DNA from: Thermoproteus sp.
GTDB taxonomy: Archaea; Thermoproteota; Thermoprotei; Thermoproteales; Thermoproteaceae
NCBI GenBank assembly: GCA_038893495.1
Contig: JAWARJ010000001.1
Coordinates: 1,291,824 to 1,355,823 of the forward strand
Length of the DNA stretch: 64,000 bases
Direction: 5' to 3'
Positions 1 through 64,000 of the stretch are shown here, piece after piece. The notes beneath the pieces are model-generated. The model was not told where the DNA came from and did not search any database. It was given only the letters and a program-made list of their open reading frames with translations. The first letter of the stretch is position 1; each line of letters begins with the position of its first letter. A program made the position numbers and the translations under genes.

Positions 1-185
1 ACGTCGGCGTTGGCGCCTCTCACCACGCGGCGTATCCTCTCCACGAGCTCTTTCTCCAAGGCCGGAGGCAACCTGCCCACGAAGACCGACCGCTGTATCC
101 TCTCCAGGCCGAAAGACCTCAGCACCTCCGCCACTTTGTTCCTCACATCATCTTCAGTTATGTCGTAGACCACTAGGAGGTACAT
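1..185 (-). CDS. cas2: Cas2 endoribonuclease-like protein, C-terminus beyond the window
   Basis: Cas2 pairs with Cas1 in the spacer-integration complex. The protein reads leftward from ATG at 183-185 and begins MYLLVVYDITEDDVRNKV, the Cas2 first beta-strand followed by the conserved Asp of the YDI motif. A segment ERIQRSVFVGRL follows, which matches the family's QxSVF region. About 61 residues are present, and the gene runs off the left edge. Its start overlaps the cas1 stop by 13 nt, so the two are translationally coupled. The identification is clear from the N-terminus; the rest cannot be seen. Confidence 0.9.
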   Translation of the reverse strand, partial: MYLLVVYDITEDDVRNKVAEVLRSFGLERIQRSVFVGRLPPALEKELVERIRRVVRGANAD

Positions 186-1060
186 AGGGCCCTGGCCGCA
201 GACCTCGCCTCTCTGTGTATCTCGGCCGAGACGGGCCTCTTGGAGGCGCCCAGCTCCTCCAGGACGGCGGCGGCCACCGCCAGCCTCGACTTATGGTCGA
301 GGAGCCCGCCTTCTACCTCCAGCTGGGGCGCCACCTTGGCCACGGCCACGTCGACTCGAGGACGCCACTGCTCCATGAAGTCGAGGACTAAGGAGGGCCT
401 CCCCGACTTGTCCACATGCAGGAAGCCCACGTAGGGGTCCAGGCCGGCCAGGAGGAGGGACTTGAAGCAGAGGGCCTTGAGTATGCCGTAGCCGTAGTTC
501 AGCCCCGCGTTTATGGGGTCTCCGCCCTCCTGGTCCCTCTTGGGCATCCCCGTCACCTCGCCGTAGGCCCTCCAGTAGGCCTCGGCCGCTACCGCCTCTG
601 CCTCAAGCACGCCGCGGGGCGTCGAGGCGGACCTCAGCGCCTCCAAGGCCCTCCCCACCTCCTCCACGTAGCGGGAGTAGGCCGACAGCCTCCGCCGCCA
701 CGCCCTTATGTTCTCCAACTGGCCCCTCACCTTCCTCCAGACCCAAGTCTTGGCCATCTGGAGCCCCCTGCCGTCGGCCGCCGCGGCGTATTGGCACCTC
801 CTCTTCTCGCCCGTGGCGTCCCCCACCGGCCTCATGAACACGCCCAAGGGCTCCCCCCTCTGGTCGAAGACGGCCACAACCGCGCCGGCGCGCATCAAGG
901 CCCTCAGGGCCCTCGTGGTTATGGAGATGCCTCCCGTCAGGAGGAACACTTCGTCCACCTGGTGGAGGGGGTACTCCTTGGCCCCCGCCTTGCTCCTCAC
1001 CACCAAGAGGCCCTTCTTGACCGCGACCTTGGTGCCGTAGCTAGCGACTACGATCTGCAT
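173..1060 (-). CDS. cas1: Cas1 CRISPR integrase
   Basis: This is the metal-dependent integrase that inserts new spacers with Cas2. At 295 aa it is within the usual size. The N-terminal beta domain (about 1-80) contains the LLTGGISITTRALRAL strand-helix. The C-terminal helical domain carries the catalytic set: E155 in EAVAAEAYW, H215 in VGFLHVDKSG, and D227 in SLVLDFMEQWRP. The motif LNYGYGIL is also typical. ATG at 1058-1060 overlaps the end of csa1 by 20 nt, and the stop overlaps cas2, so csa1-cas1-cas2 form one adaptation operon. All catalytic residues are intact. Confidence 0.97.
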   Translation of the reverse strand: MQIVVASYGTKVAVKKGLLVVRSKAGAKEYPLHQVDEVFLLTGGISITTRALRALMRAGAVVAVFDQRGEPLGVFMRPVGDATGEKRRCQYAAAADGRGLQMAKTWVWRKVRGQLENIRAWRRRLSAYSRYVEEVGRALEALRSASTPRGVLEAEAVAAEAYWRAYGEVTGMPKRDQEGGDPINAGLNYGYGILKALCFKSLLLAGLDPYVGFLHVDKSGRPSLVLDFMEQWRPRVDVAVAKVAPQLEVEGGLLDHKSRLAVAAAVLEELGASKRPVSAEIHREARSAARALCTS

Positions 1061-1889
1061 GGCACGTCGAGTAGAAGGGACAGGCCTTGGAACAGTCAGG
1101 CGCGGGGCCCGGGTCCCTCCCCGAGGCCACTAGGTCCGCCGCCTCGTCCCTCATCTCAAGGAACTTGGACCGGGCCGCGTCGCCGAGGAAGTGGGCGGTG
1201 GCTCTGTACTCCACGGAGCTGTTGACGGCGACTTGGACGTGTATCCCGTAGTCGATGGGCACGCCCCACTCCGCCTCGATAGCCATGGCGTATCCAGCGA
1301 GGGCCGCCTCCACGTTCTGCGAGGGGCCGAACTTGAACTCCACCACGGCGCCCAGCGCCACCCCGTCTGCCACCACGGTGCTCAAGCCCAACGGCGTCCC
1401 GTCGACGGCCACTTGGGTCGAGAGCGGCGCCACGTAGAAGACGGCCGAGTCCCTACTGCGGGCAGTCCGGGAGGCCAAGACGTATTGGTGCTCGCCCAAC
1501 AGCCTGGCGGCCACATACCTATACAGCGCCTCGGCCTTAGGCCTCAAGTCCTCCGGCACCTCCTCCAGAGGGGGCGACATGGGCTGGCCCGAATAGGCAA
1601 ACCTCTTGTAGTCCTCAACCGCCCTGAACAGGACGGCGTGTAGCACCTGGCCTTCGGCCAACGTCCTGTTGGGCTGTCCCCTCTCCCCCAAGACGTACTT
1701 CAGGTAGAGGTTCCTCCCCGTGGGGCAGTAGCCGTAGGCGAAATCCGACAGGGCGAGGCCGAGGTAGGCCGGAGGCCTCACGGGCGGCTTATCGAAGCTC
1801 CACCCCCTCAGCTCCGGCGACACCTCACCGCGGCCCGCGACCACCTTCACCTTCTTCAATAGGCGGGCGATCTCCAGGAGAGTTAACAC
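1041..1889 (-). CDS. csa1: Csa1, Cas4-family adaptation nuclease of type I-A systems
   Basis: Cas4/Csa1 proteins process the ends of prespacers before integration. The motif ELRGWSFDKPPV near the N-terminus is typical of Csa1. A lone cysteine in GYCPTGRNLYLKY and the C-terminal CSKACPFYSTC cluster give the four cysteines expected for a 4Fe-4S site. VVEFKFG supplies the ExK of the RecB-like nuclease core. I chose GTG at 1887-1889 because an AT-rich TATA-like stretch lies about 23 nt upstream and family members start near this point. An upstream GTG at 1931 would add 14 residues but lacks a promoter at the right distance. It is the first gene of the adaptation operon. Confidence 0.87.
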   Translation of the reverse strand: MLTLLEIARLLKKVKVVAGRGEVSPELRGWSFDKPPVRPPAYLGLALSDFAYGYCPTGRNLYLKYVLGERGQPNRTLAEGQVLHAVLFRAVEDYKRFAYSGQPMSPPLEEVPEDLRPKAEALYRYVAARLLGEHQYVLASRTARSRDSAVFYVAPLSTQVAVDGTPLGLSTVVADGVALGAVVEFKFGPSQNVEAALAGYAMAIEAEWGVPIDYGIHVQVAVNSSVEYRATAHFLGDAARSKFLEMRDEAADLVASGRDPGPAPDCSKACPFYSTCHADRSR

Positions 1890-2034
1890 GAAGTTTTGGA
1901 AAACTCTAGTATTATCCCTATCGTACTGCACCGACCGGCCCTCAGAACTGCAGGCGCCTGCGGCTCGGCTCTGTGCCCACGGCGTCGGCGCGGGCGGCGG
2001 GAGGCTTCAGCCGCGCGAAGTCTACAACGCAGAG

Positions 2035-2044
2035 CTTTTAAATA
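2035..2044 (+). promoter_or_regulatory. TATA box of csa3
   Basis: CTTTTAAATA lies about 24 nt before the csa3 ATG. This is the spacing of a leaderless archaeal promoter, so transcription should begin at or next to the start codon. The element sits in the csa1-csa3 divergent gap (1890-2062), which is otherwise GC-rich. Confidence 0.65.
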
Positions 2045-2062
2045 GACGCCCACAGACAAACA

Positions 2063-2698
2063 ATGAGGCTGGCGGTGACGGTTGGGTTCGACGCCGATTT
2101 GGTCATAAGGGCCCTTGCGTCCATAAAGGCCGACGAGCTGTATTTCCTCAGAGGCGTGACAGGCGGCGAGGGGGACTCCAAGTCCGAGACAACCGTAAAG
2201 AAGATAATAGCGGCGCTCAAGAGGGGCTCCGACTACCCCGTGGAGCTGAAGGACCTAGCCAAGGGGCTCCGCCAGATCTCCCAATTGGACTTCGATGCGG
2301 TGGCTCTCGCCGGCGGGCCCAGGCTGCTGGTGGTGCTGGCCTTCGTCGCCGCGACGGCCAAAGGCGCCTGGGTCTACATAGTGCCCGAATACTCCCCGGA
2401 CCCCGTGGACGCCACGGCGCTGACCCACATCGCCGCGTTGGGGAGACAATCCGACGCGAGGCTCCGCGTCCTGGCCGCCTTGACGCGCGAGATGGAGGCC
2501 GACGAGGTGGCCCACGCCGTAGGCCTAGACGCCTCCACCGCCTATAGGCACCTCTCAGGCCTCGAGGAGGCGGGGCTAGTCGAGGCGAAAGGCTCGAGGA
2601 GGAAGAAGTACCGCGCAGACCCCCTCACCGTGGAGCTCGCCTCGATCCTCCTCGCCAGGCGCGCCCAAGGCCGTGGCGCGGCACAGAACGGCCAATAG
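2063..2698 (+). CDS. csa3: Csa3 CARF-domain transcriptional regulator
   Basis: Csa3 proteins regulate type I-A adaptation or interference genes and are thought to sense cyclic oligoadenylate or a similar ligand. The first 130 residues have the alternating strands of a CARF fold (LAVTVGFDADLVIRAL, then VALAGGPRLLVVLAFVA, which gives the ligand-loop glycines). The last 80 residues are a winged helix with recognition-helix text ASTAYRHLSGLEEAGLV. The gene is transcribed away from csa1-cas1-cas2 and has its own TATA box. It is the only CRISPR-linked regulator visible in the window, so it is the obvious candidate to act on the palindromic cas promoters described here. That link is inferred. Confidence 0.9.
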   Translation: MRLAVTVGFDADLVIRALASIKADELYFLRGVTGGEGDSKSETTVKKIIAALKRGSDYPVELKDLAKGLRQISQLDFDAVALAGGPRLLVVLAFVAATAKGAWVYIVPEYSPDPVDATALTHIAALGRQSDARLRVLAALTREMEADEVAHAVGLDASTAYRHLSGLEEAGLVEAKGSRRKKYRADPLTVELASILLARRAQGRGAAQNGQ

Positions 2699-2709
2699 AG
2701 GCGCGGGGC

Positions 2710-3483
2710 CTACTGCCTTGGGCATTCGAGGGGCGTTATCTTCACGACGCCGAGGCCCATGCCCCTCCCCGTGCCGACGTTGAACGCCTCCATGAGCCGG
2801 AGGACGCGCCACATGTCGGCCAGCCTCCTCTTCCCGAAGGCCCTGTAGAGGGCCCAGCCGGTGAAGCCCCTCGCGACTCCGCCGTTGGGGAGCCTCACCG
2901 TCTGGACGCACTTGCCGAAACAGCCGAAGTCCGTCAGCGCCACGTAGGTGTAGACCCACTTGAGGAAGGGAGCGCCCAGCCTCAATAGGCCCAGCGACCT
3001 GCCGTGCCTCACGGCCGACTTAAAGAGAGTGAGGGGCCTTGGCATGAAGTCGAAGACCGGCCTGCTCCTCCTATATAGGGGAGGCGTGGCGAACCTCGTA
3101 GGGGTGAGGAACTCGGCCTTGAAGCACTGCGTGGTGGGCAGAGGGTCCGAAAAGACGTCTCTGAACTCAGCCTCGACCACCTCGACCCTCCTCCCGAAGA
3201 GCTCGAGCCCTCCGTTCAGCGCCTCTATGAGCCTAAAGGCCAGCTTCCCGTCGGCGAAGCCCGCTCTGAACTCCAGCGGGACGCCGGGAGGGACGGCCGC
3301 CCTGTCAGCCACAGGCCTGCCTTGAAGGAAGAGGGGCGTCACGGAGAAGGGCTTCGGCTTCGCGTCGTGGAGCGCCGGATCCCCCAGAGCCCTCACCACG
3401 AGGGACTCCACCACAGTCCCCGTGAAGTTGACGAGGACGAGAGGCTCGGCGGATATCAGCCTAATTCTGACCGCGTAGGGCAT
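2710..3483 (-). CDS. cas6: Cas6 pre-crRNA processing endoribonuclease
   Basis: Cas6 cuts the repeat RNA 8 nt before the spacer to release mature crRNAs. At 257 aa the protein fits a two-ferredoxin RAMP. The C-terminal glycine-rich loop GTGRGMGLGVVKI, close to the end, is the family hallmark. Upstream, FKAEFLTPTRF and the basic stretch AVRHGRSLGLLRLG resemble the middle of archaeal Cas6. It is the last gene of an operon that starts with an ATPase at 4848, and it overlaps the preceding small gene by 23 nt. This grouping apart from the Cascade operon is notable. The catalytic His cannot be fixed by eye. Confidence 0.9.
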   Translation of the reverse strand: MPYAVRIRLISAEPLVLVNFTGTVVESLVVRALGDPALHDAKPKPFSVTPLFLQGRPVADRAAVPPGVPLEFRAGFADGKLAFRLIEALNGGLELFGRRVEVVEAEFRDVFSDPLPTTQCFKAEFLTPTRFATPPLYRRSRPVFDFMPRPLTLFKSAVRHGRSLGLLRLGAPFLKWVYTYVALTDFGCFGKCVQTVRLPNGGVARGFTGWALYRAFGKRRLADMWRVLRLMEAFNVGTGRGMGLGVVKITPLECPRQ

Positions 3484-3892
3484 AGCCGCAGAGACGGCTC
3501 TCGGCTACCTCCTCGTCGCATAGCTCCAGGGGGCTCTCCACCACCACGAACTCGCCCAGCCCCTCGGGCATTTGGAAATAACGCGTCGGCGGCCGCCTCC
3601 GGCCCACGACAACCACGACGATCGAGCTGGCCGCCAGCCCGCACCCGACCCTTTTGGCCTGCGGCTTGAAGTCGCTCTTGAACTCCACTCCCACGACCCT
3701 CCCGTCGCTACAGCGGTATATGCAGTCCACGAGGTTGTCGCCGCGACAGCCGCAGTTTTGGCACGTCTTGACGCTTCCCCCATACCTCGAGAGGTGGTCC
3801 AGCTCGTTTGCGTCGTGCGCCTCCAAGGTGCACAGCACGTAGTACGTCGGGTGGCCCCCTTCGTAGACGCGGACGACGCACGGGCATCTCAT
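3461..3892 (-). CDS. Small cysteine-rich protein with possible PD-(D/E)xK nuclease core, CRISPR-linked
   Basis: I do not recognise this family. The 143-aa protein has ten or more cysteines. They include CPC at residues 3-5, the cluster C44, C47 and C49 (TCQNCGCRGDN), and C57 and C61. D56 in LVDCIY, followed by E70 and K72 in VVGVEFKSDFK, has the D-(x)n-ExK pattern of restriction-like nucleases. The cysteines could hold zinc or an iron-sulfur cluster as in Cas4-type enzymes. It overlaps the ATPase by 4 nt and cas6 by 23 nt, so it should be made together with both. An ATPase plus nuclease pair is the usual form of several defence systems. The nuclease assignment is an inference from one motif. 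Confidence 0.6.
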   Translation of the reverse strand: MRCPCVVRVYEGGHPTYYVLCTLEAHDANELDHLSRYGGSVKTCQNCGCRGDNLVDCIYRCSDGRVVGVEFKSDFKPQAKRVGCGLAASSIVVVVVGRRRPPTRYFQMPEGLGEFVVVESPLELCDEEVAESRLCGYALRGQN

Positions 3893-4848
3893 CCTTCGCG
3901 CCTCACCACGGCGACTCCCTCCGCCGCCTTTTCCACCTCGTAGCCGTACAGCGCATATATGTACTCGGTATATCCCTTGATGTAGGACGCCAATACGTCC
4001 AGCTGCCTTATGGCCCCTCCGCCGAGCAGATACAGAGCGGTCTGTGCGGGCTTGACGTCAGAGCGGAAGATCCGATTTACACAATCGACACAGCTCAACA
4101 TGTCCAGGAACATTACGTCGTGAGTGGCCACCACCACGGTCTTCCCGCAGTTCGCGAGGGAATGTATCAACAGAGACAGCCTGGCCTGCCCCAGGGGGTG
4201 GAGGGCGACCTCCGGGCCGTCCAAGAGGAAGAGGCCGTAGTCGTCGAGGACGCCGCTGAGGAACATCTGCTCCAAGACCCCCAGCTTGGCCACAGTCGTC
4301 GACGAGGCCCTAAACGGCACGTCCCCGCCGGGGAGCGCCTCGTAGACCTCCAAGCCCTTGAACTTGAGCTCTATCCTCCCCTCGAGGGGGTCCCCCTCCA
4401 CCACCCGCAGGTAGTCCTTGGCGCAGTCGGGCGTCCTGGCGGCGAGCCCGCTCGCGAGCTTGACCCACGCCTCGTTGAAGGCCTGGTAGGACTCGTAGGG
4501 GAGCCAGATGTTGTTCTTGGCCAGGACCTCGTACTCCGTGGGCAGGTAGAACGGCCTCACGCCGGCCGCGCCCTTTATGGAGCACGCCGGCTCCTCCCCA
4601 GCGGAGCACGTCAGCTCCACCGCGGGGGCCTCCTCGCCGAGGGAAATCGACAGGCGGACCGCGCCCGCCCCGCGTAGGTAGTAGAGGAGCTCCCTAGGCA
4701 CGGCCCCGCGGCTCGCGGCGTATAGGGCGGAGTATATGAGCTTCAACAGGGTGGTCTTCCCCGACTTGGGCGGGCCCATCACGACCGTGACGGGGGATAG
4801 GGAGAGCTCGCCGGAGAGCCTATTCGGGACCTCCACCAAGACCTTCAC
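3889..4848 (-). CDS. OLD/ABC-like (AAA_21-type) ATPase in the cas6 operon
   Basis: This 319-aa ATPase has Walker A GPPKSGKTTLL at residues 25-35. An insert follows, then an ABC-like region ASSTTVAKLGVLEQMF, Walker B LFLLDGPEVALHP and the switch histidine VVVATHDVMFL. That order matches OLD- and RecF-like ATPases found in overcoming-lysogenization-defect, Gabija, Septu and PARIS type defence proteins. The usual DEPE of Walker B is DGPE here, so the catalytic Glu position is changed. It is the first gene of a three-gene operon, has its own TATA box, and is followed by the cysteine-rich protein and cas6. Its role is unknown; a defence or crRNA-linked function is inferred from position. Confidence 0.8.
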   Translation of the reverse strand: MKVLVEVPNRLSGELSLSPVTVVMGPPKSGKTTLLKLIYSALYAASRGAVPRELLYYLRGAGAVRLSISLGEEAPAVELTCSAGEEPACSIKGAAGVRPFYLPTEYEVLAKNNIWLPYESYQAFNEAWVKLASGLAARTPDCAKDYLRVVEGDPLEGRIELKFKGLEVYEALPGGDVPFRASSTTVAKLGVLEQMFLSGVLDDYGLFLLDGPEVALHPLGQARLSLLIHSLANCGKTVVVATHDVMFLDMLSCVDCVNRIFRSDVKPAQTALYLLGGGAIRQLDVLASYIKGYTEYIYALYGYEVEKAAEGVAVVRREG

Positions 4849-4866
4849 GTGAACTCAGACTGTCTC

Positions 4867-4877
4867 CTTTAAATATT
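4867..4877 (-). promoter_or_regulatory. TATA box of the ATPase / cysteine-rich protein / cas6 operon
   Basis: Read on the minus strand this is AATATTTAAAG, centred 24 nt before the ATPase ATG at 4848. It lies in the 77-nt gap after cas3'', so the ATPase operon probably has a promoter separate from the interference operon. Confidence 0.6.
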
Positions 4878-4925
4878 CTGAGCCGAGGCGCGGCCGGGCG
4901 GAGGCCGTATGGGGCGCCGAGGGCC

Positions 4926-5588
4926 TCATCCGCCTTCGGGAGGAGACGTCTGCTTCCTCCTACTCTTGGCTATGCTTATGTCGCATCTGTTCAATATGCC
5001 TAAGGCGGCCATGGTGGCCTTCTTGGTCTTGGGGGAAACGGCGGCCCGCCTCAACGACGTCGCCAAGACGCCGAAACACAGATCGCTGGAAACGCCCGTG
5101 GCCAAGACTTCGAGCGTCTTCTGTTGTATCTTCTCGCCCAGTTCGGACTCTGGCTTCCATGCGGAGAGCGCCTTCTCCACCGCGTTGCACCTCTTCTTGA
5201 AGCTCACCGGCTCGGCCTTGTTGTAGTACGACTTGTGGGAATAGTGGTGTAGCGCCACGCCCAGCAACAAGAGGGAGAAGGGGCCGTCCGAAGGCGCGCA
5301 GCTCTCCACAAGCCCCAGCTCCCTCAACGTCCTGTAGATGACCGCGACGGACTTCGCCTCGTGGATGGGGTAGTAGCCGCTGTCGTCGCTGTACTTGACG
5401 TCGGCCTTGCCAGCGTCGTGCATCAAAGCCATATAGAACAACAGGTCCCTGGCCTCCTCCGGCCTCAGCCCGAACGACCTGGCGATTTTTAAGGCCACGG
5501 CCTCGCCCTCTTGCTTCACACAGCACGCCACGTCCAATAGGTGTTGCCCCAAGGGCTCGCCGGGTCCGGCTAGGCAGTCAGCACTCAT
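4926..5588 (-). CDS. cas3'': Cas3'' HD-domain nuclease
   Basis: This is the stand-alone HD nuclease that degrades target DNA in type I-A interference. With the ATG at 5586-5588 the protein begins MSADCLAGPGEPLGQHLLDV. The first metal ligand is H16, the HD pair is H57-D58 in LMHDAGK, and later histidines appear in PIHEAKS and ALHHYSHKS. This start overlaps the cas3' stop by 11 nt. A longer frame extends to 5624, but the extra 12 residues precede the conserved region and lie inside cas3'. It is the last gene of the interference operon. Confidence 0.92.
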   Translation of the reverse strand: MSADCLAGPGEPLGQHLLDVACCVKQEGEAVALKIARSFGLRPEEARDLLFYMALMHDAGKADVKYSDDSGYYPIHEAKSVAVIYRTLRELGLVESCAPSDGPFSLLLLGVALHHYSHKSYYNKAEPVSFKKRCNAVEKALSAWKPESELGEKIQQKTLEVLATGVSSDLCFGVLATSLRRAAVSPKTKKATMAALGILNRCDISIAKSRRKQTSPPEGG

Positions 5589-7050
5589 AGCGCGGTCCCA
5601 AGCCCGGCTGGTACTCCCTCGCATAAAGCGTGGGGAACTCTCCGTGTTCCTCCACCCACCTGTAGAGCCACTCCGAATCGACCTTGTCTACCTCCCTTAC
5701 GGATCCCCCCTCAAGCACCCCCACCTTGAAGCGTATGCGGTCTATAGAGGCGGCGAAGCTACCCTCCGGCGTGTAGGTAGGCGTCGTGGAGACCTCCACG
5801 AGGCCTCCCTCCCTAACGAAGCTGTACCCAGCGCCTCTGAAGACCCTAGACAGCTCTCCAGGGTCTACGAACAACAAGTCGCCGAGCTGGTCCAACACCC
5901 AGAGGAGCCCGCGGTCCACGTCCAGCCTGTCGGACAGCAGAGATGCGTAGCTGTCCTTCTTGTACGGAAGCCGCCACTCGGCGACCGCCTCGTAGCGGTC
6001 GGCGCCTTCGCCGAACACGTAGATCCTCCCCTCGCAGTTCCCTCCGTATCTGCATACCCTCCCCACCCTCTGCGCGACGGACTCCGGCGAGTCAGCCGAC
6101 GTTATCAGGGTGTCGAATGTGACGTCCACCCCAGCCTCTATGGCGCTCGTGCCGACTACGACTCTGGCGGACCCCAAGTTGTCTTCTGCCTTCGCCCTTT
6201 CACCCCGCGCGATTTGGGAGTGGATCAACGCCGCGTTGTAGGACGCGCTCAGCTCGCGGAACCACTTCACGGCCTTACATATGTTGTTGACCACTATGAG
6301 GACTCTCCTCCCATCGGCGAGCTCCCTCTTCGCAACATCCAACACCTCGCCTTCGTCTATGGCCTTGACGGAATACTTAACGCCCCCCATCTGCCTTTCG
6401 AACTCCTCGTCGTGGACCTCCACGAGGCGCCCATCGCTTTTGTTTGCGCTCCCCAGCCTCACGAAGACGAAGTCGTCGAAGAACTTCCACTTCCACTCCC
6501 CAAGCGTGGCCGACATGACCACGACGGGGACCTCCGCCTCGATCAACGACTCGATTGACGCCTTGAGGGCCGCCGCGGTCTTGCCGCGCTCGTCTTGCGC
6601 CACGACGTGGGCCTCGTCGAAGAAGACGCAAGATGGGTATATGTAGGCGAAAGGCACGTGGTAGTGTATGGCCCGCCCCCTCAGGACCCTGGAGAGCTCC
6701 GCCACGGGGGCCTTGAAGAGGTTGTGTACGAAGGAGTCGATAGTAGTTAGGACGTACTCCCCGGTGAAGTAGGGGTCCTTGACGTAGCCTTCCTTTCTTA
6801 ACGTGACGTCTCCGTCTTGGTAAGTGAACTCGATGTCGGGATGGTCCTTGACGTAATCCTTAAGGGCCTTGTGGAGCAACGTCCTGAGGGGAAAGGTGTG
6901 GACTGCCTTCCAGCAGAGGCCGGCGCTTTTAAAGGTGCTGTAGAGGTAGGGCCCCGCAACGGTCTTCCCGTAGCCCGTGGGGAGCTCCAGCACTATCTTG
7001 TCGCGGCCTTCCTGAATTAGGTCTAACGCCTTCTTTATCGCGGCCCTCAT
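5578..7050 (-). CDS. cas3': Cas3' superfamily 2 DNA helicase
   Basis: This helicase unwinds the target after Cascade binding and works with the separate HD nuclease. Walker A is ELPTGYGKT at residues 22-30. The DEAH box is in CVFFDEAHVVAQ, motif III is VVMSATLG, motif V is VVGTSAIEAGVD, and motif VI is QRVGRVCRYGG. At 490 aa it lacks a fused HD domain, which is the next gene. It overlaps the preceding gene by 4 nt and cas3'' by 11 nt. All helicase motifs look intact. Confidence 0.95.
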   Translation of the reverse strand: MRAAIKKALDLIQEGRDKIVLELPTGYGKTVAGPYLYSTFKSAGLCWKAVHTFPLRTLLHKALKDYVKDHPDIEFTYQDGDVTLRKEGYVKDPYFTGEYVLTTIDSFVHNLFKAPVAELSRVLRGRAIHYHVPFAYIYPSCVFFDEAHVVAQDERGKTAAALKASIESLIEAEVPVVVMSATLGEWKWKFFDDFVFVRLGSANKSDGRLVEVHDEEFERQMGGVKYSVKAIDEGEVLDVAKRELADGRRVLIVVNNICKAVKWFRELSASYNAALIHSQIARGERAKAEDNLGSARVVVGTSAIEAGVDVTFDTLITSADSPESVAQRVGRVCRYGGNCEGRIYVFGEGADRYEAVAEWRLPYKKDSYASLLSDRLDVDRGLLWVLDQLGDLLFVDPGELSRVFRGAGYSFVREGGLVEVSTTPTYTPEGSFAASIDRIRFKVGVLEGGSVREVDKVDSEWLYRWVEEHGEFPTLYAREYQPGLGPRYEC

Positions 7051-7922
7051 ATTTTGCTCAACAGTGCGCCCAAGGCCTCCCGCTCCTTTTCGCTCAACCT
7101 CTCAGTCTGGGTCATGTTGCGGACAATTGCGTATAGGTCGCCTCGATCCTCTACCTGTAAATATCTCATGAGCGCAGAGGCTACGTAGGATGTATATCCC
7201 GACCTGATCTCAACCAAATCCACGTAGAACTTAGCGAACTGCTTGGCTCTGCATAAGGGCCCCGCAGAGAGGGGAGTCGAAGTGTAGTACTTCCCGCTTA
7301 TTACTATAAGTCTCGACGAGACGTTGCAGTCGGGAAGTTGCAGGGCCAGTAACGAATTGGCCAAAATAAACAGTTCGGTGAAGCCCTCCACGTTCCGCGC
7401 CAGCCTGAAGAACCTCCTGTTGACTTCCGACATGTGGAACCTGCTTGCCACATAGCTGGGCGGTATATCCACGACCATCACGTACCTCACGTCGCCTATA
7501 GTCACGGCCATAAGCGCGTCGGCCGCCCTCGCCAGCTTCTGGAAGGCCTTCACCGTTTTAAACATCTTAGAAGTTGCATACCTATAGGGGTGGTCAGAGG
7601 ACTTCAGATATTCCTTCATTTCTATCAGTTCTTCCACATTTGCCTTTGGATTAGCTTTCGAAGAGAGCCTAACATCACAAGAATTAAAATCATCAATGCT
7701 GAGGGGTCTTGGGATGGCCCTGCCCCGCTTCTTATATTGTCCTAAGTAGTTATTATAATCTCTTACAAGCTTATCCAAATTTACATTAAACAAGTCTTGA
7801 CCACTTGTTAGTATTGAAACAGCATTAGCCTTGTAAAAGAATATATAGTCCAAAAATCTATCAACGTTACTTATATCGATGCAGATACCCGATTTGCCGG
7901 AGATTTGCTTACGGCGCGGCAT
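7047..7922 (-). CDS. cas8a2: Probable Cas8a large subunit (Csa4 type) of type I-A Cascade
   Basis: Cas8a recognises the PAM and joins the Cas3 proteins to Cascade. I assign it mainly by position between cas5a and cas3'; the sequence has no motif I can name. The ATG at 7920-7922 overlaps the cas5a stop by 14 nt and gives 291 aa, within the size range of short archaeal Cas8a2. A longer frame to 7985 would lie deep inside cas5a. In other I-A operons csa4 usually follows cas3'', so this order is altered. The 5' half (about 7560-7900) is clearly AT-richer than the rest of the locus. Other possibilities are a Cas8a1 relative or an unrelated subunit. Confidence 0.65.
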   Translation of the reverse strand: MPRRKQISGKSGICIDISNVDRFLDYIFFYKANAVSILTSGQDLFNVNLDKLVRDYNNYLGQYKKRGRAIPRPLSIDDFNSCDVRLSSKANPKANVEELIEMKEYLKSSDHPYRYATSKMFKTVKAFQKLARAADALMAVTIGDVRYVMVVDIPPSYVASRFHMSEVNRRFFRLARNVEGFTELFILANSLLALQLPDCNVSSRLIVISGKYYTSTPLSAGPLCRAKQFAKFYVDLVEIRSGYTSYVASALMRYLQVEDRGDLYAIVRNMTQTERLSEKEREALGALLSKI

Positions 7923-8760
7923 GCTCAGGCACCATGGCGGAGAGCTCCAACCCATCGGCGATGATTTGGACTGGCACCCACCCATCCACTGGCTCTACTA
8001 ACATGTCCTCAATAGGATTAGGTAGGCAGTATTTTCTCGGAGTGCTGAACAGTGGGTTCTCCACCGGCCTATCGAACATATATGTCTCAATACAATTAAT
8101 AACATTACGAGCGGCATCGCGTGGGAAGTAAAAACGCGTCTTGATCGCGCCGTCTCTTATCCTTTGCACGTTCTCTACTTCGAGAGGAGTAACAGCTATC
8201 AACGACTCCTTGGGGCCCAACCTGTAAATCATACGTGCAGACTCTGCAACCTTGGGGTCGTCAATTACGTACAGCAGATACCCGCTTTCGGCGAAATAGG
8301 TCTCGAGCCGTGTAGCCGGCATCAATAAGACTTGCACTGCAATCCTTGCCACCTCGATAGGGCTGTGTTTTCTTAGTTCTTCAAGGCTGGACTTAATATT
8401 GGCATAGTTTTTCAAGTCTTTATACACTTCGTTGATAGAGGCACCCTCAACTAGTCTCGTGGCGGCTTTGAGAGCTTTTATTCTCTGTTTTTTCTGGCTG
8501 AGCCAAGTGAAATGCCGCGAGATATTCTCCACTGACTGGTAATGCGGGACGTAGAAAGAGGCGTACCTCACGGCCTCGACCACCTCTTCGCCCACTTCGC
8601 GCTCTGTGGGGTGGTACAGCACGGCGGCCAACGCGCCCAGGAGGGTCGATGGAGGAGGGACGGGGACGCCCCTCCCGTGCTCCGCAAAAAACTGCACCGA
8701 GGTGTAGGGAGAGTAGAAGTCCACGCGGAGCAGTACGTACTCGGGCGTCTTCCGCGTCAC
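7909..8760 (-). CDS. cas5a: Cas5a Cascade backbone subunit
   Basis: Cas5 caps the 5' handle of the crRNA in Cascade. The N-terminus (YVLLRVDFYSPYTSVQFF) followed by GVPVPPPSTLLGALAAVLY is the Cas5 RAMP signature, in which a proline-rich loop precedes a helix. The start is GTG at 8758-8760, 4 nt after the cas7 stop. Its 3' end overlaps cas8a. At 283 aa the length is usual for Cas5a. It is the third gene of the interference operon. Confidence 0.9.
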   Translation of the reverse strand: MTRKTPEYVLLRVDFYSPYTSVQFFAEHGRGVPVPPPSTLLGALAAVLYHPTEREVGEEVVEAVRYASFYVPHYQSVENISRHFTWLSQKKQRIKALKAATRLVEGASINEVYKDLKNYANIKSSLEELRKHSPIEVARIAVQVLLMPATRLETYFAESGYLLYVIDDPKVAESARMIYRLGPKESLIAVTPLEVENVQRIRDGAIKTRFYFPRDAARNVINCIETYMFDRPVENPLFSTPRKYCLPNPIEDMLVEPVDGWVPVQIIADGLELSAMVPEHAAP

Positions 8761-8764
8761 GGAC

Positions 8765-9742
8765 CTACAGCCTCCTCAACACCTCGGCCTTCACCGCGTC
8801 GATGAGCTCCTCCAGAGTGTCGACCTTAGTAACGCTGGGCTCATTCTGCGACTGCTTGCCGGCTTGAGGTCTCCTCCCACAGCTAGTTATGCCCTCTCTA
8901 TCGAAACAGAAGAAGGACACGTTGCCTAGGTACTTAGCGGCTCTCTTCACGTTGAAGTCGACGTAGTCCTCAAACCTAGGCGGAGACACCACGAACTGCT
9001 TGTCGGAGACCGAGGCGATGCCCCCCAGCGGCTCCAATATCGGGTTGTATCTGGCCTTCTTGGCGCCGAACAGCAAGCCGCCGTAGAGCAACTTCAAGGC
9101 GTCGAAGGCGAGCTGTACCCTCTCCTTCCTGTCCTGGACGTAGCTTCCGTCGGACAGCCTCCCTATCCTGTCGACGTCGATGGCGACCCCCTGGATGTAG
9201 ACCGCAGTCCCCGCCTCCACCTGGAACGGGCGCTGGGCCTCCGGGTCTTGTAGGTTGTACCTCACGTGTAGCTGAGGCATCACGACCCCCCTCACAGACG
9301 TGCCGTCGGGCACCAAGTAGCTGAACATGACTGGGGACGTGCGCCTGATCATCACGCCCCTCTGCTGGCCCCCCTCTTTGGCCACCATAAAGCCCGTCAG
9401 GTCCTCGACCACGCAGGTCTTCACCCTATCGTCGTACTGCAGGCTCGCGTCGTCGGCGCGCTTGAAGAAGCCCCCTATCTTCTCGTAGTTTTTAGCCTGG
9501 TCGCTGACTGGGAGCTTCCTCTCGAGTGCGAGCTGGACCAACGCGGCCATATAGCCATACGCGACGGACTGGCCGGACACCGCAGGGGCCATGGTGATCT
9601 TGTACTCCTTGATGGAGCCGTCGTCCCCCCTCCTCACGAGTATTATAGGCGCAAGCCTGTGCCTCGCGTAGTTCCCCACAGACTCGGCCATGTTAAGCGC
9701 CTCGACCTCGGCCCTAAACCGGAGGCCAAACGAGACGAACAT
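8765..9742 (-). CDS. cas7: Cas7 (Csa2/DevR family) Cascade backbone protein
   Basis: Copies of Cas7 form the helical filament on the crRNA spacer. The protein starts MFVSFGLRFRAEVEALNMAE and continues with APAVSGQSVAYGYMAALV, both standard for Csa2. The DevR-type C-terminal part includes LLYGGLLFGAKKARYNP. At 325 aa it is the usual length. It lies 4 nt downstream of csa5 and 4 nt upstream of cas5a. The tail after about residue 285 is Gln- and Lys-rich and probably flexible. Confidence 0.94.
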   Translation of the reverse strand: MFVSFGLRFRAEVEALNMAESVGNYARHRLAPIILVRRGDDGSIKEYKITMAPAVSGQSVAYGYMAALVQLALERKLPVSDQAKNYEKIGGFFKRADDASLQYDDRVKTCVVEDLTGFMVAKEGGQQRGVMIRRTSPVMFSYLVPDGTSVRGVVMPQLHVRYNLQDPEAQRPFQVEAGTAVYIQGVAIDVDRIGRLSDGSYVQDRKERVQLAFDALKLLYGGLLFGAKKARYNPILEPLGGIASVSDKQFVVSPPRFEDYVDFNVKRAAKYLGNVSFFCFDREGITSCGRRPQAGKQSQNEPSVTKVDTLEELIDAVKAEVLRRL

Positions 9743-9746
9743 AGCC

Positions 9747-10073
9747 CTAGCTACCGCCCGACTTTTCCGCCTCGGCGCTCATGGCCTTGGCCAGCGCCTT
9801 CAAGGCCAGCTCCTTGGCGAAGTAGGGCCTCCTCTCGATAATCCTCAAGGCCTGCTCCACGGCGGCCTCCAAGTTCTGCACGGGCCTTCCGGAAGTCGAG
9901 TAGTACCTCAATGCGGAGTAAAGCGCTTCGCGCGCCAGCCTCATGTAGAACTCGTCGTTGTCCTCAACTCTGCTCAATAGGTCGAGCGGGCCGTACACCC
10001 TATCCCTAGCCAGCTGGGCGAGCAAGTCCACAAGCGATTCGTAACCTTTCTGTAGTTCGGACTGTCGCTCCAT
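9747..10073 (-). CDS. csa5: Csa5 small subunit of type I-A Cascade (Cas11a)
   Basis: Csa5 is the small helical subunit that supports R-loop formation. The 108-aa protein is predicted almost wholly helical (ESLVDLLAQLARDRVYGPLD, then FYMRLAREALYSALRYY). Size and first place in a csa5-cas7-cas5a operon match the family. The TATA element at 10089-10103 sits about 23 nt before its ATG. It is the first gene of the six-gene interference operon. Confidence 0.88.
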   Translation of the reverse strand: MERQSELQKGYESLVDLLAQLARDRVYGPLDLLSRVEDNDEFYMRLAREALYSALRYYSTSGRPVQNLEAAVEQALRIIERRPYFAKELALKALAKAMSAEAEKSGGS

Positions 10074-10088
10074 AGGTATAGGTTCGAC

Positions 10089-10103
10089 ATACTATATAAG
10101 TAT
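10089..10103 (-). promoter_or_regulatory. Promoter of the interference operon with an overlapping palindrome
   Basis: The 15-nt stretch ATACTATATAAGTAT has inverted 5-nt arms (ATACT and AGTAT) flanking the TATA core. Read on the minus strand the TATA element is centred about 23 nt before the csa5 ATG. A dimeric regulator bound here would block TBP; Csa3 is the nearest candidate. Confidence 0.6.
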
Positions 10104-10253
10104 TCGGAGCCGCAGAAATATAGGAGAAATTTGTAAGCATATGCAAAACAGAGGCTTAGACCCCTAGAAACTCCACGACACCGCGCAAAACCACATCGCC
10201 GACGACCCTTCGGCCCAACCCATTAGGACGTTAGCATATCGCTCTCGCGACTT

Positions 10254-10277
10254 TCTTCAGTCCTCTTCCTGAGATTC
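10254..10277 (-). repeat. Degenerate terminal CRISPR repeat
   Basis: The 24-mer matches the consensus repeat except at positions 1, 2, 7 and 16. It closes the left end of the array. Decayed repeats are usual at the leader-distal end, which supports a leader on the right. Confidence 0.85.
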
Positions 10278-13227
10278 GCTGAAGGCCAAGAGCAATGTCC
10301 TCTTCCTCGTCGACAAGTCCTTTCAATCCTCTTCTTGAGATTCATGAGGAACACCGTCCCCTTCTGGCGGGAGGGGAACGCGGTCGTCCTTTCAATCCTC
10401 TTCTTGAGATTCAGCAAGCCCGCAACTTCTACTGTTGGGCGCAGACGATACCGATTTCAATCCTCTTCTTGAGATTCCGACCCCGACGTCCTTTCGGTGT
10501 ACAGGCGAATCGGCCGTCTCCTCTTTCAATCCTCTTCTTGAGATTCATAGAAAGGTGGCAATGGCTTGTCACTCCGACAAGGTTCATCCACTTTCAATCC
10601 TCTTCTTGAGATTCTCGTCTGGATCTCTGACTGGTATTGCGTACGCAAACGTCTCGTGTGGCGCCGGTAGGTCTTTCAATCCTCTTCTTGAGATTCGCGA
10701 CGCGATGGAGAAGATAGGCAACGACGAGACGCTATATCCAGCTTTCAATCCTCTTCTTGAGATTCCCAGCTCGAAGAACTTGTTTCCCTCCACCCCCTCG
10801 GCGGGGGAAGGCTTTCAATCCTCTTCTTGAGATTCGGTTGCAAGTACCTGTTCGTATCGGCTGGAAACAGCAATGATCTTTCAATCCTCTTCTTGAGATT
10901 CGGCCGTAGTGACGTGGACGCACTCATATACCCTGCGTAGTAGGCTTTCAATCCTCTTCTTGAGATTCTAGAGGGGGCCACGGCGGGCGGGGGCACCGCC
11001 CCCATGAACTTTCAATCCTCTTCTTGAGATTCGAGACCCGTCTCTTCTGACGCCGAATTCTTCGCCGAATGTTTGAAGACTTTCAATCCTCTTCTTGAGA
11101 TTCAGGGCGAAGCTCAAGGGCATGACTACGCTGACTAGAGACGTTGTCTTTCAATCCTCTTCTTGAGATTCGTCGCCAGGTACCACGCCGTCGAGACGAA
11201 GCCGTAAATTACTTTCAATCCTCTTCTTGAGATTCATGGATAATCTACGCCCTCGTGGCGATAGTCTTCTTGGTGTTCTTTCAATCCTCTTCTTGAGATT
11301 CCCGTATTGCGGGAGTTCGAAGAAGTAGCTACTTGGGGCTTTTCTTTCAATCCTCTTCTTGAGATTCTCCACTTGGCGCTTCTCGCCTACGGCGCGGCGC
11401 TTGTGGTCTATAATACTTTCAATCCTCTTCTTGAGATTCCGAGTAGTACAGCCCCGGATCCATCACGTTGGCGATATTGTCGCTTTCAATCCTCTTCTTG
11501 AGATTCGATATACATGTGGCTGAGGCCTTCCCCCTGCCGCAGGGCCGACTTTCAATCCTCTTCTTGAGATTCCAGCCTGGCCAGGTCTAGACTTCTAAAT
11601 TATCTTAGGAGTTTTCTTTCAATCCTCTTCTTGAGATTCACGTATGTGGAGCATCTGGCGGAGGGAGATGTAGTAATGAGTTACTTTCAATCCTCTTCTT
11701 GAGATTCGGCGGAGGAGACGGATGGGCTACCTCGCCGCTCTCAACAACTCTCTTTCAATCCTCTTCTTGAGATTCGGCATATTTGGCCGTAGCGATGAGG
11801 AGCGCATGGAGAGAGCCCGCCTTTCAATCCTCTTCTTGAGATTCGTGGCGAAAGTCAAGGAGTTAAGGAAGGTGTTTGGGCAGTAATCTTTCAATCCTCT
11901 TCTTGAGATTCCGCCACATCGACGACGTGGACGCTGTCGGCGCTGAGCCAGCTCATGGACTTTCAATCCTCTTCTTGAGATTCGATAGATTTCGTCGATC
12001 GGGGTTTTCCGGGGTTCGGGATCTTTGTCTTTCTTTCAATCCTCTTCTTGAGATTCATACGACAACATGTTGAGCGGCACGCCTTCCAACTCCTTTAGGT
12101 GCTTTCAATCCTCTTCTTGAGATTCCAAAAATTCAACACCATCTTTGGCGCACAGATCGAAGAGATAACGCTTTCAATCCTCTTCTTGAGATTCTGCCTC
12201 AATGAGTGCCGGGAGGTTGAAATTAAGGAGAAGGAGGTAACTTTCAATCCTCTTCTTGAGATTCCGCCGGCAAGACGCTCGACCTGAACTTCACGTCGAC
12301 AGACGACGTGCTGTGCTTTCAATCCTCTTCTTGAGATTCTGACGTTGCCGTCGACGGCATCGGGCAATCTGGGCCTCGTATACTTTCAATCCTCTTCTTG
12401 AGATTCCAGCGGGGTGCTGTCGCAATACGGCATCGCGGGCCCGATGAGGGCTTTCAATCCTCTTCTTGAGATTCTCGAAGATCGCACTCGACATCGACGG
12501 CACTCTCGACGGATACGGCCTTTCAATCCTCTTCTTGAGATTCTGAAAGAGGTACACATGCGAGCCGTTGGATTTGCCTATCACGTCTTTCAATCCTCTT
12601 CTTGAGATTCCTAAGATGGTCATAGAGCGCAACATGGGCCCCGAGGAGTTCTTACAGTCTTTCAATCCTCTTCTTGAGATTCCGGAGACTGTGAACAGGC
12701 CCGACATCGCGGCGACCATGTCGTCCTTTCAATCCTCTTCTTGAGATTCGGCGTCGTGAAGTAGATCGCGGCGGGGCTCGACAGATACCGCCCGTAGTCT
12801 TTCAATCCTCTTCTTGAGATTCCAGCGCCGCTGAGGGTGAGGGCATTTGAAGCCCTAACCGAAAGGATAACTTTCAATCCTCTTCTTGAGATTCAGTATT
12901 ATTATAAACACCGCGAAGGTCAGACCTATCAGCGAGTTTCTTTCAATCCTCTTCTTGAGATTCAGGAGGGGCATTGTGGTGGTGGTCGACGAGGCCCACC
13001 ACGTCCCTTTCAATCCTCTTCTTGAGATTCGCTTCGCCGATGGAGCTCATCGGGCCGCCATAACTGACCGCTTTCAATCCTCTTCTTGAGATTCGTGCCC
13101 GACCCCGAGAGGAAGATACTGCCGCAGATATCGGCTTTCAATCCTCTTCTTGAGATTCGGAACCCCCACAAACACCCCCATCACTCGTCTCTTTGTGGGG
13201 TGTCTTTCAATCCTCTTCTTGAGATTC
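10254..13227 (-). CRISPR. CRISPR array: 44 repeats of 24 bp, 43 spacers
   Basis: The repeat on the plus strand starts CTTTCAATCC and ends CTTGAGATTC. The RNA sense is the complement, ending in ATTGAAAG as in other crenarchaeal I-A repeats, so pre-crRNA is read leftward. I located every unit by hand: 42 repeats are identical, the one at 10454 differs at its first base, and the one at 10254 has four changes. Spacers are 40-51 nt except one of 58 nt (10615-10672). No two spacers look alike. The leader is to the right of 13227, so the spacer at 13159-13203 is the newest. Open frames across this region are artefacts, because the 24-nt repeat stays in frame. Confidence 0.99.
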
Positions 13228-13410
13228 TGGGTCTTCTGGTTGAATGATTTTGCTTGTTTTTAAGTTTTTCTCTGGTGGTTTCTCTCATGCGTCCTGCCGT
13301 ACTCTTGACAGTCTTTAGTTCGGCCTCGTCTTTTCCTCTAGCGTCGCTGTTTGGCTTCTGAAGGTTGAAGGCGTATTTTTGTCTCTCGGCGTCGGCGCAC
13401 GCCGTCAATC

Positions 13411-13453
13411 TGCACGACGTTTTATATGTGGGACATTCGGCATTTATAAACGA
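13411..13453. repeat. Direct repeat copy A upstream of the CRISPR leader
   Basis: This 43-nt element starts TGCACGACG and ends ATTTATAAACGA. It matches copy B at 13500 in about three quarters of positions. Two AT-rich cores (TTTTATAT and ATTTATAAA) are conserved in place, about 20 nt apart. Confidence 0.7.
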
Positions 13454-13499
13454 CATACGCCAATAGGAATTGAAATATAGATACAGGCAAAGAGCAAGT

Positions 13500-13542
13500 T
13501 GCACGACGATTTATAAACGGGATCTCCAGCGTTTAAAAACGC
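13500..13542. repeat. Direct repeat copy B upstream of the CRISPR leader
   Basis: It starts TGCACGACG, like copy A, and begins 89 nt after it. Its right part is the palindrome GCGTTTAAAAACGC (13529-13542), with GCGTTT and AAACGC arms around AA. The left core is ATTTATAAA. Confidence 0.7.
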
Positions 13543-13724
13543 CGAAATCGGCGCGGCCACGTGGACGGCGTCTATCAACGGCCGCTTGCCGTTCGGCAGG
13601 GGGTCGGGCGGCTCGACAATAACTCCGACCGTAGCGAGAAGGTTGGTACGGCGTACTGCCGCGGTGTATGTCGGCTCCAAAACCGCACGGCGGCGTTTTA
13701 TTTTTAGTGTGTTGCGTATTCTAC

Positions 13725-14078
13725 GTGGGCTTGGTGTATGTAGACGCCGTGGTGAAGAACGGCGGAGTTGCGGTGCCGGTCAGGTTGTTGGTGGACTCAA
13801 GCGTCGCCTATACGGTTTTGGAGAGGGAGGTGTGGGAGGGGCTTGGCTTGAGGCCGGTGGACGAAGTCGAGCTGGTTCTGGCGGACGGCGCGGTCGTGAG
13901 GCGCGGCCTTTCTGAAGCCGTAATAGAGTTGCCCGGCTACGGCGAGAGGCACTCGCCTGTGATACTTGGCGAAAGCGAGGACGAAAGTCTCCTCGGCGTA
14001 GTCACCCTAGAGATTTTTGGCTTGGTCCTAGACCCGTTGAGGAGGGAGATCAGGAGGGCGAGGCTTTTGATGAAATGA
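13725..14078 (+). CDS. Retropepsin-like aspartyl protease family protein
   Basis: This 117-aa protein belongs to the small single-domain clan AA proteases that act as dimers. VPVRLLVDSSVAYTVLEREVW is the active-site strand-turn, and ILGESEDESLLGVVTLEIFGLVLDP is the usual C-terminal psi-loop region, quoted here as two conserved segments. The catalytic D-T/S-G is D-S-S here, so the turn glycine is lost and activity is doubtful. I chose GTG at 13725 because a TATA box (TTTTATTTTT, about 13697-13706) lies about 24 nt upstream and homologues start just before VYVDAVV. A longer frame from 13668 would start upstream of the promoter. It lies next to the CRISPR leader, probably by chance. Confidence 0.72.
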   Translation: MGLVYVDAVVKNGGVAVPVRLLVDSSVAYTVLEREVWEGLGLRPVDEVELVLADGAVVRRGLSEAVIELPGYGERHSPVILGESEDESLLGVVTLEIFGLVLDPLRREIRRARLLMK

Positions 14079-14354
14079 CGGGCGGGCTCTCGGCCGCGCC
14101 GTAGTGTCCTACGGGGTCCTATCGCGCCGCTGGCGGGCTTGGGACACGTCGAGCTGGCACGCGGTGTCTGGCCTGTGCACCATCAAGATGCCTCTGGCGT
14201 GGAGGCGCCATGTGGAGGGGCGCGGATAGTCGGCGCGATTAACCGCCGCCGGCGCGGACGGCTGTTGCGAAATCCGCCGCTCAAGCCGGGCGGTCGGCGC
14301 GGTGGGCCGTAGGGCGTCGGCGCTTGTGTTTTTATATTGGGGGTAGGTCTCGAC

Positions 14355-14810
14355 ATGGCGTTGTATTTGGCGCAACATGGGAGGGCCTACAGCGAGGTGG
14401 AGGACCCCGAGAGGAGGCTTACTCCTGAGGGGGTTGCGGAGACGGAGAGGGTGGCGAGGCTGTTGGCGGCCTCTGGCGTGAGGCTGTTGGAGGTGGTGCA
14501 TAGCGGGAGGGCTAGGGCTAGGCAGACCGCCGAGATATTTGCGCGGTTTTTGGGGGGCTCTGTGAGGGAGGCCGACGGGCTTGGCCCCAACGACGACCCC
14601 TCCATATGGGCGTCTCGGGCCGGCGGGCTGGCGGGCGACGTGATGTTGGTGGGCCATCTGCCCCACCTCTCTAGGCTCCTGTCGCTCCTTGTGGTGGGCG
14701 ACGCCTCTAGGGAGGTCCTGCGCTTTAGGTATTCGGGCGTCGTGAAGCTGGAGGCCGCTGGGGGCCGTTGGGAGGTGGTCTGGTACGTGACTCCTGAGGT
14801 CGCGCCGTGA
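14355..14810 (+). CDS. SixA-like phosphohistidine phosphatase family protein
   Basis: This is a histidine phosphatase superfamily member of 151 aa. The start MALYLAQHGRAYSEVEDPER has the HG of the usual RHG motif but Gln in place of Arg, a change common in archaeal members. TPEGVAETERVARLL and HSGRARARQTAEIF supply the arginine-bearing helix. VGHLPHLSRL holds the second catalytic histidine. A TATA box at 14328-14338 supports the ATG at 14355. The gene overlaps pelA by 4 nt. The substrate is unknown. Confidence 0.85.
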   Translation: MALYLAQHGRAYSEVEDPERRLTPEGVAETERVARLLAASGVRLLEVVHSGRARARQTAEIFARFLGGSVREADGLGPNDDPSIWASRAGGLAGDVMLVGHLPHLSRLLSLLVVGDASREVLRFRYSGVVKLEAAGGRWEVVWYVTPEVAP

Positions 14811-15814
14811 GGCTTTCGGCTGATAGGCGGCGGAGGACGGTGCAGGTATTGCCTGAGAGGGAGGAGGACCTCTATTTCGTCTACCTCCTGGTGGATAGGG
14901 GGGACCTCGTGAGGGGCTGGACTGTGAGGGACTACAGGCCTGAGGGCGCTAAGGAGAGCGAGAGGGTTAAGGTCTTCTTGGGGCTGAGGGTGGAGGCGCT
15001 TGAGTACCATAGGTTTAGGGGGAGCCTTAGGATTAGGGGCGTGGTGGTGGAGGCTGAGGGGCTGGAGGGGGTGAAGGGGAGGCGCCACACCTTCGACGTC
15101 CTGCCGGGGAGGGAGATAGAGGTGGTGAAGCCCGACTCGTACCCCATGGAGCTGATAGACGAGATCGCGAAGCTCGCCTCGGCCTCTCTGCCCAGGCTCC
15201 TCCTAGTCTCTGTCGATGGGGACGAGGCCGCGGTTGCCCACATAACTGCCTTGGGGGTGGAGGTGCTGGGGGTCCTCGAGAACAGGAGGCCTAGGGGCGT
15301 CGAGGCGGATTCGGAGGAGGAGGCTCTGGGCCCCTTCTTTAGGGAGGTCGCGAAGGCCGTGGAGCAATATAGGGTTAGGCTCAAGCCGGATAGGGTGGTC
15401 CTGGCGGGCCCCCAGCTCTATATAGAGATGGCCTCTTCCTACATTAAGGGCGACTTGGCGCCTCAGTCCTCCGGCGGCCTGGCCGGCGTCTATGAGTTCC
15501 AGAGGGGCGAGGGCTTCGAGAGGTATAGGGAGGCGCTGGGCGCCGAGGCGGTGGGCGAGGTCTTGAGGCTCGCCGCAGACAAGCCGGAGCTGGTCGCCGT
15601 GGGCCTCGAGGCCGTGAGGGACGCCGCGGCTCAGGGGAGGGTCCGCCTCTTAGTGGTCCTCGACGAGGCGCTTAAGGAGATGGCGGCCGAATGCGCCGAG
15701 GTCTTGAGGCTGGTCTACTCTACTAGGGGCGCCATTAGGATAGTGCCTGCCGAGGGGGAGGCTGGGTCCATGTTGAGGGCCATGGGGGGATGCGCCGCGG
15801 TGCTCCGCTACTAG
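14807..15814 (+). CDS. pelA: Pelota (Dom34) mRNA surveillance and ribosome rescue factor
   Basis: Archaeal Pelota binds the A site of stalled ribosomes with aEF1A and ABCE1 and helps split them. At 335 aa, with GTG start, it has the three expected domains. There is an N-terminal Sm-like domain (about 1-125), with LRIRGVVVEAEG and HTFDVLPGREIEV. A central eRF1-like domain (about 130-255) follows, with LLLVSVDGDEAAVA and VVLAGPQLY. A C-terminal domain (260-335) includes VRLLVVLDEALKEM. It is coupled to the SixA-like gene by a 4-nt overlap. Confidence 0.95.
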   Translation: MRLSADRRRRTVQVLPEREEDLYFVYLLVDRGDLVRGWTVRDYRPEGAKESERVKVFLGLRVEALEYHRFRGSLRIRGVVVEAEGLEGVKGRRHTFDVLPGREIEVVKPDSYPMELIDEIAKLASASLPRLLLVSVDGDEAAVAHITALGVEVLGVLENRRPRGVEADSEEEALGPFFREVAKAVEQYRVRLKPDRVVLAGPQLYIEMASSYIKGDLAPQSSGGLAGVYEFQRGEGFERYREALGAEAVGEVLRLAADKPELVAVGLEAVRDAAAQGRVRLLVVLDEALKEMAAECAEVLRLVYSTRGAIRIVPAEGEAGSMLRAMGGCAAVLRY

Positions 15815-15851
15815 CCGGCCGGCAGATGGGCGGGTAACGGAGGTTGCTGGG

Positions 15852-16892
15852 CTAGCTTCTCCTCCTCCTAAGTGCCCACAGCACGGCCGCCGCTACTACT
15901 GCTACCTCTAGGCTTATCACCTGCGCCGTGCTGACGGTCGACGCCCCTGCGCCGCTGGCCGCTGGCGTGAAGCGTACGTAGATGACTATGCTGGCGCCAA
16001 GCTCGATAATGCCGTTCGACGGCATCGCCGCGTAGCCGCTGGGCGCGTCGACCTTATATCGATACGTGCCGGGCGGGACGGTGAACGTTATGGAGTTCGC
16101 CGTCGAGGACTTCGTGACGCCGTTGAGGGTGACGCCCCACCTGGCGCCGGGGGGCAGGCCGGACTCCACGAATGTGATTGCGTAGATGTGGGAGATCGGT
16201 ATGACGATAAGCGTGGTGTTCGGCATCTTCGCGCCCGAGCAGGTGTTGGCTCCGGTGAGCGGGAGCAGGTCCTCGCCTGGGGAGGGGGTGCCGAAGCCCG
16301 TGCAGGTAATTCCTGTGATGTAAAAGAGGTCCATGCCGTCGGTGAGCCAGAGCGTTCCGTATATAGGGCCGCAGCCCTGGAGCCCGATCGGATAGCCATT
16401 GTAGCCGCAGCTGTTCGGCCTGTTGGGGGCGTTTCTGACTGCGGCCACAGAGAGGGGGCGCCCGTTGCGGGTTATAGTGAACTCCACGTTGTCCTCGGTG
16501 CTCAGGACGACTACGTATTCGGGCTCGGTGAGCGTGAAGTTTATCTCGCCGTTTGTGGAGACGAAGCCGACGGCGCTCTGTGGCGCCCAGCCGTTGCCAC
16601 ACGAATCGGCGTGGCAGGCCCCGAAGTTGAAGGGGGTGGGGCTTATCAGCAGGTAGATTGTCGTAGAGCGGTTGAAGGCGACCGTGTAGTTTCCGGGCGG
16701 TAGCGAGGCGTTGGCGTATGGGCTGTAGCTCCCTATCTCGAAGCCCCAGTAGGTGCCCGCGGGGACTATGCCTACAGGCGCGCCTGTGATCTGCGCGTGG
16801 ACGTTCGGCGACAGCCTCACCACAGCGAGCACAGCCGCCAAGGCAAACGCAAAAAGGACACGCGCGCCGGGCCTACCCACTACCGGCTTCAT
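15852..16892 (-). CDS. Secreted, membrane-anchored surface protein with a thermopsin-type C-terminal repeat
   Basis: The 346-aa protein has a signal peptide (basic start, then VLFAFALAAVLAVV, about 12-25). A large extracellular beta-rich part follows with several N-x-S/T sites and paired cysteines. Near the C-terminus is a C-terminal helix (VISLEVAVVAAAVLWAL) followed by RRRRS. Residues 245-310 carry FVESGLPPGARWGVTLNG, a repeat seen in thermopsin-like and other crenarchaeal surface proteins. I see no protease active site. A TATA-like stretch near 16915 supports the ATG at 16892. Function is unknown; binding or structural work at the cell surface is likely. Confidence 0.75.
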   Translation of the reverse strand: MKPVVGRPGARVLFAFALAAVLAVVRLSPNVHAQITGAPVGIVPAGTYWGFEIGSYSPYANASLPPGNYTVAFNRSTTIYLLISPTPFNFGACHADSCGNGWAPQSAVGFVSTNGEINFTLTEPEYVVVLSTEDNVEFTITRNGRPLSVAAVRNAPNRPNSCGYNGYPIGLQGCGPIYGTLWLTDGMDLFYITGITCTGFGTPSPGEDLLPLTGANTCSGAKMPNTTLIVIPISHIYAITFVESGLPPGARWGVTLNGVTKSSTANSITFTVPPGTYRYKVDAPSGYAAMPSNGIIELGASIVIYVRFTPAASGAGASTVSTAQVISLEVAVVAAAVLWALRRRRS

Positions 16893-17014
16893 GTTCTCGT
16901 CTCGAAACGGCGGTATTATAATATATTGATAATCTCGACCGCAATCTCCGGTTGGCCGAGGGGCTCCATAGAGCGTCTGCTGAAAAACTTTTAAATAGGT
17001 CCCCCATCATAGTT

Positions 17015-17191
17015 ATGGAGGAGGGCGGGGGGCTGAGGGCCCTTCTTTACGGCTTTAGCGCTTTGGCGATAGCGCTGGGGGTGCTTCTGCTGGCTCTATA
17101 TCCCCGCGGCGAAAGTAGATACCTGGCGCTCTTGGGGATAGCCATCGGCGCGGCGGCCCCCCTGGCCTATTTCCTAATAGAGCGGAAATAA
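17015..17191 (+). CDS. Small two-helix membrane protein
   Basis: The 58-aa product has two hydrophobic helices (ALLYGFSALAIALGVLLLAL and LALLGIAIGAAAPLAYFLI) separated by the short loop YPRGESRY. The TATA box CTTTTTAAATAG (16987-16998) sits about 23 nt before the ATG at 17015, which fixes the start against a longer frame from 16952. I do not recognise a family. It is followed by the DapA-like gene 25 nt later. Confidence 0.6.
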   Translation: MEEGGGLRALLYGFSALAIALGVLLLALYPRGESRYLALLGIAIGAAAPLAYFLIERK

Positions 17192-17216
17192 TATTAACTG
17201 GTGGCTCTAGGCCTAT

Positions 17217-18152
17217 ATGAGGCTGGAGGGCGTCATAGCGGCTACTGTAACTCCCTTCACGAAGGATGGGGTCAACTACGAGGCTCTTAGGGCTCTCCTC
17301 GAGGGGCTGGCCTCCGAGGGCTACGGCCTGTTTCCCTCGTCCTCGACGGGCGAGGTGACTAAGTTGACTCCGGAGGAGAGGGTGAGGGTGGCGCGGCTCG
17401 CCGTGGAGGTCGGCGACGGGAAGGTGCCCGTGATAGCGGGGACGGGTACTGGCGACCACATAAGTACTATAGAGATGGCGAGGAGGTATAGGGACGTGGG
17501 GGTCGACGCGGTGCTTATTACCCCGCCCTATTACGTCCAGGGGGATTGGGCCGGCATATATGCCTTCTACAAGAAGGTGCTCGACGCCGTGGACATGCCG
17601 GTGGTCCTCTACACTATCCCTCTGGCGGTGGGCTACAACATACCGGCGGAGGTCTTCGACTTGGTCTCCAGCGAGTACAGCCAAGTGGTGGCGGTTAAGG
17701 ACAGCTCGGGCGACTTTAGGTACCACATGGAGCTCATATACCTAGTGGGCAGTAGGATCTCTGTCCTCCAGGGCGTCGACATGTTCTTCGTGCCCAGCAT
17801 AATCGTGGGGGCCCACGGCGGGGTCTTAGGCGGCCCCAACTTCTTGGGTCCCCTCCAGTTGGAGCTCTACAAGATGGTCAAGGAGGGGAGGGTCGCCGAG
17901 GCCGTGGAGATCCATAAGAGGCTTATGGAGCTCTGGCGCTTCATGGGGGGATGCGGGCTTACGGGCAAGCTGGGCGGTAAGTGGCCTACGCTCTACAAGG
18001 TGGCCACCCAGATAGTGAGGGGGATAGACATGGGGCCGCCTCGCGAGCCTCTGCCGCCTGTGGACGATAAGGACAGGGAGGAGCTTAGGAAGATATTGGA
18101 GAAACTGGCGCCCTACATAAAGGCGCGTCCGCTGGAGGCGCGCGGGCGGTAG
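17217..18152 (+). CDS. DapA/NAL-family class I aldolase or synthase
   Basis: This (beta/alpha)8-barrel enzyme forms a Schiff base with an active-site lysine. The lysine is in VVAVKDSSGD (about residue 161), and the proton-shuttle tyrosine is in VVLYTIPLAVGYN. The carboxylate-binding loop is SSSTGEVTKL, one threonine short of the GTTGE in true dihydrodipicolinate synthases. At 311 aa the size is usual. Possible substrates include aspartate semialdehyde with pyruvate, a 2-keto-3-deoxy sugar acid, or 4-hydroxy-2-oxoglutarate; the sequence does not decide. No lysine-pathway genes are nearby. It is followed by the ACT/UPF0210 pair, which does not share a clear pathway. Confidence 0.82.
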   Translation: MRLEGVIAATVTPFTKDGVNYEALRALLEGLASEGYGLFPSSSTGEVTKLTPEERVRVARLAVEVGDGKVPVIAGTGTGDHISTIEMARRYRDVGVDAVLITPPYYVQGDWAGIYAFYKKVLDAVDMPVVLYTIPLAVGYNIPAEVFDLVSSEYSQVVAVKDSSGDFRYHMELIYLVGSRISVLQGVDMFFVPSIIVGAHGGVLGGPNFLGPLQLELYKMVKEGRVAEAVEIHKRLMELWRFMGGCGLTGKLGGKWPTLYKVATQIVRGIDMGPPREPLPPVDDKDREELRKILEKLAPYIKARPLEARGR

Positions 18153-18186
18153 CGCCATCTTTATATATCTTCTATATAGCCGCCTC

Positions 18187-18459
18187 GTGGAGCTCGTAGT
18201 TGTATCTGTCCTGGGCGCCGATAGGGTGGGCATCGTGGCGGGGATAGCCGGCGCTTTGGCTAAACACAACGCGAATATAGTCGATATAGCCCAGACGGTG
18301 GTGCGCGATATCTTCTCTATGATCATGATTGTGGACATCTCTAAGGCCGATGTGGACATCGCGGGCCTTAGGGCAGAGCTGGAGGAGGTGGGCAGGAGGC
18401 TGGGCGTCATGGTGGCGGTCCACCATATAGACGTCTTCCGCTATATGCAGAGGATATGA
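18187..18459 (+). CDS. ACT-domain protein (UPF0237)
   Basis: The 90-aa protein is a single ACT domain: VVVSVLGADRVGIVAGIAGAL with the D-R-x-G-I ligand loop, then HNANIVDIAQTVVRDIFSMI. UPF0237 proteins are widely found next to UPF0210, and they overlap here by 4 nt. The ACT domain probably senses an amino acid or related ligand. The start is GTG at 18187, about 24 nt after the AT-rich TTATATATC. Confidence 0.9.
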   Translation: MELVVVSVLGADRVGIVAGIAGALAKHNANIVDIAQTVVRDIFSMIMIVDISKADVDIAGLRAELEEVGRRLGVMVAVHHIDVFRYMQRI

Positions 18460-19805
18460 AGGTCTTCTCGCCCGAGGAGATAGGGGAGGTCCTCGAGATG
18501 ATTTTGTTCCGCGAGCTCGACATACGTGCTGTGACTCTCAGCGTCAACACTCTGCCGGCGATTAGGGGCGACCTCCCCTCGACTCTATCGGCTTTGAGGC
18601 AGCACCTAAGGCCGTACCTCGAACGCTTTAGGCCGGCTGTTGATAAGGTGGCGGCGAAGTTGGGCGTCAAGATAGTCACGGCGAGGCTCGCCGTGAGTCC
18701 CGTCAGCATAATGTTGGAGCCTCTGGGGAGGCCTCAAGACGCTGTGGAGATAGCCAAGGCGCTCGACGACCTGGCGGAGTCCTACGGGGTCGATATGGTC
18801 GGCGGCTTTTCGGCTTTCGTCCACGCCGGGGCCTCTAGAGGCGACAAGGCCCTGATGGAGGCGTTGCCGGACGCCCTTAACTCCACCAGGAGGCTGGGCG
18901 GCTTCGTCAATGCGGCTTCTACCAGCACCGGCATAAATATGGACGCGGTGGCCGAGTCCGCCAGGATAGTCCTGGCCATGAGGCCGGAGGCCGCGGCTAG
19001 GTTCGCCGTGACGGCCAACGTGCCGGAGGACGTCCCCTTCATGCCTGCGGCGCACCACGGGCTGGGCCTCCCGGACGCGGTGGTCAACGTGGCTGTGAGC
19101 GGCCCCGGCGTCATAGAGGCCGTGGTGAGGAACTTGAAGGACGCCGACTTGAGGACTCTCCACGACGCCATCAAGCGCGCCGCCTTCAAGATAACTAGGC
19201 TGGGCGAGCTCGTGGGGAGGGAGGTGGCGAGGGAGCTCGGCGTCAAGTTCGGCTCTGTCGACCTCTCGGTGGCGCCGTCGCCGAAAGTGGGCGACAGCGT
19301 GGCGGCAATACTGGAGGCCATGGGCCTGCCGAGAGCCGGCTCCCCCGGCTCTGTCTTCGCCCTGGCACTATTTGTGGACGCGGTGAAGAAGGGCGGCGCC
19401 ATGGCCACTTCCACAATCGGCGGGCTCTCGGGGGCCTTTATACCCGTCAGCGAGGACGCGCTTATGGCCAAAGCCGCCGAGGAGGGCGCCTTGACTTTCG
19501 ACGCCCTTAAGGCCATGTCGGCAGTCTGCAACACCGGCATAGACATGGCGGGGATACCCAAAGAGGCCCCGCCCGAAGTCGTCGCGGCCTTGATAGCAGA
19601 CGTGATGGCTCTGGCCACCTCGTTGGACAAGCCGCTTGGCGTCAGGCTGGTGCCGATCCCCGGCGGGAAGCCCGGCGACGTCTACGAGCTCGGAGGCCTC
19701 TACGGCAGAGTCGTCGTGATGGACCTGGGGAGGTATAGGGACATCCCGCTCGCGAGGAGGACGGGCGTGGTGCCGCCGAGCGTCTGGAGGCTGAGAGCCG
19801 GCTGA
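18456..19805 (+). CDS. UPF0210 (DUF711) family protein
   Basis: This 449-aa protein is a full-length UPF0210 member, a family distantly related to glycyl-radical enzymes but with no proven function. Conserved segments include GGFSAFVHAGASRGD, the alanine- and serine-rich STSTGINMDAV, and IVDLSVAPSP-like text at GSVDLSVAPSPKVGDSVA. GGAMATSTIGGLSGAFIPVSED follows in the C-terminal half. It is coupled to the ACT protein by ATGA overlap, so the two probably act together, with the ACT protein as a regulatory partner. Confidence 0.88.
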   Translation: MKVFSPEEIGEVLEMILFRELDIRAVTLSVNTLPAIRGDLPSTLSALRQHLRPYLERFRPAVDKVAAKLGVKIVTARLAVSPVSIMLEPLGRPQDAVEIAKALDDLAESYGVDMVGGFSAFVHAGASRGDKALMEALPDALNSTRRLGGFVNAASTSTGINMDAVAESARIVLAMRPEAAARFAVTANVPEDVPFMPAAHHGLGLPDAVVNVAVSGPGVIEAVVRNLKDADLRTLHDAIKRAAFKITRLGELVGREVARELGVKFGSVDLSVAPSPKVGDSVAAILEAMGLPRAGSPGSVFALALFVDAVKKGGAMATSTIGGLSGAFIPVSEDALMAKAAEEGALTFDALKAMSAVCNTGIDMAGIPKEAPPEVVAALIADVMALATSLDKPLGVRLVPIPGGKPGDVYELGGLYGRVVVMDLGRYRDIPLARRTGVVPPSVWRLRAG

Positions 19806-19885
19806 ATTTTAAGCGAGTCGTTAATAATCTGCCCGATGCCCTTCTGTCGTCCGCAATATTTTTAAATTCATAACTTAAATGCCCT

Positions 19886-20926
19886 ATGTCGGTCTCGATA
19901 TCCGTATTGGCCTCCCACAGCGCCCTCGACGTCCTCGACGGGGCTAAGGACGAGGGGCTTAGGACCATTGCCGTCGCCAAGAGGGGCCGCGAGAGGGCCT
20001 ATAGGGAGTTCCCAGTGGTCGACGAGCTGATCGTGCTCGACGACTATAAGGACATCGTCAAGATCGCCGATAGGCTCAAGGGCTCGGTCTTCGTGCCTAA
20101 CCGCTCCTTCGCGGTCTACGTGGGCTACGACGCCATAGAGAGGGACTTCCCCGTCCCCATATTCGGCAATAGGTACCTCCTTAGGTGGGAGGAGAGGACT
20201 GGGCCCTACAACTACTACCGCCTGCTCGACGAGGCGGGGATAAGGAGGCCCAAGACCTATGCGTCTCCCGACGACGTGGATAGGCCCGTGCTGGTGAAAC
20301 TGCCGGAGGCCGCCAGGAGGGTAGAGAGGGGCTTCTTTGTGGCGAGGGATAGAGACGACCTGTGGCGTAAGGCCAAGAGGCTGGCCGAGAGGGGCCTCAT
20401 AAGGCTTGAGGACCTGGCGGGGGCCGCCATAGAGGAGCTGGTGTTGGGCGCCCACTTCAACGCCAACTATTTCTACTCCCCCATATACAAAAGGCTGGAG
20501 CTCCACAGCTTCGATAGGAGGATCCAGAGCAATCTCGATGGGGTCTATAGGCTCCCCGCGCGGGACCAGCTGGAGGTGGACCCCGACGTGAGGTATATAG
20601 AGGTGGGCCACGAGCCCGCCACCATTAGGGAGTCCCTCTTGGAGAAGGTCTTCGATATAGGCTATAAGTTCTTGGAGGCCGCCGCGAGGCTCGTGAAGCC
20701 GGGCGTCATAGGGCCCTTCACGTTGCAGTTCGTAGTGACGCCGGAGCTGGACCTGGTGGTCTACGACGTGGCTCCGAGGATAGGCGGCGGCACTAACGCC
20801 TATATGGGGCTGGGCGGCCAGTACTCGAAGCTCTATTGGGGGAGGCCTATATCCGTCGGGAGGAGGATAGCCATTGAGGTCAAGGAGGCCGCGAGGCAGG
20901 GGAGGCTGGAGGAGGTGACCACATGA
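19886..20926 (+). CDS. purP: PurP, formate-dependent FAICAR synthetase (paralogue 1)
   Basis: PurP is the archaeal ATP-grasp enzyme that makes FAICAR from AICAR with formate and ATP, replacing PurH transformylase. The 346-aa protein begins [20 protein letters not shown], the usual AICAR-binding start. It has [18 protein letters not shown] in the middle and the ATP-grasp end [20 protein letters not shown]. In the second copy the equivalent of GPYNYY is [16 protein letters not shown] box (ATTTTTAAATT, about 19857-19867) precedes the ATG. It overlaps the second purP by 4 nt. Two copies are common in Thermoproteales, and one may have another role. Confidence 0.92.
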
Positions 20927-21927
20927 TCGAGTCGGTCCTCAAGCGGTACGACTTGGACCGCCTGGCGGTCGCGACTATAGCGTCCCACACGGCGCTCCAG
21001 ATATTGAGGGGCGCCAAGGCCTACGGCTTCAAGACCATCGCGGTCGCCAAGCCCGGCGTCGGCTGGTTCTACAGGCAGTTTCCCTTCATCGACGAGGTCT
21101 GGGAGGCCGACTTCTCTCAATTCCTCAAGGTGGCAGGGAGGCTCGTCGAGGAGAACGCCGTGTTGGTGCCCCACGGCTCCTATGTGGAGTACGTCGGGTG
21201 GAGGCAGGCCCTGGAGGCGCCGGTCCCCACCTTCGGCGTCAGGAGGCTCGTGGAGATAGAGGCGGACCAATACAAGAAGATGGACCTCCTCAATAGGGCC
21301 GGCATACCGACCCCCAAGTCCTTCAAGCCCGAGGAGGTGGACCGCCCAGTCATAGTGAAGCTCTTCGGCGCCAAGGGGGGCCGCGGCTACTTCTTCGCGA
21401 GGAGCCGGGAGGAGCTGTTGCGGCGGCTGGAGTCGGTGAAGGAGCCCTATATAGTGCAGGAGTACGTCTTCGGCGTGCCCGCCTACTACCACTACTTCGC
21501 CTCTCCGACGTACAACAGGGTCGAGGTCTTCGGGATGGACATTAGGTATGAGACCAACGTGGACGGGAGAACCTTCGGGATGGTGGAGCCGACCTTCGTG
21601 GTGGTGGCGAACCTGCCCCTAGTCCTCAGGGAGTCTTTGTTGCCCACGGTGCAGAAATACGGCGAGGCCTTCGCCAAGGCCGTAAGGGAGGTCTTGGGCG
21701 AGGAGATGAAGGGGCCCTACAGCCTCGAGTCCATAATAAAGGACGATATGTCTATAGTGGTTTTCGAGTTCTCGGGGAGGATCGTGGCGGGCACCAACGT
21801 CTACATGGGGGTCGGGTCGCCCTACTCAGTCCTCTATTTCGACAAGCCTATGGACATGGGCCTCCGCATAGCCCACGAGCTCCAAGAGGCCAGGAGGAGG
21901 GGCAGGCTCGACCTAGTGGTCAGTTAG
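20923..21927 (+). CDS. purP: PurP-family ATP-grasp enzyme (paralogue 2)
   Basis: The 334-aa protein has the same layout as its neighbour: [20 protein letters not shown] at the start, [20 protein letters not shown] in the ATP-grasp lid and [20 protein letters not shown] at the end. The intact glycine-rich KGGRGYF loop is closer to biochemically known PurP than the matching [14 protein letters not shown] of the first copy. So this copy is the better candidate for the authentic FAICAR synthetase. It is co-transcribed with the first copy. Confidence 0.92.
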
Positions 21928-22025
21928 CTGCCGCGCGGCCATCCGTGCCCTTTGGTCAGGCTCATCACACTTCTATAGATCGTTAGGGGAGAAAAACGTT
22001 AAAGTGAAATCTTTCTATATCTTTA

Positions 22026-24476
22026 ATGATTCAAATAGACCCCAAAGTTTCTCAACAGTTCGGCGACCTCTTGGGCGAAAAGGTCGTAAATGGACGTAGA
22101 GTATCGGTCGAGGGTCTCATAGAGGAGCTAGCTAGGGAGTTCGGCCCCGAGATAGATAGGGCGATAGAGGCGAGGAGGAAATGGCTCGAGAGCAAGGAGC
22201 CGGTTAGGGTCAAGGCGTCGTTCCCCAAGTGGGACGACAAGTTCGTAGATGCCGACGGCAACGTGAGGACATTTAGGGAGATAGTGCAGGGCCTCATCGA
22301 TAACTTCTTGGGGAGGGACACCCCCTTGAGGTGGGGCCTAAACCAAAACACGCCGGTGCCCGACGACCTACATCCGTTGAAGAATCCGGGCTTGGAGATA
22401 ACGGGGCCTTGGCATCCCATGAGCCGCGCGATACATCAGATAAACGCCGACGTGGCCGCCATGATGGAGGACGAAGAGGACGCGTCGCCGGCTTGGTACA
22501 TACCCAGAGGTTCGGGCCGCGATACGGCGGCGGTTTGGGAGGCGCGGCGTATAGTGAAGAGGGTGCTGGCGGGCGACATACCGGACCCCTACTACGAAGG
22601 GGGTAAGGAGTATAGGGTCAAGAAGGAGAGGTCCAAATGGCCTACGCTCATCCATAGGGTGCCTGGCCTCCATATACTCGACTTCGATGTGAGGGTCGAT
22701 GGAAGGCCTGTCCCCGCGATAATAACATCTATAGTAGTATATACAGTCAACAACTACGACGCGCTCAAGAGGGCGGGCTCCGGCGTCTATTTCTATGTGC
22801 CCAAGACGCAGACGCCTGAGGAAGCCCTCGTGATAGAGAAAATATTGCGCCGCGTCGAGGACAGACTGGGCCTCAAGAGGGGTGAGTTGAAAATTGCTAT
22901 GTTGTACGAAGAGGCGAGGGCCGGCCTCTATCTACCCGTCATATTCTGGATCTGGCGCGAGAGGCTCGTCAAGGTCAACAACGGCCGTTGGGACTATTTG
23001 GGCTCCCTCATAGAGATGTGGAAGGACGAGGCGGTCTACCCCGATCCGCAGAACATCACCATGACGCACCCCGTAATGATGGCGTACCAGAAGTACAACG
23101 CCCTCATGTGCCTAATGGCGGGGCTGGGCAAGAACGGCGAGTTGAACGCCGGGCCTGTAGGCGGCATGGCGGCCGTGATGCTCTACCGCCCAGACGACCC
23201 CTATCAACGCCATCGCTACAACGCCAGGGCTCTGAGGGCCATCTGGACCGACAAGTTGAGGGAGAGGCTCATCGGCCTGATCTTCGTCACGGACGAGCCC
23301 ATCAAGAAGGTCACTCTGAGGGACATACTAGAGGGGAAGGTCAAGGGGAGGCTCTACGACCTCTTCAGACAGAGCTGGGTGGCGACGCCTGAGGAGTCCT
23401 ACGTCAAGGCGGGCAACGAGCCCCTTAGGGCCGACTTGAAGGAGTTGGAGGGGCTCATAAACCGCCCCGTCAAGTACGTGGAGGTCGACGGCGTCAAGAT
23501 ACCTGCCGTCGACAGCGGGCTGACGGAACAGGAGAGGCAGCTGTTCATCAGGCTGGGCCTCATAGACGAAAACGGCAACATAACGCCGTGGGTGATCAGG
23601 AAGGACATGGTGGACTCCCCCGAGAAGCTACTGAACAACCCGGAGCTTTGGGGCGGCAAGGACCTCTGGTCTGCGCTCTACGAGCCGCCTAAGGGCGACA
23701 TAACCATCGAGCATATACAACACGCCTTCTATATGGCGGCGAACTACGGCTTCCAACTGCTCAACGGCAATCTGGCGGCGGCCATAGACGACTACGAGCT
23801 GGGCCAGCGCTTCATGAACGATCTGGCCACCTACCGTATATTCTCCACGTGGCTCTGGACTCTCTTGCGCCACAAGGCCAAGGTGACTAAAGACGGCGCC
23901 TTGAAGGGGCCCGCCAGGACGCACCTCGGCGTCATACCGGCCGAGGATAGGATAAAGGTGGCGGCCGGGACTCCCTTCACGGAAGAGCTCTTCGACGCAC
24001 TCTGGAACCTCCATATGGAGTGGACTAACGCCTTCTATGAGGACCTAGACAGGATAGCGGCCGAGAGGATACTCTCCAGATTCGTGGGGGCCGTCAAGGA
24101 GGCCATACGCGACGCCTACAAGGCCGGTCCCTTCAGGGACGTGAAGCCCGGCGAGGCGGCCAGGAGGATATTGGCGAGCTTGAAGGAGAAAGAGGTGGAG
24201 GCCGCCGTCGTCGCCAACGCTCCCCGCTTCGATAGGTCCTTCGCCCCGGTCATAATGGAGATACTCAAGGCCAAGCTCAAATCGCCCATGTACCTACAAC
24301 ACGGCGGGCGCCTAATAATGGCCCTCGCGCCTCTGCCCGACGAGGTGAGAGACGCCGCGCTTCAAGCCATGTTCATGCCGAGGGAGGAGGTCCAGAGGCT
24401 TGTGGCGTCTGGGAGGCTCGACAAACAGATATTGGAGCTCTACGACTATGTCCACGATATAAGACATGGAGGTTAG
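22026..24476 (+). CDS. aceB: Malate synthase, long archaeal type
   Basis: It condenses glyoxylate with acetyl-CoA to malate. At 816 aa it matches the unusually large crenarchaeal malate synthases known from Sulfolobus rather than the 530- or 720-aa bacterial forms. Recognisable segments are ITGPWHPMSRAIHQIN, YIPRGSGRDTAAVWEARR, DAVYPDPQNITMTHPVMMAY-like text at residues 335-355 and GPVGGMAAVMLYRPDDPYQR. A TATA-like stretch lies at 22012-22021 but is close to the ATG at 22026. No isocitrate lyase is visible here. The following glcDEF genes suggest that the glyoxylate comes from glycolate. Confidence 0.88.
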   Translation: MIQIDPKVSQQFGDLLGEKVVNGRRVSVEGLIEELAREFGPEIDRAIEARRKWLESKEPVRVKASFPKWDDKFVDADGNVRTFREIVQGLIDNFLGRDTPLRWGLNQNTPVPDDLHPLKNPGLEITGPWHPMSRAIHQINADVAAMMEDEEDASPAWYIPRGSGRDTAAVWEARRIVKRVLAGDIPDPYYEGGKEYRVKKERSKWPTLIHRVPGLHILDFDVRVDGRPVPAIITSIVVYTVNNYDALKRAGSGVYFYVPKTQTPEEALVIEKILRRVEDRLGLKRGELKIAMLYEEARAGLYLPVIFWIWRERLVKVNNGRWDYLGSLIEMWKDEAVYPDPQNITMTHPVMMAYQKYNALMCLMAGLGKNGELNAGPVGGMAAVMLYRPDDPYQRHRYNARALRAIWTDKLRERLIGLIFVTDEPIKKVTLRDILEGKVKGRLYDLFRQSWVATPEESYVKAGNEPLRADLKELEGLINRPVKYVEVDGVKIPAVDSGLTEQERQLFIRLGLIDENGNITPWVIRKDMVDSPEKLLNNPELWGGKDLWSALYEPPKGDITIEHIQHAFYMAANYGFQLLNGNLAAAIDDYELGQRFMNDLATYRIFSTWLWTLLRHKAKVTKDGALKGPARTHLGVIPAEDRIKVAAGTPFTEELFDALWNLHMEWTNAFYEDLDRIAAERILSRFVGAVKEAIRDAYKAGPFRDVKPGEAARRILASLKEKEVEAAVVANAPRFDRSFAPVIMEILKAKLKSPMYLQHGGRLIMALAPLPDEVRDAALQAMFMPREEVQRLVASGRLDKQILELYDYVHDIRHGG

Positions 24477-25881
24477 CCAAAATGTAAGGCGCCTCGCCGA
24501 ACGCCTCGTCGATATTTTGGGCGAGAAGGGCGTTCTCCGCGGCGGGGTCGACGTATTGGTCTACGAGCAGGACGGCACCTTGGCGTTGAGGGGGAGGGCG
24601 GACCTCGTGGCTTTTCCCACCAACACCGAGGAGATGGCTAAAGTGGTGGAGGCAGCCTACGAGTATGGAGTGCCCATAGTGGGCAGAGGCTCGGGTACCA
24701 GTCTGAGCGGCGGCGCCATGCCGGCGGCGGGCGGGCTCATCATCAGCACGGCCCGTATGAACAAGATCCTGGAGATAGATCTAGACAACGAGGTGGCTGT
24801 GGTGCAGGCCGGCGTCATAAACGACTGGGTGAATTCCTACCTGTCGAGGATGGGCTATCAGTACCCCATAGATCTGGGCTTCGGCTACATGGCTGATCCG
24901 GGCTCCCAGAGGGTGTCGACTATCGGCGGGAACATAGCGCACAACTCCGGCGGGGTCAAGTGCTTCAAGTACGGGGTCACCGTCAACCAGGTTAGGGGGC
25001 TCGTAGTCGTGTTGCCGGGCGGCGAGGTGAGGAGGATAGGAGGCAAGGAGTTCGAACAGGTCGGCTACGACCTACTGGGCTTGATAACGGGGTCCGAGGG
25101 GACGCTCGCCCTAGTGGCCGAGGCCACCATCAGGATAACGCCCCTCTACGAGTCCAACTTGACGATCCTCGCCACGTTTAACGACCTGCCCGCCGCGGGG
25201 AGGGCGGTCTCCGCCGTAATAGCCTCAGGCGCCATGCCCGTCGCCATGGAGCTCATGGACAAACTGGCCGTCGAGGCCGTGGAGTCGGGCCCCTACGCCG
25301 CCGGCCTGCCTAGAGACGCTGAGGCCATCTTGTTGATACAGGTGGAGGGCTCCCCGCAGGGCGCCAAGGAGGAGGCGGCTAAGGTGGCCGATGTGTTAAA
25401 GAGAGCCGGCGCGGCCTCCGTGGAGACGATAGAGGACCCCGCCCGCGCCGCTAAGGTGTGGGCGGCTAGGAAGCAGGCATTTGGCGCCATGGGCTTCGTG
25501 GGGCCGAACTACGTCGTGGAGGACGGCACTATACCCCGCAAGAAGTTGGCAGAGGCCTTAATGATAGCGAGAAATGCGGGGGCCAAGAGGGGCCTCCGCG
25601 TGGCTAACGTCTTCCATGCGGGCGACGGCAACCTACACCCCCTCATACTCTACGACGAGAGGAAGCCGGGCGAGAGGGAGAAGGCCATAGAGGCTGGGGA
25701 GGAGATCCTCGAGGCCTGTGTGGAGCTGGGCGGCACCATCACGGGCGAGCACGGAGTGGGCTATATGAAGAAGAAGCTCCTGCCCAAGATGTACAGCGAG
25801 GTCGAAATAGGCATTATGAAGTCCATAAAGTCGGCCTTCGACCCGAGGGGGCTGATGAATCCCGGCAAGATATTCCCATGA
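24466..25881 (+). CDS. glcD: Glycolate oxidase subunit GlcD, FAD-linked
   Basis: GlcD oxidises 2-hydroxy acids such as glycolate or lactate with FAD. The 471-aa protein has the PCMH-type FAD domain with PIVGRGSGTSLSGGAMPAAG (about 70-89) and IGGNIAHNSGGVKCFKYG. The C-terminal oxidase domain has NVFHAGDGNLHPLI and TGEHGVGYMKKKLL. It overlaps malate synthase by 11 nt and glcE by 4 nt, so the genes form one operon that turns glycolate into glyoxylate and then malate. D-lactate is the main alternative substrate. Confidence 0.93.
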   Translation: MEVSQNVRRLAERLVDILGEKGVLRGGVDVLVYEQDGTLALRGRADLVAFPTNTEEMAKVVEAAYEYGVPIVGRGSGTSLSGGAMPAAGGLIISTARMNKILEIDLDNEVAVVQAGVINDWVNSYLSRMGYQYPIDLGFGYMADPGSQRVSTIGGNIAHNSGGVKCFKYGVTVNQVRGLVVVLPGGEVRRIGGKEFEQVGYDLLGLITGSEGTLALVAEATIRITPLYESNLTILATFNDLPAAGRAVSAVIASGAMPVAMELMDKLAVEAVESGPYAAGLPRDAEAILLIQVEGSPQGAKEEAAKVADVLKRAGAASVETIEDPARAAKVWAARKQAFGAMGFVGPNYVVEDGTIPRKKLAEALMIARNAGAKRGLRVANVFHAGDGNLHPLILYDERKPGEREKAIEAGEEILEACVELGGTITGEHGVGYMKKKLLPKMYSEVEIGIMKSIKSAFDPRGLMNPGKIFP

Positions 25882-26855
25882 GGCCCAAGTCGGTAGAGGA
25901 GTTGGTGGAGGCCATAAACGAGGCCAATAGGTCCAAGCTGAGGCTTCTGCCTGTCTGTATGGGCTCCAAGGCCGATTTGGGGCCCCCCGCGGCCTACGAC
26001 GAGAAGCTCGAACTTTCGGCCATGCCGAAGGTCATCGAAGTCGACGACGAGGAGTTCGTACTACGCGTATCCTCCTGTGTGCCGGTCGCCGAGGTCCAAG
26101 AGGAGCTAGGGAGGAGGGGGAAGAGGCTGGCGCTGGACCCACCTCTATTCTGGAGGTCCTCTATAGGCGGCGTGGTGGCCACCAACTTCTACGGCCCTAT
26201 GGCCTACCGCTACATGGCGCCTAGGGACCAGCTCCTCAGCGTGAGGGCCGTCACGGGCTTCGGGAAGCTCGTAAGGTTCGGCGCTCCCGTCATGAAGGAT
26301 GTGGCTGGCTATAACATAAAGAGGGTGCTGGCGGGGTCTTGGGGCACCCTTGCGGTCCTGACTGAGGTCTATCTCAGAGTGTACGCCTTGCCGGAGAACG
26401 TGGCGGTGGTGGCGACGGAGCCCAAGCCGCTTTCTGAGATCAGACGTCTGCTCCCGACGGGGGCTGCGGAGCGCGACGGCAAGTTGTATCTGAGGTACGA
26501 GGGGGTGAAGTCCGAGGTGGAATATAGGGTGGCCAAGTCGGGGAGGGGAGACGTCTACTACGGCCGCGAGGCCGAAGACCTCTGGCGCGCCGTAACCGAG
26601 GCAGAGGACCTATTTGCCTCTAGCGAGCTCGTCAAGACGATAACGCCGCCGGCCCAGATACCCAAGCTGGAGGGCAGATACCTCAAATATCCCCTACTGG
26701 GCGTCGCGTTCCTGGCGGGGCCTCCGCCTCCTGGCGTCAAGGCGTATCGCCTAAAGCCGCCAGCCAAATGGGACCTACAGAACGCCGACATTATGGCCAA
26801 GATCAAACAGATATTTGACCCCAACGGAATATTGTCGCCGGGTAGGATGCCATGA
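25878..26855 (+). CDS. glcE: Glycolate oxidase subunit GlcE
   Basis: The 325-aa protein is a shorter relative of GlcD with the same FAD-binding fold. It has LLPVCMGSKADLG near the start, WRSSIGGVVATNFYGPMAYR in the middle and KDVAGYNIKRVLAGSWGTLA, all typical of GlcE. It ends with FDPNGILSPGRMP, the tail shared with GlcD. It overlaps its neighbours by 4 nt on each side, which supports a fixed GlcDEF complex. Confidence 0.9.
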   Translation: MRPKSVEELVEAINEANRSKLRLLPVCMGSKADLGPPAAYDEKLELSAMPKVIEVDDEEFVLRVSSCVPVAEVQEELGRRGKRLALDPPLFWRSSIGGVVATNFYGPMAYRYMAPRDQLLSVRAVTGFGKLVRFGAPVMKDVAGYNIKRVLAGSWGTLAVLTEVYLRVYALPENVAVVATEPKPLSEIRRLLPTGAAERDGKLYLRYEGVKSEVEYRVAKSGRGDVYYGREAEDLWRAVTEAEDLFASSELVKTITPPAQIPKLEGRYLKYPLLGVAFLAGPPPPGVKAYRLKPPAKWDLQNADIMAKIKQIFDPNGILSPGRMP

Positions 26856-28000
26856 GCGCCTTCGACGAAGTCTATAAGTGTGTACACTGCGGCTTCTGCC
26901 TCCCCACCTGCCCCACGTATCTGGCCACCGGCGTCGAGGGCCACAGCCCCAGAGGCAGGCTCCACCTAATTAGGGCCGTGATAGAGGGGAGGGCCAACCC
27001 CAGCGAGGACCTACTGAAGTACATAGACACCTGCGTCTACTGCCTTAGATGCGAGACGGCGTGTCCGTCTGGCGTCAAGTACGGGGCGGTCTACGAGGAG
27101 TTCTACAAGAAGTATAGAGACCAGCTACAGTCCATCACATTCGGGAGGTACCTCCTCGCCTTCAACGTGATGAACACGGAGGTGGGGCTTAAATTCGTGC
27201 GGGCCTTAGGCGGCGCCGCCGGAAGGGACATAAAGGCCATGACGTCCGGCGAGGACGTAGGCCCCTACGTCGGGAGGACCTTTAAGGCCAAGGGCGAGAG
27301 GGTCGGCAGGGTGGCGCTCTTCGTGAGCCCCGAGTGCGTCGCCTGGCGCTATAGGGGCGAGGTGGTGGCGACGGCCATAAGGGTCTTGACTTGGAACGGC
27401 TACGACGTGGTGGTTCCGCGCTTCTCTTGTTGCGGCGCGGCGTATAGGCACAGTGGGCAGTTCGAAAAGGCCGAGAGGATGGCGCAACACAATAAGGCGG
27501 TGCTCAAGGAGGTCGGGCCGGTGGACGCCGTGGTGGTGCCGAACTCCGGCGGATGTCAGGCGGAGCTGATGCGGTATATGGACGGCGTCTTGGACGTGAC
27601 GCAACTATTGGCTAAAGGCCTACGGGGGACTTTGGGCCCCGTGAGGATGAAAATAGCGGTGCAACATAGTTGCCACTTGATGAATGTCGCCAAGGCACAT
27701 CAAGTGGTCCTCTCGGTCCTGTCGAAAATACCCGAGTTGAAGATCGTGCCTCTGCCGAGCGCCGACGTCTGTTGCGGCGGCGGGGACATATATCCAAGGA
27801 GACATAGAGACATAGCGGACTCCATATTGGAGATCAAGAGGCGCGAAGTGGCCGAGATATCCCCCGACGGGGTCCTGGTGGAGAGCCCCTCCTGCCTGCA
27901 ACAGCTGGGGAGGCTGGACGTCCCGCTCTACTTCCCGACGACGTTGTTGGATATGTCCTATAGGAGCGGCGGGAACGACGGGTACGAAAGGCTCGACTAA
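26852..28000 (+). CDS. glcF: Glycolate oxidase iron-sulfur subunit GlcF
   Basis: GlcF takes electrons from GlcD/E and passes them to the membrane chain. At the N-terminus are two 4Fe-4S motifs: CVHCGFCLPTCPTY (about 10-23) and CVYCLRCETACPSG (about 62-75). The two CCG domains follow with RFSCCGAAYRHSGQ and DVCCGGGDIYPRRH. At 382 aa it is full length. It is the last gene of the operon; a short AT-rich gap with the next promoter follows. Confidence 0.93.
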   Translation: MSAFDEVYKCVHCGFCLPTCPTYLATGVEGHSPRGRLHLIRAVIEGRANPSEDLLKYIDTCVYCLRCETACPSGVKYGAVYEEFYKKYRDQLQSITFGRYLLAFNVMNTEVGLKFVRALGGAAGRDIKAMTSGEDVGPYVGRTFKAKGERVGRVALFVSPECVAWRYRGEVVATAIRVLTWNGYDVVVPRFSCCGAAYRHSGQFEKAERMAQHNKAVLKEVGPVDAVVVPNSGGCQAELMRYMDGVLDVTQLLAKGLRGTLGPVRMKIAVQHSCHLMNVAKAHQVVLSVLSKIPELKIVPLPSADVCCGGGDIYPRRHRDIADSILEIKRREVAEISPDGVLVESPSCLQQLGRLDVPLYFPTTLLDMSYRSGGNDGYERLD

Positions 28001-28024
28001 ATAAATAGGGGCTTTTGGCCCATC

Positions 28025-28741
28025 GTGAAGGTCGTGGTGTTGGGTCTCGGCGGCTGGATCTCAAGCCCTTGGGCCGGCTATCCGGGGATCTACATCAAGA
28101 CGGATTTGGATATACTTATAGATGCCGGCGAGGGGACATACGCGAGGCTGGCCCAATGCGGCCTGGGCCTGCCGCAAGTCGTCGTCTTGAGCCACGCCCA
28201 CGGCGACCACATATTGGGCGTCCCCACTCTGCTCCTCATGGCGAGGCAGAAAGGCCTTAGGCTCAAGGTGGTCGCGACCCCCTCGGTCCTAGACTCCTTG
28301 GGGAAAATACTGGAGGCCGTCCACATGCCCCATCTGGCTCAACACATGGAGGCTGTCGCCCTCCCGCCCGACGGGGCCGTGCAGATAGGCTCCACGAAGA
28401 TATCTTTCGCGCCGGCGATACATTCCGTGGAGGCGGTGCACGTGAGGCTGGAACACGAGGGGAAGTGCCTCGCCTATAGCGGAGACACGGCGCCCAGCCC
28501 CAAGCTCGTAGAGCTGGCTAGGAACTGCGACTTGTTGGTACATGAAGTCTCGGGCAATCCGGGCCAGGAGGAGCCCGCACACTCTGTAGGCCACAGCACC
28601 ACGAGGGACGCGGTGGAGCTAGCCAAGGCGGCTGGAGTCAAGGCCTTGTTGCCGCTACATTTCTATATATCGACGCCGTTGTTGCCGCCGTCTGAAATCA
28701 ATGTGTATATACCGCACCTCTGTTCCTCTATAGAGCTGTGA
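28025..28741 (+). CDS. Metallo-beta-lactamase-fold hydrolase, RNase Z/arylsulfatase-like
   Basis: The 238-aa protein has the zinc motif VLSHAHGDHILGVPTLL, AIHSVEAVHVRL and AYSGDTAPSPKL with the bridging Asp, plus the late histidine in LLPLHFY. The opening LGLGGWISSPWAGYPGIYI resembles the short RNase Z-like branch. It lacks a clear exosite arm, so a tRNA 3'-processing role is unsure. GTG at 28025 lies about 22 nt after TAAATAAATAG, so it has its own leaderless promoter. It overlaps the next gene by 4 nt. Confidence 0.82.
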   Translation: MKVVVLGLGGWISSPWAGYPGIYIKTDLDILIDAGEGTYARLAQCGLGLPQVVVLSHAHGDHILGVPTLLLMARQKGLRLKVVATPSVLDSLGKILEAVHMPHLAQHMEAVALPPDGAVQIGSTKISFAPAIHSVEAVHVRLEHEGKCLAYSGDTAPSPKLVELARNCDLLVHEVSGNPGQEEPAHSVGHSTTRDAVELAKAAGVKALLPLHFYISTPLLPPSEINVYIPHLCSSIEL

Positions 28742-29247
28742 GGTGCCTAAAGGTGCCTGAGGGCCGGAGGGCCCTCTTCGCCTTTCCCTACCCCATAGCC
28801 ATTTGGCGCGACCCCCCGCGGTCGGTAGAGCTGGCGTTGAGAGTCGCCGAGGACTTTGGGGCCAGGAGGATATACACGGTGGGCGACGTAGTCACGAAGA
28901 ACTTCCTGGCGGCGGGGGCCAGGCCGGACGCAGCCGCCGTAGACCTAAAGACCAGGAGGGGCGAATTCGTCAAGATGGTCGAGGCGTTCCCCAGAGTCCT
29001 TAGGGTGAAGAACCCGCCGGGCTACATCACAGAGGACGCCTGGGCGGCGGTGAGGGAGGCTGTGGGGTCGCCGGGCACCCTAATACTTGTAGACGGCGAG
29101 GAGGACATGTTGTCGCTGGCCTTCATAGCCCTGGCCCCCGAGGATTCGGCGGTCGTATACGGCCACTATAGAGGCGCCCTGATAATAATACCAGTTGGGG
29201 CATATAAAGAAATCAGGAGGCTTCTGGACTATATGGAAGGTTGCTAA
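28738..29247 (+). CDS. GTP-dependent dephospho-CoA kinase (DUF359)
   Basis: This archaeal enzyme carries out the last step of CoA synthesis with GTP rather than ATP. The 169-aa protein has the family motifs in order: YTVGDVVTKNFL, AAVDLKTRRGEF, RVKNPPGYITEDAW, LILVDGEEDMLSL and AVVYGHYRGALIIIPVG. The start ATG-like GTG at 28738 overlaps the preceding hydrolase by 4 nt. Size and motifs fit the DPCK first described in Thermococcus. Confidence 0.92.
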   Translation: MRCLKVPEGRRALFAFPYPIAIWRDPPRSVELALRVAEDFGARRIYTVGDVVTKNFLAAGARPDAAAVDLKTRRGEFVKMVEAFPRVLRVKNPPGYITEDAWAAVREAVGSPGTLILVDGEEDMLSLAFIALAPEDSAVVYGHYRGALIIIPVGAYKEIRRLLDYMEGC

Positions 29248-29399
29248 TCGGTGGCTGGAGGCAAAAAGGCCTCTCTTTCTAGCTCCAACACTATCCTTCG
29301 GGCCTCCTCTATGAGCCTAGCGGCCTCTATGTAGCCATGTTCGTAGAGCTCGCTGGAGATTCTGGCCAGTTCGTCCGCCATTTTGGGGTTCGGTTGCAT
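29244..29399 (-). CDS. Small helical protein of 51 aa
   Basis: The frame runs from ATG at 29397-29399 to TAG at 29244-29246 and encodes MQPNPKMADELARISSELYE, then a long charged helix rich in Glu, Arg and Ala, ending PPATD. On the minus strand CATAAATAG (29418-29426) lies about 23 nt before the ATG, which is the leaderless spacing, so I regard it as real. Its stop overlaps the stop of the kinase gene. I do not recognise the family. A start at the second Met (29381) is possible. Confidence 0.6.
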   Translation of the reverse strand: MQPNPKMADELARISSELYEHGYIEAARLIEEARRIVLELEREAFLPPATD

Positions 29400-29460
29400 A
29401 TAGGCCACTTGACTCCACTATTTATGTCTTTCGCCCTTCAACGAAATAAATTATCGTCAA

Positions 29461-30279
29461 TTATCGTAAATTACCGACCAGCCGCCACCGGCCCTCCTCG
29501 TCTGGATGCGCCCTCCCTTCAGCGGCCAGTTTGGTCAGAAACGCCCTAATTATCACCGATGTGAGCAGGACGTTCTCCCAACTCCTCTCTGCGTCCAGCT
29601 CTTTGAGTAGCCTCACCGACATCTCGGTGGGCTCCCCGGGCAGTAGGGACTCGACTAGCCTCAAGGCCTTCTCCACGACGGCCCTATTGGCGTCGACGAG
29701 CTCCTTAATCCTCTTTTTGCTCCCCGCGACCGGGCCGTGGCCCATCACCAACACCTCGGGCTCTAGGCTCGCTATCCTGTCTAGAGACGACAAGAACAAA
29801 TCGACGTCGTTCAGGTAGGGCACGCCGTACCTCTTGAGGACCATCTCGCCGAATATGGCGTCCCCCGCGTAGAGGATTCCGTCGACTAGATAGCCGAGAT
29901 GCCCCATAGTGTGTCCCCTCAAGTCCACGGCCTCTATGCCCTCTATCTTGTCGCCCGGCTTGACGACGCCGGACACCTGCAAGTCCCTCCCCACATATAT
30001 GGCGTCCGGCACGTAGAAGCCGTGGGTAAAGAAGAGGCGGGCTCTAGTGCTGGCCACCAACATCTCTTCGCCCCAGGGGGCGTAGACCTCAGCGCCCTCC
30101 GGCACTGCCGTCAAGTGGTCTGCGTGGTAGTGGGTCAACAGGACGATGGGTCTCCCCGCGACGGCCTTTAATATCTCGGCCGCCCTATCGGCGGGAGTGC
30201 CGGGGTCTATGACGTAGCGCCCCACCACGAGCGTGTTGGGGGAGCCCTTGATTAGGACGATCCCCTTTTTCAGCTCCAT
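29461..30279 (-). CDS. Metallo-beta-lactamase-fold hydrolase, glyoxalase II-like, with C-terminal winged helix
   Basis: The 272-aa protein has VLLTHYHADHLTAV (zinc histidines and Asp), the next ligand in DLRGHTMGHLGYLV, the bridging Asp in ILYAGDAIFGEM and the last His in VLVMGHGPVAG. Residues 200-272 form a helix-rich tail (VIIRAFLTKLAAEGRAH, then RWRLVG) like the small winged helix of LACTB2-type enzymes. This suggests a nucleic-acid or thioester substrate rather than beta-lactam. The TATA stretch GTTTATATATT on the minus strand (about 30294-30304) supports the start. Confidence 0.82.
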   Translation of the reverse strand: MELKKGIVLIKGSPNTLVVGRYVIDPGTPADRAAEILKAVAGRPIVLLTHYHADHLTAVPEGAEVYAPWGEEMLVASTRARLFFTHGFYVPDAIYVGRDLQVSGVVKPGDKIEGIEAVDLRGHTMGHLGYLVDGILYAGDAIFGEMVLKRYGVPYLNDVDLFLSSLDRIASLEPEVLVMGHGPVAGSKKRIKELVDANRAVVEKALRLVESLLPGEPTEMSVRLLKELDAERSWENVLLTSVIIRAFLTKLAAEGRAHPDEEGRWRLVGNLR

Positions 30280-30365
30280 ATAGCGTCTGGGGCTCCAATA
30301 TATAAACGCGCAGTCCCTATATGCCTTCCCAAATAATCTTTTTATCTATGTGGGATTGTTGATTT

Positions 30366-30962
30366 ATGGGCGGACTGATCGAATCCATTAGGAGGGAGCT
30401 GGAGCCCCTTAACGAAGAGATCTCGGCGTTGGTGAAGGCGCCGAGCCGCAGGATGTTGGTGAAGTTCGTCCAGAACCAGCTATATATAGTGCCCCACGAC
30501 CTAAAGGCCCTCTCTGCCTCTATGGCCAAGGCGAAGGCCGACGACGAGTATAAATTCGTGAAGTCGCTTATAGACGGCGACTATTCGGCCCTCCAGGCCC
30601 TGCGGTGCCTCGCGGAGGAGCTGGGCGTGGAGTTCCAATGGGGCCAGCTCGACCCGTCGGCGGTGGCGTATACCCACTTCCTCTCCTGGCTGGCCCTAAA
30701 CGGCACCATGGGCGACCTGGCTGTGGCTATGACGGTCAACCTCCCCGTCTGGGGCGCCAACTGCCTCAAATTGGCCCAGTGGGCTAAATCCAACGGCGTG
30801 AAGAACGTCGAGTTTCTAGAGATGTTCGCAGGGCCCTACGAGGAGCTGGAGAGGCTGGCCGAGGGGATAGCTCGGCGCTATGAGGACGTGGAGAGGTATA
30901 GGTTTGTCGCAAGGGCCATCCAGCGCTACGAGTTGGAGTTCTGGCGGGCCATAAGCCTTTAA
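30366..30962 (+). CDS. TenA/heme-oxygenase-like fold protein
   Basis: The 198-aa helical protein fits the TENA/THI-4 or PqqC-like fold: LVKFVQNQLYIVPHDLKALSA, YTHFLSWLALNGTMGDLAVA and NGVKNVEFLEMFAGPYEELE. In thiaminase II proteins these surround the active-site cysteine. A cysteine occurs in WGANCLKLAQW, but its position needs checking by alignment. It may take part in thiamine salvage. A T-rich TATA (CTTTTTATCT, about 30338-30347) precedes the ATG. Confidence 0.78.
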   Translation: MGGLIESIRRELEPLNEEISALVKAPSRRMLVKFVQNQLYIVPHDLKALSASMAKAKADDEYKFVKSLIDGDYSALQALRCLAEELGVEFQWGQLDPSAVAYTHFLSWLALNGTMGDLAVAMTVNLPVWGANCLKLAQWAKSNGVKNVEFLEMFAGPYEELERLAEGIARRYEDVERYRFVARAIQRYELEFWRAISL

Positions 30963-30983
30963 GCAGGGGGCTTTTCGACTATA

Positions 30984-31688
30984 GTGTCCATAGCCCTATT
31001 TACCGACTTCGACGGGACGTTGGTGCCGCCCGAGCTGGTGAGGAGGGGCAGCCGGATTCCGCAGGAGCTGGACGAGGCCTTGAGGGAATTGGCTAAGGCG
31101 ATCCCCCTGGCGGTGGTCACCACTAAGGACTGTAGTTTCGTGATGGAGAGAGTGCCCTATGCGGCCGCCTACGCTTGTATAAACGGGATAGAGGTGAGGG
31201 CTGGCGGCTATGTGGCCGTAGCCGACGACTTGAGGCCCGAGGCTCTTGAGGGGGTCCTCAAACGCGCTGAGGGGCTCGACGCGCTCCTCGAATTGAAGAA
31301 GACGGGTGACGGCAGGCCTGCCGGGCTCACTATCGACTGGAGGGAGTCCGGCGTCAAGCCCAGAGGGCTGGAAGACGTCCTGGCGGAGGCCGAGAGGGCG
31401 GGGCTGAAGGTACTGCGGTACTCGAGGCACCCCTTCGCCGACATATACGCCTCGCGTAGGAACAAGGGCGACGCCGTGAGGCTCTTGAAGGCTCTACTCG
31501 GCGTGAGCCACGTGGCCTATATGGGCGACAGCGAGAACGACCTCCCGGCTTGGAGGGAAGCCGACGTGAGGATAGTCGTGAGGCATGACCTCAATAGGGG
31601 CCTCGTCGTCGGCGGGGCCGTGCCCGTCCCCTACGGCGACCTCCCCACATATTTGAGGCAAGTCCTCTGCAACATTAAGGGATGTTGA
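30984..31688 (+). CDS. HAD-superfamily phosphatase, Cof/MPGP type
   Basis: The 234-aa enzyme has LFTDFDGTLVPPE (nucleophile and acid Asp), VVTTKDCSFV for motif II, a lysine in RNKGDAVRLL, and AYMGDSENDLPAWREAD for motif IV. The C2-type cap matches mannosyl-3-phosphoglycerate, sucrose or trehalose phosphatases and phosphoglycolate phosphatases. The start is GTG. It overlaps tiaS by 7 nt. The substrate is not decided; a compatible-solute pathway is one option. Confidence 0.83.
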   Translation: MSIALFTDFDGTLVPPELVRRGSRIPQELDEALRELAKAIPLAVVTTKDCSFVMERVPYAAAYACINGIEVRAGGYVAVADDLRPEALEGVLKRAEGLDALLELKKTGDGRPAGLTIDWRESGVKPRGLEDVLAEAERAGLKVLRYSRHPFADIYASRRNKGDAVRLLKALLGVSHVAYMGDSENDLPAWREADVRIVVRHDLNRGLVVGGAVPVPYGDLPTYLRQVLCNIKGC

Positions 31689-32923
31689 TATACATCGGCA
31701 TAGACGATACGGACTCCAATAGGGGCGGATGTACCACTTACGTCGGGTATAAATTGGTCAAAGAGGTCTTGAGGAGCTACGGGGACGTATTTGTCGACTA
31801 CCCCAAACTGGTGAGGCTCAACCCCTACGTCCCCTTTAAGACTAGGGGGAACGCCGCTGTGGCCTTGACGCTGGACGTCCCAGAGGGGGCCGAGGAGGAC
31901 CTCTGGGGCCTCGCCCTCAAGGTAGTCGGCGAGAACGCCCGCCTCGAGGGCAAGACGAGCCCCGGCGTGGCTATGGCCGTGGGGCAGGTCCCCGAGAGGG
32001 CTCGGCACGTCTACAGGCTGGCCCTATCGCAGATAGTGCCTAGGAGCGTCGTAGAGAGGGTGGGCGGAGTGAGGCTTTGGGGCGGTAGGGGCGTCGTGGG
32101 GGCTGTGGCGGCCATAGGGGCCTACCTGCCCAAATACACCTTCGAGCTTTTAGCCTATAGGGAGGGCGAGCGGCCGGGGATAGGGCCGGAGCTGGTGAGG
32201 GCCGTGGAGCTTCTGGCATACCCCTATACGTTCCACAACTTGGACGGGAGGAGGGTCCTCATAGAGCCGAGGGGGCCCGACCCAGTGCTCTACGGGATGA
32301 GGGGCCTCTCGCCGCCCCATTTGGTGTACGCCGCGAGGCTCTTCGAGGCGGCTGGCGTGAAGGCCGCCGGCTGGATAGTCTATAAGACCAACCAGGCCAC
32401 CAACGCCCATTTGGAGCTGGGCGTCCTGCCGGACCGCCCCCTCCCCTATTCGGCGTATAGGGCCAGGGCGGTAGTCCTCTGGGCCAAGAGGCACAAGAGG
32501 CACGTCTTGGCCGGGCTGTCCAACGGCCTCACGGCGGTGGCCTATAGGCATTTGGGGAGGATCGCGGCCGCGTTGGAGCGTTGTGTGGGCTGTTACGTCG
32601 AGGTTGCGGGAGGCGTGAAGCCACGGTCTGACGGCCTCTACCTATATGTGGAGAGTCTGGAGGTCCTCTCGCGCCTAGTGAGGCTGATGCCTAGATGTCC
32701 CTACTGCGGCGGCGCTCTGGAGAGCTTGGGGAGGGGCAAGGGGAGGAGGTGCGCCAAATGCGGCACTGTGTTCAGGACGGCCGAGGTGCGCTACTTCCTG
32801 TCGACGGCCGAGAGGGGCATATACGTGCCCAGGCCCGGCGAGTGGCGCCACCTCTTCAAGCCGCCTTGGCTGGACTTAACGCCGCTGGAGCTAGTGGGGA
32901 AGGCCGAGGGCTGGATCAAATGA
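31682..32923 (+). CDS. tiaS: TiaS, tRNA(Ile2) 2-agmatinylcytidine synthetase
   Basis: TiaS attaches agmatine to C34 of tRNA-Ile(CAU) so that it reads AUA, a heavily used codon in this window. The 413-aa protein begins IYIGIDDTDSNRGGCTTYVG, the kinase-like TCKD start. It has the FLD middle with RGNAAVALTLDVP, an OB-like domain with AAGWIVYKTNQATNAHL, and a zinc ribbon near the C-terminus (CPYCGG and CAKCGT). The length is usual. The next gene starts within its stop codon (ATGA). Confidence 0.95.
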   Translation: MLIYIGIDDTDSNRGGCTTYVGYKLVKEVLRSYGDVFVDYPKLVRLNPYVPFKTRGNAAVALTLDVPEGAEEDLWGLALKVVGENARLEGKTSPGVAMAVGQVPERARHVYRLALSQIVPRSVVERVGGVRLWGGRGVVGAVAAIGAYLPKYTFELLAYREGERPGIGPELVRAVELLAYPYTFHNLDGRRVLIEPRGPDPVLYGMRGLSPPHLVYAARLFEAAGVKAAGWIVYKTNQATNAHLELGVLPDRPLPYSAYRARAVVLWAKRHKRHVLAGLSNGLTAVAYRHLGRIAAALERCVGCYVEVAGGVKPRSDGLYLYVESLEVLSRLVRLMPRCPYCGGALESLGRGKGRRCAKCGTVFRTAEVRYFLSTAERGIYVPRPGEWRHLFKPPWLDLTPLELVGKAEGWIK

Positions 32924-33243
32924 GGTCTTGCGTAGAGCGGGAATATATACCTATAATCAGAGAGAGGTTTAAGTGCCAACCCGCCGGCGAGCTCGATCTA
33001 GGCTTCATCGCCTTGAGGCCCGACCTAATTTGCGACGGAATTCCGACTGAGGTAGAATGTATCAGTACGGTTTATTGCGGCGTCGGGCAGGCCTTAGCTT
33101 ATAAGTACATCGCTGGCGCCGCCAGGCTCATTGTGATAGCCGACGTAGTGCGGGGGGAGGTCTTGAGGTTCCTCAAATGGGTGTCGGAAACAACTGGCGT
33201 CGAGGTGTTTCTATTCGTCGAAGATACTCTTATTCACGTTTGA
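32920..33243 (+). CDS. Small restriction-endonuclease-fold-like protein, active site incomplete
   Basis: This 107-aa protein begins MRSCVEREYIPIIRERF at an ATG overlapping the tiaS stop. The segment DLICDGIPTEVECISTVY followed by GVGQALAYKYIAGAARLIVI looks like the PD-(D/E)xK core, with the conserved helix QALAYK after the third strand. The usual E-x-K is E-V-E-C here, so the catalytic lysine is missing or moved. It is probably translated with TiaS. A non-catalytic binding role or an RNA-linked nuclease are both possible. Its 3' end overlaps the convergent ParA-like gene by 14 nt. The fold assignment is by eye. Confidence 0.6.
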   Translation: MRSCVEREYIPIIRERFKCQPAGELDLGFIALRPDLICDGIPTEVECISTVYCGVGQALAYKYIAGAARLIVIADVVRGEVLRFLKWVSETTGVEVFLFVEDTLIHV

Positions 33244-34138
33244 CGCTATAGGGTGTTACCTCCTCTAAGAACTTATCTAAGGCATCCATATATGCCCTGA
33301 ATTGAAGCGTCGGCGGGCCCTCTCTCCTCGCCAATATGTGGCCCTTCTCCTTATAGCTATCTATCCTAAAATCTTCTAGGTACTTAAAGCCCCAGAACTC
33401 ACTGGGTTTATTCCCGTAGTAGTTCTTCCTCTCCTCTAAATGTGCGGTCTTTATGCCGTAAAAGGCTCTCATAAGCTCCTCGTAAGCCCGTTTGCCCTCC
33501 CTCTCTACCTCTTCGGCGTGCATATTACTCCTAAATTGATTCAACACGACGAAGGCGTGTAGTTGCGGTTGATCTATGCCGAATTGGTTCTTCATAATGA
33601 GGAAGATCCTCTCTAGGAATACCTTGGTCTTTGTTATCTCCGAGGGGCCCGGTCTCGACATGACTATATAATAGGAGCTTAAGTTGACGGTCATGGGGAA
33701 TAGCGGGAAGACCCAATTGGGCGCGTCCACTATGGCATAGTCGTAGTGATCCCTAAGGGGGTTTACAAGCATTTCAAGTAAATCCCTCCAATTGCTGACG
33801 TTCTGAATGTCGGACCTTATGTCCTCTAGATTTCCTCCTGGCAACAAGTCGAAAGAGGCTCTCTCGGCGCCCAACACTTTATGTCTATGTAGGCAACTCT
33901 CCACGTTCAACTCCTTCTTGGCCCTCCCAAGGCTTTTATCCACTAGGTCCTTCATGAGAGTCTTAAGGTTGCAGTCCTCCACATAGTCGTCTAGGAGATA
34001 TAGAGTCGCCGAGGCGGAGGGGTCTAGGTCTAAGAACAAGACCTTCTTGCCCTTAATCGCTAAAGCCCCTGCGGTGAGTATAGACAAAAGCGTCTTCCCA
34101 GCTCCCCCCGAGGCCGAAACAAAACTAATAGTCTGCAT
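33230..34138 (-). CDS. ParA/MinD-family ATPase (SIMIBI class)
   Basis: The 302-aa protein begins MQTISFVSASGGAGKTLLS, a ParA-type P-loop in which the first lysine of the deviant Walker A (KGGxGKT) is Ser. KKVLFLDLDPSASAT is motif A', and YDYAIVDAPNWVFPL is the Walker B region. I chose ATG at 34138 because CTTAAATTT on the minus strand (34157-34165) lies about 23 nt upstream; the frame also runs open to 34213. No ParB-like partner is next to it. The gene is AT-richer than its neighbours and sits between tiaS and rpl5. It may serve DNA segregation or positioning of a complex. Confidence 0.82.
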   Translation of the reverse strand: MQTISFVSASGGAGKTLLSILTAGALAIKGKKVLFLDLDPSASATLYLLDDYVEDCNLKTLMKDLVDKSLGRAKKELNVESCLHRHKVLGAERASFDLLPGGNLEDIRSDIQNVSNWRDLLEMLVNPLRDHYDYAIVDAPNWVFPLFPMTVNLSSYYIVMSRPGPSEITKTKVFLERIFLIMKNQFGIDQPQLHAFVVLNQFRSNMHAEEVEREGKRAYEELMRAFYGIKTAHLEERKNYYGNKPSEFWGFKYLEDFRIDSYKEKGHILARREGPPTLQFRAYMDALDKFLEEVTPYSVKRE

Positions 34139-34211
34139 AGGAATAGGAACATAGTTAAATTTAAGCGAGAGAGCTGAGTAAGAGATATAAACCACTTCCC
34201 TCAAGGGGGCC

Positions 34212-34766
34212 ATGTCGGCTTTGGCTCAACGCTCCTGGAAGGAGCTAGTGTTGGTTAAGGACCACCCCATGAAGAGGATATACATAGAGAAGGTCGTGGT
34301 GAACATCGGCGTGGGCGAAGGCGGGGAGCGGCTGGAGAAAGCCAGGGCGTTGTTGGAGGAGCTCACGGGCCAGAGGCCCTCTCTGAGGAGGGCCAAGAAG
34401 AGCATCAAGGAGTGGAACGTCAGGAGGGGCGAGCCCATCGCCGTCGCCGTCACGTTGAGGAGGGACAAGGCGGTTCAGTTCCTGGCGAGGGCCCTCGCGG
34501 CCGTGAACAATAGGGTCAAGGCGTCGAGCTTCGACGATAGGGGCAACGTCTGTTTCGGCATAAAGGAACACATAATGTTGCCGGGCGTCAAGTACGACCC
34601 GGCCGTGGGCGTATGGGGCATGGACGTCTGCGTCAAGCTCGTCAAGCCCGGCCTCCGCGTCCAGTTAAGGCGTAGGAGGAAGAGCGAAGTGGGCAAGGGC
34701 CAGTTAGTGACCAAGGAGGAGGCGATAGAGTTCTTCCAGAAGGTCCTCGGCGTGCAGGTGGACTAG
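34212..34766 (+). CDS. rpl5: Ribosomal protein uL5 (L5)
   Basis: This protein binds 5S rRNA in the large subunit. The 184-aa protein has MKRIYIEKVVVNIGVGEGGE and TGQRPSLRRAKKSIKEWN, then HIMLPGVKYDPAVGVWGMDV, all archaeal L5 features. A TATA element (GAGATATAAACC, about 34178-34189) lies in the divergent gap to the ParA-like gene. The gene is outside the usual S10/spc ribosomal cluster, at least as far as this window shows. Confidence 0.95.
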   Translation: MSALAQRSWKELVLVKDHPMKRIYIEKVVVNIGVGEGGERLEKARALLEELTGQRPSLRRAKKSIKEWNVRRGEPIAVAVTLRRDKAVQFLARALAAVNNRVKASSFDDRGNVCFGIKEHIMLPGVKYDPAVGVWGMDVCVKLVKPGLRVQLRRRRKSEVGKGQLVTKEEAIEFFQKVLGVQVD

Positions 34767-34771
34767 GGGCT

Positions 34772-35134
34772 GTGGCGTATAGGGAGGGCGACGTCATAAT
34801 AGCCACAACGCCGTATATACCCGGCTATAAAATAATCAAGGTGCTGGGCGTGGCCATAGGCGTGACTGTGAGGTCTAGGGGAATAGGCGGGAGGCTCTTC
34901 GCCCAGCTCCGCTCGCTTGTGGGCGGCGAGATAAAGGAGTTCGTGGAGATGGCCGAACAGGCCAGGCGGGAGGCCATCGAGAGGATGGTTAAGCACGCCA
35001 GAGAGCTCGGCGCAAACGCCGTGGTGAGCTTCAGGCTGGACTCCAACGAGTTGAGCGAATTTATGGACGAAATAATCGCCTACGGGACTGCCGTAGTCGT
35101 CGAGCCTGACTCCACGACGATATCGGTCGAATAA
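34772..35134 (+). CDS. UPF0145 (YbjQ-type) protein
   Basis: The 120-aa protein shows the YbjQ pattern: IIATTPYIPGYKIIKVLGVA, then GGRLFAQLRSLVGGEIKEFV, and ARELGANAVVSFRLDS. Family members form pentamers and may bind metal, but their function is unknown. The GTG start is 5 nt after the rpl5 stop, so it is likely read through from it. There is nothing unusual in length or motifs. Confidence 0.88.
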   Translation: MAYREGDVIIATTPYIPGYKIIKVLGVAIGVTVRSRGIGGRLFAQLRSLVGGEIKEFVEMAEQARREAIERMVKHARELGANAVVSFRLDSNELSEFMDEIIAYGTAVVVEPDSTTISVE

Positions 35135-35160
35135 AGATAAATACGTGTTTCTACTTCTTC

Positions 35161-35724
35161 ATGGTCAAAGTGACCAAGAGGTCGGGGGCCGAGGAGGAGT
35201 ACCTAGAGGACAAGGTCTACAACGCCTTGAGGGACGCCGGCGCCAGCGACGAGGTGGCGCGGGAAATAGTGAAGGAGCTCAACGAGAGGATAAAGAAGAG
35301 GGAGAAGATCTCCACGGACGAAATAAGGCGGTTCGTCCTCACTAGGCTCAGACAGCTGGAGCCCGAGGCCGCCGACGCCTGGCAGTTCTACGATAGGGTC
35401 TTCAAGGGCAGGATAACCTTCGAGGACGGGAAGGCAGTCGTGGTGGAGAGAGGGCGGTTGTACCTAGGCAGGAAGGTGAAGGACATAGGCGGGAAGGGCC
35501 TTACAAACGCCGAGGAGGTAAAGGAGATACTCGACGAGTTGAAGGAGGACATGGAGTACGGCCTCTCGCCCAAGGTGGTAAACGCCAGGCTCTACGCCCT
35601 CTTCATGGGGGTCCTCAAGAAGAAGGACATGCCTGTAGAGGAGAAGCGGAAGGCCATAGAGCTCATAAATAAGTTCAGAGAGGAGTTGGGGTGGAAGCCC
35701 TACGAGTTGAAGAGACCCCTCTAG
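35161..35724 (+). CDS. ATP-cone domain protein
   Basis: The first 90 residues form an ATP-cone like those in NrdR and class I or III ribonucleotide reductases: VTKRSGAEEEYLEDKVYNAL, REIVKELNERIKKREKIST and TRLRQLEPEAADAWQFYDRV. The remaining 95 residues are helical and unassigned (ITFEDGKAVVVERGRLYLGR, then LKEDMEYGLSPKVVNARLYA). No zinc ribbon or reductase domain is fused. It may sense ATP or dATP. A TATA-like TAAAGATAAATA (35133-35144) precedes the ATG. Confidence 0.85.
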   Translation: MVKVTKRSGAEEEYLEDKVYNALRDAGASDEVAREIVKELNERIKKREKISTDEIRRFVLTRLRQLEPEAADAWQFYDRVFKGRITFEDGKAVVVERGRLYLGRKVKDIGGKGLTNAEEVKEILDELKEDMEYGLSPKVVNARLYALFMGVLKKKDMPVEEKRKAIELINKFREELGWKPYELKRPL

Positions 35725-35747
35725 GTCGAGGTAGTATCACGCAGCTA

Positions 35748-36743
35748 CTAGGACGGCGTACATATATCATATATGGCTGAGTAGGGCGGCTCTTCGGCGG
35801 GAGCCGCGACTACCCACCAGAAATCGATGAAAGGACGTACCGCGGCTATCCACTGTGAGCCAGCGGTAGGCCGTATGTGGCCTTGTGGGGGAAGTGTAGA
35901 GTTCTTTTGAGTGAATACGAATGTGATGTTTGGAGGGTATGTGAACTCCTCGCCGTCGGGCAGTACGAACTTGAAGGAAGACCCGCCTGCGAAGTGGACT
36001 ATCTTTATGATCCCGTCGTAACTGACTAGGGACTCGGCTAGGCAGTATTTGACCGTGCGGTTGTCTGTTACATATATCGCCTTGGGCTCTACGGGCATTA
36101 CCACATAGGCCGTGTCGTTGCCCTTGTAGACGATCGCGCCGATGTATATGTTGAAACGCACGTTTATCAACACGGTCTGGTTGAACATATCGGTTATGAT
36201 TATGGTGTAGTTGTCCGGCGGTATGGGGAATACTTCAACGTTCATAACGGTTGTGTTTGGTCCGAAGAGCCCAGTTATGGGTAGCCAATACGTAAGTGTG
36301 TCGCCGGGCGTCACCGCGGTTCTGTTCGTCCTAATAAAAATTGGGCAGTAGACGGGGAGGGGCAGATATGTTATCAGAGGCAGTTCGTGCTTTGCGGCTT
36401 CGTCGAGCTGGGAGGGGCCGTAGTAGCCTGAGGCAAGGCTCACACCTACAGGTGTGGACAAACATATAGTTATGATGGAGCCCCCGGCTATATAGTTTGG
36501 AGGTATGTAGACCGTCTCGTTGCCCCTATTTGTTATGTAGATAAACAGGACAAGCTCGCCGTTGACGGTCGTGAGGTTGTAGCTTATGTAGAGCCCGTTT
36601 GTGCCGTTGCCCAGGGCGTAAGACCGCTGGACGATAAAGGGAAGGCCTGTCTGCTCCGTCTGCCCGACCCTCCAGCTCGAAAGTAGCGCCACGGCTAACG
36701 CGAGGGCGGCCAGCGCGGCGCCTGCGACGAGTCTGCCGTTCAC
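35748..36743 (-). CDS. Secreted or membrane-anchored glycoprotein of unknown function
   Basis: The 331-aa protein has a strong N-terminal hydrophobic helix (LVAGAALAALALAVALLSSW, about 5-24) and then an extracellular beta-rich body. At least ten N-x-S/T sites are present, so it should be heavily N-glycosylated, in line with the STT3 gene in this window. Few cysteines occur. I recognise no domain. It starts 7 nt downstream of the PAC2 gene end, so it may be co-transcribed with that gene. Confidence 0.7.
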   Translation of the reverse strand: MNGRLVAGAALAALALAVALLSSWRVGQTEQTGLPFIVQRSYALGNGTNGLYISYNLTTVNGELVLFIYITNRGNETVYIPPNYIAGGSIITICLSTPVGVSLASGYYGPSQLDEAAKHELPLITYLPLPVYCPIFIRTNRTAVTPGDTLTYWLPITGLFGPNTTVMNVEVFPIPPDNYTIIITDMFNQTVLINVRFNIYIGAIVYKGNDTAYVVMPVEPKAIYVTDNRTVKYCLAESLVSYDGIIKIVHFAGGSSFKFVLPDGEEFTYPPNITFVFTQKNSTLPPQGHIRPTAGSQWIAAVRPFIDFWWVVAAPAEEPPYSAIYDICTPS

Positions 36744-36750
36744 GTCGGCT

Positions 36751-37554
36751 CTAGATCATTAGGGGTATTTCCCTCCGTTGTTGCGGCGGTTGCATCAAGG
36801 CCTCTATGTTCTTCTCCACCAGGAAGGCGTACTTCTGGGCGTGTTCCTGTAGCTTGGAGGTGTCTATCTGGACGCCCGTTATTTTGCCGACGGCGTCTAT
36901 GAGCTTCAAGGCGGCCGCCACGTCGGGCCCCACTCTGCCCACTAGATCGTTGAGTATGGACACCACGTCCCTATGGCTCGCTATCCTGCCGCTCTCCACG
37001 AGCCTTCTGACCGCTGTGAGGAGCTTCGACTCGGCGAGGACCAACACGCCGTCTATAGACCTGCCGAGCACCGCGTCCAGGAACGCCCCCTCGAGCCCGG
37101 CCACTGTGGCCTCCTTCAGCGGCGTTAAGCCGTAGGACTTAAACCTCTCCACTAGGTGCTCCTCCGTCACGAAATAGACGGCGTCGCCCTCGCCTATGGC
37201 CGCAGTAGCCGAGAGGCAGATCACGTCCCTCACCTTGTTCTCTTCGGCCCAGTCCAACACCTTCCCGACGAACTCCGCATATATCTGCGGGGGCACCGGC
37301 ATGTGTTGCCTTATGGCCAGAAGCCCCGCGTCCTTGCTGTAGAAAATACGGTGGGGTAGCTTGGCCGCGCCGTTGACTACCGCCACGACGGGGGGCAGTT
37401 CGGGTATCCTAATGGCGCCAATCTCCTCCATCTTGAGGGTATCTATGATGTACTCCACCGCTATGACACCAGCCAGAGAGGGCTCGGGGCAGGCCAGCAG
37501 TAGGCTGTTCCTTTTGTCTCGGGGGAGGGCGCTGATCTTAAATTCGAGCTTCAT
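36751..37554 (-). CDS. PAC2-family protein (proteasome-assembly-chaperone-like)
   Basis: The 267-aa protein has the archaeal PAC2 pattern: LLLACPEPSLAGVIAVEYII at the start, ELPPVVAVVNGAAKLPHRIF, and DVICLSATAAIGEGDAVYFV. A helical C-terminus follows. Related proteins bind the proteasome through a C-terminal motif, and this one ends IPLMI. I chose ATG at 37554 because AAGTTTATATGG on the minus strand (about 37571-37582) lies about 23 nt upstream. A longer frame reaches 37611. Role in proteasome assembly is by family analogy. Confidence 0.85.
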   Translation of the reverse strand: MKLEFKISALPRDKRNSLLLACPEPSLAGVIAVEYIIDTLKMEEIGAIRIPELPPVVAVVNGAAKLPHRIFYSKDAGLLAIRQHMPVPPQIYAEFVGKVLDWAEENKVRDVICLSATAAIGEGDAVYFVTEEHLVERFKSYGLTPLKEATVAGLEGAFLDAVLGRSIDGVLVLAESKLLTAVRRLVESGRIASHRDVVSILNDLVGRVGPDVAAALKLIDAVGKITGVQIDTSKLQEHAQKYAFLVEKNIEALMQPPQQRREIPLMI

Positions 37555-37695
37555 GTGGGCTTCGAGGTGCGGCCATATAAACTTATCAGAGGGTCGACGC
37601 TCAGCCCGCACGGCCGTCTGTCCGTTCTGCCCGGGGCGCGCCGGCCGGATTGAGTGTAGAGCGCAAATTTAAAATTGGCCGTCACAGAGACCTAC

Positions 37696-38292
37696 ATGAA
37701 GGCGATTGTGTACCACGGGAGGGGGAGCTCGCCCGACAAAATAGACTGGCTCGTAGAGCCCATAAGGGCCCTGGGCTATGAAGTCATAGCGCCCTCCATA
37801 AGGGACGTGGCGGATGCCTACGAGGTAGGCCTTTCGGCTCTGCCGGTCGCCGTGTCGGCTGGCCACAGCATGGGGGGCACCGCGGCTCTGCTCCTCGCCG
37901 CCAGGAATCCCGGCAAGGTGGGCTGTGTGGTCTCGGTGGCGGGACCGGTGGACAGGAGGCTCCAGCTCCAATGGCTTGAGAGCAAGGGCGATAAGTTCTC
38001 CAGGAGGCTTGCCAACGAGCTGGCCGCCTTGGGTTCGCAGCTAGATGAGACCTCACCTTCGCGCTACATAGGCCCCGGCATGCCGCCGGTGCTCTACATA
38101 CGGGGCGAGAGAGACGACGTGGTGCCGAGGGCCCACGTGGACATTCTGGTGGGCCTCGCCGATAAGTTCGGATTTAAAGTCGACGTAGTCGAGATAAGCG
38201 GGATGGGCCACACCCCCAAGACCGACGAGGAGAGGGAAAAGATTGCGAGGGTGGTGGCGAACTTCCTGGACAAATGCCCTAGGACACTTTAG
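37696..38292 (+). CDS. Alpha/beta-hydrolase (RBBP9/BioH-like, small)
   Basis: The 198-aa enzyme has the nucleophile elbow SAGHSMGGTAALLLAA, the acid in LYIRGERDDVVPRAHV and the histidine in EISGMGHTPKTDEE. The oxyanion region is IVYHGRGSSPDKIDWL. ATG at 37696 is preferred: a TATA stretch (CAAATTTAAAAT, 37663-37674) is 27 nt upstream, while the TTG at 37675 is too close. Probably an esterase or acyl hydrolase; the substrate is unknown. Its end overlaps the convergent DUF2192 gene by 14 nt. Confidence 0.85.
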   Translation: MKAIVYHGRGSSPDKIDWLVEPIRALGYEVIAPSIRDVADAYEVGLSALPVAVSAGHSMGGTAALLLAARNPGKVGCVVSVAGPVDRRLQLQWLESKGDKFSRRLANELAALGSQLDETSPSRYIGPGMPPVLYIRGERDDVVPRAHVDILVGLADKFGFKVDVVEISGMGHTPKTDEEREKIARVVANFLDKCPRTL

Positions 38293-39019
38293 GTATTATC
38301 CCCTTCCCGCTCAACAGCCTGTTCACCTTGGCCTTGTCCACCTTGTAGATGTTGACGGCGACCTCCTTTATCAACTTGTCGGAGGGCTTGCACTTCTGGA
38401 AGCCCAACTGGAGGCAGTAGCTGTATTTGTATATCTTCAAGTCGTTGGGGCCCCTTATGGCGTCCATCGCTATGAGCTCCGCTATCTTGTAGGCCGTGTA
38501 GAAGGCCATATACCTCACGAACTTCTCGCCCATGTCGGGATATGCCGCCTCCGCCGTCCTCACCGACTTGACGAAGAGGGGCTCCGCGAAGACGCCGAGG
38601 ACCGTCCCCGTGAAGACATACCTAAGGAACCTGAAGACTTTGTCCTCTAGGTCCTTCCCCTTGATGTCCACCACGATGTTCTTTATCTTAGCTTTAACCT
38701 CGTCCGTCACGACTTCGGTTATGCCCCTCACGATGTCCAGAACGGCATGCGCCTTATTCTCTATATAGAAGATCCCATCGAGATCGCCAGGGCTTATGAC
38801 GCCGGCCCCGTAGACTCCTACCACGTGGACTGTGGCCAGCTCCTTGTCGAATATGGCCTCCGTGGAGAAGCCCCTAAGGGGCTCGACGCCTCTCTTCCTG
38901 TAGGCCTCCCTCAGCGCCTCGACCAAGCCCAGCCGGGTGGTTATCTCGCCTTTTAGCGCCTTCTCGAGGACTTCGAGCGACGCCTCTACGCGGTCACGAT
39001 GTAGCCTTTTTATCTCCAT
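38279..39019 (-). CDS. DUF2192 family protein, Thermoproteales-type
   Basis: The 246-aa mostly helical protein begins MEIKRLHRDRVEASLEVLEK and carries GVEPLRGFSTEAIFDKELAT and VVGVYGAGVISPGDLDGIFY. I believe it belongs to DUF2192, a crenarchaeal family of unknown function. Translation from ATG at 39019 overlaps the end of the L10e gene by 26 nt; a TTG at 39037 is also in frame. The coupling with a ribosomal protein may point to a translation-linked role, which is inference. Confidence 0.7.
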   Translation of the reverse strand: MEIKRLHRDRVEASLEVLEKALKGEITTRLGLVEALREAYRKRGVEPLRGFSTEAIFDKELATVHVVGVYGAGVISPGDLDGIFYIENKAHAVLDIVRGITEVVTDEVKAKIKNIVVDIKGKDLEDKVFRFLRYVFTGTVLGVFAEPLFVKSVRTAEAAYPDMGEKFVRYMAFYTAYKIAELIAMDAIRGPNDLKIYKYSYCLQLGFQKCKPSDKLIKEVAVNIYKVDKAKVNRLLSGKGIIPKVS

Positions 39020-39533
39020 TTTTGGGCTCGACGACAATTCTTGTGGGGAGCGGTAGTTTCGACGCGGCTCTCCTCAAGGCCTCCTTTATGTGCGGCAGAT
39101 GCTCCGGCTTGAATTCGATATACATCAAGGTCTGCCCCATCTCGACTCTTGCAGCCCTTCCGGCAGGCGAGCCGAAGTTCAGCCTCATGCCCTCCTGTAG
39201 ACGGTCGGCACCGGCCATGGCCAACATCTTGTTTTCCCTAATTACGTGGTGGGGATATACCTCCACCCTGAAGTAGTAATTGACGTCGTTTACCTTTACG
39301 GAGAGGTACTTGTAGGCCATCTGGCGTGCTGCCTCCAGCGCCTGCATTCTGATCTGGCCCCGCTCCAACGAGACGAGCCTTGCCACCATGGTGAAGGCCG
39401 CCCTAGCCGCCGGCGACGTGTTGCCCATATCGAATTTGGGTATTTGGACGTAGGGGGCCCCGTGGATGTACTCCAGCCTCGTGTAGGGCGGCCCCTTTAT
39501 CCTCTTGTAACAACGCGCTGGCCTAACAGGCAT
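38994..39533 (-). CDS. rpl10e: Ribosomal protein uL16 (L10e)
   Basis: The 179-aa protein starts MPVRPARCYKRIKGPPYTRL and continues EYIHGAPYVQIPKFDMGN, the archaeal L10e signature. VEVYPHHVIRENKMLAMAGA contains the loop that reaches the peptidyl-transferase centre. The start at 39533 fits the family and a TATA stretch (GTAAATTTATATT on the minus strand, about 39550-39562). The frame is open to 39635, but that extension has no resemblance to the family. Confidence 0.95.
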   Translation of the reverse strand: MPVRPARCYKRIKGPPYTRLEYIHGAPYVQIPKFDMGNTSPAARAAFTMVARLVSLERGQIRMQALEAARQMAYKYLSVKVNDVNYYFRVEVYPHHVIRENKMLAMAGADRLQEGMRLNFGSPAGRAARVEMGQTLMYIEFKPEHLPHIKEALRRAASKLPLPTRIVVEPKNGDKKATS

Positions 39534-39749
39534 GAAGTTGGGAAAACGCCTCAATATAAATTTACCTATGAGGTAGAGCCGACCACAAGAGGGGCCATAT
39601 GCAGACGGCCGAGTCGGAGGGCTGTTGTTCGCCAAGGCGTCTCACGCCCATACGGCGGCCCGTTTAGCCGAATCGCCGGTCCGCTCAATTACTGGCCTTG
39701 GGGCATTTCGCCCATTTGGACCCAATCTTTTAATTGGCATCACCGCTAA

Positions 39750-40228
39750 ATGTCTTATTGGGTCTGGACGCCGAGGGGCATCAACAGGGGCGAGTGGGGC
39801 GGTTTCGCGGCGGGCATGTTCTTCGCGTTGGTCGGCGCCTTTCTGGCATTCGCTGCCTATTACGTCCTCGTGAAGATGAACTCGCCGCTTATGGCTGGCT
39901 TCGCGTCGATATTCGCGGCGGCGATGCTCTTCTTGGGTGTCACGATGGCGTTCGGCGCTTTGAACTACATCAAGAGCGAGACGCTTAGGAAGGTCGTATT
40001 CACCGACGACGGACAGATGGTGATATATAATGAGGGGCAACGAACCTGCGGCGTACGGCATGGGCGAAGTCAAGCTGTGCGCCACCTATACGGTGGACAC
40101 TTGGGTCGCGCCGCCCGCCACGTACTACAACATCACAATAAGCTATCCGGGCGGGACCACCGAGGGTGAGCCAGCCCGACTTCGAGAAGTTGGCGGTGCA
40201 ACTGGGGCGCGAGATACCGCAGTGTTAG
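39750..40228 (+). pseudogene. Frameshifted membrane protein, first of three local paralogues
   Basis: Three consecutive frames together match the two neighbouring proteins. Frame one gives MSYWVWTPRGINRGEWGGF, two membrane helices and RKVVFTDDGQMVIYNEG. Frame two gives YGMGEVKLCATYTVDTW and NITISYPGGTTE. Frame three gives SQPDFEKLAVQLGREIPQC and a stop. Removing one G from the run at 40034-40037 and one from 40164-40166 restores a single frame of 158 aa, the size of the intact copy at 40923. A TATA stretch (TCTTTTAATT, about 39726-39735) is correctly placed. It is either recent decay or two sequencing errors in G-runs. Confidence 0.8.
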
Positions 40229-40767
40229 CAGAGGTTCAGCGGCGCCTTCAGTCTGCCCAACAGCGCGTTTAACTCCTCGAACTTCGTCGGTAAGATGTCC
40301 GTCATCCAGATCTCGCCCTCCGGGTATTTGACCCTCACGTCGTAGAGCGTTGCCGCGGTCGGCGTCCCGCGTACAGGCCCTACGGAGACGGTGGCGCCAG
40401 AGTATATGGCCCTCGGCCTGACGCAGAAGTCTACGTCCTGGACCGATAGGATTTTATACGACGCCCCGTCGTAGATCGTTATTTGCCCGCTGTCGTCAAT
40501 AACGACCTTAAGATTCCTCGGAATTGTCCTCACCGCCTTCGTCGCCCTCACAGCCCTCCTCGCAAATATGACCAAGAACGCAGTCAACACCGCCAAGCCC
40601 GGCGCTAGGAGTATCTCGCGTCCCCACGCCCCCATCACCCCATATACTATCGCTTCCGGCAGGAGCGCGAGCATCATGAAGACCGCGATGCCTAGATACA
40701 CGTAGTTGGCCGCCGCGCCGATGGCGTTTATGGCAATTTCCTGTTTCGACTCCCAAGTCCACGGCAT
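40225..40767 (-). CDS. Membrane protein, second paralogue of the local family
   Basis: The 180-aa protein begins MPWTWESKQEIAINAIG, with a W-x-W start like its neighbours. It has two hydrophobic segments (YVYLGIAVFMMLALLPEAIV and LLAPGLAVLTAFLVIFA), a basic stretch, and then a soluble domain with VVIDDSGQITIYDG and VQDVDFCVRP. The soluble domain resembles a PH-like (bPH) membrane-associated domain, but that is a guess. ATTTTTATAG on the minus strand (about 40785-40794) is the likely TATA box. The gene ends 4 nt inside the pseudogene. Confidence 0.68.
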   Translation of the reverse strand: MPWTWESKQEIAINAIGAAANYVYLGIAVFMMLALLPEAIVYGVMGAWGREILLAPGLAVLTAFLVIFARRAVRATKAVRTIPRNLKVVIDDSGQITIYDGASYKILSVQDVDFCVRPRAIYSGATVSVGPVRGTPTAATLYDVRVKYPEGEIWMTDILPTKFEELNALLGRLKAPLNLC

Positions 40768-40922
40768 AATAGAATGGGCTATCCTCTATAAAAATCTGGC
40801 GCGCCGCCGCGTTATTACGTCCGGGGCTTATTCGACGGACCAAGGCGCCTCGAGCCGAGCGCCTATCCGAAAGGAGCCGAATTGGTGCGTGCTCTTATTA
40901 ACGCCACCTTGCAATTAAAACA

Positions 40923-41402
40923 ATGCCGTGGGTCTGGAAGAACACGGGGCAGGTGGTGAGCCAGATAATCGCCATAGTTGCCGTCTCCATTATGTTCATG
41001 GTGCTCGTGCTTGGCTTCTTGGCGTCTATAGCCGCACACAACATCTTCGCCATTGTCGTCATGGGGACCGTCGTGGCCTTTGTTGGGTTCGTCTTAGTGG
41101 GCGCTGTAGGCGGCCTAAGGGGCATGACTAGAATCAAGAGGGTGGAAATCACCGACGACGGATGGCTTACGGTCGTAGCCGCAGATGGCGAACATACCCA
41201 TCCCCTCAGCGCCGTGGATATGTGCTACAGAAAGACGGTTGTGCATGAGAGGTACAACGCGAGGTACCGCGCAACTTGGGTACACTACTACGTGACGATG
41301 AAGTGCCCCGACTGCACATACACAGTGGATCTATACGACAAGGACTTCGGCAAGCTGACGGACTTCCTAAAGGCCTTCGGCAAAGACGTCAAGCCCTGCT
41401 AA
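40923..41402 (+). CDS. Membrane protein, third paralogue of the local family
   Basis: The 159-aa protein starts MPWVWKNTGQVVSQIIAIVA. It has two membrane helices (IAIVAVSIMFMVLVLGFLA and IVVMGTVVAFVGFVLVGAVG) and a cytoplasmic-like domain with VEITDDGWLTVVAADGE and AVDMCYRKTV. Two further cysteines are in MKCPDCTYTVDLYD, and it ends in KPC. The final cysteine is shared by all three copies (QC, LC-NLC, PC). A function is not known. A promoter AT stretch (CTCTTATTAA, 40888-40897) lies upstream. Confidence 0.7.
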   Translation: MPWVWKNTGQVVSQIIAIVAVSIMFMVLVLGFLASIAAHNIFAIVVMGTVVAFVGFVLVGAVGGLRGMTRIKRVEITDDGWLTVVAADGEHTHPLSAVDMCYRKTVVHERYNARYRATWVHYYVTMKCPDCTYTVDLYDKDFGKLTDFLKAFGKDVKPC

Positions 41403-41449
41403 AGCCTATAAGAATTCGGCGAAGCCAGCGCGTCGGGCTGTAGGCGCGC

Positions 41450-41860
41450 CTAGAGGAGGTCCCTTCTGATCCATCCGCCTTTGGTCCTCACGAGGTCGTG
41501 CCGCTTGATGTATTCTTCGACTGCCCTCTTGACGAGGGCGAAGGCCTCGGCGTCTCCGCACAGCAACTTGCCTTCAACGACCGCGTCTAGGATCACCATG
41601 GAGAACTCCAAGACCTCGCCCACTCTGTCCATCGGAAGCCAGAATATCTGCCCCAGCTTCCCAGCCTCCACCCGGTACCGGCCGGTCTGCGTCAAGACGA
41701 GGAGGTCCCAGTCGCTCAGAGGCGTGTGGTCCCCCCGTGCCCTCGAGCCGAAGAGCACGACCGCCAGGGCGCTACGGCACAACCTCTCTAGGAGCTCGCG
41801 GAACTTCCTCTCCCTCTCCTCGGAGATCTCCCTAATGTATTCCAGCCACCTGTCGGACAT
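41450..41860 (-). CDS. Minimal nucleotidyltransferase (MNT) domain protein
   Basis: The 136-aa protein has the pol-beta-like core VVLFGSRARGDHTPLSDWDL, with GSRARG and the metal-binding D-x-D in SDWDLLV. In HEPN-MNT systems such proteins are antitoxins that AMPylate the HEPN toxin. No HEPN gene adjoins it: downstream is a 47-nt gap and upstream lies NAC. It may be an orphan antitoxin or have another RNA- or protein-modifying role. The C-terminal 60 residues are helical and hold a cysteine in LLCGDAEAF. Confidence 0.85.
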   Translation of the reverse strand: MSDRWLEYIREISEERERKFRELLERLCRSALAVVLFGSRARGDHTPLSDWDLLVLTQTGRYRVEAGKLGQIFWLPMDRVGEVLEFSMVILDAVVEGKLLCGDAEAFALVKRAVEEYIKRHDLVRTKGGWIRRDLL

Positions 41861-41975
41861 ATGACCTGACTTCCTCCATATATCTGAGACGTTTGTTTAT
41901 ACCGCCTCGAAGTAGTTCCGAGGGCGTGGCGAAGCCAAGCGGCCTCCAGAGGCGCAGGCTCGGGCGGCCCTGCCC

Positions 41976-42362
41976 CTACTGGCCTTTCTTCTTCTGCATT
42001 AACGACATCACCGCCTGCACCAAATCGCCTTTGGCCTCCCGTAGCGCCTGTTCGGCCTCCTCGCGGGTGGCGCCGGTCTGTTCCATCACGAGCGAGATGT
42101 CTTCGTCTGTGGGCGTGTAGCCGGCGCTGGATGTCTGTGGCGGCGCCTCGCGCTTCTTCACAGAAACCGACGACTCTTGGGCCTGTACTTGATACACCAA
42201 GACCTTATTGGGGAGCTTCAGGAGGGCCACGGCGGGCCCCTCTATGCGCAACACGTCGCCGTTCTTGAGGCCTATTTCCACATAGGCGGCGTCTACCTCC
42301 TCCATCTTTATCCCCATCCTCTTGAGGTACCTCTCGAGCTCTCTGGGGTTTAGGGAGAACAT
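41976..42362 (-). CDS. nac: Nascent polypeptide-associated complex protein
   Basis: Archaeal NAC is a homodimer that binds emerging chains at the ribosome. The 128-aa protein has the NAC domain LNPRELERYLKRMGIKMEEV with VEIGLKNGDVLRIEGPAVAL. A linker follows, then a C-terminal UBA domain (DEDISLVMEQTGATREEAEQ). ATG overlaps the last base of the alaS stop, so it is translated with alaS. The order and domains are standard. Confidence 0.94.
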   Translation of the reverse strand: MFSLNPRELERYLKRMGIKMEEVDAAYVEIGLKNGDVLRIEGPAVALLKLPNKVLVYQVQAQESSVSVKKREAPPQTSSAGYTPTDEDISLVMEQTGATREEAEQALREAKGDLVQAVMSLMQKKKGQ

Positions 42363-45037
42363 CAGCTATAGAACTCCCGGACCGCTTTTAAAAGTAGCTC
42401 CGCGTCGCCCTCATATATGCCCTGGCCGAAAGTCTTAGAGCCCCCGCCTCTAAAGCCCAGTTTTTTGAGCTCGGCCACAAGCGGCCCTATGTCCACCTCC
42501 TTGCCGCTATACAGCGACAGCCTCTTGCCGGACTTAACGACCAGCACGAGCTTGGGGTTCCTGTTGGTCGCCAGCGCCGCGATGGATTTGGCAAGCTCCT
42601 CGTCTTCGAGCTCCAAATAGGCCAGGTCGGCCTTCGGCAAGCTCTCAGCCTGTAGGGACTTCGCCACGGCCTCGGCGTAGGAGGACAACAGCTTTTTGTA
42701 CCGCCTCTCCAGATCTGCGGCCTTCTCTAGGTACTTGGCCAGTTGCGCTGCTGCCTCCTCCTTGCCGGCCCCCAGCGCCTTGGCCACAGCCGCCAGGTCG
42801 GACTCCATCTTCTGTATGTACTCCACGGCGTATTTGCCCGTGGTGAAGACGAACCTAACGACGCCGTCGGCGATGCGCTCCACCCTTACGATCTTTATGG
42901 GTCCTATCTCGCCGGTGCTCGAAAGGTGGGTCCCGCCGCAGGCCTGTACGTCGTAGGGCTCCTCCTCGGGCCCTATCCTCAATATCCTAATTTCCCTGGC
43001 GGGGACGACTCCGCCTTGATATATTATGAAACCGAATTTGGCTTCGGCCTCGTTTCTCGGCATTATCAAGGCCCTCACGGGGAGGTTCGCCATGACCACC
43101 TGGTTGGCCAGCCTCTCTATCTCGGCTATCTCCTTCTCCGTGGGCAACTTATAGTGGGTCACATCGAGGCGGCTGAAGGGTATGTCCTTCTGGGCCCCCG
43201 CCTGCCATATATGTCTCCCCAAGACCCTCCTTATGCTCTGTATCAAGACGTGAGTCCCTGTGTGCATCCTCATGAGCGATATGCGCCTATCCCAATCTAT
43301 CTCGCCGTAGACCTCCTCGCCCTCGCGGGGCGCCGGCCCCTCTATCACGTGGACTATCACGTTGCCCAGTCTCTGCACGTCCACCACTTTCGCCTCGCCG
43401 CCGCTGTGTCTCAACACGCCTCTGTCGGCGGGTTGCCCTCCCCCTTCGGGGTAGAACACCGTCGCATCTAGCACCACGTATTTGCCGTCTATGACCCTCA
43501 AGACCTTGGCCTTCGCCGAGCGCCTATAGGGGTCCTCGTAGAAGAGCTCTCTAGTCCTGGGGAGGTCTACAACCTTGGACAGCTCTATGGGCAACTTGGC
43601 CTCCTCCTCGCCGCCCCTCCTGGCTTGATGCCTCGCCGCCAGCTTTGAGTAGAAGTCGTCGGGGACCTCCACGTCGGCTCCGAGCTTCCTGGCGGTTTCC
43701 CTAGCCACTTCGGGCGGGACGCCGAAGCTGTCGTAGAGCTCTATTAAGTCTTCAACCTTAAGCCTGCCCCCGGCCCTCTCAAGGGCCTTCTTGACTAGAG
43801 ACGGAGCCGACTTCAAGACCTCCCTGTATTTCTTCTCCTCCAAGTCTATGAGCTCCAGTATTATGTCGCGTGCCTCCCAGACCTCGGGGTAGTCGTCTTT
43901 TAGGTATTTGAGGTGGAGGTCGAAGAGCTCCACCAACGGCGCCTCGAGTCCGGCAAGCCAGAGGCCCCTCAAGACCCTCCGTATCAGCAACCTGGCCAGA
44001 TAGCCGGCGCCCGAGTTGGACGGCACAACGCCGTCGGCGATCATCCAGGAGACTGTCCTGCTGTGGTCGGCCAGGACGTAGAGCGCCTCTTGGGGCCTCA
44101 TGACCTCTCTGAACTCCTGCGGCGTGACGCCTATCCTCTTCGCCACCTCGTCGTAGGCCCTCTCGAGGCCTATGACCTCCGGGTCCATCTGGCCGAAGTA
44201 GACCGATGCCTTGCCCAATAGCTCCCGCGGGGGCTCGGGCACCCCCAACTTCTGCCTAGCCGCCGAGAGGAACTGGCCGAAAACCGCGTCGTAGATAGTG
44301 GGCGAGCCTTTGGCCATCCAATATATCCTCTCGAGGCCGTAGCCCGTGTCCACTATCTTGAGGGGCAACTCCACGTACTTGCCCTCCTTCACCTCGTAAT
44401 GCATAAACACCAACGTCGCCACTTCGAGCCCTCTGACCAACACCTCGAAGCACTCGCCGGCGTTGCCTCCGCCCTCCCAGAGGGACTCCTTAAAGGTTAC
44501 CTCCTCCGGCGGGATTCCCAGCTCTTTAGTGAAGAACTCATAGGCGTACTCCGTGGTTTCGCTTATCCAGTAGAGGTGCTTGTCGGGGTAGTTGAAGGCG
44601 TGGTGGGCCATCATCTCGAAGCCCGTCAGATGCCGGCCGCTCCTGCCTACTTTGTCCACGTCGGTGAGCCTTATGGAGGGCTGGGAGATCACTAGGGGGT
44701 TCGCCGGAGGCGGGACCGCGCCGCTGGTGACCCAAGGCTGGAAGTCGTATATCGACGCGCCTACTAGGTAGACGTCGTCGCGCCATCTGGCCACCACGGG
44801 GTATCTCTTTATGCGTGTGTGGCCATGCCTCTCGAAGAACTGGAGGAACTTCTCCCTCAAGTCCTTAATGCTCTCCACGGGGGCACGTATGGGCGAGTTG
44901 CCGATGAAGCCGTAGGGGACGCAGGGCTGGTCGCCGCAGTATATCTGGTCCTCCCTTTTGGTCCAGAAGTAGGACTTACAGGCGGGACATTGCTTCCTGT
45001 GAAAACGATCTCGCTCGAATATCTTAGCTGAAAGCAT
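42362..45037 (-). CDS. alaS: Alanyl-tRNA synthetase, archaeal type
   Basis: The 891-aa enzyme has the archaeal N-terminal zinc segment [19 protein letters not shown]. The class II core follows: [20 protein letters not shown] and, further on, [18 protein letters not shown]. The editing domain has [16 protein letters not shown] and the zinc motif [13 protein letters not shown]. The C-terminal coiled coil and C-Ala domain end with [25 protein letters not shown] box (minus strand GTTTTAAAG, about 45058-45066) fits the ATG at 45037. There is no sign of truncation. Confidence 0.97.
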
Positions 45038-45115
45038 CTAGCCCCATTGAATGGAGCTTTAAAACTTTGGCCGCCGGCCTCAAAACGTCAGCCCCGCTGA
45101 AGCCATATCATCTAT

Positions 45116-46066
45116 CTACTGAACCCCCTTCTCATCATATTTAATCGATACGCATTTCGTATTTATCTTTGGGCAGTCGCCCAAGACGTATAGCACCTCT
45201 GGCGACACCAACTCCAAAAACCTATATAGCGGCTCTTGGGGCTTTAGGAGGGGCCCCTTGACAACGGCCCCCGCGGCGTATTTATGCCCCCCGCCGCCTA
45301 AGGCGGTCGCAAGTTTAGTGCAGTCGTATTGGCTGTTCCTATCGGCGCCGCAGTAGAGCCTGTAGGTTCTCCTGTCGAGTCTCACGAATATATTCACGTA
45401 GACGGCCCCCTTCTTTTGGAGCGCTATGGCCAAAGACCTATAGGATATGGGGAGCTTGACGGGGCTGTACACCGCGAGCCTCTCGGCGGCCGGTATCAGT
45501 CCCGCCAGCTTGTCCACTAAGGCCGCCAATTGCTTCCCCCTCTCCACTAGCGCCGCCACCGCGGGGTCCTCCAGGGCCTTGAGGCCCCTCTCGGCCAACC
45601 TCTTGGCGATAAGCAACTTCTCGTCGTACTTTGCATACCTCACGGCTAGGTCCAACGCCCTGACCGCCTCGTCCCTAATGTCGGCCGTATCGGTCTGTCT
45701 GGCCGCCTCGGCTATTTCTTCGGCCACTGGGTCGCCCGAGAGGCCCAACGCCTTGAGGGCCAATACGGCCGAGGCCGGGGCGTCGGGGTCGTAGTACTCC
45801 CGGTGGGCGCAAGGCCTATTGGTCTCGTGGTGGTCAGCCCTCAGCTCGGCCTTGCCGGGACAGGGGAGGTCCGCCACAAAGTCCCACCGGAGCCACTTCA
45901 CCCACCTACCCCTCTGTACATCGGTCGGGTAGGCTAGGACCACAACGCCGTCTGGATGCCGCCTTAAGAACAAGGCCGCCGACGCTATGCCGTCTACATC
46001 GTTCGCGTCGGTGAGGGCTAAGGGCCTCCCAGCGATTTTGGCGTAAAGCGCGTCAAGAAGCCTCAC
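45116..46066 (-). CDS. DHH-family phosphoesterase (DHH-DHHA1)
   Basis: The protein has LALTDANDVDGIASAALFL (DHH motif I, with N-D-V-D), AELRADHHETNRPC (the DHH box) and the DHHA1 glycine loop LGGGGHKYAAGAV near residue 275. This layout suits a RecJ-like or nanoRNase-type exonuclease or a cyclic-dinucleotide phosphodiesterase. I chose GTG at 46066, giving 316 aa, because the TATA stretch at 46083-46093 is about 22 nt upstream. A GTG at 46096 is also in frame, but it lies within the promoter. Confidence 0.82.
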   Translation of the reverse strand: MRLLDALYAKIAGRPLALTDANDVDGIASAALFLRRHPDGVVVLAYPTDVQRGRWVKWLRWDFVADLPCPGKAELRADHHETNRPCAHREYYDPDAPASAVLALKALGLSGDPVAEEIAEAARQTDTADIRDEAVRALDLAVRYAKYDEKLLIAKRLAERGLKALEDPAVAALVERGKQLAALVDKLAGLIPAAERLAVYSPVKLPISYRSLAIALQKKGAVYVNIFVRLDRRTYRLYCGADRNSQYDCTKLATALGGGGHKYAAGAVVKGPLLKPQEPLYRFLELVSPEVLYVLGDCPKINTKCVSIKYDEKGVQ

Positions 46067-46082
46067 GGCCCATATGCGAAGG

Positions 46083-46093
46083 GCATATAAATA
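46083..46093. promoter_or_regulatory. Shared TATA element for two divergent genes
   Basis: GCATATAAATA is nearly symmetric. Its centre lies about 22 nt from the proposed GTG of the DHH gene (46066, minus) and about 24 nt from the TTG of the RNase H-fold gene (46112, plus). One element may therefore serve both leaderless genes, whose starts are only 46 nt apart. Confidence 0.5.
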
Positions 46094-46111
46094 CACTACA
46101 TCGAACTGACG

Positions 46112-46660
46112 TTGGAGCTGGGCTTTACGGGCCGGCGGCGTTGCTTCGAGGAGGTCAGGAGGTACGTATTCGCTCTACGCTACGGCTCCGGCGACGTGGT
46201 GCTAAAGGACTCCGCGATTAGAGACGGTGGCGACGGAATACCCATAGATTGTTCTGGCGATATACCGCTACAGCTCTTCTCGAAGCTCAGCGAGGCCCTC
46301 CCCGGCGCCGTCTTGGGGATAGACCTAGGCGCCGTCAAGAACGGGCTGGTCATGGTCTGGCGGGGCCGCCCGGTCCTCCACGTGGTGGTGCCGGGCGACG
46401 AGCTCAAAAGGATTTTGGAGTCCGTGAGGGGGATCTCGGAGGTCGCCATGGGCTCTTCGCCCTACGTGGATCCGAAGTACGCCCTGGAGGGCTTGAGGCC
46501 CTTGTGCGCCTCGGTGAGGCTGGTGGACGAGAGGAAGGCCGCTAGGAGCAGGTATTGGCTCAAGGCGAAGTACCCCCAGCTCCTAGAGGACGAAATAGAC
46601 GCCTTGAGTTTCACCTTGACGCCAGGTATCGCACTGGATATATGCCGCAAACCTTTATAA
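46112..46660 (+). CDS. RNase H-fold (YqgF/RuvC-like) protein
   Basis: The 182-aa protein has a variable N-terminal part, then VLGIDLGAVKNGLVMVWRGR (about 87-106), the first strand and catalytic Asp of the RNase H fold. VAMGSSPYVDPKYAL and a late acidic pair in LLEDEIDALSFTL (E and D) could complete the site. That pattern is similar to RuvC/YqgF-type resolvases. TTG at 46112 is the first usable start after the TATA element. I know of no defined function for this crenarchaeal group. Confidence 0.68.
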   Translation: MELGFTGRRRCFEEVRRYVFALRYGSGDVVLKDSAIRDGGDGIPIDCSGDIPLQLFSKLSEALPGAVLGIDLGAVKNGLVMVWRGRPVLHVVVPGDELKRILESVRGISEVAMGSSPYVDPKYALEGLRPLCASVRLVDERKAARSRYWLKAKYPQLLEDEIDALSFTLTPGIALDICRKPL

Positions 46661-46680
46661 CGCCTCTCTATAGGGGATAA

Positions 46681-46845
46681 GTGTACATTGTGAGGTGTAT
46701 CAGCTGCGGCTTCGAGCTCTATAGGGGCGTCGAGCCCAAGACCGTAGAGGCCGTGGCCAAGATGTGGGGAGGCTACTGCCCCAAATGTTATTCGCCCATC
46801 GAGCGCAAGCCCATTAAGATAGCTGTGAAGCTATTGGCTAGATAA
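46681..46845 (+). CDS. Small zinc-ribbon protein, 54 aa
   Basis: GTG at 46681 opens a 54-aa frame with CISCGF near residue 6 and CPKCYS near residue 33, a four-cysteine zinc ribbon. A basic tail ends KPIKIAVKLLAR. CTTTATAAC (46652-46660) lies about 25 nt before the GTG, which supports it as a leaderless gene. It sits between the RNase H-fold gene and the oligosaccharyltransferase gene. It may bind RNA or a protein partner; the family is not known to me. Confidence 0.75.
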   Translation: MYIVRCISCGFELYRGVEPKTVEAVAKMWGGYCPKCYSPIERKPIKIAVKLLAR

Positions 46846-46874
46846 CACATATATAGAGGGCCCATCTAGCCGTC

Positions 46875-49187
46875 ATGGCCGTCAAGAGGGACTGGCTGTG
46901 GACTGGCGTAGTGGCGAGCGCGTTGTTGGCGTCTTTCGCCATGGCTCTATACTTCAGGATGTATAGGGTCTACTACTGGGGCTGGTGGATAGACGAGTTC
47001 GACCCCTACGTGCGCTACTATCTGGCCCAATACACTCTCCAACATGGCATCTCTTGGTGGTTCAAGGGGGCCTATTTCTCCGACTTCTGGTACCCCTGGG
47101 GCGTCGACTGGGCTAGAGTCCTGATACCGGGCGTCTCTCTCTACGGCCTCTCGGTGTACTTCCTCCTGAGGCCCTTCGGCTTCGACCTATGGCACGCCGT
47201 CATCGTCGCGCCGGCCCTATACAACGCCTTGGCCGTATTCACCATGTACTACTTCGTCTCCCGGTTCTCGGACAAGAAGGCCGCTGTGCTGGCCGCTATG
47301 CTCTCCGCCTTTGCCCCCACCTTCCTCCAGAGGGGATTCGGCGGGTGGTTCGACGACGAGGCTCTAACCCTCTTCTTGGCCCCTCTGGGGCTCGGTCTCC
47401 TCGTGGAGGCCCTCAAGAAGAGGCCGGTTCTCTACGGCGTCTTGGGCACCGCGACTATAGGCTTTATAGCTTGGACTTGGGGAGCCCAGTTCTACATATG
47501 GAACTTGGTGGGGCTCTCCGCCATGGTCCTCATGGCCTACGCCGTCTTAAGGACCGCTCAGGGCATGTCGCCCGGCTTCTCCACGAGGAACTTAGCCATC
47601 TCCTACACTATCTTCTACTTCCTATTCGCCGCCTTCGAGTCGGCGGTGCTCAGATACGGCCCACATACCCTACTCACGATCTACAACTTCATACCCACCC
47701 TGGCGCTACTAATAGTGGACGGCTTCTACTTCCTGGAGGTCAGAGTCGGCCTTGCGAGGTCCTATAGGTTCCTCAGGAGGTTTGCCTGGGCCATTGCGGC
47801 GGTTGTCGTCGTCGTGGCTGCCGCCATACCGATACTGGCATATTTCCACGTTATCTCGGGCAAGTTCCTGGCGACAATACTCCCCTTCGGCAGGTCCGCA
47901 ATTGTGCAGAGCGTAGCCGAACACACGTACTCAACGTTCCAATTGGAGCTCGGCTCCTACGGCCCCGTGATACCTTTCATAATAGCTTCTCTGCCCTATC
48001 TGACGGGGCCCTACGCCCTGCCGCTATTGGCGTACTTGGTGACTGGTAGCTATACGGCGGTTACCGAGGTCCGCCTCTTGATATTAGTCGCGCCAGCCGC
48101 CGTGGCGGCCGCCGCAGTCGGCATGGCGCAGTTGTTTAAGATCAGAAGGTTCGGCTGGGCGGTCGCCCTCCTGGCCGTGGCGTCCATAGCGGCGTTTGTC
48201 TCCCTGGGGTGGGCCACCGCCACCTCGCCTCAACAGATCGTGGTCTCCGCGACCGCCGGGCCGTCGGTGCCCAGCTCTGACTGGCTCGACGCGTTGATGT
48301 GGATGGCCACTAGGCTTCCGCAGAACGCATCGGTGGCCGAGTGGTGGGACTACGGCTATTGGGTCTCGATATTGGGCCACAGGCCGAGCCTCGCCGACAA
48401 CTCCACTATAAACTCCACGCAGATAGGCACCATAGGCCTCGCCTTCATGTCGCCGGTGCAGATAGGAGCCCAGATATTGACTCAAGACCTCAAGACGAAC
48501 TACGTGGCGGCCTTCATGCCTTGGACAGCCCTATGTGCGTATTCCGGCTACAACCAATTCGGCCTTTGGAACAATCAAGTCGTCCAGCTCGGCAACTCCA
48601 CGTGGTTCACATTGCCCTTCTGCACGTTGGTGCCCGAGATACCTTCGGGCGGCGACTTCCTTAAGTCCTACTGGATGGCCCAAATAGCCAATCAGATATA
48701 CGGCTCCGGCGTCACGCAGTTCGGCCTCCCGGCCAGCTACGCCCAATACCTCGCGAATCCCTTCGGCTACTTCTTCACCGGCGCGACGCAGACAGGCCCC
48801 TACTTCGTGGTGGGCAACCAGTACCTAATAGTGCCGTTAAACCTCACCACGTTACTCTACACCATGCTCTTCAACATGGAGAGGGTATACTGGATGGGCG
48901 CCCTGCCCTATACCCCCACCTGGATATTCGCCGGCGTGCCCGCCGCGAACCTATTGACGGGCAACACGACCTACCTACCCTGGGACGTCTATTACACCTA
49001 CGCCAAGATATCGCCCCAGAACCAAGTGATACTAGGCTCCCTCTGTACCGTCTCCTCGACGGGCTTCTGCTACCCCATAGCGGGCCTAAACGCGACAGAC
49101 CTCCTGACTGTCTCGCCGCCGCCCTACTTGAAGCTCATTTACGTCTCTAAGCCCTACGGCTGGGTCGTTATCTATCAGATAAACTAA
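46875..49187 (+). CDS. aglB: Oligosaccharyltransferase STT3/AglB
   Basis: AglB moves a lipid-linked glycan to Asn in N-x-S/T sites on secreted proteins. The 770-aa protein has an N-terminal helix and the first external loop WWIDEFDPYVRYYLAQY with the conserved D-x-D-like acidic motif. About a dozen membrane helices follow to residue 470. The catalytic WWDYG motif is in AEWWDYGYWVSILGHRPSLA. The C-terminal soluble domain is rich in Asn, Tyr and Trp. The window's envelope proteins, which have many N-x-S/T sites, are likely substrates. Confidence 0.95.
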   Translation: MAVKRDWLWTGVVASALLASFAMALYFRMYRVYYWGWWIDEFDPYVRYYLAQYTLQHGISWWFKGAYFSDFWYPWGVDWARVLIPGVSLYGLSVYFLLRPFGFDLWHAVIVAPALYNALAVFTMYYFVSRFSDKKAAVLAAMLSAFAPTFLQRGFGGWFDDEALTLFLAPLGLGLLVEALKKRPVLYGVLGTATIGFIAWTWGAQFYIWNLVGLSAMVLMAYAVLRTAQGMSPGFSTRNLAISYTIFYFLFAAFESAVLRYGPHTLLTIYNFIPTLALLIVDGFYFLEVRVGLARSYRFLRRFAWAIAAVVVVVAAAIPILAYFHVISGKFLATILPFGRSAIVQSVAEHTYSTFQLELGSYGPVIPFIIASLPYLTGPYALPLLAYLVTGSYTAVTEVRLLILVAPAAVAAAAVGMAQLFKIRRFGWAVALLAVASIAAFVSLGWATATSPQQIVVSATAGPSVPSSDWLDALMWMATRLPQNASVAEWWDYGYWVSILGHRPSLADNSTINSTQIGTIGLAFMSPVQIGAQILTQDLKTNYVAAFMPWTALCAYSGYNQFGLWNNQVVQLGNSTWFTLPFCTLVPEIPSGGDFLKSYWMAQIANQIYGSGVTQFGLPASYAQYLANPFGYFFTGATQTGPYFVVGNQYLIVPLNLTTLLYTMLFNMERVYWMGALPYTPTWIFAGVPAANLLTGNTTYLPWDVYYTYAKISPQNQVILGSLCTVSSTGFCYPIAGLNATDLLTVSPPPYLKLIYVSKPYGWVVIYQIN

Positions 49188-49217
49188 GATTTAAAACGTC
49201 TCGCCTACAACGAGCTC

Positions 49218-50015
49218 ATGAGGCTCGCACGTAAGGATCTTCCCGACGTGGGCGAGTTCGTAATAGGGACTGTCAAAAAGATTGCAGACCACGGGGCCTA
49301 TATATATCTCGACGAGTACGACGTAGAGGCCTTCGCGCCGACTCAAGAGATAGTCCAGTCTTGGTTCCACGGGATTAGGGAGTACATAAAGGAGGGGCAG
49401 AAAGCCGTGTTTAGAGTCACCTCCGTCAACCCCAAGATGAGGGTCGTCGAGGTGTCTTTGAGGAGGGTGAGAGACCAGGACAAGGAGAAGAAATTACTCC
49501 AATGGCGCCGCGAGCTAAGGGCCTACAAGCTCTTGGAGCTCGCCGCCTCCAAGGCCGGCCTGCCGCAACAAGAGGCGTTGAGGCTGCTCTGGGCCTTCGA
49601 GGACGCATTTGGGGATCCCCTGAAGGCCTTCGAGGAGGTCGTCAAGACGGGGCCCGAGGTCTTAAAGCCGTTGAAGTTGCCTCAACGTCTCGAGGAGGCC
49701 GTGATAGAGATAGCGAGACAACACGTGGAGCTCCCCGAAGTGAAGATATCGGGGATAATAAAGGCGGTCAGTATAGACAGCGACGGCGTCGACAAGATAC
49801 GGGAGGTCCTGAAGGCGGTGGAGGACATCATCAAGAAGAAATACCCCAATATAAACATCAAGCTCTATGTGGTGGGGCCGCCCCGCTATAGGATAGATCT
49901 ATCCGGCAAGTTGCCGAGACAGTTGGAGTCGGCCTTCAACGATGCGGCCCAGGCGCTTCAAGAAGCCGCGAAGAAGCATCGCGTCATCGCCACAATACAG
50001 CGTATAGAACAATGA
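49218..50015 (+). CDS. Translation initiation factor aIF2 alpha subunit
   Basis: The alpha subunit helps aIF2-gamma bind initiator tRNA. The 265-aa protein has the S1 domain (PDVGEFVIGTVKKIADHGAY, then KPKMRVVEVSLRRV-like text NPKMRVVEVSLRRVRDQDKE). A helical domain follows, and then the alpha/beta C-terminal domain with IKLYVVGPPRYRIDLSG. A TATA element (GATTTAAAACG, 49188-49198) is about 25 nt before the ATG. It overlaps nop10 by 4 nt, a gene order conserved in many archaea. Confidence 0.95.
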   Translation: MRLARKDLPDVGEFVIGTVKKIADHGAYIYLDEYDVEAFAPTQEIVQSWFHGIREYIKEGQKAVFRVTSVNPKMRVVEVSLRRVRDQDKEKKLLQWRRELRAYKLLELAASKAGLPQQEALRLLWAFEDAFGDPLKAFEEVVKTGPEVLKPLKLPQRLEEAVIEIARQHVELPEVKISGIIKAVSIDSDGVDKIREVLKAVEDIIKKKYPNINIKLYVVGPPRYRIDLSGKLPRQLESAFNDAAQALQEAAKKHRVIATIQRIEQ

Positions 50016-50221
50016 AGTCGCTCTTGAGGCGTTGCGCCCGTTGCGGGGCCTATACCCTCAAGAAGGACGTATGTCCCAAATGCGGTGGCCCCCTGGAGGT
50101 GCCTCATCCGGCCAAATACAGCCCCGAAGATAGGTATCAGCTGTATAGGGTTAAGATGAAAGTCATGGCGGGCAGGTTGCCGGTAAAGGAGGAAACTAGA
50201 GCAAAAATTCTAGGGGCTTGA
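50012..50221 (+). CDS. nop10: Nop10, H/ACA RNP protein
   Basis: Nop10 is the small subunit of the pseudouridylation RNP with Cbf5 and Gar1. The 69-aa protein has the zinc ribbon RRCARCGAYTLKKDVCPKCG (four cysteines) and then the Cbf5-binding linker and helix PHPAKYSPEDRYQLYRVKMK. Length and motifs are standard. The start lies within the last codons of the aIF2-alpha gene. Confidence 0.95.
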   Translation: MKSLLRRCARCGAYTLKKDVCPKCGGPLEVPHPAKYSPEDRYQLYRVKMKVMAGRLPVKEETRAKILGA

Positions 50222-50227
50222 GCCCGC

Positions 50228-50677
50228 CTACAAGAGGACGCACTTCAAACCCTCCCCCCTCGCCGCCTCGCAGAGCGCCTCGTCGCCTGTATAAAAGACG
50301 GAGCTCCCCACATATTTCGCCGACGCTATTTGCAACGCATCTGCGGCGTATATGTGGTGCTTCTCGATATAGCTCCACGATGCCTTCAAGACGCTCGTAT
50401 TGGCGGGCACTAGGCGGCATATCTTAAGTCTGATCATCCGCCTCACCTCGCCGAGGAATAGCCTCTTGAGGCGGTAATAGAGCTCTTCTCTCCCTTGCCT
50501 CCTCGCCGCCTTGTCGAAGGCAGTCAGCACCTCGCCTATGTTGTAGATGCTGAAGGCTATAGCCGCATCTCCGTCGTAGGCCTTCCTAAAAAGGCTCGCG
50601 ACGACGTCGGATCCCCTCTCCTTTACATAACGCTTCACAAGCGCGCTACTGTCCAAGTAGCCTATTGGCACGTCCAT
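50228..50677 (-). CDS. vapC: PIN-domain toxin, VapC family
   Basis: VapC toxins are Mg-dependent RNases. The 149-aa protein has IGYLDSSALVKRYVKERGSD (first Asp), the Glu of SIYNIGEVLTAF, the Asp of YAADALQIASA and the last Asp of VFYTGDEALCEAA. All four acidic residues are present, so it is probably active. It overlaps the upstream antitoxin gene by 32 nt and faces nop10 with a 6-nt gap. Confidence 0.9.
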   Translation of the reverse strand: MDVPIGYLDSSALVKRYVKERGSDVVASLFRKAYDGDAAIAFSIYNIGEVLTAFDKAARRQGREELYYRLKRLFLGEVRRMIRLKICRLVPANTSVLKASWSYIEKHHIYAADALQIASAKYVGSSVFYTGDEALCEAARGEGLKCVLL

Positions 50678-50918
50678 CTCTCAACTCCCTAATGATGGGA
50701 GAGACATCCACGCCCAGATCTAGAGGCTCTATGTCGAGAGGGACCTCCTGTATGTTTTCGACCTCCTCAAGGGCCCTCAGCAGGCCCACGTCGAGTCCCT
50801 CTACTATCAGTCTCTCCAACAGCTCAGAGGTCTCTATTCCCATCGAGGCGGCGCTCTCCTTGAGTATACGCCACAACTCCTCATCTATATATATACTCGT
50901 CTTGACCTTTCTACCCAC
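50646..50918 (-). CDS. vapB: VapB-type antitoxin, ribbon-helix-helix DNA-binding
   Basis: The 90-aa antitoxin has an RHH start, VKTSIYIDEELWRILKESAA, with the beta-strand KTSIYI and two helices. A long acidic tail follows (ALEEVENIQEVPLDIEPLDL), which should bind VapC. I chose GTG at 50918 because the TATA core of the palindrome at 50924-50945 is about 24 nt upstream; the frame is open to 50984, but that extension crosses the promoter. Like other VapB proteins it probably represses its own operon. Confidence 0.82.
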   Translation of the reverse strand: MGRKVKTSIYIDEELWRILKESAASMGIETSELLERLIVEGLDVGLLRALEEVENIQEVPLDIEPLDLGVDVSPIIRELRDGRANRLLGQ

Positions 50919-51163
50919 GTAGGTATATACTCCAGAGAGTATATAAGTATACCGTGGGCTTAACGCCGATGGGCCGGCCCACATCTAAGAGAAAAGACGT
51001 GTTTTGGATGGCGTCTGCTAAAAAATCGCTCGTGTTGATGGTCTCTTTCTTATACGCGCCCCCAAGATACCAGCAAGCTCCATAGAGTTCTCGCAGCTCT
51101 TTCTCTGCATTTTGCACGTTCTCGCGCATCGGGGATTCCTTCACATATTTCGTCCAGCATCAT
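50911..51163 (-). pseudogene. Possible frameshifted remnant of a small helical (HEPN/PaREP1-like) gene
   Basis: On the minus strand a good promoter (GGTTTTTATAGCC, 51181-51193) is followed about 25 nt later by two ATGs at 51158-51163. That frame begins MMLDEICEGIPDARERAKC and stops after 37 codons. A second frame, shifted by one, continues with AEKELRELYGACWYLGGAYK and runs to 50911 (77 aa from a GTG at 51144). Together they look like one helical protein broken by a single indel near 51100. The piece LYGACWYLGGAY is reminiscent of HEPN or PaREP1-type helices, but I cannot name the family. Confidence 0.35.
50924..50945 (-). promoter_or_regulatory. vapBC promoter with a palindromic operator
   Basis: TATATACTC and GAGTATATA are perfect 9-nt inverted arms separated by CAGA. 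The right arm serves as the TATA box for the leaderless vapB start at 50918. An RHH dimer bound here would block transcription, the usual autoregulation of VapBC operons. Confidence 0.68.
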
Positions 51164-51342
51164 GTGACGCTTTGAGATATGGCTATAAAAACCTTTTGCT
51201 TAAGCAAATATTTATCTCTATGTAAATTCAAGACCCTATGAAATTGACATGAGATATGTTTATTATTTATTAAAAGAGCCCAAATATAAATATAATTAAG
51301 GTCTAAAAGAGTGTTTATATCTCCATTTTACTTTGATTATAC
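51164..51342. other. AT-rich non-coding gap with a 14-bp palindrome
   Basis: This stretch after nagA is much richer in A and T than its surroundings and has no credible gene. It contains TTTGCTTAAGCAAA (51195-51208), a perfect palindrome placed just upstream of the TATA box used by the remnant gene, so a former operator is likely. The T-rich tracts near 51300-51340 on the plus strand lie just after the nagA stop and may help end transcription in either direction. Confidence 0.5.
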
Positions 51343-52449
51343 TCATGTTACACTCCAGAGGGTCTCCCCGCCGACTATAGATGCGACGGGTCTAAACCCC
51401 CTATCGAAAACCGCGATGTCAGCCATACAGCCGGGCCTCAAACATCCTATGCCTCTAGCCCCTATGGAATCGGCGGCGGTCTGCGTCATGGCCGCCAGCG
51501 CTGTTTTCAAGTCTACGCCAATCGAAATTAAATTTCTCAATATCTGGTCCAACGTGGCGGTGCTCCCGGCGAGCGTCCCGTCGCTCAAGATGGCCCTCCC
51601 CCCGCTTACGACAACCTCCATGCCTCCTAGAGAATAAACGCCGTCGCCGAGGCCTGCGGCGGCTATCGAGTCTGTGACTGCCACTGCCCTCCTGGGCCCC
51701 GCCATGGATAGGACCAGCCTCACCACCTCGGGCGAGAGATGGACCAAGTCCGCTATGAACTCAACATATACGTGTTGGGACTCCAGGAGGGCAAAGGCGG
51801 GCCCGGGGTCTCTATGTCTGAACTCCCTCATGGCGTTAAATATATGGGCCGCCCTAGACGCCCCGTAGGCCACCGCCCTCTTCGTCGTGAAATAGTCGGC
51901 GTCGGTGTGGCCCACGCCCGACACTACGCCCGACCTGGCCAGGAGCTTGACCAGCTCCAGCCCGCCCTCCACCTCCGGCGCTAGGGTCATCACCTTCAAG
52001 ACGCCAGAGGCGGCGTAGCGGGTAGCCTCCTCTAGGTCTACGGCCCGCGCAAGGGGCTGGGCCCCCTTCCTCGTTGGATTTATGAAGGGCCCCTCCATAT
52101 GTAACCCCAAGACCCTCGCCCCTCTCCCCACATGGGACTTGACGGCCTCGAGCGCCCTCTCCAAGACCGGCCTCTCGGCCGAGACGGTAGTGGGGAGGAA
52201 GGAAGTTACGCCGTGCCTCAAATAGGCCTTGGCCAGCTCGCCGAGCATATGGGGAGAGCTCGTGAAGTCGATTCCACAACAGCCGTGGGTGTGGGTGTCC
52301 ACAAGCCCGGGCGTCGCTATGTATCCTCTAAAGTCCACGTCGTAGCTACCGCCGTTTGTTATGTCGACGACGCGCCCTCCCACGGCGTCGACCACTACGT
52401 CGTATAGGATCTCGAATGGGGTATACAACACGTCGAACCTAAAGCGCAT
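51343..52449 (-). CDS. nagA: N-acetylglucosamine-6-phosphate deacetylase-like amidohydrolase
   Basis: The 368-aa TIM-barrel enzyme has the HxH metal motif in GLVDTHTHGCCGIDF (H53, H55) and the Glu ligand in LGLHMEGPFINPTRKGA. The two later His ligands are in GVGHTDADYFTTKRA and RAAHIFNAMREF, and the catalytic Asp is in AVAVTDSIAAAGLGDG. All are intact. It probably deacetylates GlcNAc-6-phosphate during amino-sugar turnover. It is transcribed in the same direction as the alpha-mannosidase operon upstream, with an 81-nt gap. Confidence 0.9.
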   Translation of the reverse strand: MRFRFDVLYTPFEILYDVVVDAVGGRVVDITNGGSYDVDFRGYIATPGLVDTHTHGCCGIDFTSSPHMLGELAKAYLRHGVTSFLPTTVSAERPVLERALEAVKSHVGRGARVLGLHMEGPFINPTRKGAQPLARAVDLEEATRYAASGVLKVMTLAPEVEGGLELVKLLARSGVVSGVGHTDADYFTTKRAVAYGASRAAHIFNAMREFRHRDPGPAFALLESQHVYVEFIADLVHLSPEVVRLVLSMAGPRRAVAVTDSIAAAGLGDGVYSLGGMEVVVSGGRAILSDGTLAGSTATLDQILRNLISIGVDLKTALAAMTQTAADSIGARGIGCLRPGCMADIAVFDRGFRPVASIVGGETLWSVT

Positions 52450-52530
52450 GAGGCGCCGCTGCGAGGGAACTCCCGCTCATAGCGGCCCCTCCGGGCCTCT
52501 CGCGGGGCGAGGGCCATATCATATTCACGC

Positions 52531-55413
52531 CTATAATAAAATTTTCATCGTGATTATCTCGTAGTTCCTATAGGAGAACTGCACCCCATCCTCCCTAATC
52601 TCTACGTCCCTCTCGACGCGGCCCAACTCCAATAGGTCGGTCGAGACGGCCCCCGAAGGCCTCCTCCATAGCTTCAAGGCGCCGCGGCCCCTCTTGTTGT
52701 AGGCCTCATAGACCCTAAAGACCAGCCCGCCGCCGTCCTCAGCCCTCTTGACGGCCTCTAGGAGCAAGTTGTCGCCATGTAGCTCGCCGAAGGACTTGGC
52801 GCCGGTCCTCCCCCGTATCACCATGGGCTTATATATGGCCGAATAGGCCTCTCTCGGCACCGAGGCGTCCCTCCAGTCGCCTATATGAGGATAGATGACG
52901 ATGAGCGCCTCGTCCTCCTCCACGTCGGCCAGCGGGTCGGGGAAGATGGGAGTGGCGGCTATGGATATGCCCACCTTGGACCCTCTGACGGTCACGCCGT
53001 GTTTCGAGTCGGAGAAGAAGGCGACGCCGTAGTCCGCCTCCGAGAGGTCGAACCAATGGAGGAACGGCACTTCGAACTTCGCCTCCTCCCAACTGGTGTT
53101 GGCGGTGGTGGGTCTCTCCACATTGCCGAAAGGCACCTCGAAGGTAGCCTTATCGACGTTGAGGTCTAGGTCGAACCAGAGCTTCAAGAGCTTCTCTCGA
53201 TCCCGCAGGGAGGTCCTCACGGTCAGTTCGACCCGCCTACTGCCCGCGTAGAGCCTCACCTCCTCCACCACAGTCGAGTTCAAGAACTTGAAATGGAGTC
53301 TCGCCGAGGCCCTATAGGGCCCGGACTCAACCAACTCGGCCCGTTGGAGGGAGGCCCTAAGCCCCCACTTCTCGAAGCCGGGCTCTACGTCCCAAGCGTC
53401 CCACACCCCTATATTCTCGTGGGCCACGAAGACATTGCCCTCGCCCCTCAAGACCTCGCGCCTCGCCTCCTTGTCGTATATGGACTTCAAGGCGCCCGTC
53501 CTTCCGTCGACGACAACCCTCAACGACGCGTTTTCCAACATGTAGTCGGGACCTAACGCGTACGCATAAGCCCTGTCTTCAATCCGCGCGGGCTTCACCT
53601 CAACGTAGCCAAGCGGGGGGAGCTCCGCCGGAACTATACATCCCCCCTCCACCTTTTGGCATCCCTCCACGTCGGCCGGCACGTACTCCAGCCGCCTCCA
53701 GGGCAGGGAGTTAAATGCGAGGGGCGAGTCGCCGGGACCCGCCAGAGCCGCCGCGGCCCTCTCTGCCTGGGCCCTTGCCTTATTGATCGTCTCTTCGAGC
53801 TCGGCGTAAACGGTCCTATATACGTCGTATATGGCGCTTCCGGGCAGTACGTCGTGGAATTCGTCCTTCAGGAGGACTTTCCACAACGGCTTGGAGTCGA
53901 AGTCGATGCCCGCCAGGGCGCTCCAGAGCTCTGCCTCTTTGAGCCACCTCTCGGCCTCTGCGTGTAGCCGTTTCATCTTGCTGTGCGACGTGTAGACGCC
54001 CCTGTGGGCCTCTAAGTACAGCTCGCCCCTCCATACCGCCTTGGGCTTGGGCTCGTAGGGGCCGGCCAGCGACACCGAGGGGAGTATCGGCATCTCGTCG
54101 ACGGCCTCGGCCCTATATAACATCTCCTCGGTGGGGCCGCCTCCTCCATCGCCCCAGCCGAAGGAGTAGAGCACCGGCCCCTCGCCGCTCCACGAACGCG
54201 ACTGCTCCAATACGGATCGCGCCGTGAAGTCGCCGTTGTAGCCCCCCTTGCCAAAGCCGAAGGCGACGGCGGGGATCGCCGTCCCGTCTAGGGCGACCCA
54301 GAGGAACTCGTTGTGGGGGAACCTGTTGGTGTCGTTCCAAGCGGTCTTGTGGGTCGCGAACCACCTAAACCCCGCAAGCCTCGCTATCTGGGGTAGCTGG
54401 GCCGAAAAGCCGAAGCTGTCGGGCAACCAGAGCACCTCAGCGGTCCTTCCGAACCTCTCGAGGAAGTACCTCTGCGAGTACAACATCTGCCTCGCGAGGG
54501 ACTCCCCAGAGACCAAATTGGTGTCGGGCTCCACATATCCCCCAGCCAGCACCCAAAGGCCCTCCTCCACGGCCCTCTTTATTGCGTCCATGAGCCCCGC
54601 CTCCTCGGCCCATTCGTAATAGAGCGAACTGCTCTGTATGTACCTAAACTTCCTGCGGGACATAAGGGTCAAGACCGTTGAGAAAGTCCTCTCTACCTTC
54701 CTTTTAGTCTCGTCGAAATTCCACAGCCAAGCCGCGTCTATATGGGCGTGGCCGAACGCCGCCAGGACGCCCATCTTGCCGTAGCGCCTTCTCAACTCCG
54801 CGAGCCCATCCCGCAACTTGGCGAGGGCCACCTCGAAGTCGGGCCTGGCCTCCCTGTACCCCGCCTCCTCGCCGACCCCCTGGGGCATATATTCGAGGTA
54901 CTGGGAGTAGCGCCTATCGAACATGACGGCCAGCTCAATCTGGCCTATGGATACGCCTAGGAACAAACCCCTGAGGGCCGAGTCGAGGAGAGCCAGCAGG
55001 TCCTCCGCCGCGGGGTGTCCAGGCCCCAGCGCCTCGGCCAGCTCTAGAGCCGTAGTCGCATAAGCCCACAGCCTGAACCCCGCTTCGTCCCTCTCGGCGT
55101 ATATGGGGACGCCGGGACTGACGGCGACCCTCTGGCCAAAATCGGCGTGGGGGCTCAAGCGGAGTTCCACTCTATGTTTCCCGGGAGGCAGAGGCACGTA
55201 GATGTGGGCTGAGTCGAGCTCGAAGTAGGGCCTCCCGTCGAGGAGCACCAGGGCGGAGCCCCTCCTGTCCTTGAAAAAGAGGCAAGCGCCCTCGCCGGCC
55301 TCCACGTCGAGGCCGCCGTCTCTCCACTCAAGCCTTTTTATGTTCCTAAAGGAGGAGGCCAAGACGAAAAAGACGCGTCTTCTGAGCGGCTCCAGCCGCG
55401 CCTCCCAGCTCAT
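52531..55413 (-). CDS. Alpha-mannosidase, glycoside hydrolase family 38
   Basis: This retaining glycosidase is 960 aa. GHAHIDAAWLWNFDETKRK near residue 220 gives the zinc ligands H-x-D. WLPDSFGFSAQLPQIARLAG holds the nucleophile Asp (the residue after P), and KDEFHDVLPGS carries another zinc His. The beta-sandwich C-terminal half follows (LRVVVDGRTGALKSIYDKEA, VEEVRLYAGSRRVELTVRT). It begins at an ATG overlapping the end of the dehydrogenase gene by 4 nt. It has no signal peptide, so it acts inside the cell, probably on mannose-containing glycans or mannosyl solutes. Confidence 0.93.
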   Translation of the reverse strand: MSWEARLEPLRRRVFFVLASSFRNIKRLEWRDGGLDVEAGEGACLFFKDRRGSALVLLDGRPYFELDSAHIYVPLPPGKHRVELRLSPHADFGQRVAVSPGVPIYAERDEAGFRLWAYATTALELAEALGPGHPAAEDLLALLDSALRGLFLGVSIGQIELAVMFDRRYSQYLEYMPQGVGEEAGYREARPDFEVALAKLRDGLAELRRRYGKMGVLAAFGHAHIDAAWLWNFDETKRKVERTFSTVLTLMSRRKFRYIQSSSLYYEWAEEAGLMDAIKRAVEEGLWVLAGGYVEPDTNLVSGESLARQMLYSQRYFLERFGRTAEVLWLPDSFGFSAQLPQIARLAGFRWFATHKTAWNDTNRFPHNEFLWVALDGTAIPAVAFGFGKGGYNGDFTARSVLEQSRSWSGEGPVLYSFGWGDGGGGPTEEMLYRAEAVDEMPILPSVSLAGPYEPKPKAVWRGELYLEAHRGVYTSHSKMKRLHAEAERWLKEAELWSALAGIDFDSKPLWKVLLKDEFHDVLPGSAIYDVYRTVYAELEETINKARAQAERAAAALAGPGDSPLAFNSLPWRRLEYVPADVEGCQKVEGGCIVPAELPPLGYVEVKPARIEDRAYAYALGPDYMLENASLRVVVDGRTGALKSIYDKEARREVLRGEGNVFVAHENIGVWDAWDVEPGFEKWGLRASLQRAELVESGPYRASARLHFKFLNSTVVEEVRLYAGSRRVELTVRTSLRDREKLLKLWFDLDLNVDKATFEVPFGNVERPTTANTSWEEAKFEVPFLHWFDLSEADYGVAFFSDSKHGVTVRGSKVGISIAATPIFPDPLADVEEDEALIVIYPHIGDWRDASVPREAYSAIYKPMVIRGRTGAKSFGELHGDNLLLEAVKRAEDGGGLVFRVYEAYNKRGRGALKLWRRPSGAVSTDLLELGRVERDVEIREDGVQFSYRNYEIITMKILL

Positions 55414-56264
55414 CTTTTGAATAGCTCCAAGACGGCCGCAAAGTCTTGTTCCGAAAGGCCGAGGCTCTCAGCCAGCCTGTAGAGCTGTAGCGATATGGCG
55501 GAAAGCGGAACCGCGGCCTTCAGCTTCCTCGCCTCCTGCTGTACCAGCTCCAAGTCCTTCCTCATGTGTTTCATGGCGAACTGGACCGAATAGTCACCTG
55601 AGGCCATTTTTGGCGCTTTCAATTCGCTCGTGGGCGAACGGGCGGAGCTATATTTAGTCAGGAGCTCCGTGAGGAACTGGGGGCTCAACCCCGCCTTCAA
55701 GCCGAAATTGAAGGCCTCGGCCATAGCCGCAACGTAGGCCCCTATGAGCAGATTGTTGACGAGCTTGGCGTATAGGCCGTATCCGTTAGGCCCCACGTAG
55801 ACCACGGCGCTGGCGGTATGTCTTAACACCTCCTCGACCGCTCCGTACTTCTCCTTAGGCCCTCCCACTAACACCACTATTTGCCTCCTCTCGACGGCCA
55901 CCGACGTGCCTATAATGGGCGCGTCGAACATGACGCCTCCATGTTGTGCAACGCGCGCCGCGAGCTCCTGCGAAGTCGTCGGCGATATGGTGGACATGTC
56001 CACTAGCATCCTGCCCGAGATGTCAGGCAGTAGAGACGACACGGTCTGCGCCACGGCATCGTCGTCGGAGAGCACAGTTATGATCATATCGACTTTCCTG
56101 GCTAGTTCAGCCGGCGTAGAGGCGACCTCCACGCCGTATTTCCTAGAGAACTCCAGGGCCTTCTCCCTAGTCCTGTTATATACGGCCGACAACAGCCCGT
56201 CGGCCTTGAGGTTAGCGGCTATACGCCAGCCCATCACGCCGAGCCCTATAAGGCCCACGCGCAT
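55410..56264 (-). CDS. 3-hydroxyisobutyrate dehydrogenase-family NAD(P) oxidoreductase
   Basis: The 284-aa protein starts MRVGLIGLGVMGWRIAANL with the GxGxxG dinucleotide fold. It has MLVDMSTISPTTSQELA, the substrate segment FDAPIIGTSVAVERRQ, and the catalytic lysine in GLYAKLVNNLLIGAYVAAMA. The usual GGxxGA is GTSVAV-like here, so the substrate may differ from hydroxyisobutyrate; a tartronate semialdehyde or glyoxylate reductase role is possible. ATG at 56264 fits a TATA stretch (minus strand TTTTTTAATT, about 56282-56291). It is the first gene of an operon with the alpha-mannosidase. Confidence 0.86.
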   Translation of the reverse strand: MRVGLIGLGVMGWRIAANLKADGLLSAVYNRTREKALEFSRKYGVEVASTPAELARKVDMIITVLSDDDAVAQTVSSLLPDISGRMLVDMSTISPTTSQELAARVAQHGGVMFDAPIIGTSVAVERRQIVVLVGGPKEKYGAVEEVLRHTASAVVYVGPNGYGLYAKLVNNLLIGAYVAAMAEAFNFGLKAGLSPQFLTELLTKYSSARSPTSELKAPKMASGDYSVQFAMKHMRKDLELVQQEARKLKAAVPLSAISLQLYRLAESLGLSEQDFAAVLELFKR

Positions 56265-56425
56265 GGAGGGGGCCCGGTTGAGAATTAAAAAACTTCCCCC
56301 TTCGGCATCGCCCAGGCGCGTCTCGACTCGGCGGGGAGCTGTGTGCAAGTCCGTAGAGCTCGTTGTTAAACATCGCAGCGATATTCGTCAACTCAAGTTT
56401 TTTATTGGACGACGTTATGGAGTCC

Positions 56426-57136
56426 GTGATTAAAGCAGCCCTTTTCGACTTCGACGGCACATTGGTTGACGATGTGGAGGCTAAGAAGAGGGCTCGATTT
56501 GCCGTCGCTAAGTTCTTGACGGAGCGCTATGGGGTTAGGCTCCACAAGGCCGCCGACTTGATAGCCCAAATAGACGAGGAGTTCGACGTCATGCACGAAT
56601 ATAGGAGGGACGCCAGGTGGAGGGAGCTCTTCAAGAGGCTCGGCTTTATATACGACGAGGAGATAGGGGCCACTTTGACTGATATATACTTCTCTGAATA
56701 TATAGCCGCCGCGAGGCCCTACAAGGACGCGTTGGTCCTCCTCCACTTCTTGAGGGGGAGGGTCAGGCTCGGCATAATAACTGACACCGACGGGGTGCCC
56801 GGCCTCAAGAGGGAACGGCTGAAGAGGAGCGGGCTGCCGTTGGAGCTGTTCGACCTGGTCGTAGTGGCCGGCGAGGATACAGGCTACACGAAGCCCAACG
56901 CGGCTCCCTTCAGCTTCGCCCTGGCGAAGTTGGGGCTGGGGCCGTGGCAGGCGGTCTACGTAGGCGATAAGGCCCATGCGGACGTGCCGGGGGCTAAGGA
57001 GGCCGGTATGTACACCGTAATTGTGGCTAGAGGCAGGAAGGTAGAGTTCAGGACGCCCGAGGAGAAGCCCGACGTGGTCTTGGGCTCTCTGGCCCAGCTC
57101 CAATTTGCGATCAGGTGGCCCGAGAGGAGGCTATAG
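56426..57136 (+). CDS. HAD-family hydrolase
   Basis: The 236-aa enzyme has IKAALFDFDGTLVDDVEAKK (nucleophile and acid Asp), a helical cap (C1 type), LGIITDTDGVPGLKRERLKR for motif II, the lysine in EDTGYTKPNAAPFSFAL and AVYVGDKAHADVPGAKEAGM for motif IV. I prefer GTG at 56426: the TATA element TTTTTTATT (56398-56405) is 24 nt upstream, while the ATG at 56417 is only 15 nt away. It resembles phosphoglycolate phosphatase and related enzymes; the substrate is not known. Confidence 0.85.
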   Translation: MIKAALFDFDGTLVDDVEAKKRARFAVAKFLTERYGVRLHKAADLIAQIDEEFDVMHEYRRDARWRELFKRLGFIYDEEIGATLTDIYFSEYIAAARPYKDALVLLHFLRGRVRLGIITDTDGVPGLKRERLKRSGLPLELFDLVVVAGEDTGYTKPNAAPFSFALAKLGLGPWQAVYVGDKAHADVPGAKEAGMYTVIVARGRKVEFRTPEEKPDVVLGSLAQLQFAIRWPERRL

Positions 57137-57955
57137 GTATCTCCTCAAGTCGTCGGCCCTCCTCCTGGCCGCGCTCCACTCCTCGTCGGCGGTCCTACAG
57201 ACGACGCCAAGCTCGACGCACCTCGCCTTTATCTCCCTCGCCTTCTCGGCCCACCAGCTCCTATCGACGCGCGGCTTGAGCCCTAGGGCCGACAACATGG
57301 AGTCCGCCCCCGGCCTCGGCCGATATCTATCGATAGTCACCTCGCTTTTCGTCTTCTTGGCTACCTCCAATATGGGCGCGTAGTCCTCCTCGCCGTCGTT
57401 GACGCCTTGGAGCAACGGGCCTAGAAAGACCCAAGTCTTGACGCCGAGCTCCGACAGCATATGTAGGGCATATGCCCTAGCCCTAGGAGGAGGGGCCTTT
57501 GGCTCTAGAAGGCGGGCAGTCTCCTCCCTATATGTAGTTATGGTAATCCCCACGTCCACCCTGTCCCTATATACGAAAAGGAGGTCCATGTCCTTCAGCA
57601 CGTAGGTCGATTTGGTCTGTATTGAGGCCCTAAAGCCTGCCTGTAGCAACACCTCCAGTGACCTCCTAGTCAGTCTGTATTTAGCCTCGATCGGCTGGTA
57701 CGGATCTGTTATAGTCGAGATCCCCACTACGCCCGGCTTGTAGGTCCTCACCTCTCTCGCCAAGACCTCGGGGAGGTTTATCTTGACGTAAATCACCTCG
57801 CCCCAATGTTCGCCGGGCTCACCTCTAGTGAAGTCCTTCGCGTAGCAGTAACGACAGGCGTGTTGGCAACCGAGATATGGATTCAACGCGTAGTCGTATT
57901 CGGGCAGGCCCGACTTGGCGAGCCCCCTGCTGGTCTTTATCTCGATGACCTTCAC
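57131..57955 (-). CDS. Radical SAM protein, SPL-like
   Basis: The 274-aa protein has the cluster motif GCQHACRYCYAKDFTRG (C-x3-C-x2-C), the strand VVGISTITDPYQPIEAKYRL and then QTKSTYVLKDMDLLF, as in spore-photoproduct-lyase-like and Rv2578c-like radical SAM proteins. This group is common in archaea and its reaction is unknown. The ATG overlaps the KaiC-like gene by 4 nt, so the two are co-translated. Its end overlaps the convergent HAD gene by 6 nt. Confidence 0.88.
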   Translation of the reverse strand: MKVIEIKTSRGLAKSGLPEYDYALNPYLGCQHACRYCYAKDFTRGEPGEHWGEVIYVKINLPEVLAREVRTYKPGVVGISTITDPYQPIEAKYRLTRRSLEVLLQAGFRASIQTKSTYVLKDMDLLFVYRDRVDVGITITTYREETARLLEPKAPPPRARAYALHMLSELGVKTWVFLGPLLQGVNDGEEDYAPILEVAKKTKSEVTIDRYRPRPGADSMLSALGLKPRVDRSWWAEKAREIKARCVELGVVCRTADEEWSAARRRADDLRRYL

Positions 57956-59103
57956 ATCTCTATTTTACATCTGTTCAAAGTTCCCTCGAATCCGCTGGTC
58001 TTGAGGGCGCTGGCGTAGAGGGAGCCGCCCTCCTCTGTGATCATAACGGCGTTGTCGGAAAAGGCAAGGAGTCCCCGTTCTTCGATGGCCGAAGCGATTA
58101 GGGGGATCCCGGCCTCCCTCAACATCTTGGTGTTCCTATAGTATATCTCCAACGCTATGTCGCGGCCCAACAGGGCGAACTCTATGTCGAGCCAGTCTGT
58201 CATCAGAACGTCCGGCCCCACCTCCTCTAGGGCTTTATACAGGCCGTAGGTCAGCCACCAGTACCGCTCCGGCCTGACCTCGACCCTCCTGGCCACCACC
58301 TTGCCGCCGAACTTTTCCACATAGGCCTGGAACTTAATGGGGTCTACGCTCCTCGCGGCGAAGAGTACCTTGAGGCCTTGGCTCGACATGTCGGCGGCTG
58401 TCTTGGCTAGGAATTTCAGATAGAGGTTTGTGGAGGGCGCTATGAAGAGGTTGGCCGACCCGGCGTCAAGGCCCCCTATGAGCTTGTCGATACAAGTGCC
58501 GGTGCGTATAGTCTTGGGGCTACGGGTTTTAGAGGGCCTTATTTCGTCCAACAACACTATGCCGACGCCCTCAATTATCTCGAAGGCCTTGACGAAGCCG
58601 GCGGGTCTGCCTCTCTGTTTCTCGAAGTCCATATACCTCACAGCGACGCCCCTCTCGGACACCTTCCGGACTAGATGGATTATATTGTCGGCTATATAGT
58701 TCAGAGGGGCAACTCCCTCCTCCTCGGCCACTAGGACTATGTCGACCCCTGTGGGCCTGAGCGCCCTATATACCACGTTGGTCAAATGGCTCCTCACGTC
58801 GAGCCCCTGTAGTTGGGTTATGGAGTCTATCACCAGCATGGACGGCGCCTCCTCCGTCGTCATGGCCACTATGTAGTTAAATACACTCTCGGAGTCTGCC
58901 AGAACGGCGTCCCATACGTTGACGCCGCTTAGATTATACCCCAAAGCCGCGGCGTTCTTCAACAACGTCTCCTTGTCCTCGTAGAAAGAGACCCAAAACA
59001 CTTTCTCGCCCCTTTTCAGCCTCTCGGAGGCTAGAGACATGGCGAGCGTCGTTTTGCCGGTGCCAGGCTTGCCGTAAATAAGAGTGACGCCCTTCAACTC
59101 CAC
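57952..59103 (-). CDS. KaiC/RadA-like RecA-superfamily ATPase
   Basis: The first half of the 383-aa protein is a RecA-type ATPase: VTLIYGKPGTGKTTLAMSLA (Walker A at 11-19), EAPSMLVIDSITQLQGL (Walker B), and VDIVLVAEEEGVAPLNYI. The second half (about 200-383) appears to be a related domain lacking a good P-loop (LIGGLDAGSANLFIAPSTNL), so it may be a degenerate second KaiC domain. The start is GTG at 59103, with an AT stretch about 20 nt upstream. It is operonic with the radical SAM gene. Role unknown; signalling or DNA-linked work are options. Confidence 0.84.
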   Translation of the reverse strand: MELKGVTLIYGKPGTGKTTLAMSLASERLKRGEKVFWVSFYEDKETLLKNAAALGYNLSGVNVWDAVLADSESVFNYIVAMTTEEAPSMLVIDSITQLQGLDVRSHLTNVVYRALRPTGVDIVLVAEEEGVAPLNYIADNIIHLVRKVSERGVAVRYMDFEKQRGRPAGFVKAFEIIEGVGIVLLDEIRPSKTRSPKTIRTGTCIDKLIGGLDAGSANLFIAPSTNLYLKFLAKTAADMSSQGLKVLFAARSVDPIKFQAYVEKFGGKVVARRVEVRPERYWWLTYGLYKALEEVGPDVLMTDWLDIEFALLGRDIALEIYYRNTKMLREAGIPLIASAIEERGLLAFSDNAVMITEEGGSLYASALKTSGFEGTLNRCKIEM

Positions 59104-59143
59104 ATTATCTGCGTAATCGTCGATTAATAATATTTACTGGCGG

Positions 59144-60358
59144 CTAGAGGCTGGACTTAAGTAGCTTCAACACATGGGACTTGGAGTACCAAAGGTCCAG
59201 CGGCAACTTCAAGTGGCTGGCCATATAGGCGAGAGCCTCTGAGAGCTCGTTGAACTTCTCGGGGCGACCTCTGAAGAGGGCCCTCACGTTTTCCCTAACG
59301 AACCATACCCCCACGGGCAGGTCGAAGCCGGGATATATCTCGCGCCAGAGGACTACTGCCGCCTGTCTCCTCATGGCAGCTAGGGCCTCGGCGGCCGCTA
59401 GCCTCGCCGCGTAATAACAACCGCCTATCGACGGGTAGTCCGACCTGCCCCGAGGGCCCTCCCAGTCCACCTCGACCTCTGGCCTCTGGCCGAAGAGGTT
59501 CCAAGTGGTGTTGGGCCACCAAGCCTCGCCCCACTCGTACATAAAGCCTCTAGGCGCCAGAAGGCCCACGAAGGTGTTACCTCTCACCTTCCTGACGTAG
59601 ACGAGATAGCGGTCGACGGGAGGCATGCGCTTCACTTCCTCCAACAGGCGGTCCGATACGTGTTTGTCTACGGCCGTTATGCTCCACCTGGTGGGGACCA
59701 GCCGCCTCTTAGCGCGGACGCCCAAGGTCCCCACGCTTAGAAGCCTGGCGATTCTGTGTACGTCTATGCCGGACCTATATAGGTCCCAGAGGGCCTCGCC
59801 GGCCGGGTAGTCCCAGTCCGAATAAGCCTTCTCCACCACCTTCTCGGGCGGAGGCAGAGAGCCGAGCCTCAACGAGCGTAGCGGCGACGCAGGGCCGAAG
59901 GGAGGGACATGTTCGTCCAGGACGGGCTCGGGCCTCAAGGGCCTTTTGAGCTCCAGCTCGACCTCAGCCGGCCTCGGCGATAACGCCATGATCTGTACGT
60001 CCTCCAACAGCCCCCTCGGCCTCCCCGCCGAGTCCACATCGGTCTCGAAGGACCCCCTGGCGAGAATCAGCCTAGATGCGAGGAACTCCTCAAGGTCCAT
60101 TTCGAGCCAGGCCCTGGGGTCCTCCAGCCGAGACGTATCGCCCTCTATTGGCGGGACTGAAGGGTAGACCCTCACTTTAGGCCAGCCGAAACGCCCCACG
60201 AAGACGCTAGGCGGGGAGGAGCCCGAAATAGAGGTCCTCCCGGCCACCGCGTCCGAATACGTCTTGACCTTAACCTTCACCATGACGGGGCAGTAGGAGA
60301 GGCCGCAGAGCATCTTGGCCCCCCTACAGCGGATGCACAAAGCCGGATTTATCTTCAC
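59144..60358 (-). CDS. nre: Nre family DNA repair protein
   Basis: Archaeal Nre proteins help repair DNA damage and, in some species, bind PCNA. The 404-aa protein starts MKINPALCIRCRGAKMLCGL and continues SYCPVM, the N-terminal Nre zinc motif with four cysteines. Later conserved parts include SSPPSVFVGRFGWPKVRVYP and DYPAGEALWDLYRSGIDVHR, and SIGGCYYAARLAAAEALA. I chose GTG at 60358, because TATA-like TTTATATTTA on the minus strand (about 60379-60388) lies 25 nt upstream; the longer frame to 60436 crosses that promoter. No clear PCNA-binding motif is seen at the end (KSHVLKLLKSSL). Confidence 0.87.
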   Translation of the reverse strand: MKINPALCIRCRGAKMLCGLSYCPVMVKVKVKTYSDAVAGRTSISGSSPPSVFVGRFGWPKVRVYPSVPPIEGDTSRLEDPRAWLEMDLEEFLASRLILARGSFETDVDSAGRPRGLLEDVQIMALSPRPAEVELELKRPLRPEPVLDEHVPPFGPASPLRSLRLGSLPPPEKVVEKAYSDWDYPAGEALWDLYRSGIDVHRIARLLSVGTLGVRAKRRLVPTRWSITAVDKHVSDRLLEEVKRMPPVDRYLVYVRKVRGNTFVGLLAPRGFMYEWGEAWWPNTTWNLFGQRPEVEVDWEGPRGRSDYPSIGGCYYAARLAAAEALAAMRRQAAVVLWREIYPGFDLPVGVWFVRENVRALFRGRPEKFNELSEALAYMASHLKLPLDLWYSKSHVLKLLKSSL

Positions 60359-60436
60359 GAGGTGTTCCGCGTGGAGTAAATATAAACATAGCGTAGAGCC
60401 GACGGAAATGTTATATAGGCCCTCGGTGCTCTCCAT

Positions 60437-61338
60437 ATGGACTGCGAGGGGTTCACGAGATAGAGCTCGAAATAGCTAAACTTATAGAGAAGAGGCTCGC
60501 CTGCCCCTCCCCGCCCACAATAGGCGGAGATCTCGGCCAGTTTCTGGCGTCCCTCATATCGCGTAGGGCCAAGCCCCTCCTGGCCTATCTGGGCCCCGAG
60601 AAGTCCTTCACTTGGGAGGCCGCGTCGACCTACATGCCCGACGCGAGGCTCGTCGCGGCGAGGACCATATCGGAGGTCTTCCAGCTAGTGGAAGACGGCT
60701 CGGCCGACCTGGGCGTAGTGCCCTTTATGAACTCCCTAGAGGGGCCCGTGGGCGAGACCGTGGACTCCCTCGCGACGCGCAGGGCCCATATAGCCGCCGT
60801 GTTGGAGATGAGGATAGTGCTCTGTTTCGCGAAGAAGGGGACCCCCAAGGTGGTCTACTCGCACCCGCACGCCATAGCGCAAGCGAGGCGCTTCGTGTCG
60901 TCTCTAGGCGCGCAGGTGGTCTACACCAACAGCACGGCGGAGGCCGTGAGGGCCTTCGAGTCCTGCCAAGACTGCGGCGTCTTGGCCTCGCCGAAGGCGC
61001 TTCAAGGCGTCGAGGCCCTATGCGGCGTCGAGGACGCAGAGAGCTACACCCGCTTTGCCGTATTGACCAGATCCGAGCCCTCTAGGGGGAGGTACGCCGC
61101 TTTGATATTCGCCGTGCCCAACGTGGCGGGCGCTTTGTACAAGGCGCTGGCGCCCATAGCTGAGGCTGGCGTCAATATGACCCTCATATATTCGCGCCCC
61201 ACGAGGCTCTCGCCCTGGGACTATTTCTTCCTGGCCGAACTGGAGGTCGGCGACGGCTTAGCCCAACTGATAGAGGCCTTGAGGCCGAGGACGACGCTTC
61301 TGAAGGTGGTGGGGAGGTACGACGTCGTGAAGATCTAA
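60437..61338 (+). CDS. pheA: Prephenate dehydratase with an apparent frameshift in codon 5-6
   Basis: The enzyme makes phenylpyruvate in phenylalanine synthesis. The conserved start LLAYLGPEKSFTWEAASTYM lies upstream of the first in-frame ATG (60634), so the real gene must begin earlier. A leaderless promoter (GTTATATAG, 60410-60418) points to ATG at 60437, but that frame reads MDCEGFTR and stops. Adding one G to the run at 60448-60451 joins it to the gene and gives 300 aa. Downstream are VPFMNSLEGPVGETVDSL and the catalytic TRF in ESYTRFAVL. A C-terminal ACT domain has the Phe-binding SRP in IYSRPTRLSP. It is either a sequencing error or an inactive allele. Confidence 0.85.
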
Positions 61339-61350
61339 TCGATATCGAAA

Positions 61351-61375
61351 AATTTATATATTTCCGATTTCGGAA
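61351..61375 (+). promoter_or_regulatory. Promoter and palindrome of the Trp-rich gene
   Basis: AATTTATATA (61351-61360) is the TATA core, about 27 nt before the ATG at 61383. It is followed at once by TTCCGATTTCGGAA (61362-61375), with 6-nt inverted arms. ATCGAT sequences flank the whole element (at about 61338 and 61376). A repressor at this site would sit between TBP and the start point. Confidence 0.6.
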
Positions 61376-61382
61376 TCGATAC

Positions 61383-61601
61383 ATGTGGTGGAAGAAGTGG
61401 TGGGCGGGAGGTCCTTGGGGAGGGCCCTGGTGGGCGGCCCAGTGGAGCTACGACGAGTGGATCGACTTCCACCTAAAGGCCGCCGTGTGGCAGATCAAAG
61501 GCTTGGCGCAGTTCATCAAGGAGTATTCGGACAAATTGAGCCAGAAGGATAAGGAGGCCCTCGCCAAGGAGCTGGAAGACCTATTGAAGGCCCTCAGGTG
61601 A
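61383..61601 (+). CDS. Tryptophan-rich small protein, 72 aa
   Basis: The protein begins MWWKKWWAGGPWGGPWWAAQ and has ten tryptophans in its first 36 residues, at 2, 3, 6, 7, 12, 16, 17, 21, 26 and 36. The second half is an amphipathic charged helix (SQKDKEALAKELEDLLKALR). There is no signal peptide or clear membrane helix. The Trp-rich head could insert at a membrane surface or stack on heme, quinone or nucleic acid. A strong promoter with a palindrome precedes it, which supports expression under control. I know of no family for it. Confidence 0.65.
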   Translation: MWWKKWWAGGPWGGPWWAAQWSYDEWIDFHLKAAVWQIKGLAQFIKEYSDKLSQKDKEALAKELEDLLKALR

Positions 61602-61649
61602 CTCACAACTGGTGAGTTCCATTTTTATTTTTCCTTCTAGCCGGCATAC

Positions 61650-62228
61650 ATGCAGAGGACGTGGGTCTACGTTATGGCGGCAATTGCCGCCGCGTTGATA
61701 GCGGCCTATGCGGCCTACGCCGTAAACGCGCCGAGCCAGATCAACAACGCCGCCACGACGACAGCCACGACGGTCGTCGTCCAATGGGGCCGAGCGGTCT
61801 ACGTGAAGAGGGGCCCCGCCCCCTGTCCGGTTAACGCCACCGTCTACCCGCCGGCCGGCTGGGGGAGGGGCCGTTGGGGCGTCTGGCGCAACGTCACTGT
61901 CTATCCGCCTACCGCCAAGAACATCACCATATCCATGACCTCGAGCCAAGTCTCGCTCCAGTTGGAGCTAGTCGGAATAGTCAGAGGCCCTAGCGCCTTC
62001 GCCGAAGTCGTCGCGGGTAGCGGGTCGATTACGGCCGGCGGGCGGACGTACAACGTCGTCAGCGCCTATGGCGCCGCGGGTAGCAACTACTTCGCCTTGA
62101 GGATCTACACGGGCAACGCCCTAATAACCGTCTGGTACTTCAACGGCGTCTACAGGGTTGCAGTCCAACAGCTGGGCTCGACGCAAATAACGATATATTA
62201 CGGCAACGCCACAGCTCAAATAACCTAA
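61650..62228 (+). CDS. Secreted or membrane-anchored protein of unknown function
   Basis: The 192-aa protein has an N-terminal helix (VYVMAAIAAALIAAYAAYAV, about 6-25), a Thr-rich linker (NAATTTATTVVV) and a beta-rich outer domain with several N-x-T/S sites (NATVYPP, NVTVYPP, NITISM, NATAQIT). The repeat of the form N-x-TVYPP occurs twice. It has one cysteine. A T-rich promoter stretch (ATTTTTATTTTT, 61620-61631) fits the ATG at 61650. It follows the Trp-rich gene by 48 nt. Confidence 0.65.
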   Translation: MQRTWVYVMAAIAAALIAAYAAYAVNAPSQINNAATTTATTVVVQWGRAVYVKRGPAPCPVNATVYPPAGWGRGRWGVWRNVTVYPPTAKNITISMTSSQVSLQLELVGIVRGPSAFAEVVAGSGSITAGGRTYNVVSAYGAAGSNYFALRIYTGNALITVWYFNGVYRVAVQQLGSTQITIYYGNATAQIT

Positions 62229-62242
62229 CCTTTTTTCTTGCC

Positions 62243-62767
62243 GTGTTCTTAATCCCCAACCTTGTCCTAATAGCAGTATCCGCCTACATCATAGTCAGGA
62301 GCGTACAGGCATATCGGGCCTTTAGGGAGGCGAGGCTGGGCCTCTTCGCGGTAGGCCAGCTGATCTTCGCGTTCTCCCTAGTGATAGAGGGGCTGGCGGG
62401 CGCGGTCGCAGTGCCGAGGCTCTTAAGGCCTCTAGAGCCTGTGTTCCTCATGTCGTATCAAATAATGGCGGCGGGCCTCCTGTTGGTGGCCATATCCGTG
62501 ACGCCTGCAGGTCTCTTCGCGGTCTTCGTCCCAATTAGAATAGGCCTATTTGTGGCCGTAAACGCGGCCCTCTCGGCCTACATAGGCGCAGTTCTGCTCT
62601 ACCGCTATGTCGAGCGGCGGACAAACCCGTGGCCGGCCGTCGCGTATCTCTTATTCTCGGCCAGCCTGGCCCTCATGCATATATACGGCCTCGCGTTGCT
62701 GTTGAGGGTGCTAGCCGCAGTCTTCCTCGCAATCGGCGTCACATATGCCGAAGCGGAAAAGAAGTAA
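62243..62767 (+). CDS. Polytopic membrane protein
   Basis: The 174-aa protein has five or so hydrophobic helices: LIPNLVLIAVSAYIIVRSVQ at the start, LFAVGQLIFAFSLVIEGLAG, then IMAAGLLLVAISVTPAGLFA, a further helix around IGLFVAVNAALSAYIGAVLL, and a last one at ALALLLRVLAAVFLAIGVTY-like text near the C-terminus. The GTG start lies 14 nt after the previous stop, and the end overlaps the small wHTH gene by 23 nt. I see no family signature. The overlap suggests the regulator may act with or on this protein. Confidence 0.62.
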   Translation: MFLIPNLVLIAVSAYIIVRSVQAYRAFREARLGLFAVGQLIFAFSLVIEGLAGAVAVPRLLRPLEPVFLMSYQIMAAGLLLVAISVTPAGLFAVFVPIRIGLFVAVNAALSAYIGAVLLYRYVERRTNPWPAVAYLLFSASLALMHIYGLALLLRVLAAVFLAIGVTYAEAEKK

Positions 62768-63002
62768 GATCGAAATAATTGCGGACGTGCTGGCGGCGTT
62801 GGAGACCAAATGTTCAAACCCCACCAGGCTGGCCGCAGAGGCCAATTTGGCCTACGACAGGCTGGCCAGACTCCTCGACGAGCTGGAGGCCAGGAGGCTA
62901 GTCAGAAGGGACGTAGGCGAGGTCTGTATCACCAAGGAGGGAGTTAGGTTTCTAGAGGAGTATAGGAGGTGGAGGGGATTTCTAGAGGCCTTCGGGCTTT
63001 AG
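62745..63002 (+). CDS. Small winged-helix transcriptional regulator
   Basis: The 85-aa protein has a basic start (MPKRKRSKIEIIADVLAALE), then TRLAAEANLAYDRLARLLDE and LEARRLVRRDVGEVCITKEG, the helix-turn-helix and wing of the archaeal 'predicted regulator' group (DUF4364/PadR-like size). It overlaps the membrane protein by 23 nt and the convergent hel308 by 21 nt. It may control the upstream envelope genes, which is inferred from position. Confidence 0.78.
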   Translation: MPKRKRSKIEIIADVLAALETKCSNPTRLAAEANLAYDRLARLLDELEARRLVRRDVGEVCITKEGVRFLEEYRRWRGFLEAFGL

Positions 63003-64000
63003 GCCCAAGAGCGCCTTGGCCTGCTCCACTATGCTTACAGCCAGCTTCTCGCCGAAGCCCGGCAGGCGGGCTATATCGGAGGGCCTCGCCTTGGCTATAT
63101 CCGCCACGGTCCTGTACCCGGCGTTGTAGAGAGTCCTGGCCCTCACCCTCCCGACTCCCCTTAAGTTCAATACGAGCTCCAATAGCTCCTCCTTAACCCC
63201 ATATACCACCCTATAGGTCGCCTTCAAGACGCCCTCGGCCCTCTGGGGCAGGCCCACCGCAGAGGCCAATTTAGCCGCGGCTGTGCCGAGCCACTCGAAG
63301 AGGTCCGCGTAGACCCTAACGTCGCCGGGCCCCACGCCGTATTTGTCGTACAGCTTGTCCTCAGGCGCCTCGTTGGCCCACTCCCACAACATTTGGACCG
63401 TCTTCACGGTCTCTCTAAACTCCTCGTTGTCTTCATCTAGGAGCAAGTCGGGAAATGCCCTCATGATCTCCGCCGCCACCTTCTTGTCGAAACGCCCGCG
63501 CCAGATCTTGGGGACCTCAGGCGACTTCGCCACGATGTAGATATATACTATCGGCGAGTCGCCCCTCATGGCCTTCAACAAGTCTATATATGTCGCCGCG
63601 GTCTCCGGGTCCACATACAGCCTAGACACCAGTCTCCCCAACGGCGTCGCGTAGTAGGCGTCCCCCGCCTTCTCCAAAAAGCCCCAAGCCACCAGTTGGT
63701 CCAACGCGCGTTCGGCCTTATTTCTGGCTATAGACATAGCCGCTGGGCCCAATTGGGCGTAGGCGAGGGTGGAGGAGAGGTAGTCCAAAATCTCGTCGAA
63801 GGTATTGGCGTATCCGCTCCCCACGACGCCGAGGAGGTGGGACCTCAAGTTGATGTCGGTGAAGAGTTGCGAGCGGACGGGCTCTGTCGACCCTCTGATG
63901 TATCTATCCATGATGTATTCGGCCTCCCTCTCGCTGTGGGCTACGGCCACGGCCTCGCCGTATGGGTCCAGCCCCGGCCTGCCGGCCCTCCCCGCCATCT
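62982..64000 (-). CDS. hel308: Hel308 (Ski2-like) DNA helicase, N-terminal part beyond the window
   Basis: Hel308 acts at stalled replication forks. The visible 338 residues begin in motif VI (Q then MAGRAGRPGLDPYGEA), go through the winged-helix domain (ERALDQLVAWGFLEKAGDAY) and ratchet helices, and end in a helix-hairpin-helix region with LNLRGVGRVRARTLYNAGYR and IARLPGFGEKLAVSIVEQAK. The ATPase core lies past 64000. Helical insertions and the C-terminal HhH match the family. Confidence 0.92.
   Translation of the reverse strand, partial: MAGRAGRPGLDPYGEAVAVAHSEREAEYIMDRYIRGSTEPVRSQLFTDINLRSHLLGVVGSGYANTFDEILDYLSSTLAYAQLGPAAMSIARNKAERALDQLVAWGFLEKAGDAYYATPLGRLVSRLYVDPETAATYIDLLKAMRGDSPIVYIYIVAKSPEVPKIWRGRFDKKVAAEIMRAFPDLLLDEDNEEFRETVKTVQMLWEWANEAPEDKLYDKYGVGPGDVRVYADLFEWLGTAAAKLASAVGLPQRAEGVLKATYRVVYGVKEELLELVLNLRGVGRVRARTLYNAGYRTVADIAKARPSDIARLPGFGEKLAVSIVEQAKALLGLKPEGL

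Follow-up and report, generated by a model that had tools for sequence, protein, structure and literature searches.

An ATPase and a small cysteine-rich protein encoded together in type I-A CRISPR-cas loci: a candidate optional accessory module

Introduction

Why two overlapping genes, encoding an ATPase and a small cysteine-rich protein, should stand between the interference operon and cas6 of a type I-A CRISPR-cas locus is the question raised by a stretch of DNA from Thermoproteus sp. This stretch of 64,000 nucleotides (the window; G000:C1:1291824-1355823) comes from a complete genome of 2.0 Mb. The cataloguing of CRISPR accessory modules is well advanced for type III and far less so for type I. 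A survey of Pyrobaculum CRISPR loci skips PAE0203-0204, between csx1/csa3 and cas8a2, as well as Pogu_1139-1142 and Tneu_1129-1131, between cas6 and cas8a2 (PMC3396285), and we infer that these skipped gene numbers correspond to the pair. In the text searched, neither the 2025 classification (PMC12669027) nor a large-scale clustering paper (PMC10910872) mentions the pair, and the supplement of either may list it unnamed.

Results

Gene arrangement at the locus

The interference operon, in the order cas11a-cas7-cas5a-cas8a-cas3'-cas3'', is followed on the same strand by the ATPase gene, after a gap of 77 bp, and then by the small gene and cas6. The features, with their positions in the window, are as follows.

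173-1060, minus strand: cas1, first of the two adaptation genes (173-1931)
1041-1931, minus strand: csa1/cas4', second adaptation gene
2063-2698, plus strand: csa3, CARF-HTH regulator, divergent
2710-3483, minus strand: cas6, last gene of a putative ATPase-small gene-cas6 transcript
3461-3892, minus strand: small gene, cysteine-rich PD-(D/E)XK-like protein of 143 aa
3889-4848, minus strand: ATPase gene, ABC/OLD-type, 319 aa, GTG start
4868-4877, minus strand: TATA-like box AATATTTAAA, a 10-base A/T run 19 nt ahead of the ATPase GTG
4926-10073, minus strand: type I-A interference operon
4926-5624, minus strand: cas3'', interference operon
5578-7050, minus strand: cas3', interference operon
7047-7985, minus strand: cas8a, interference operon
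7909-8760, minus strand: cas5a, interference operon
8765-9742, minus strand: cas7, interference operon
9747-10073, minus strand: cas11a, interference operon

The interference operon and csa3 were assigned through profile matches, cas6 through the Cas6 profiles of Pfam (E 1e-11) and PADLOC (E 5e-58), the adaptation genes through the genes of relatives, and the small gene through an alignment of its relatives. The ATPase gene and the small gene overlap by 4 nt, and the small gene and cas6 by 23 nt (3461-3483). The coordinates, the protein lengths, the residues D56, E70 and K72 of the small protein and the cas6 overlap recorded in the first-pass annotation matched the open reading frames exactly. 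Just beyond the window edge, cas1 and csa1 are followed by cas2 and cas4, as seen in the neighbouring segment L107 (G000:C1:1279000-1292500). Just left of the window, this segment also carries a defence-rich stretch (5240-8256 and 561-1910), which includes an AAA_5 (McrB-like) gene with a partner gene, a further Cas6 (2393-3502), a DUF3782/PDDEXK_10 protein and a 449-aa AAA_15 ATPase.

A promoter dedicated to the pair, as proposed earlier, is plausible. The TATA-like box is placed as would fit a leaderless archaeal promoter, the first 11 kb contain no more than about five A/T runs of nine bases or longer, and TTTTAAAT precedes the start of csa3 by a comparable distance. Because the 10-base A/T run lies in sequence of 59% GC, where such runs are rare, the ATPase gene, the small gene and cas6 are likely to share a transcript separate from that of the interference operon.

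Homologues of both proteins were found in other genera, with 54% identity for the ATPase and about 43-45% for the small protein, and a comparison of genomes G017 and G018 revealed mainly synonymous changes, with dN/dS of about 0.2 for both genes. Both frames are real genes, because they have homologues in other genera and change mainly at synonymous sites.

Distribution and gene arrangements

A search for relatives of the pair yielded 10 further genomes. The genes are arranged in at least six different ways, always within a type I-A cas locus. The carriers include P. oguniense, P. aerophilum-like, T. tenax-like and P. neutrophilum-like genomes, two MAGs (loci L011 and L012), G007, a relative of Vulcanisaeta and a 2.96-Mb genome from another family of the phylum (L076). 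Both genes are also present, but frameshifted, in Vulcanisaeta sp. JCM 16159. The ATPase gene and the small gene stand together in the nine genomes in which both are readable, with ends that usually overlap or touch. The ATPase gene is accompanied by a broken small gene in G003, and a truncated small gene lacks the ATPase gene in G265. The G003 small gene (L046, 10400-10600) is interrupted by stops and carries Y at the otherwise invariant E70, next to an open ATPase frame.

At the thresholds used, no relatives of the pair were detected outside I-A cas loci in 398 genomes of the phylum, nor were any found in phages, plasmids or viral contigs. A search for related loci with a single ATPase sequence returned nothing; with the ATPase alignment, it returned P. 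oguniense TE7, two MAGs and Vulcanisaeta sp. JCM 16159. A further match of the alignment search, to Devosia, was dismissed as covering the P-loop only. The pair is conserved together and confined to I-A cas loci, and the concern that its homologues might mostly lie away from defence genes was checked and not borne out by any locus found. Cas7/DevR of the I-A type occurs in 40 of the 81 genomes of the class and the ATPase in 11, which makes the pair an optional rather than a core part of I-A; most I-A loci are without it. In not recognising the pair as a standard type I-A component, the first-pass annotation was right: the standard I-A parts list does not include it.

The position of the pair within these loci varies. 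It lies after cas3'' and before cas6 in the window; after cas8a in P. oguniense, G017 and the T. tenax-like and P. neutrophilum-like genomes; and between a first and a second cas6 in G007. The pair forms a unit of its own between divergent cas6 and cas8a in G073, a Vulcanisaeta relative, and a minus-strand unit between cas8a and cas7 in G287. In the P. aerophilum-like loci, the small gene comes directly behind csa3, with the ATPase gene convergent. That cas6 follows the pair, as noted at the outset, is correct for the window but does not extend to a general rule, and since adjacency to cas6 is not conserved, a cas6-specific role was ruled out as the general function. Two irregularities were observed. 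In P. oguniense (L013, 8433-8786), an opposite-strand cas6 fragment, which is a remnant of rearrangement, adjoins the small gene; the full cas6 is about 1.3 kb away from this fragment. At L011 (3077-4288), two overlapping opposite-strand frames match the N-terminal domain of Csa3; one of them is probably the true gene, unless the locus has two CARF genes.

Exchange and loss

The ATPase trees disagreed strongly with those of Cas7 and Cas3', the Cascade of the window being nearest to that of G003 and its ATPase nearest to that of P. oguniense. The window ATPase is 54% identical to the P. oguniense protein and 24% to that of G003, and the corresponding values for Cas7 are 25% and 66%. An ATPase clade uniting the window with G003 was rejected (p-AU 3e-59), as was a Cas7 clade uniting it with P. 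oguniense (p-AU 0.002). Most carriers share 71-80% identity in Cas1, whichever pair they have, with G017 and the T. tenax-like genome more distant, and Cas7 varies among carriers down to 18-25% identity; the tree of the pair does not follow Cas1 either. As its ancestry is unlike that of Cascade or of Cas1, the pair is either exchanged itself or persists when the effector block is replaced, with a history separate from that of each of these modules.

Two deletions were observed. Locus L077 (G265:C129, 3894-4277) matches the P. aerophilum-like locus at 99.6% identity, and a single deletion of 1.06 kb has removed the ATPase gene and the 3' part of the small gene. Locus L012 (G018:C101, 6649-6980), when compared with L011, has lost csa5, cas7, cas5, cas3', cas3'' and most of cas8a through a 6-kb deletion and has kept csa3, a 3' remnant of cas8a, the ATPase gene and the small gene. 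This deletion looks recent because the cas8a remnant is still there. That the pair outlived the effector genes in G018 was considered as evidence for a role in adaptation and rejected, given the cas8a remnant and a small gene whose 3' end is also shifted. Another Cas7 locus is found on contig C45 of the same genome.

The ATPase

The ATPase matched the AAA_21/AAA_15 and ABC profiles of Pfam weakly, under the curated cut-offs, and many defence ATPases of PADLOC with E-values from 1e-12 to 1e-3, being weakly closest to HEC-02, PD-T4-4, AriA, Old and PtuA. The best PDB sequence match of the family profile was the OLD protein 6p74 (E 7e-10). An AlphaFold2 model computed from four input sequences had a pLDDT of 84.7, and Foldseek aligned it with the heads of SMC, Rad50, RecF and PtuA at TM-scores of about 0.5. 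The following motifs were located.

4753-4776, minus strand: Walker A, GPPKSGKT (residues 25-32); G25, P27, G30 and K31 invariant in 11 of 11 ATPases
4195-4230, minus strand: Walker B, FLLDGPEVALHP (residues 207-218), from the alignment of 11 ATPases
4120-4122, minus strand: H-loop histidine H243, invariant in 11 of 11 ATPases

An ABC/OLD-type ATPase is expected to have Walker A, a Walker-B aspartate and an H-loop histidine, and none of these varies among the 11 ATPases. The catalytic glutamate after the Walker-B acid, at the position that aligns with the EE/DE of 6p74 and 4yms, is absent from all 11, being G in the window and G, N or D across the family. No TOPRIM profile was found in the chain, whose 319 residues form one head domain in the model. 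Taken together, these data provide good support for a coiled-coil-less ABC-type head, akin to those of SMC, Rad50, OLD and PtuA, that would bind ATP and dimerise. Since no member of the family has the Walker-B glutamate, the protein probably acts as an ATP-bound clamp or switch with slow turnover of ATP. Two cysteines, C81 (4606-4608) and C89 (4582-4584), are invariant in the 11 relatives and are placed at the end and the start of adjacent predicted strands; they may form a disulfide or a metal half-site.

The small protein

The small protein gave no usable match to Pfam, NCBIfam, PADLOC, PHROGs or PDB sequences; one match to a PHROG head-tail connector (E 0.002) was obtained with a single family member and judged to be due to chance. 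In the nine aligned small proteins, which diverge down to 19-22% identity, C5, D27, N29, C47, D56, C57, E70 and F71 are invariant, and E30 is kept in all rows but one. These residues cluster mostly in three motifs.

3878-3886, minus strand: N-terminal C3-P-C5 motif, C5 invariant
3803-3817, minus strand: H26-D-x-N-E30, candidate first acidic motif, with a predicted helix at 28-34
3677-3727, minus strand: D56-C57...E70-F71-K72, predicted hairpin of a PD-(D/E)XK-like core

The acidic residues of a PD-(D/E)XK enzyme, an E in helix 1 followed by a D and then a D or E, find counterparts in E30, D56 and E70, so that E30-D56-E70-x-K/T72 fits the core pattern. The lysine expected two residues after the second acid is not a family-wide feature. 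Lysine occupies position 72 in four sequences (those of the window, P. oguniense, the P. aerophilum-like genome and G007) and threonine in six (G017, G018, T. tenax-like, P. neutrophilum-like, a Vulcanisaeta relative and G287). E-x-K is therefore not the rule of the family, and the E70-x-K72 pattern noted earlier in the window protein is not conserved. The PD-(D/E)XK superfamily tolerates changes at the lysine position, so that its absence lowers the case for membership and does no more.

The structural model was weak. AlphaFold2 yielded a pLDDT of 41.5 from four sequences, and the best Foldseek match of this model (E 0.12) was not significant. PD-(D/E)XK proteins of about 13 kinds, according to our own classification, accounted for 46 of its top 50 matches, among them Cas4/ACE1, AvaII, EcoO109I, NucS, EXO5, AdnAB and Card1, none of them significant; we take this list as no more than a hint. 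Alignment with hhalign to Hjc, Cas4 and Csa1 produced no significant score, and the positive control, Csa1 against Cas4, likewise failed; the best local alignments for Hjc and Cas4, equally non-significant, fell on the D-ExK motif, and in view of the failed control this comparison was set aside. Cas4 proteins are marked by Q-x3-Y and a four-cysteine Fe-S cluster; no Q-x3-Y follows E70 in the alignment, and no Cas4 profile of Pfam, NCBIfam or PADLOC matched. An HNH profile was not found in the protein either, its conserved residues being instead D-x-N-E, D-C and E-F.

We therefore consider that the small protein probably has a nuclease-type fold and are slightly inclined to regard it as catalytically active. 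There is moderate support for a small metal-binding PD-(D/E)XK-type nuclease with conserved cysteines. The ATPase with a nuclease-like partner described in the first-pass annotation stands, and the nuclease fold itself is suggested by the low-confidence model and its non-significant matches. Because most relatives have T at position 72 and the ATPase is without its catalytic glutamate, either protein or both may be inactive.

Discussion

Proposed function

The six proteins of the T. tenax operon assemble into a Cascade that cleaves its DNA target in vitro with the pair absent (PMC4005679); the pair is therefore unneeded for interference in vitro. For a Csa5 pull-down, the text of that study names the six Cas proteins of the operon together with a second Cas7 and no other protein. 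In the T. tenax-like genome analysed here, the pair follows the Cascade operon. We read the pair as an optional, I-A-dedicated accessory module in which an ATPase gates a nuclease beside Cascade, a proposal for and against which we see equal weight. The 319-aa head would bind ATP, dimerise and serve as an ATP-bound clamp or switch, and the small nuclease, made alongside, would be held and positioned by it. The complex might then work outside Cascade as a nucleic-acid cutter triggered by infection.

As to its task, we tentatively place a back-up or guard effector slightly ahead of the trimming of DNA ends for spacer capture, each of them possible yet doubtful when taken singly. More speculative still is the specific scheme of a previously undescribed, exchangeable sensor-effector pair dedicated to I-A, in effect a guard of a type I system: a hydrolysis-poor ABC head would keep hold of a mini PD-(D/E)X(K/T) nuclease and let it go once I-A is engaged or disabled.

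Two alternatives we rate as possible but rather unlikely. The pair may be an adaptation factor that captures or trims DNA ends into prespacers for Cas1-Cas2-Cas4-Csa1, as Rad50-Mre11 or NurA-HerA process ends. The ATPase model does resemble the Rad50, RecF and SMC heads, the small gene is directly behind csa3 in the P. aerophilum-like loci, and a pair partnered with the near-constant adaptation module could move freely among the widely divergent Cas7 lineages; in Pyrobaculum, a role in adaptation has been suggested for NurA-HerA with csm6, likewise an ATPase and a nuclease (PMC3396285). However, many Thermoproteaceae have the same kind of I-A locus without the pair, whose tree, moreover, departs from that of Cas1.

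Alternatively, the small protein may be a dead derivative of a nuclease, stabilised by metal or disulfides, that acts as a regulator or scaffold, for example in adjusting Cas6, crRNA loading or transcription. T72 in most relatives, the replacement of the Walker-B glutamate in all 11 ATPases and the invariant cysteines of both proteins are compatible with this, as are the probable co-transcription of cas6 in the window and the cas6 behind the pair in G007. Yet cas6 is not a general neighbour, and the retention of D56 and E70 down to 19-22% identity would be unusual for a dead nuclease.

Less probable is a generic Septu-, OLD- or PARIS-like defence cassette that is sited in cas loci and works independently of I-A. 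Its patchy occurrence, its fast evolution and the weak proximity of the ATPase to the PADLOC defence ATPases accord with such a cassette, which is nevertheless disfavoured because a free cassette should also occur outside cas loci, and all loci found, in a search that covered 398 genomes of the phylum, phages and plasmids, lay in I-A clusters. An extra subunit or nuclease of the interference complex proper is very improbable despite the presence of cas8a and cas3'' in the same operon or neighbourhood at most loci, given the T. tenax results and the movement of the pair among Cascade lineages whose Cas7 proteins share just 25% identity.

An accessory found only with I-A, swapped between unrelated Cascade lineages and unnamed in the Pyrobaculum survey (PMC3396285), would be a rare case of one dedicated to type I. 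The pair also offers a system for studying how ATP gates a nuclease without a Walker-B glutamate.

Comparison with known systems

ATPase-nuclease defence pairs are already known, and what is new here is the type of partner, the degenerate ATPase site and the exclusive linkage to I-A. Septu (PtuA-PtuB) and the PtuAB effector of retron I-A/Ec78 likewise combine an ABC-type ATPase with a small partner gene, and PtuA is among both the sequence and the structure matches of the ATPase. PtuB is an HNH nuclease, whereas the pattern of the small protein is D-ExK/T; the present pair further differs from Septu in its ATPase, which is without the Walker-B glutamate, and in its location in I-A CRISPR loci. 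OLD, GajA of Gabija and AriA of PARIS share the AAA_21/AAA_15-type ABC head, but the present protein consists of the 319-aa head only, with no TOPRIM domain and a degenerate Walker B. The fold of the head and the logic of an ATPase plus a nuclease are shared with Mre11-Rad50 and SMC-type proteins; in contrast to these, there is no coiled coil or zinc hook here, and the partner, as judged by its motifs, is not a calcineurin-like phosphoesterase.

With Cas4 and Csa1, the small protein has in common the spacing of 14 between D56 and E70 and conserved cysteines, and Cas4-family structures head its non-significant list of fold matches. It is, however, half their size, has no Q-x3-Y after E-x-K/T and gives no significant profile match. 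The NurA-Csm6-HerA cluster of Thermoproteales is another CRISPR-tied ATPase-nuclease pair from the same organisms, although HerA and NurA belong to other families and that cluster is sited elsewhere, near arrays (PMC3396285).
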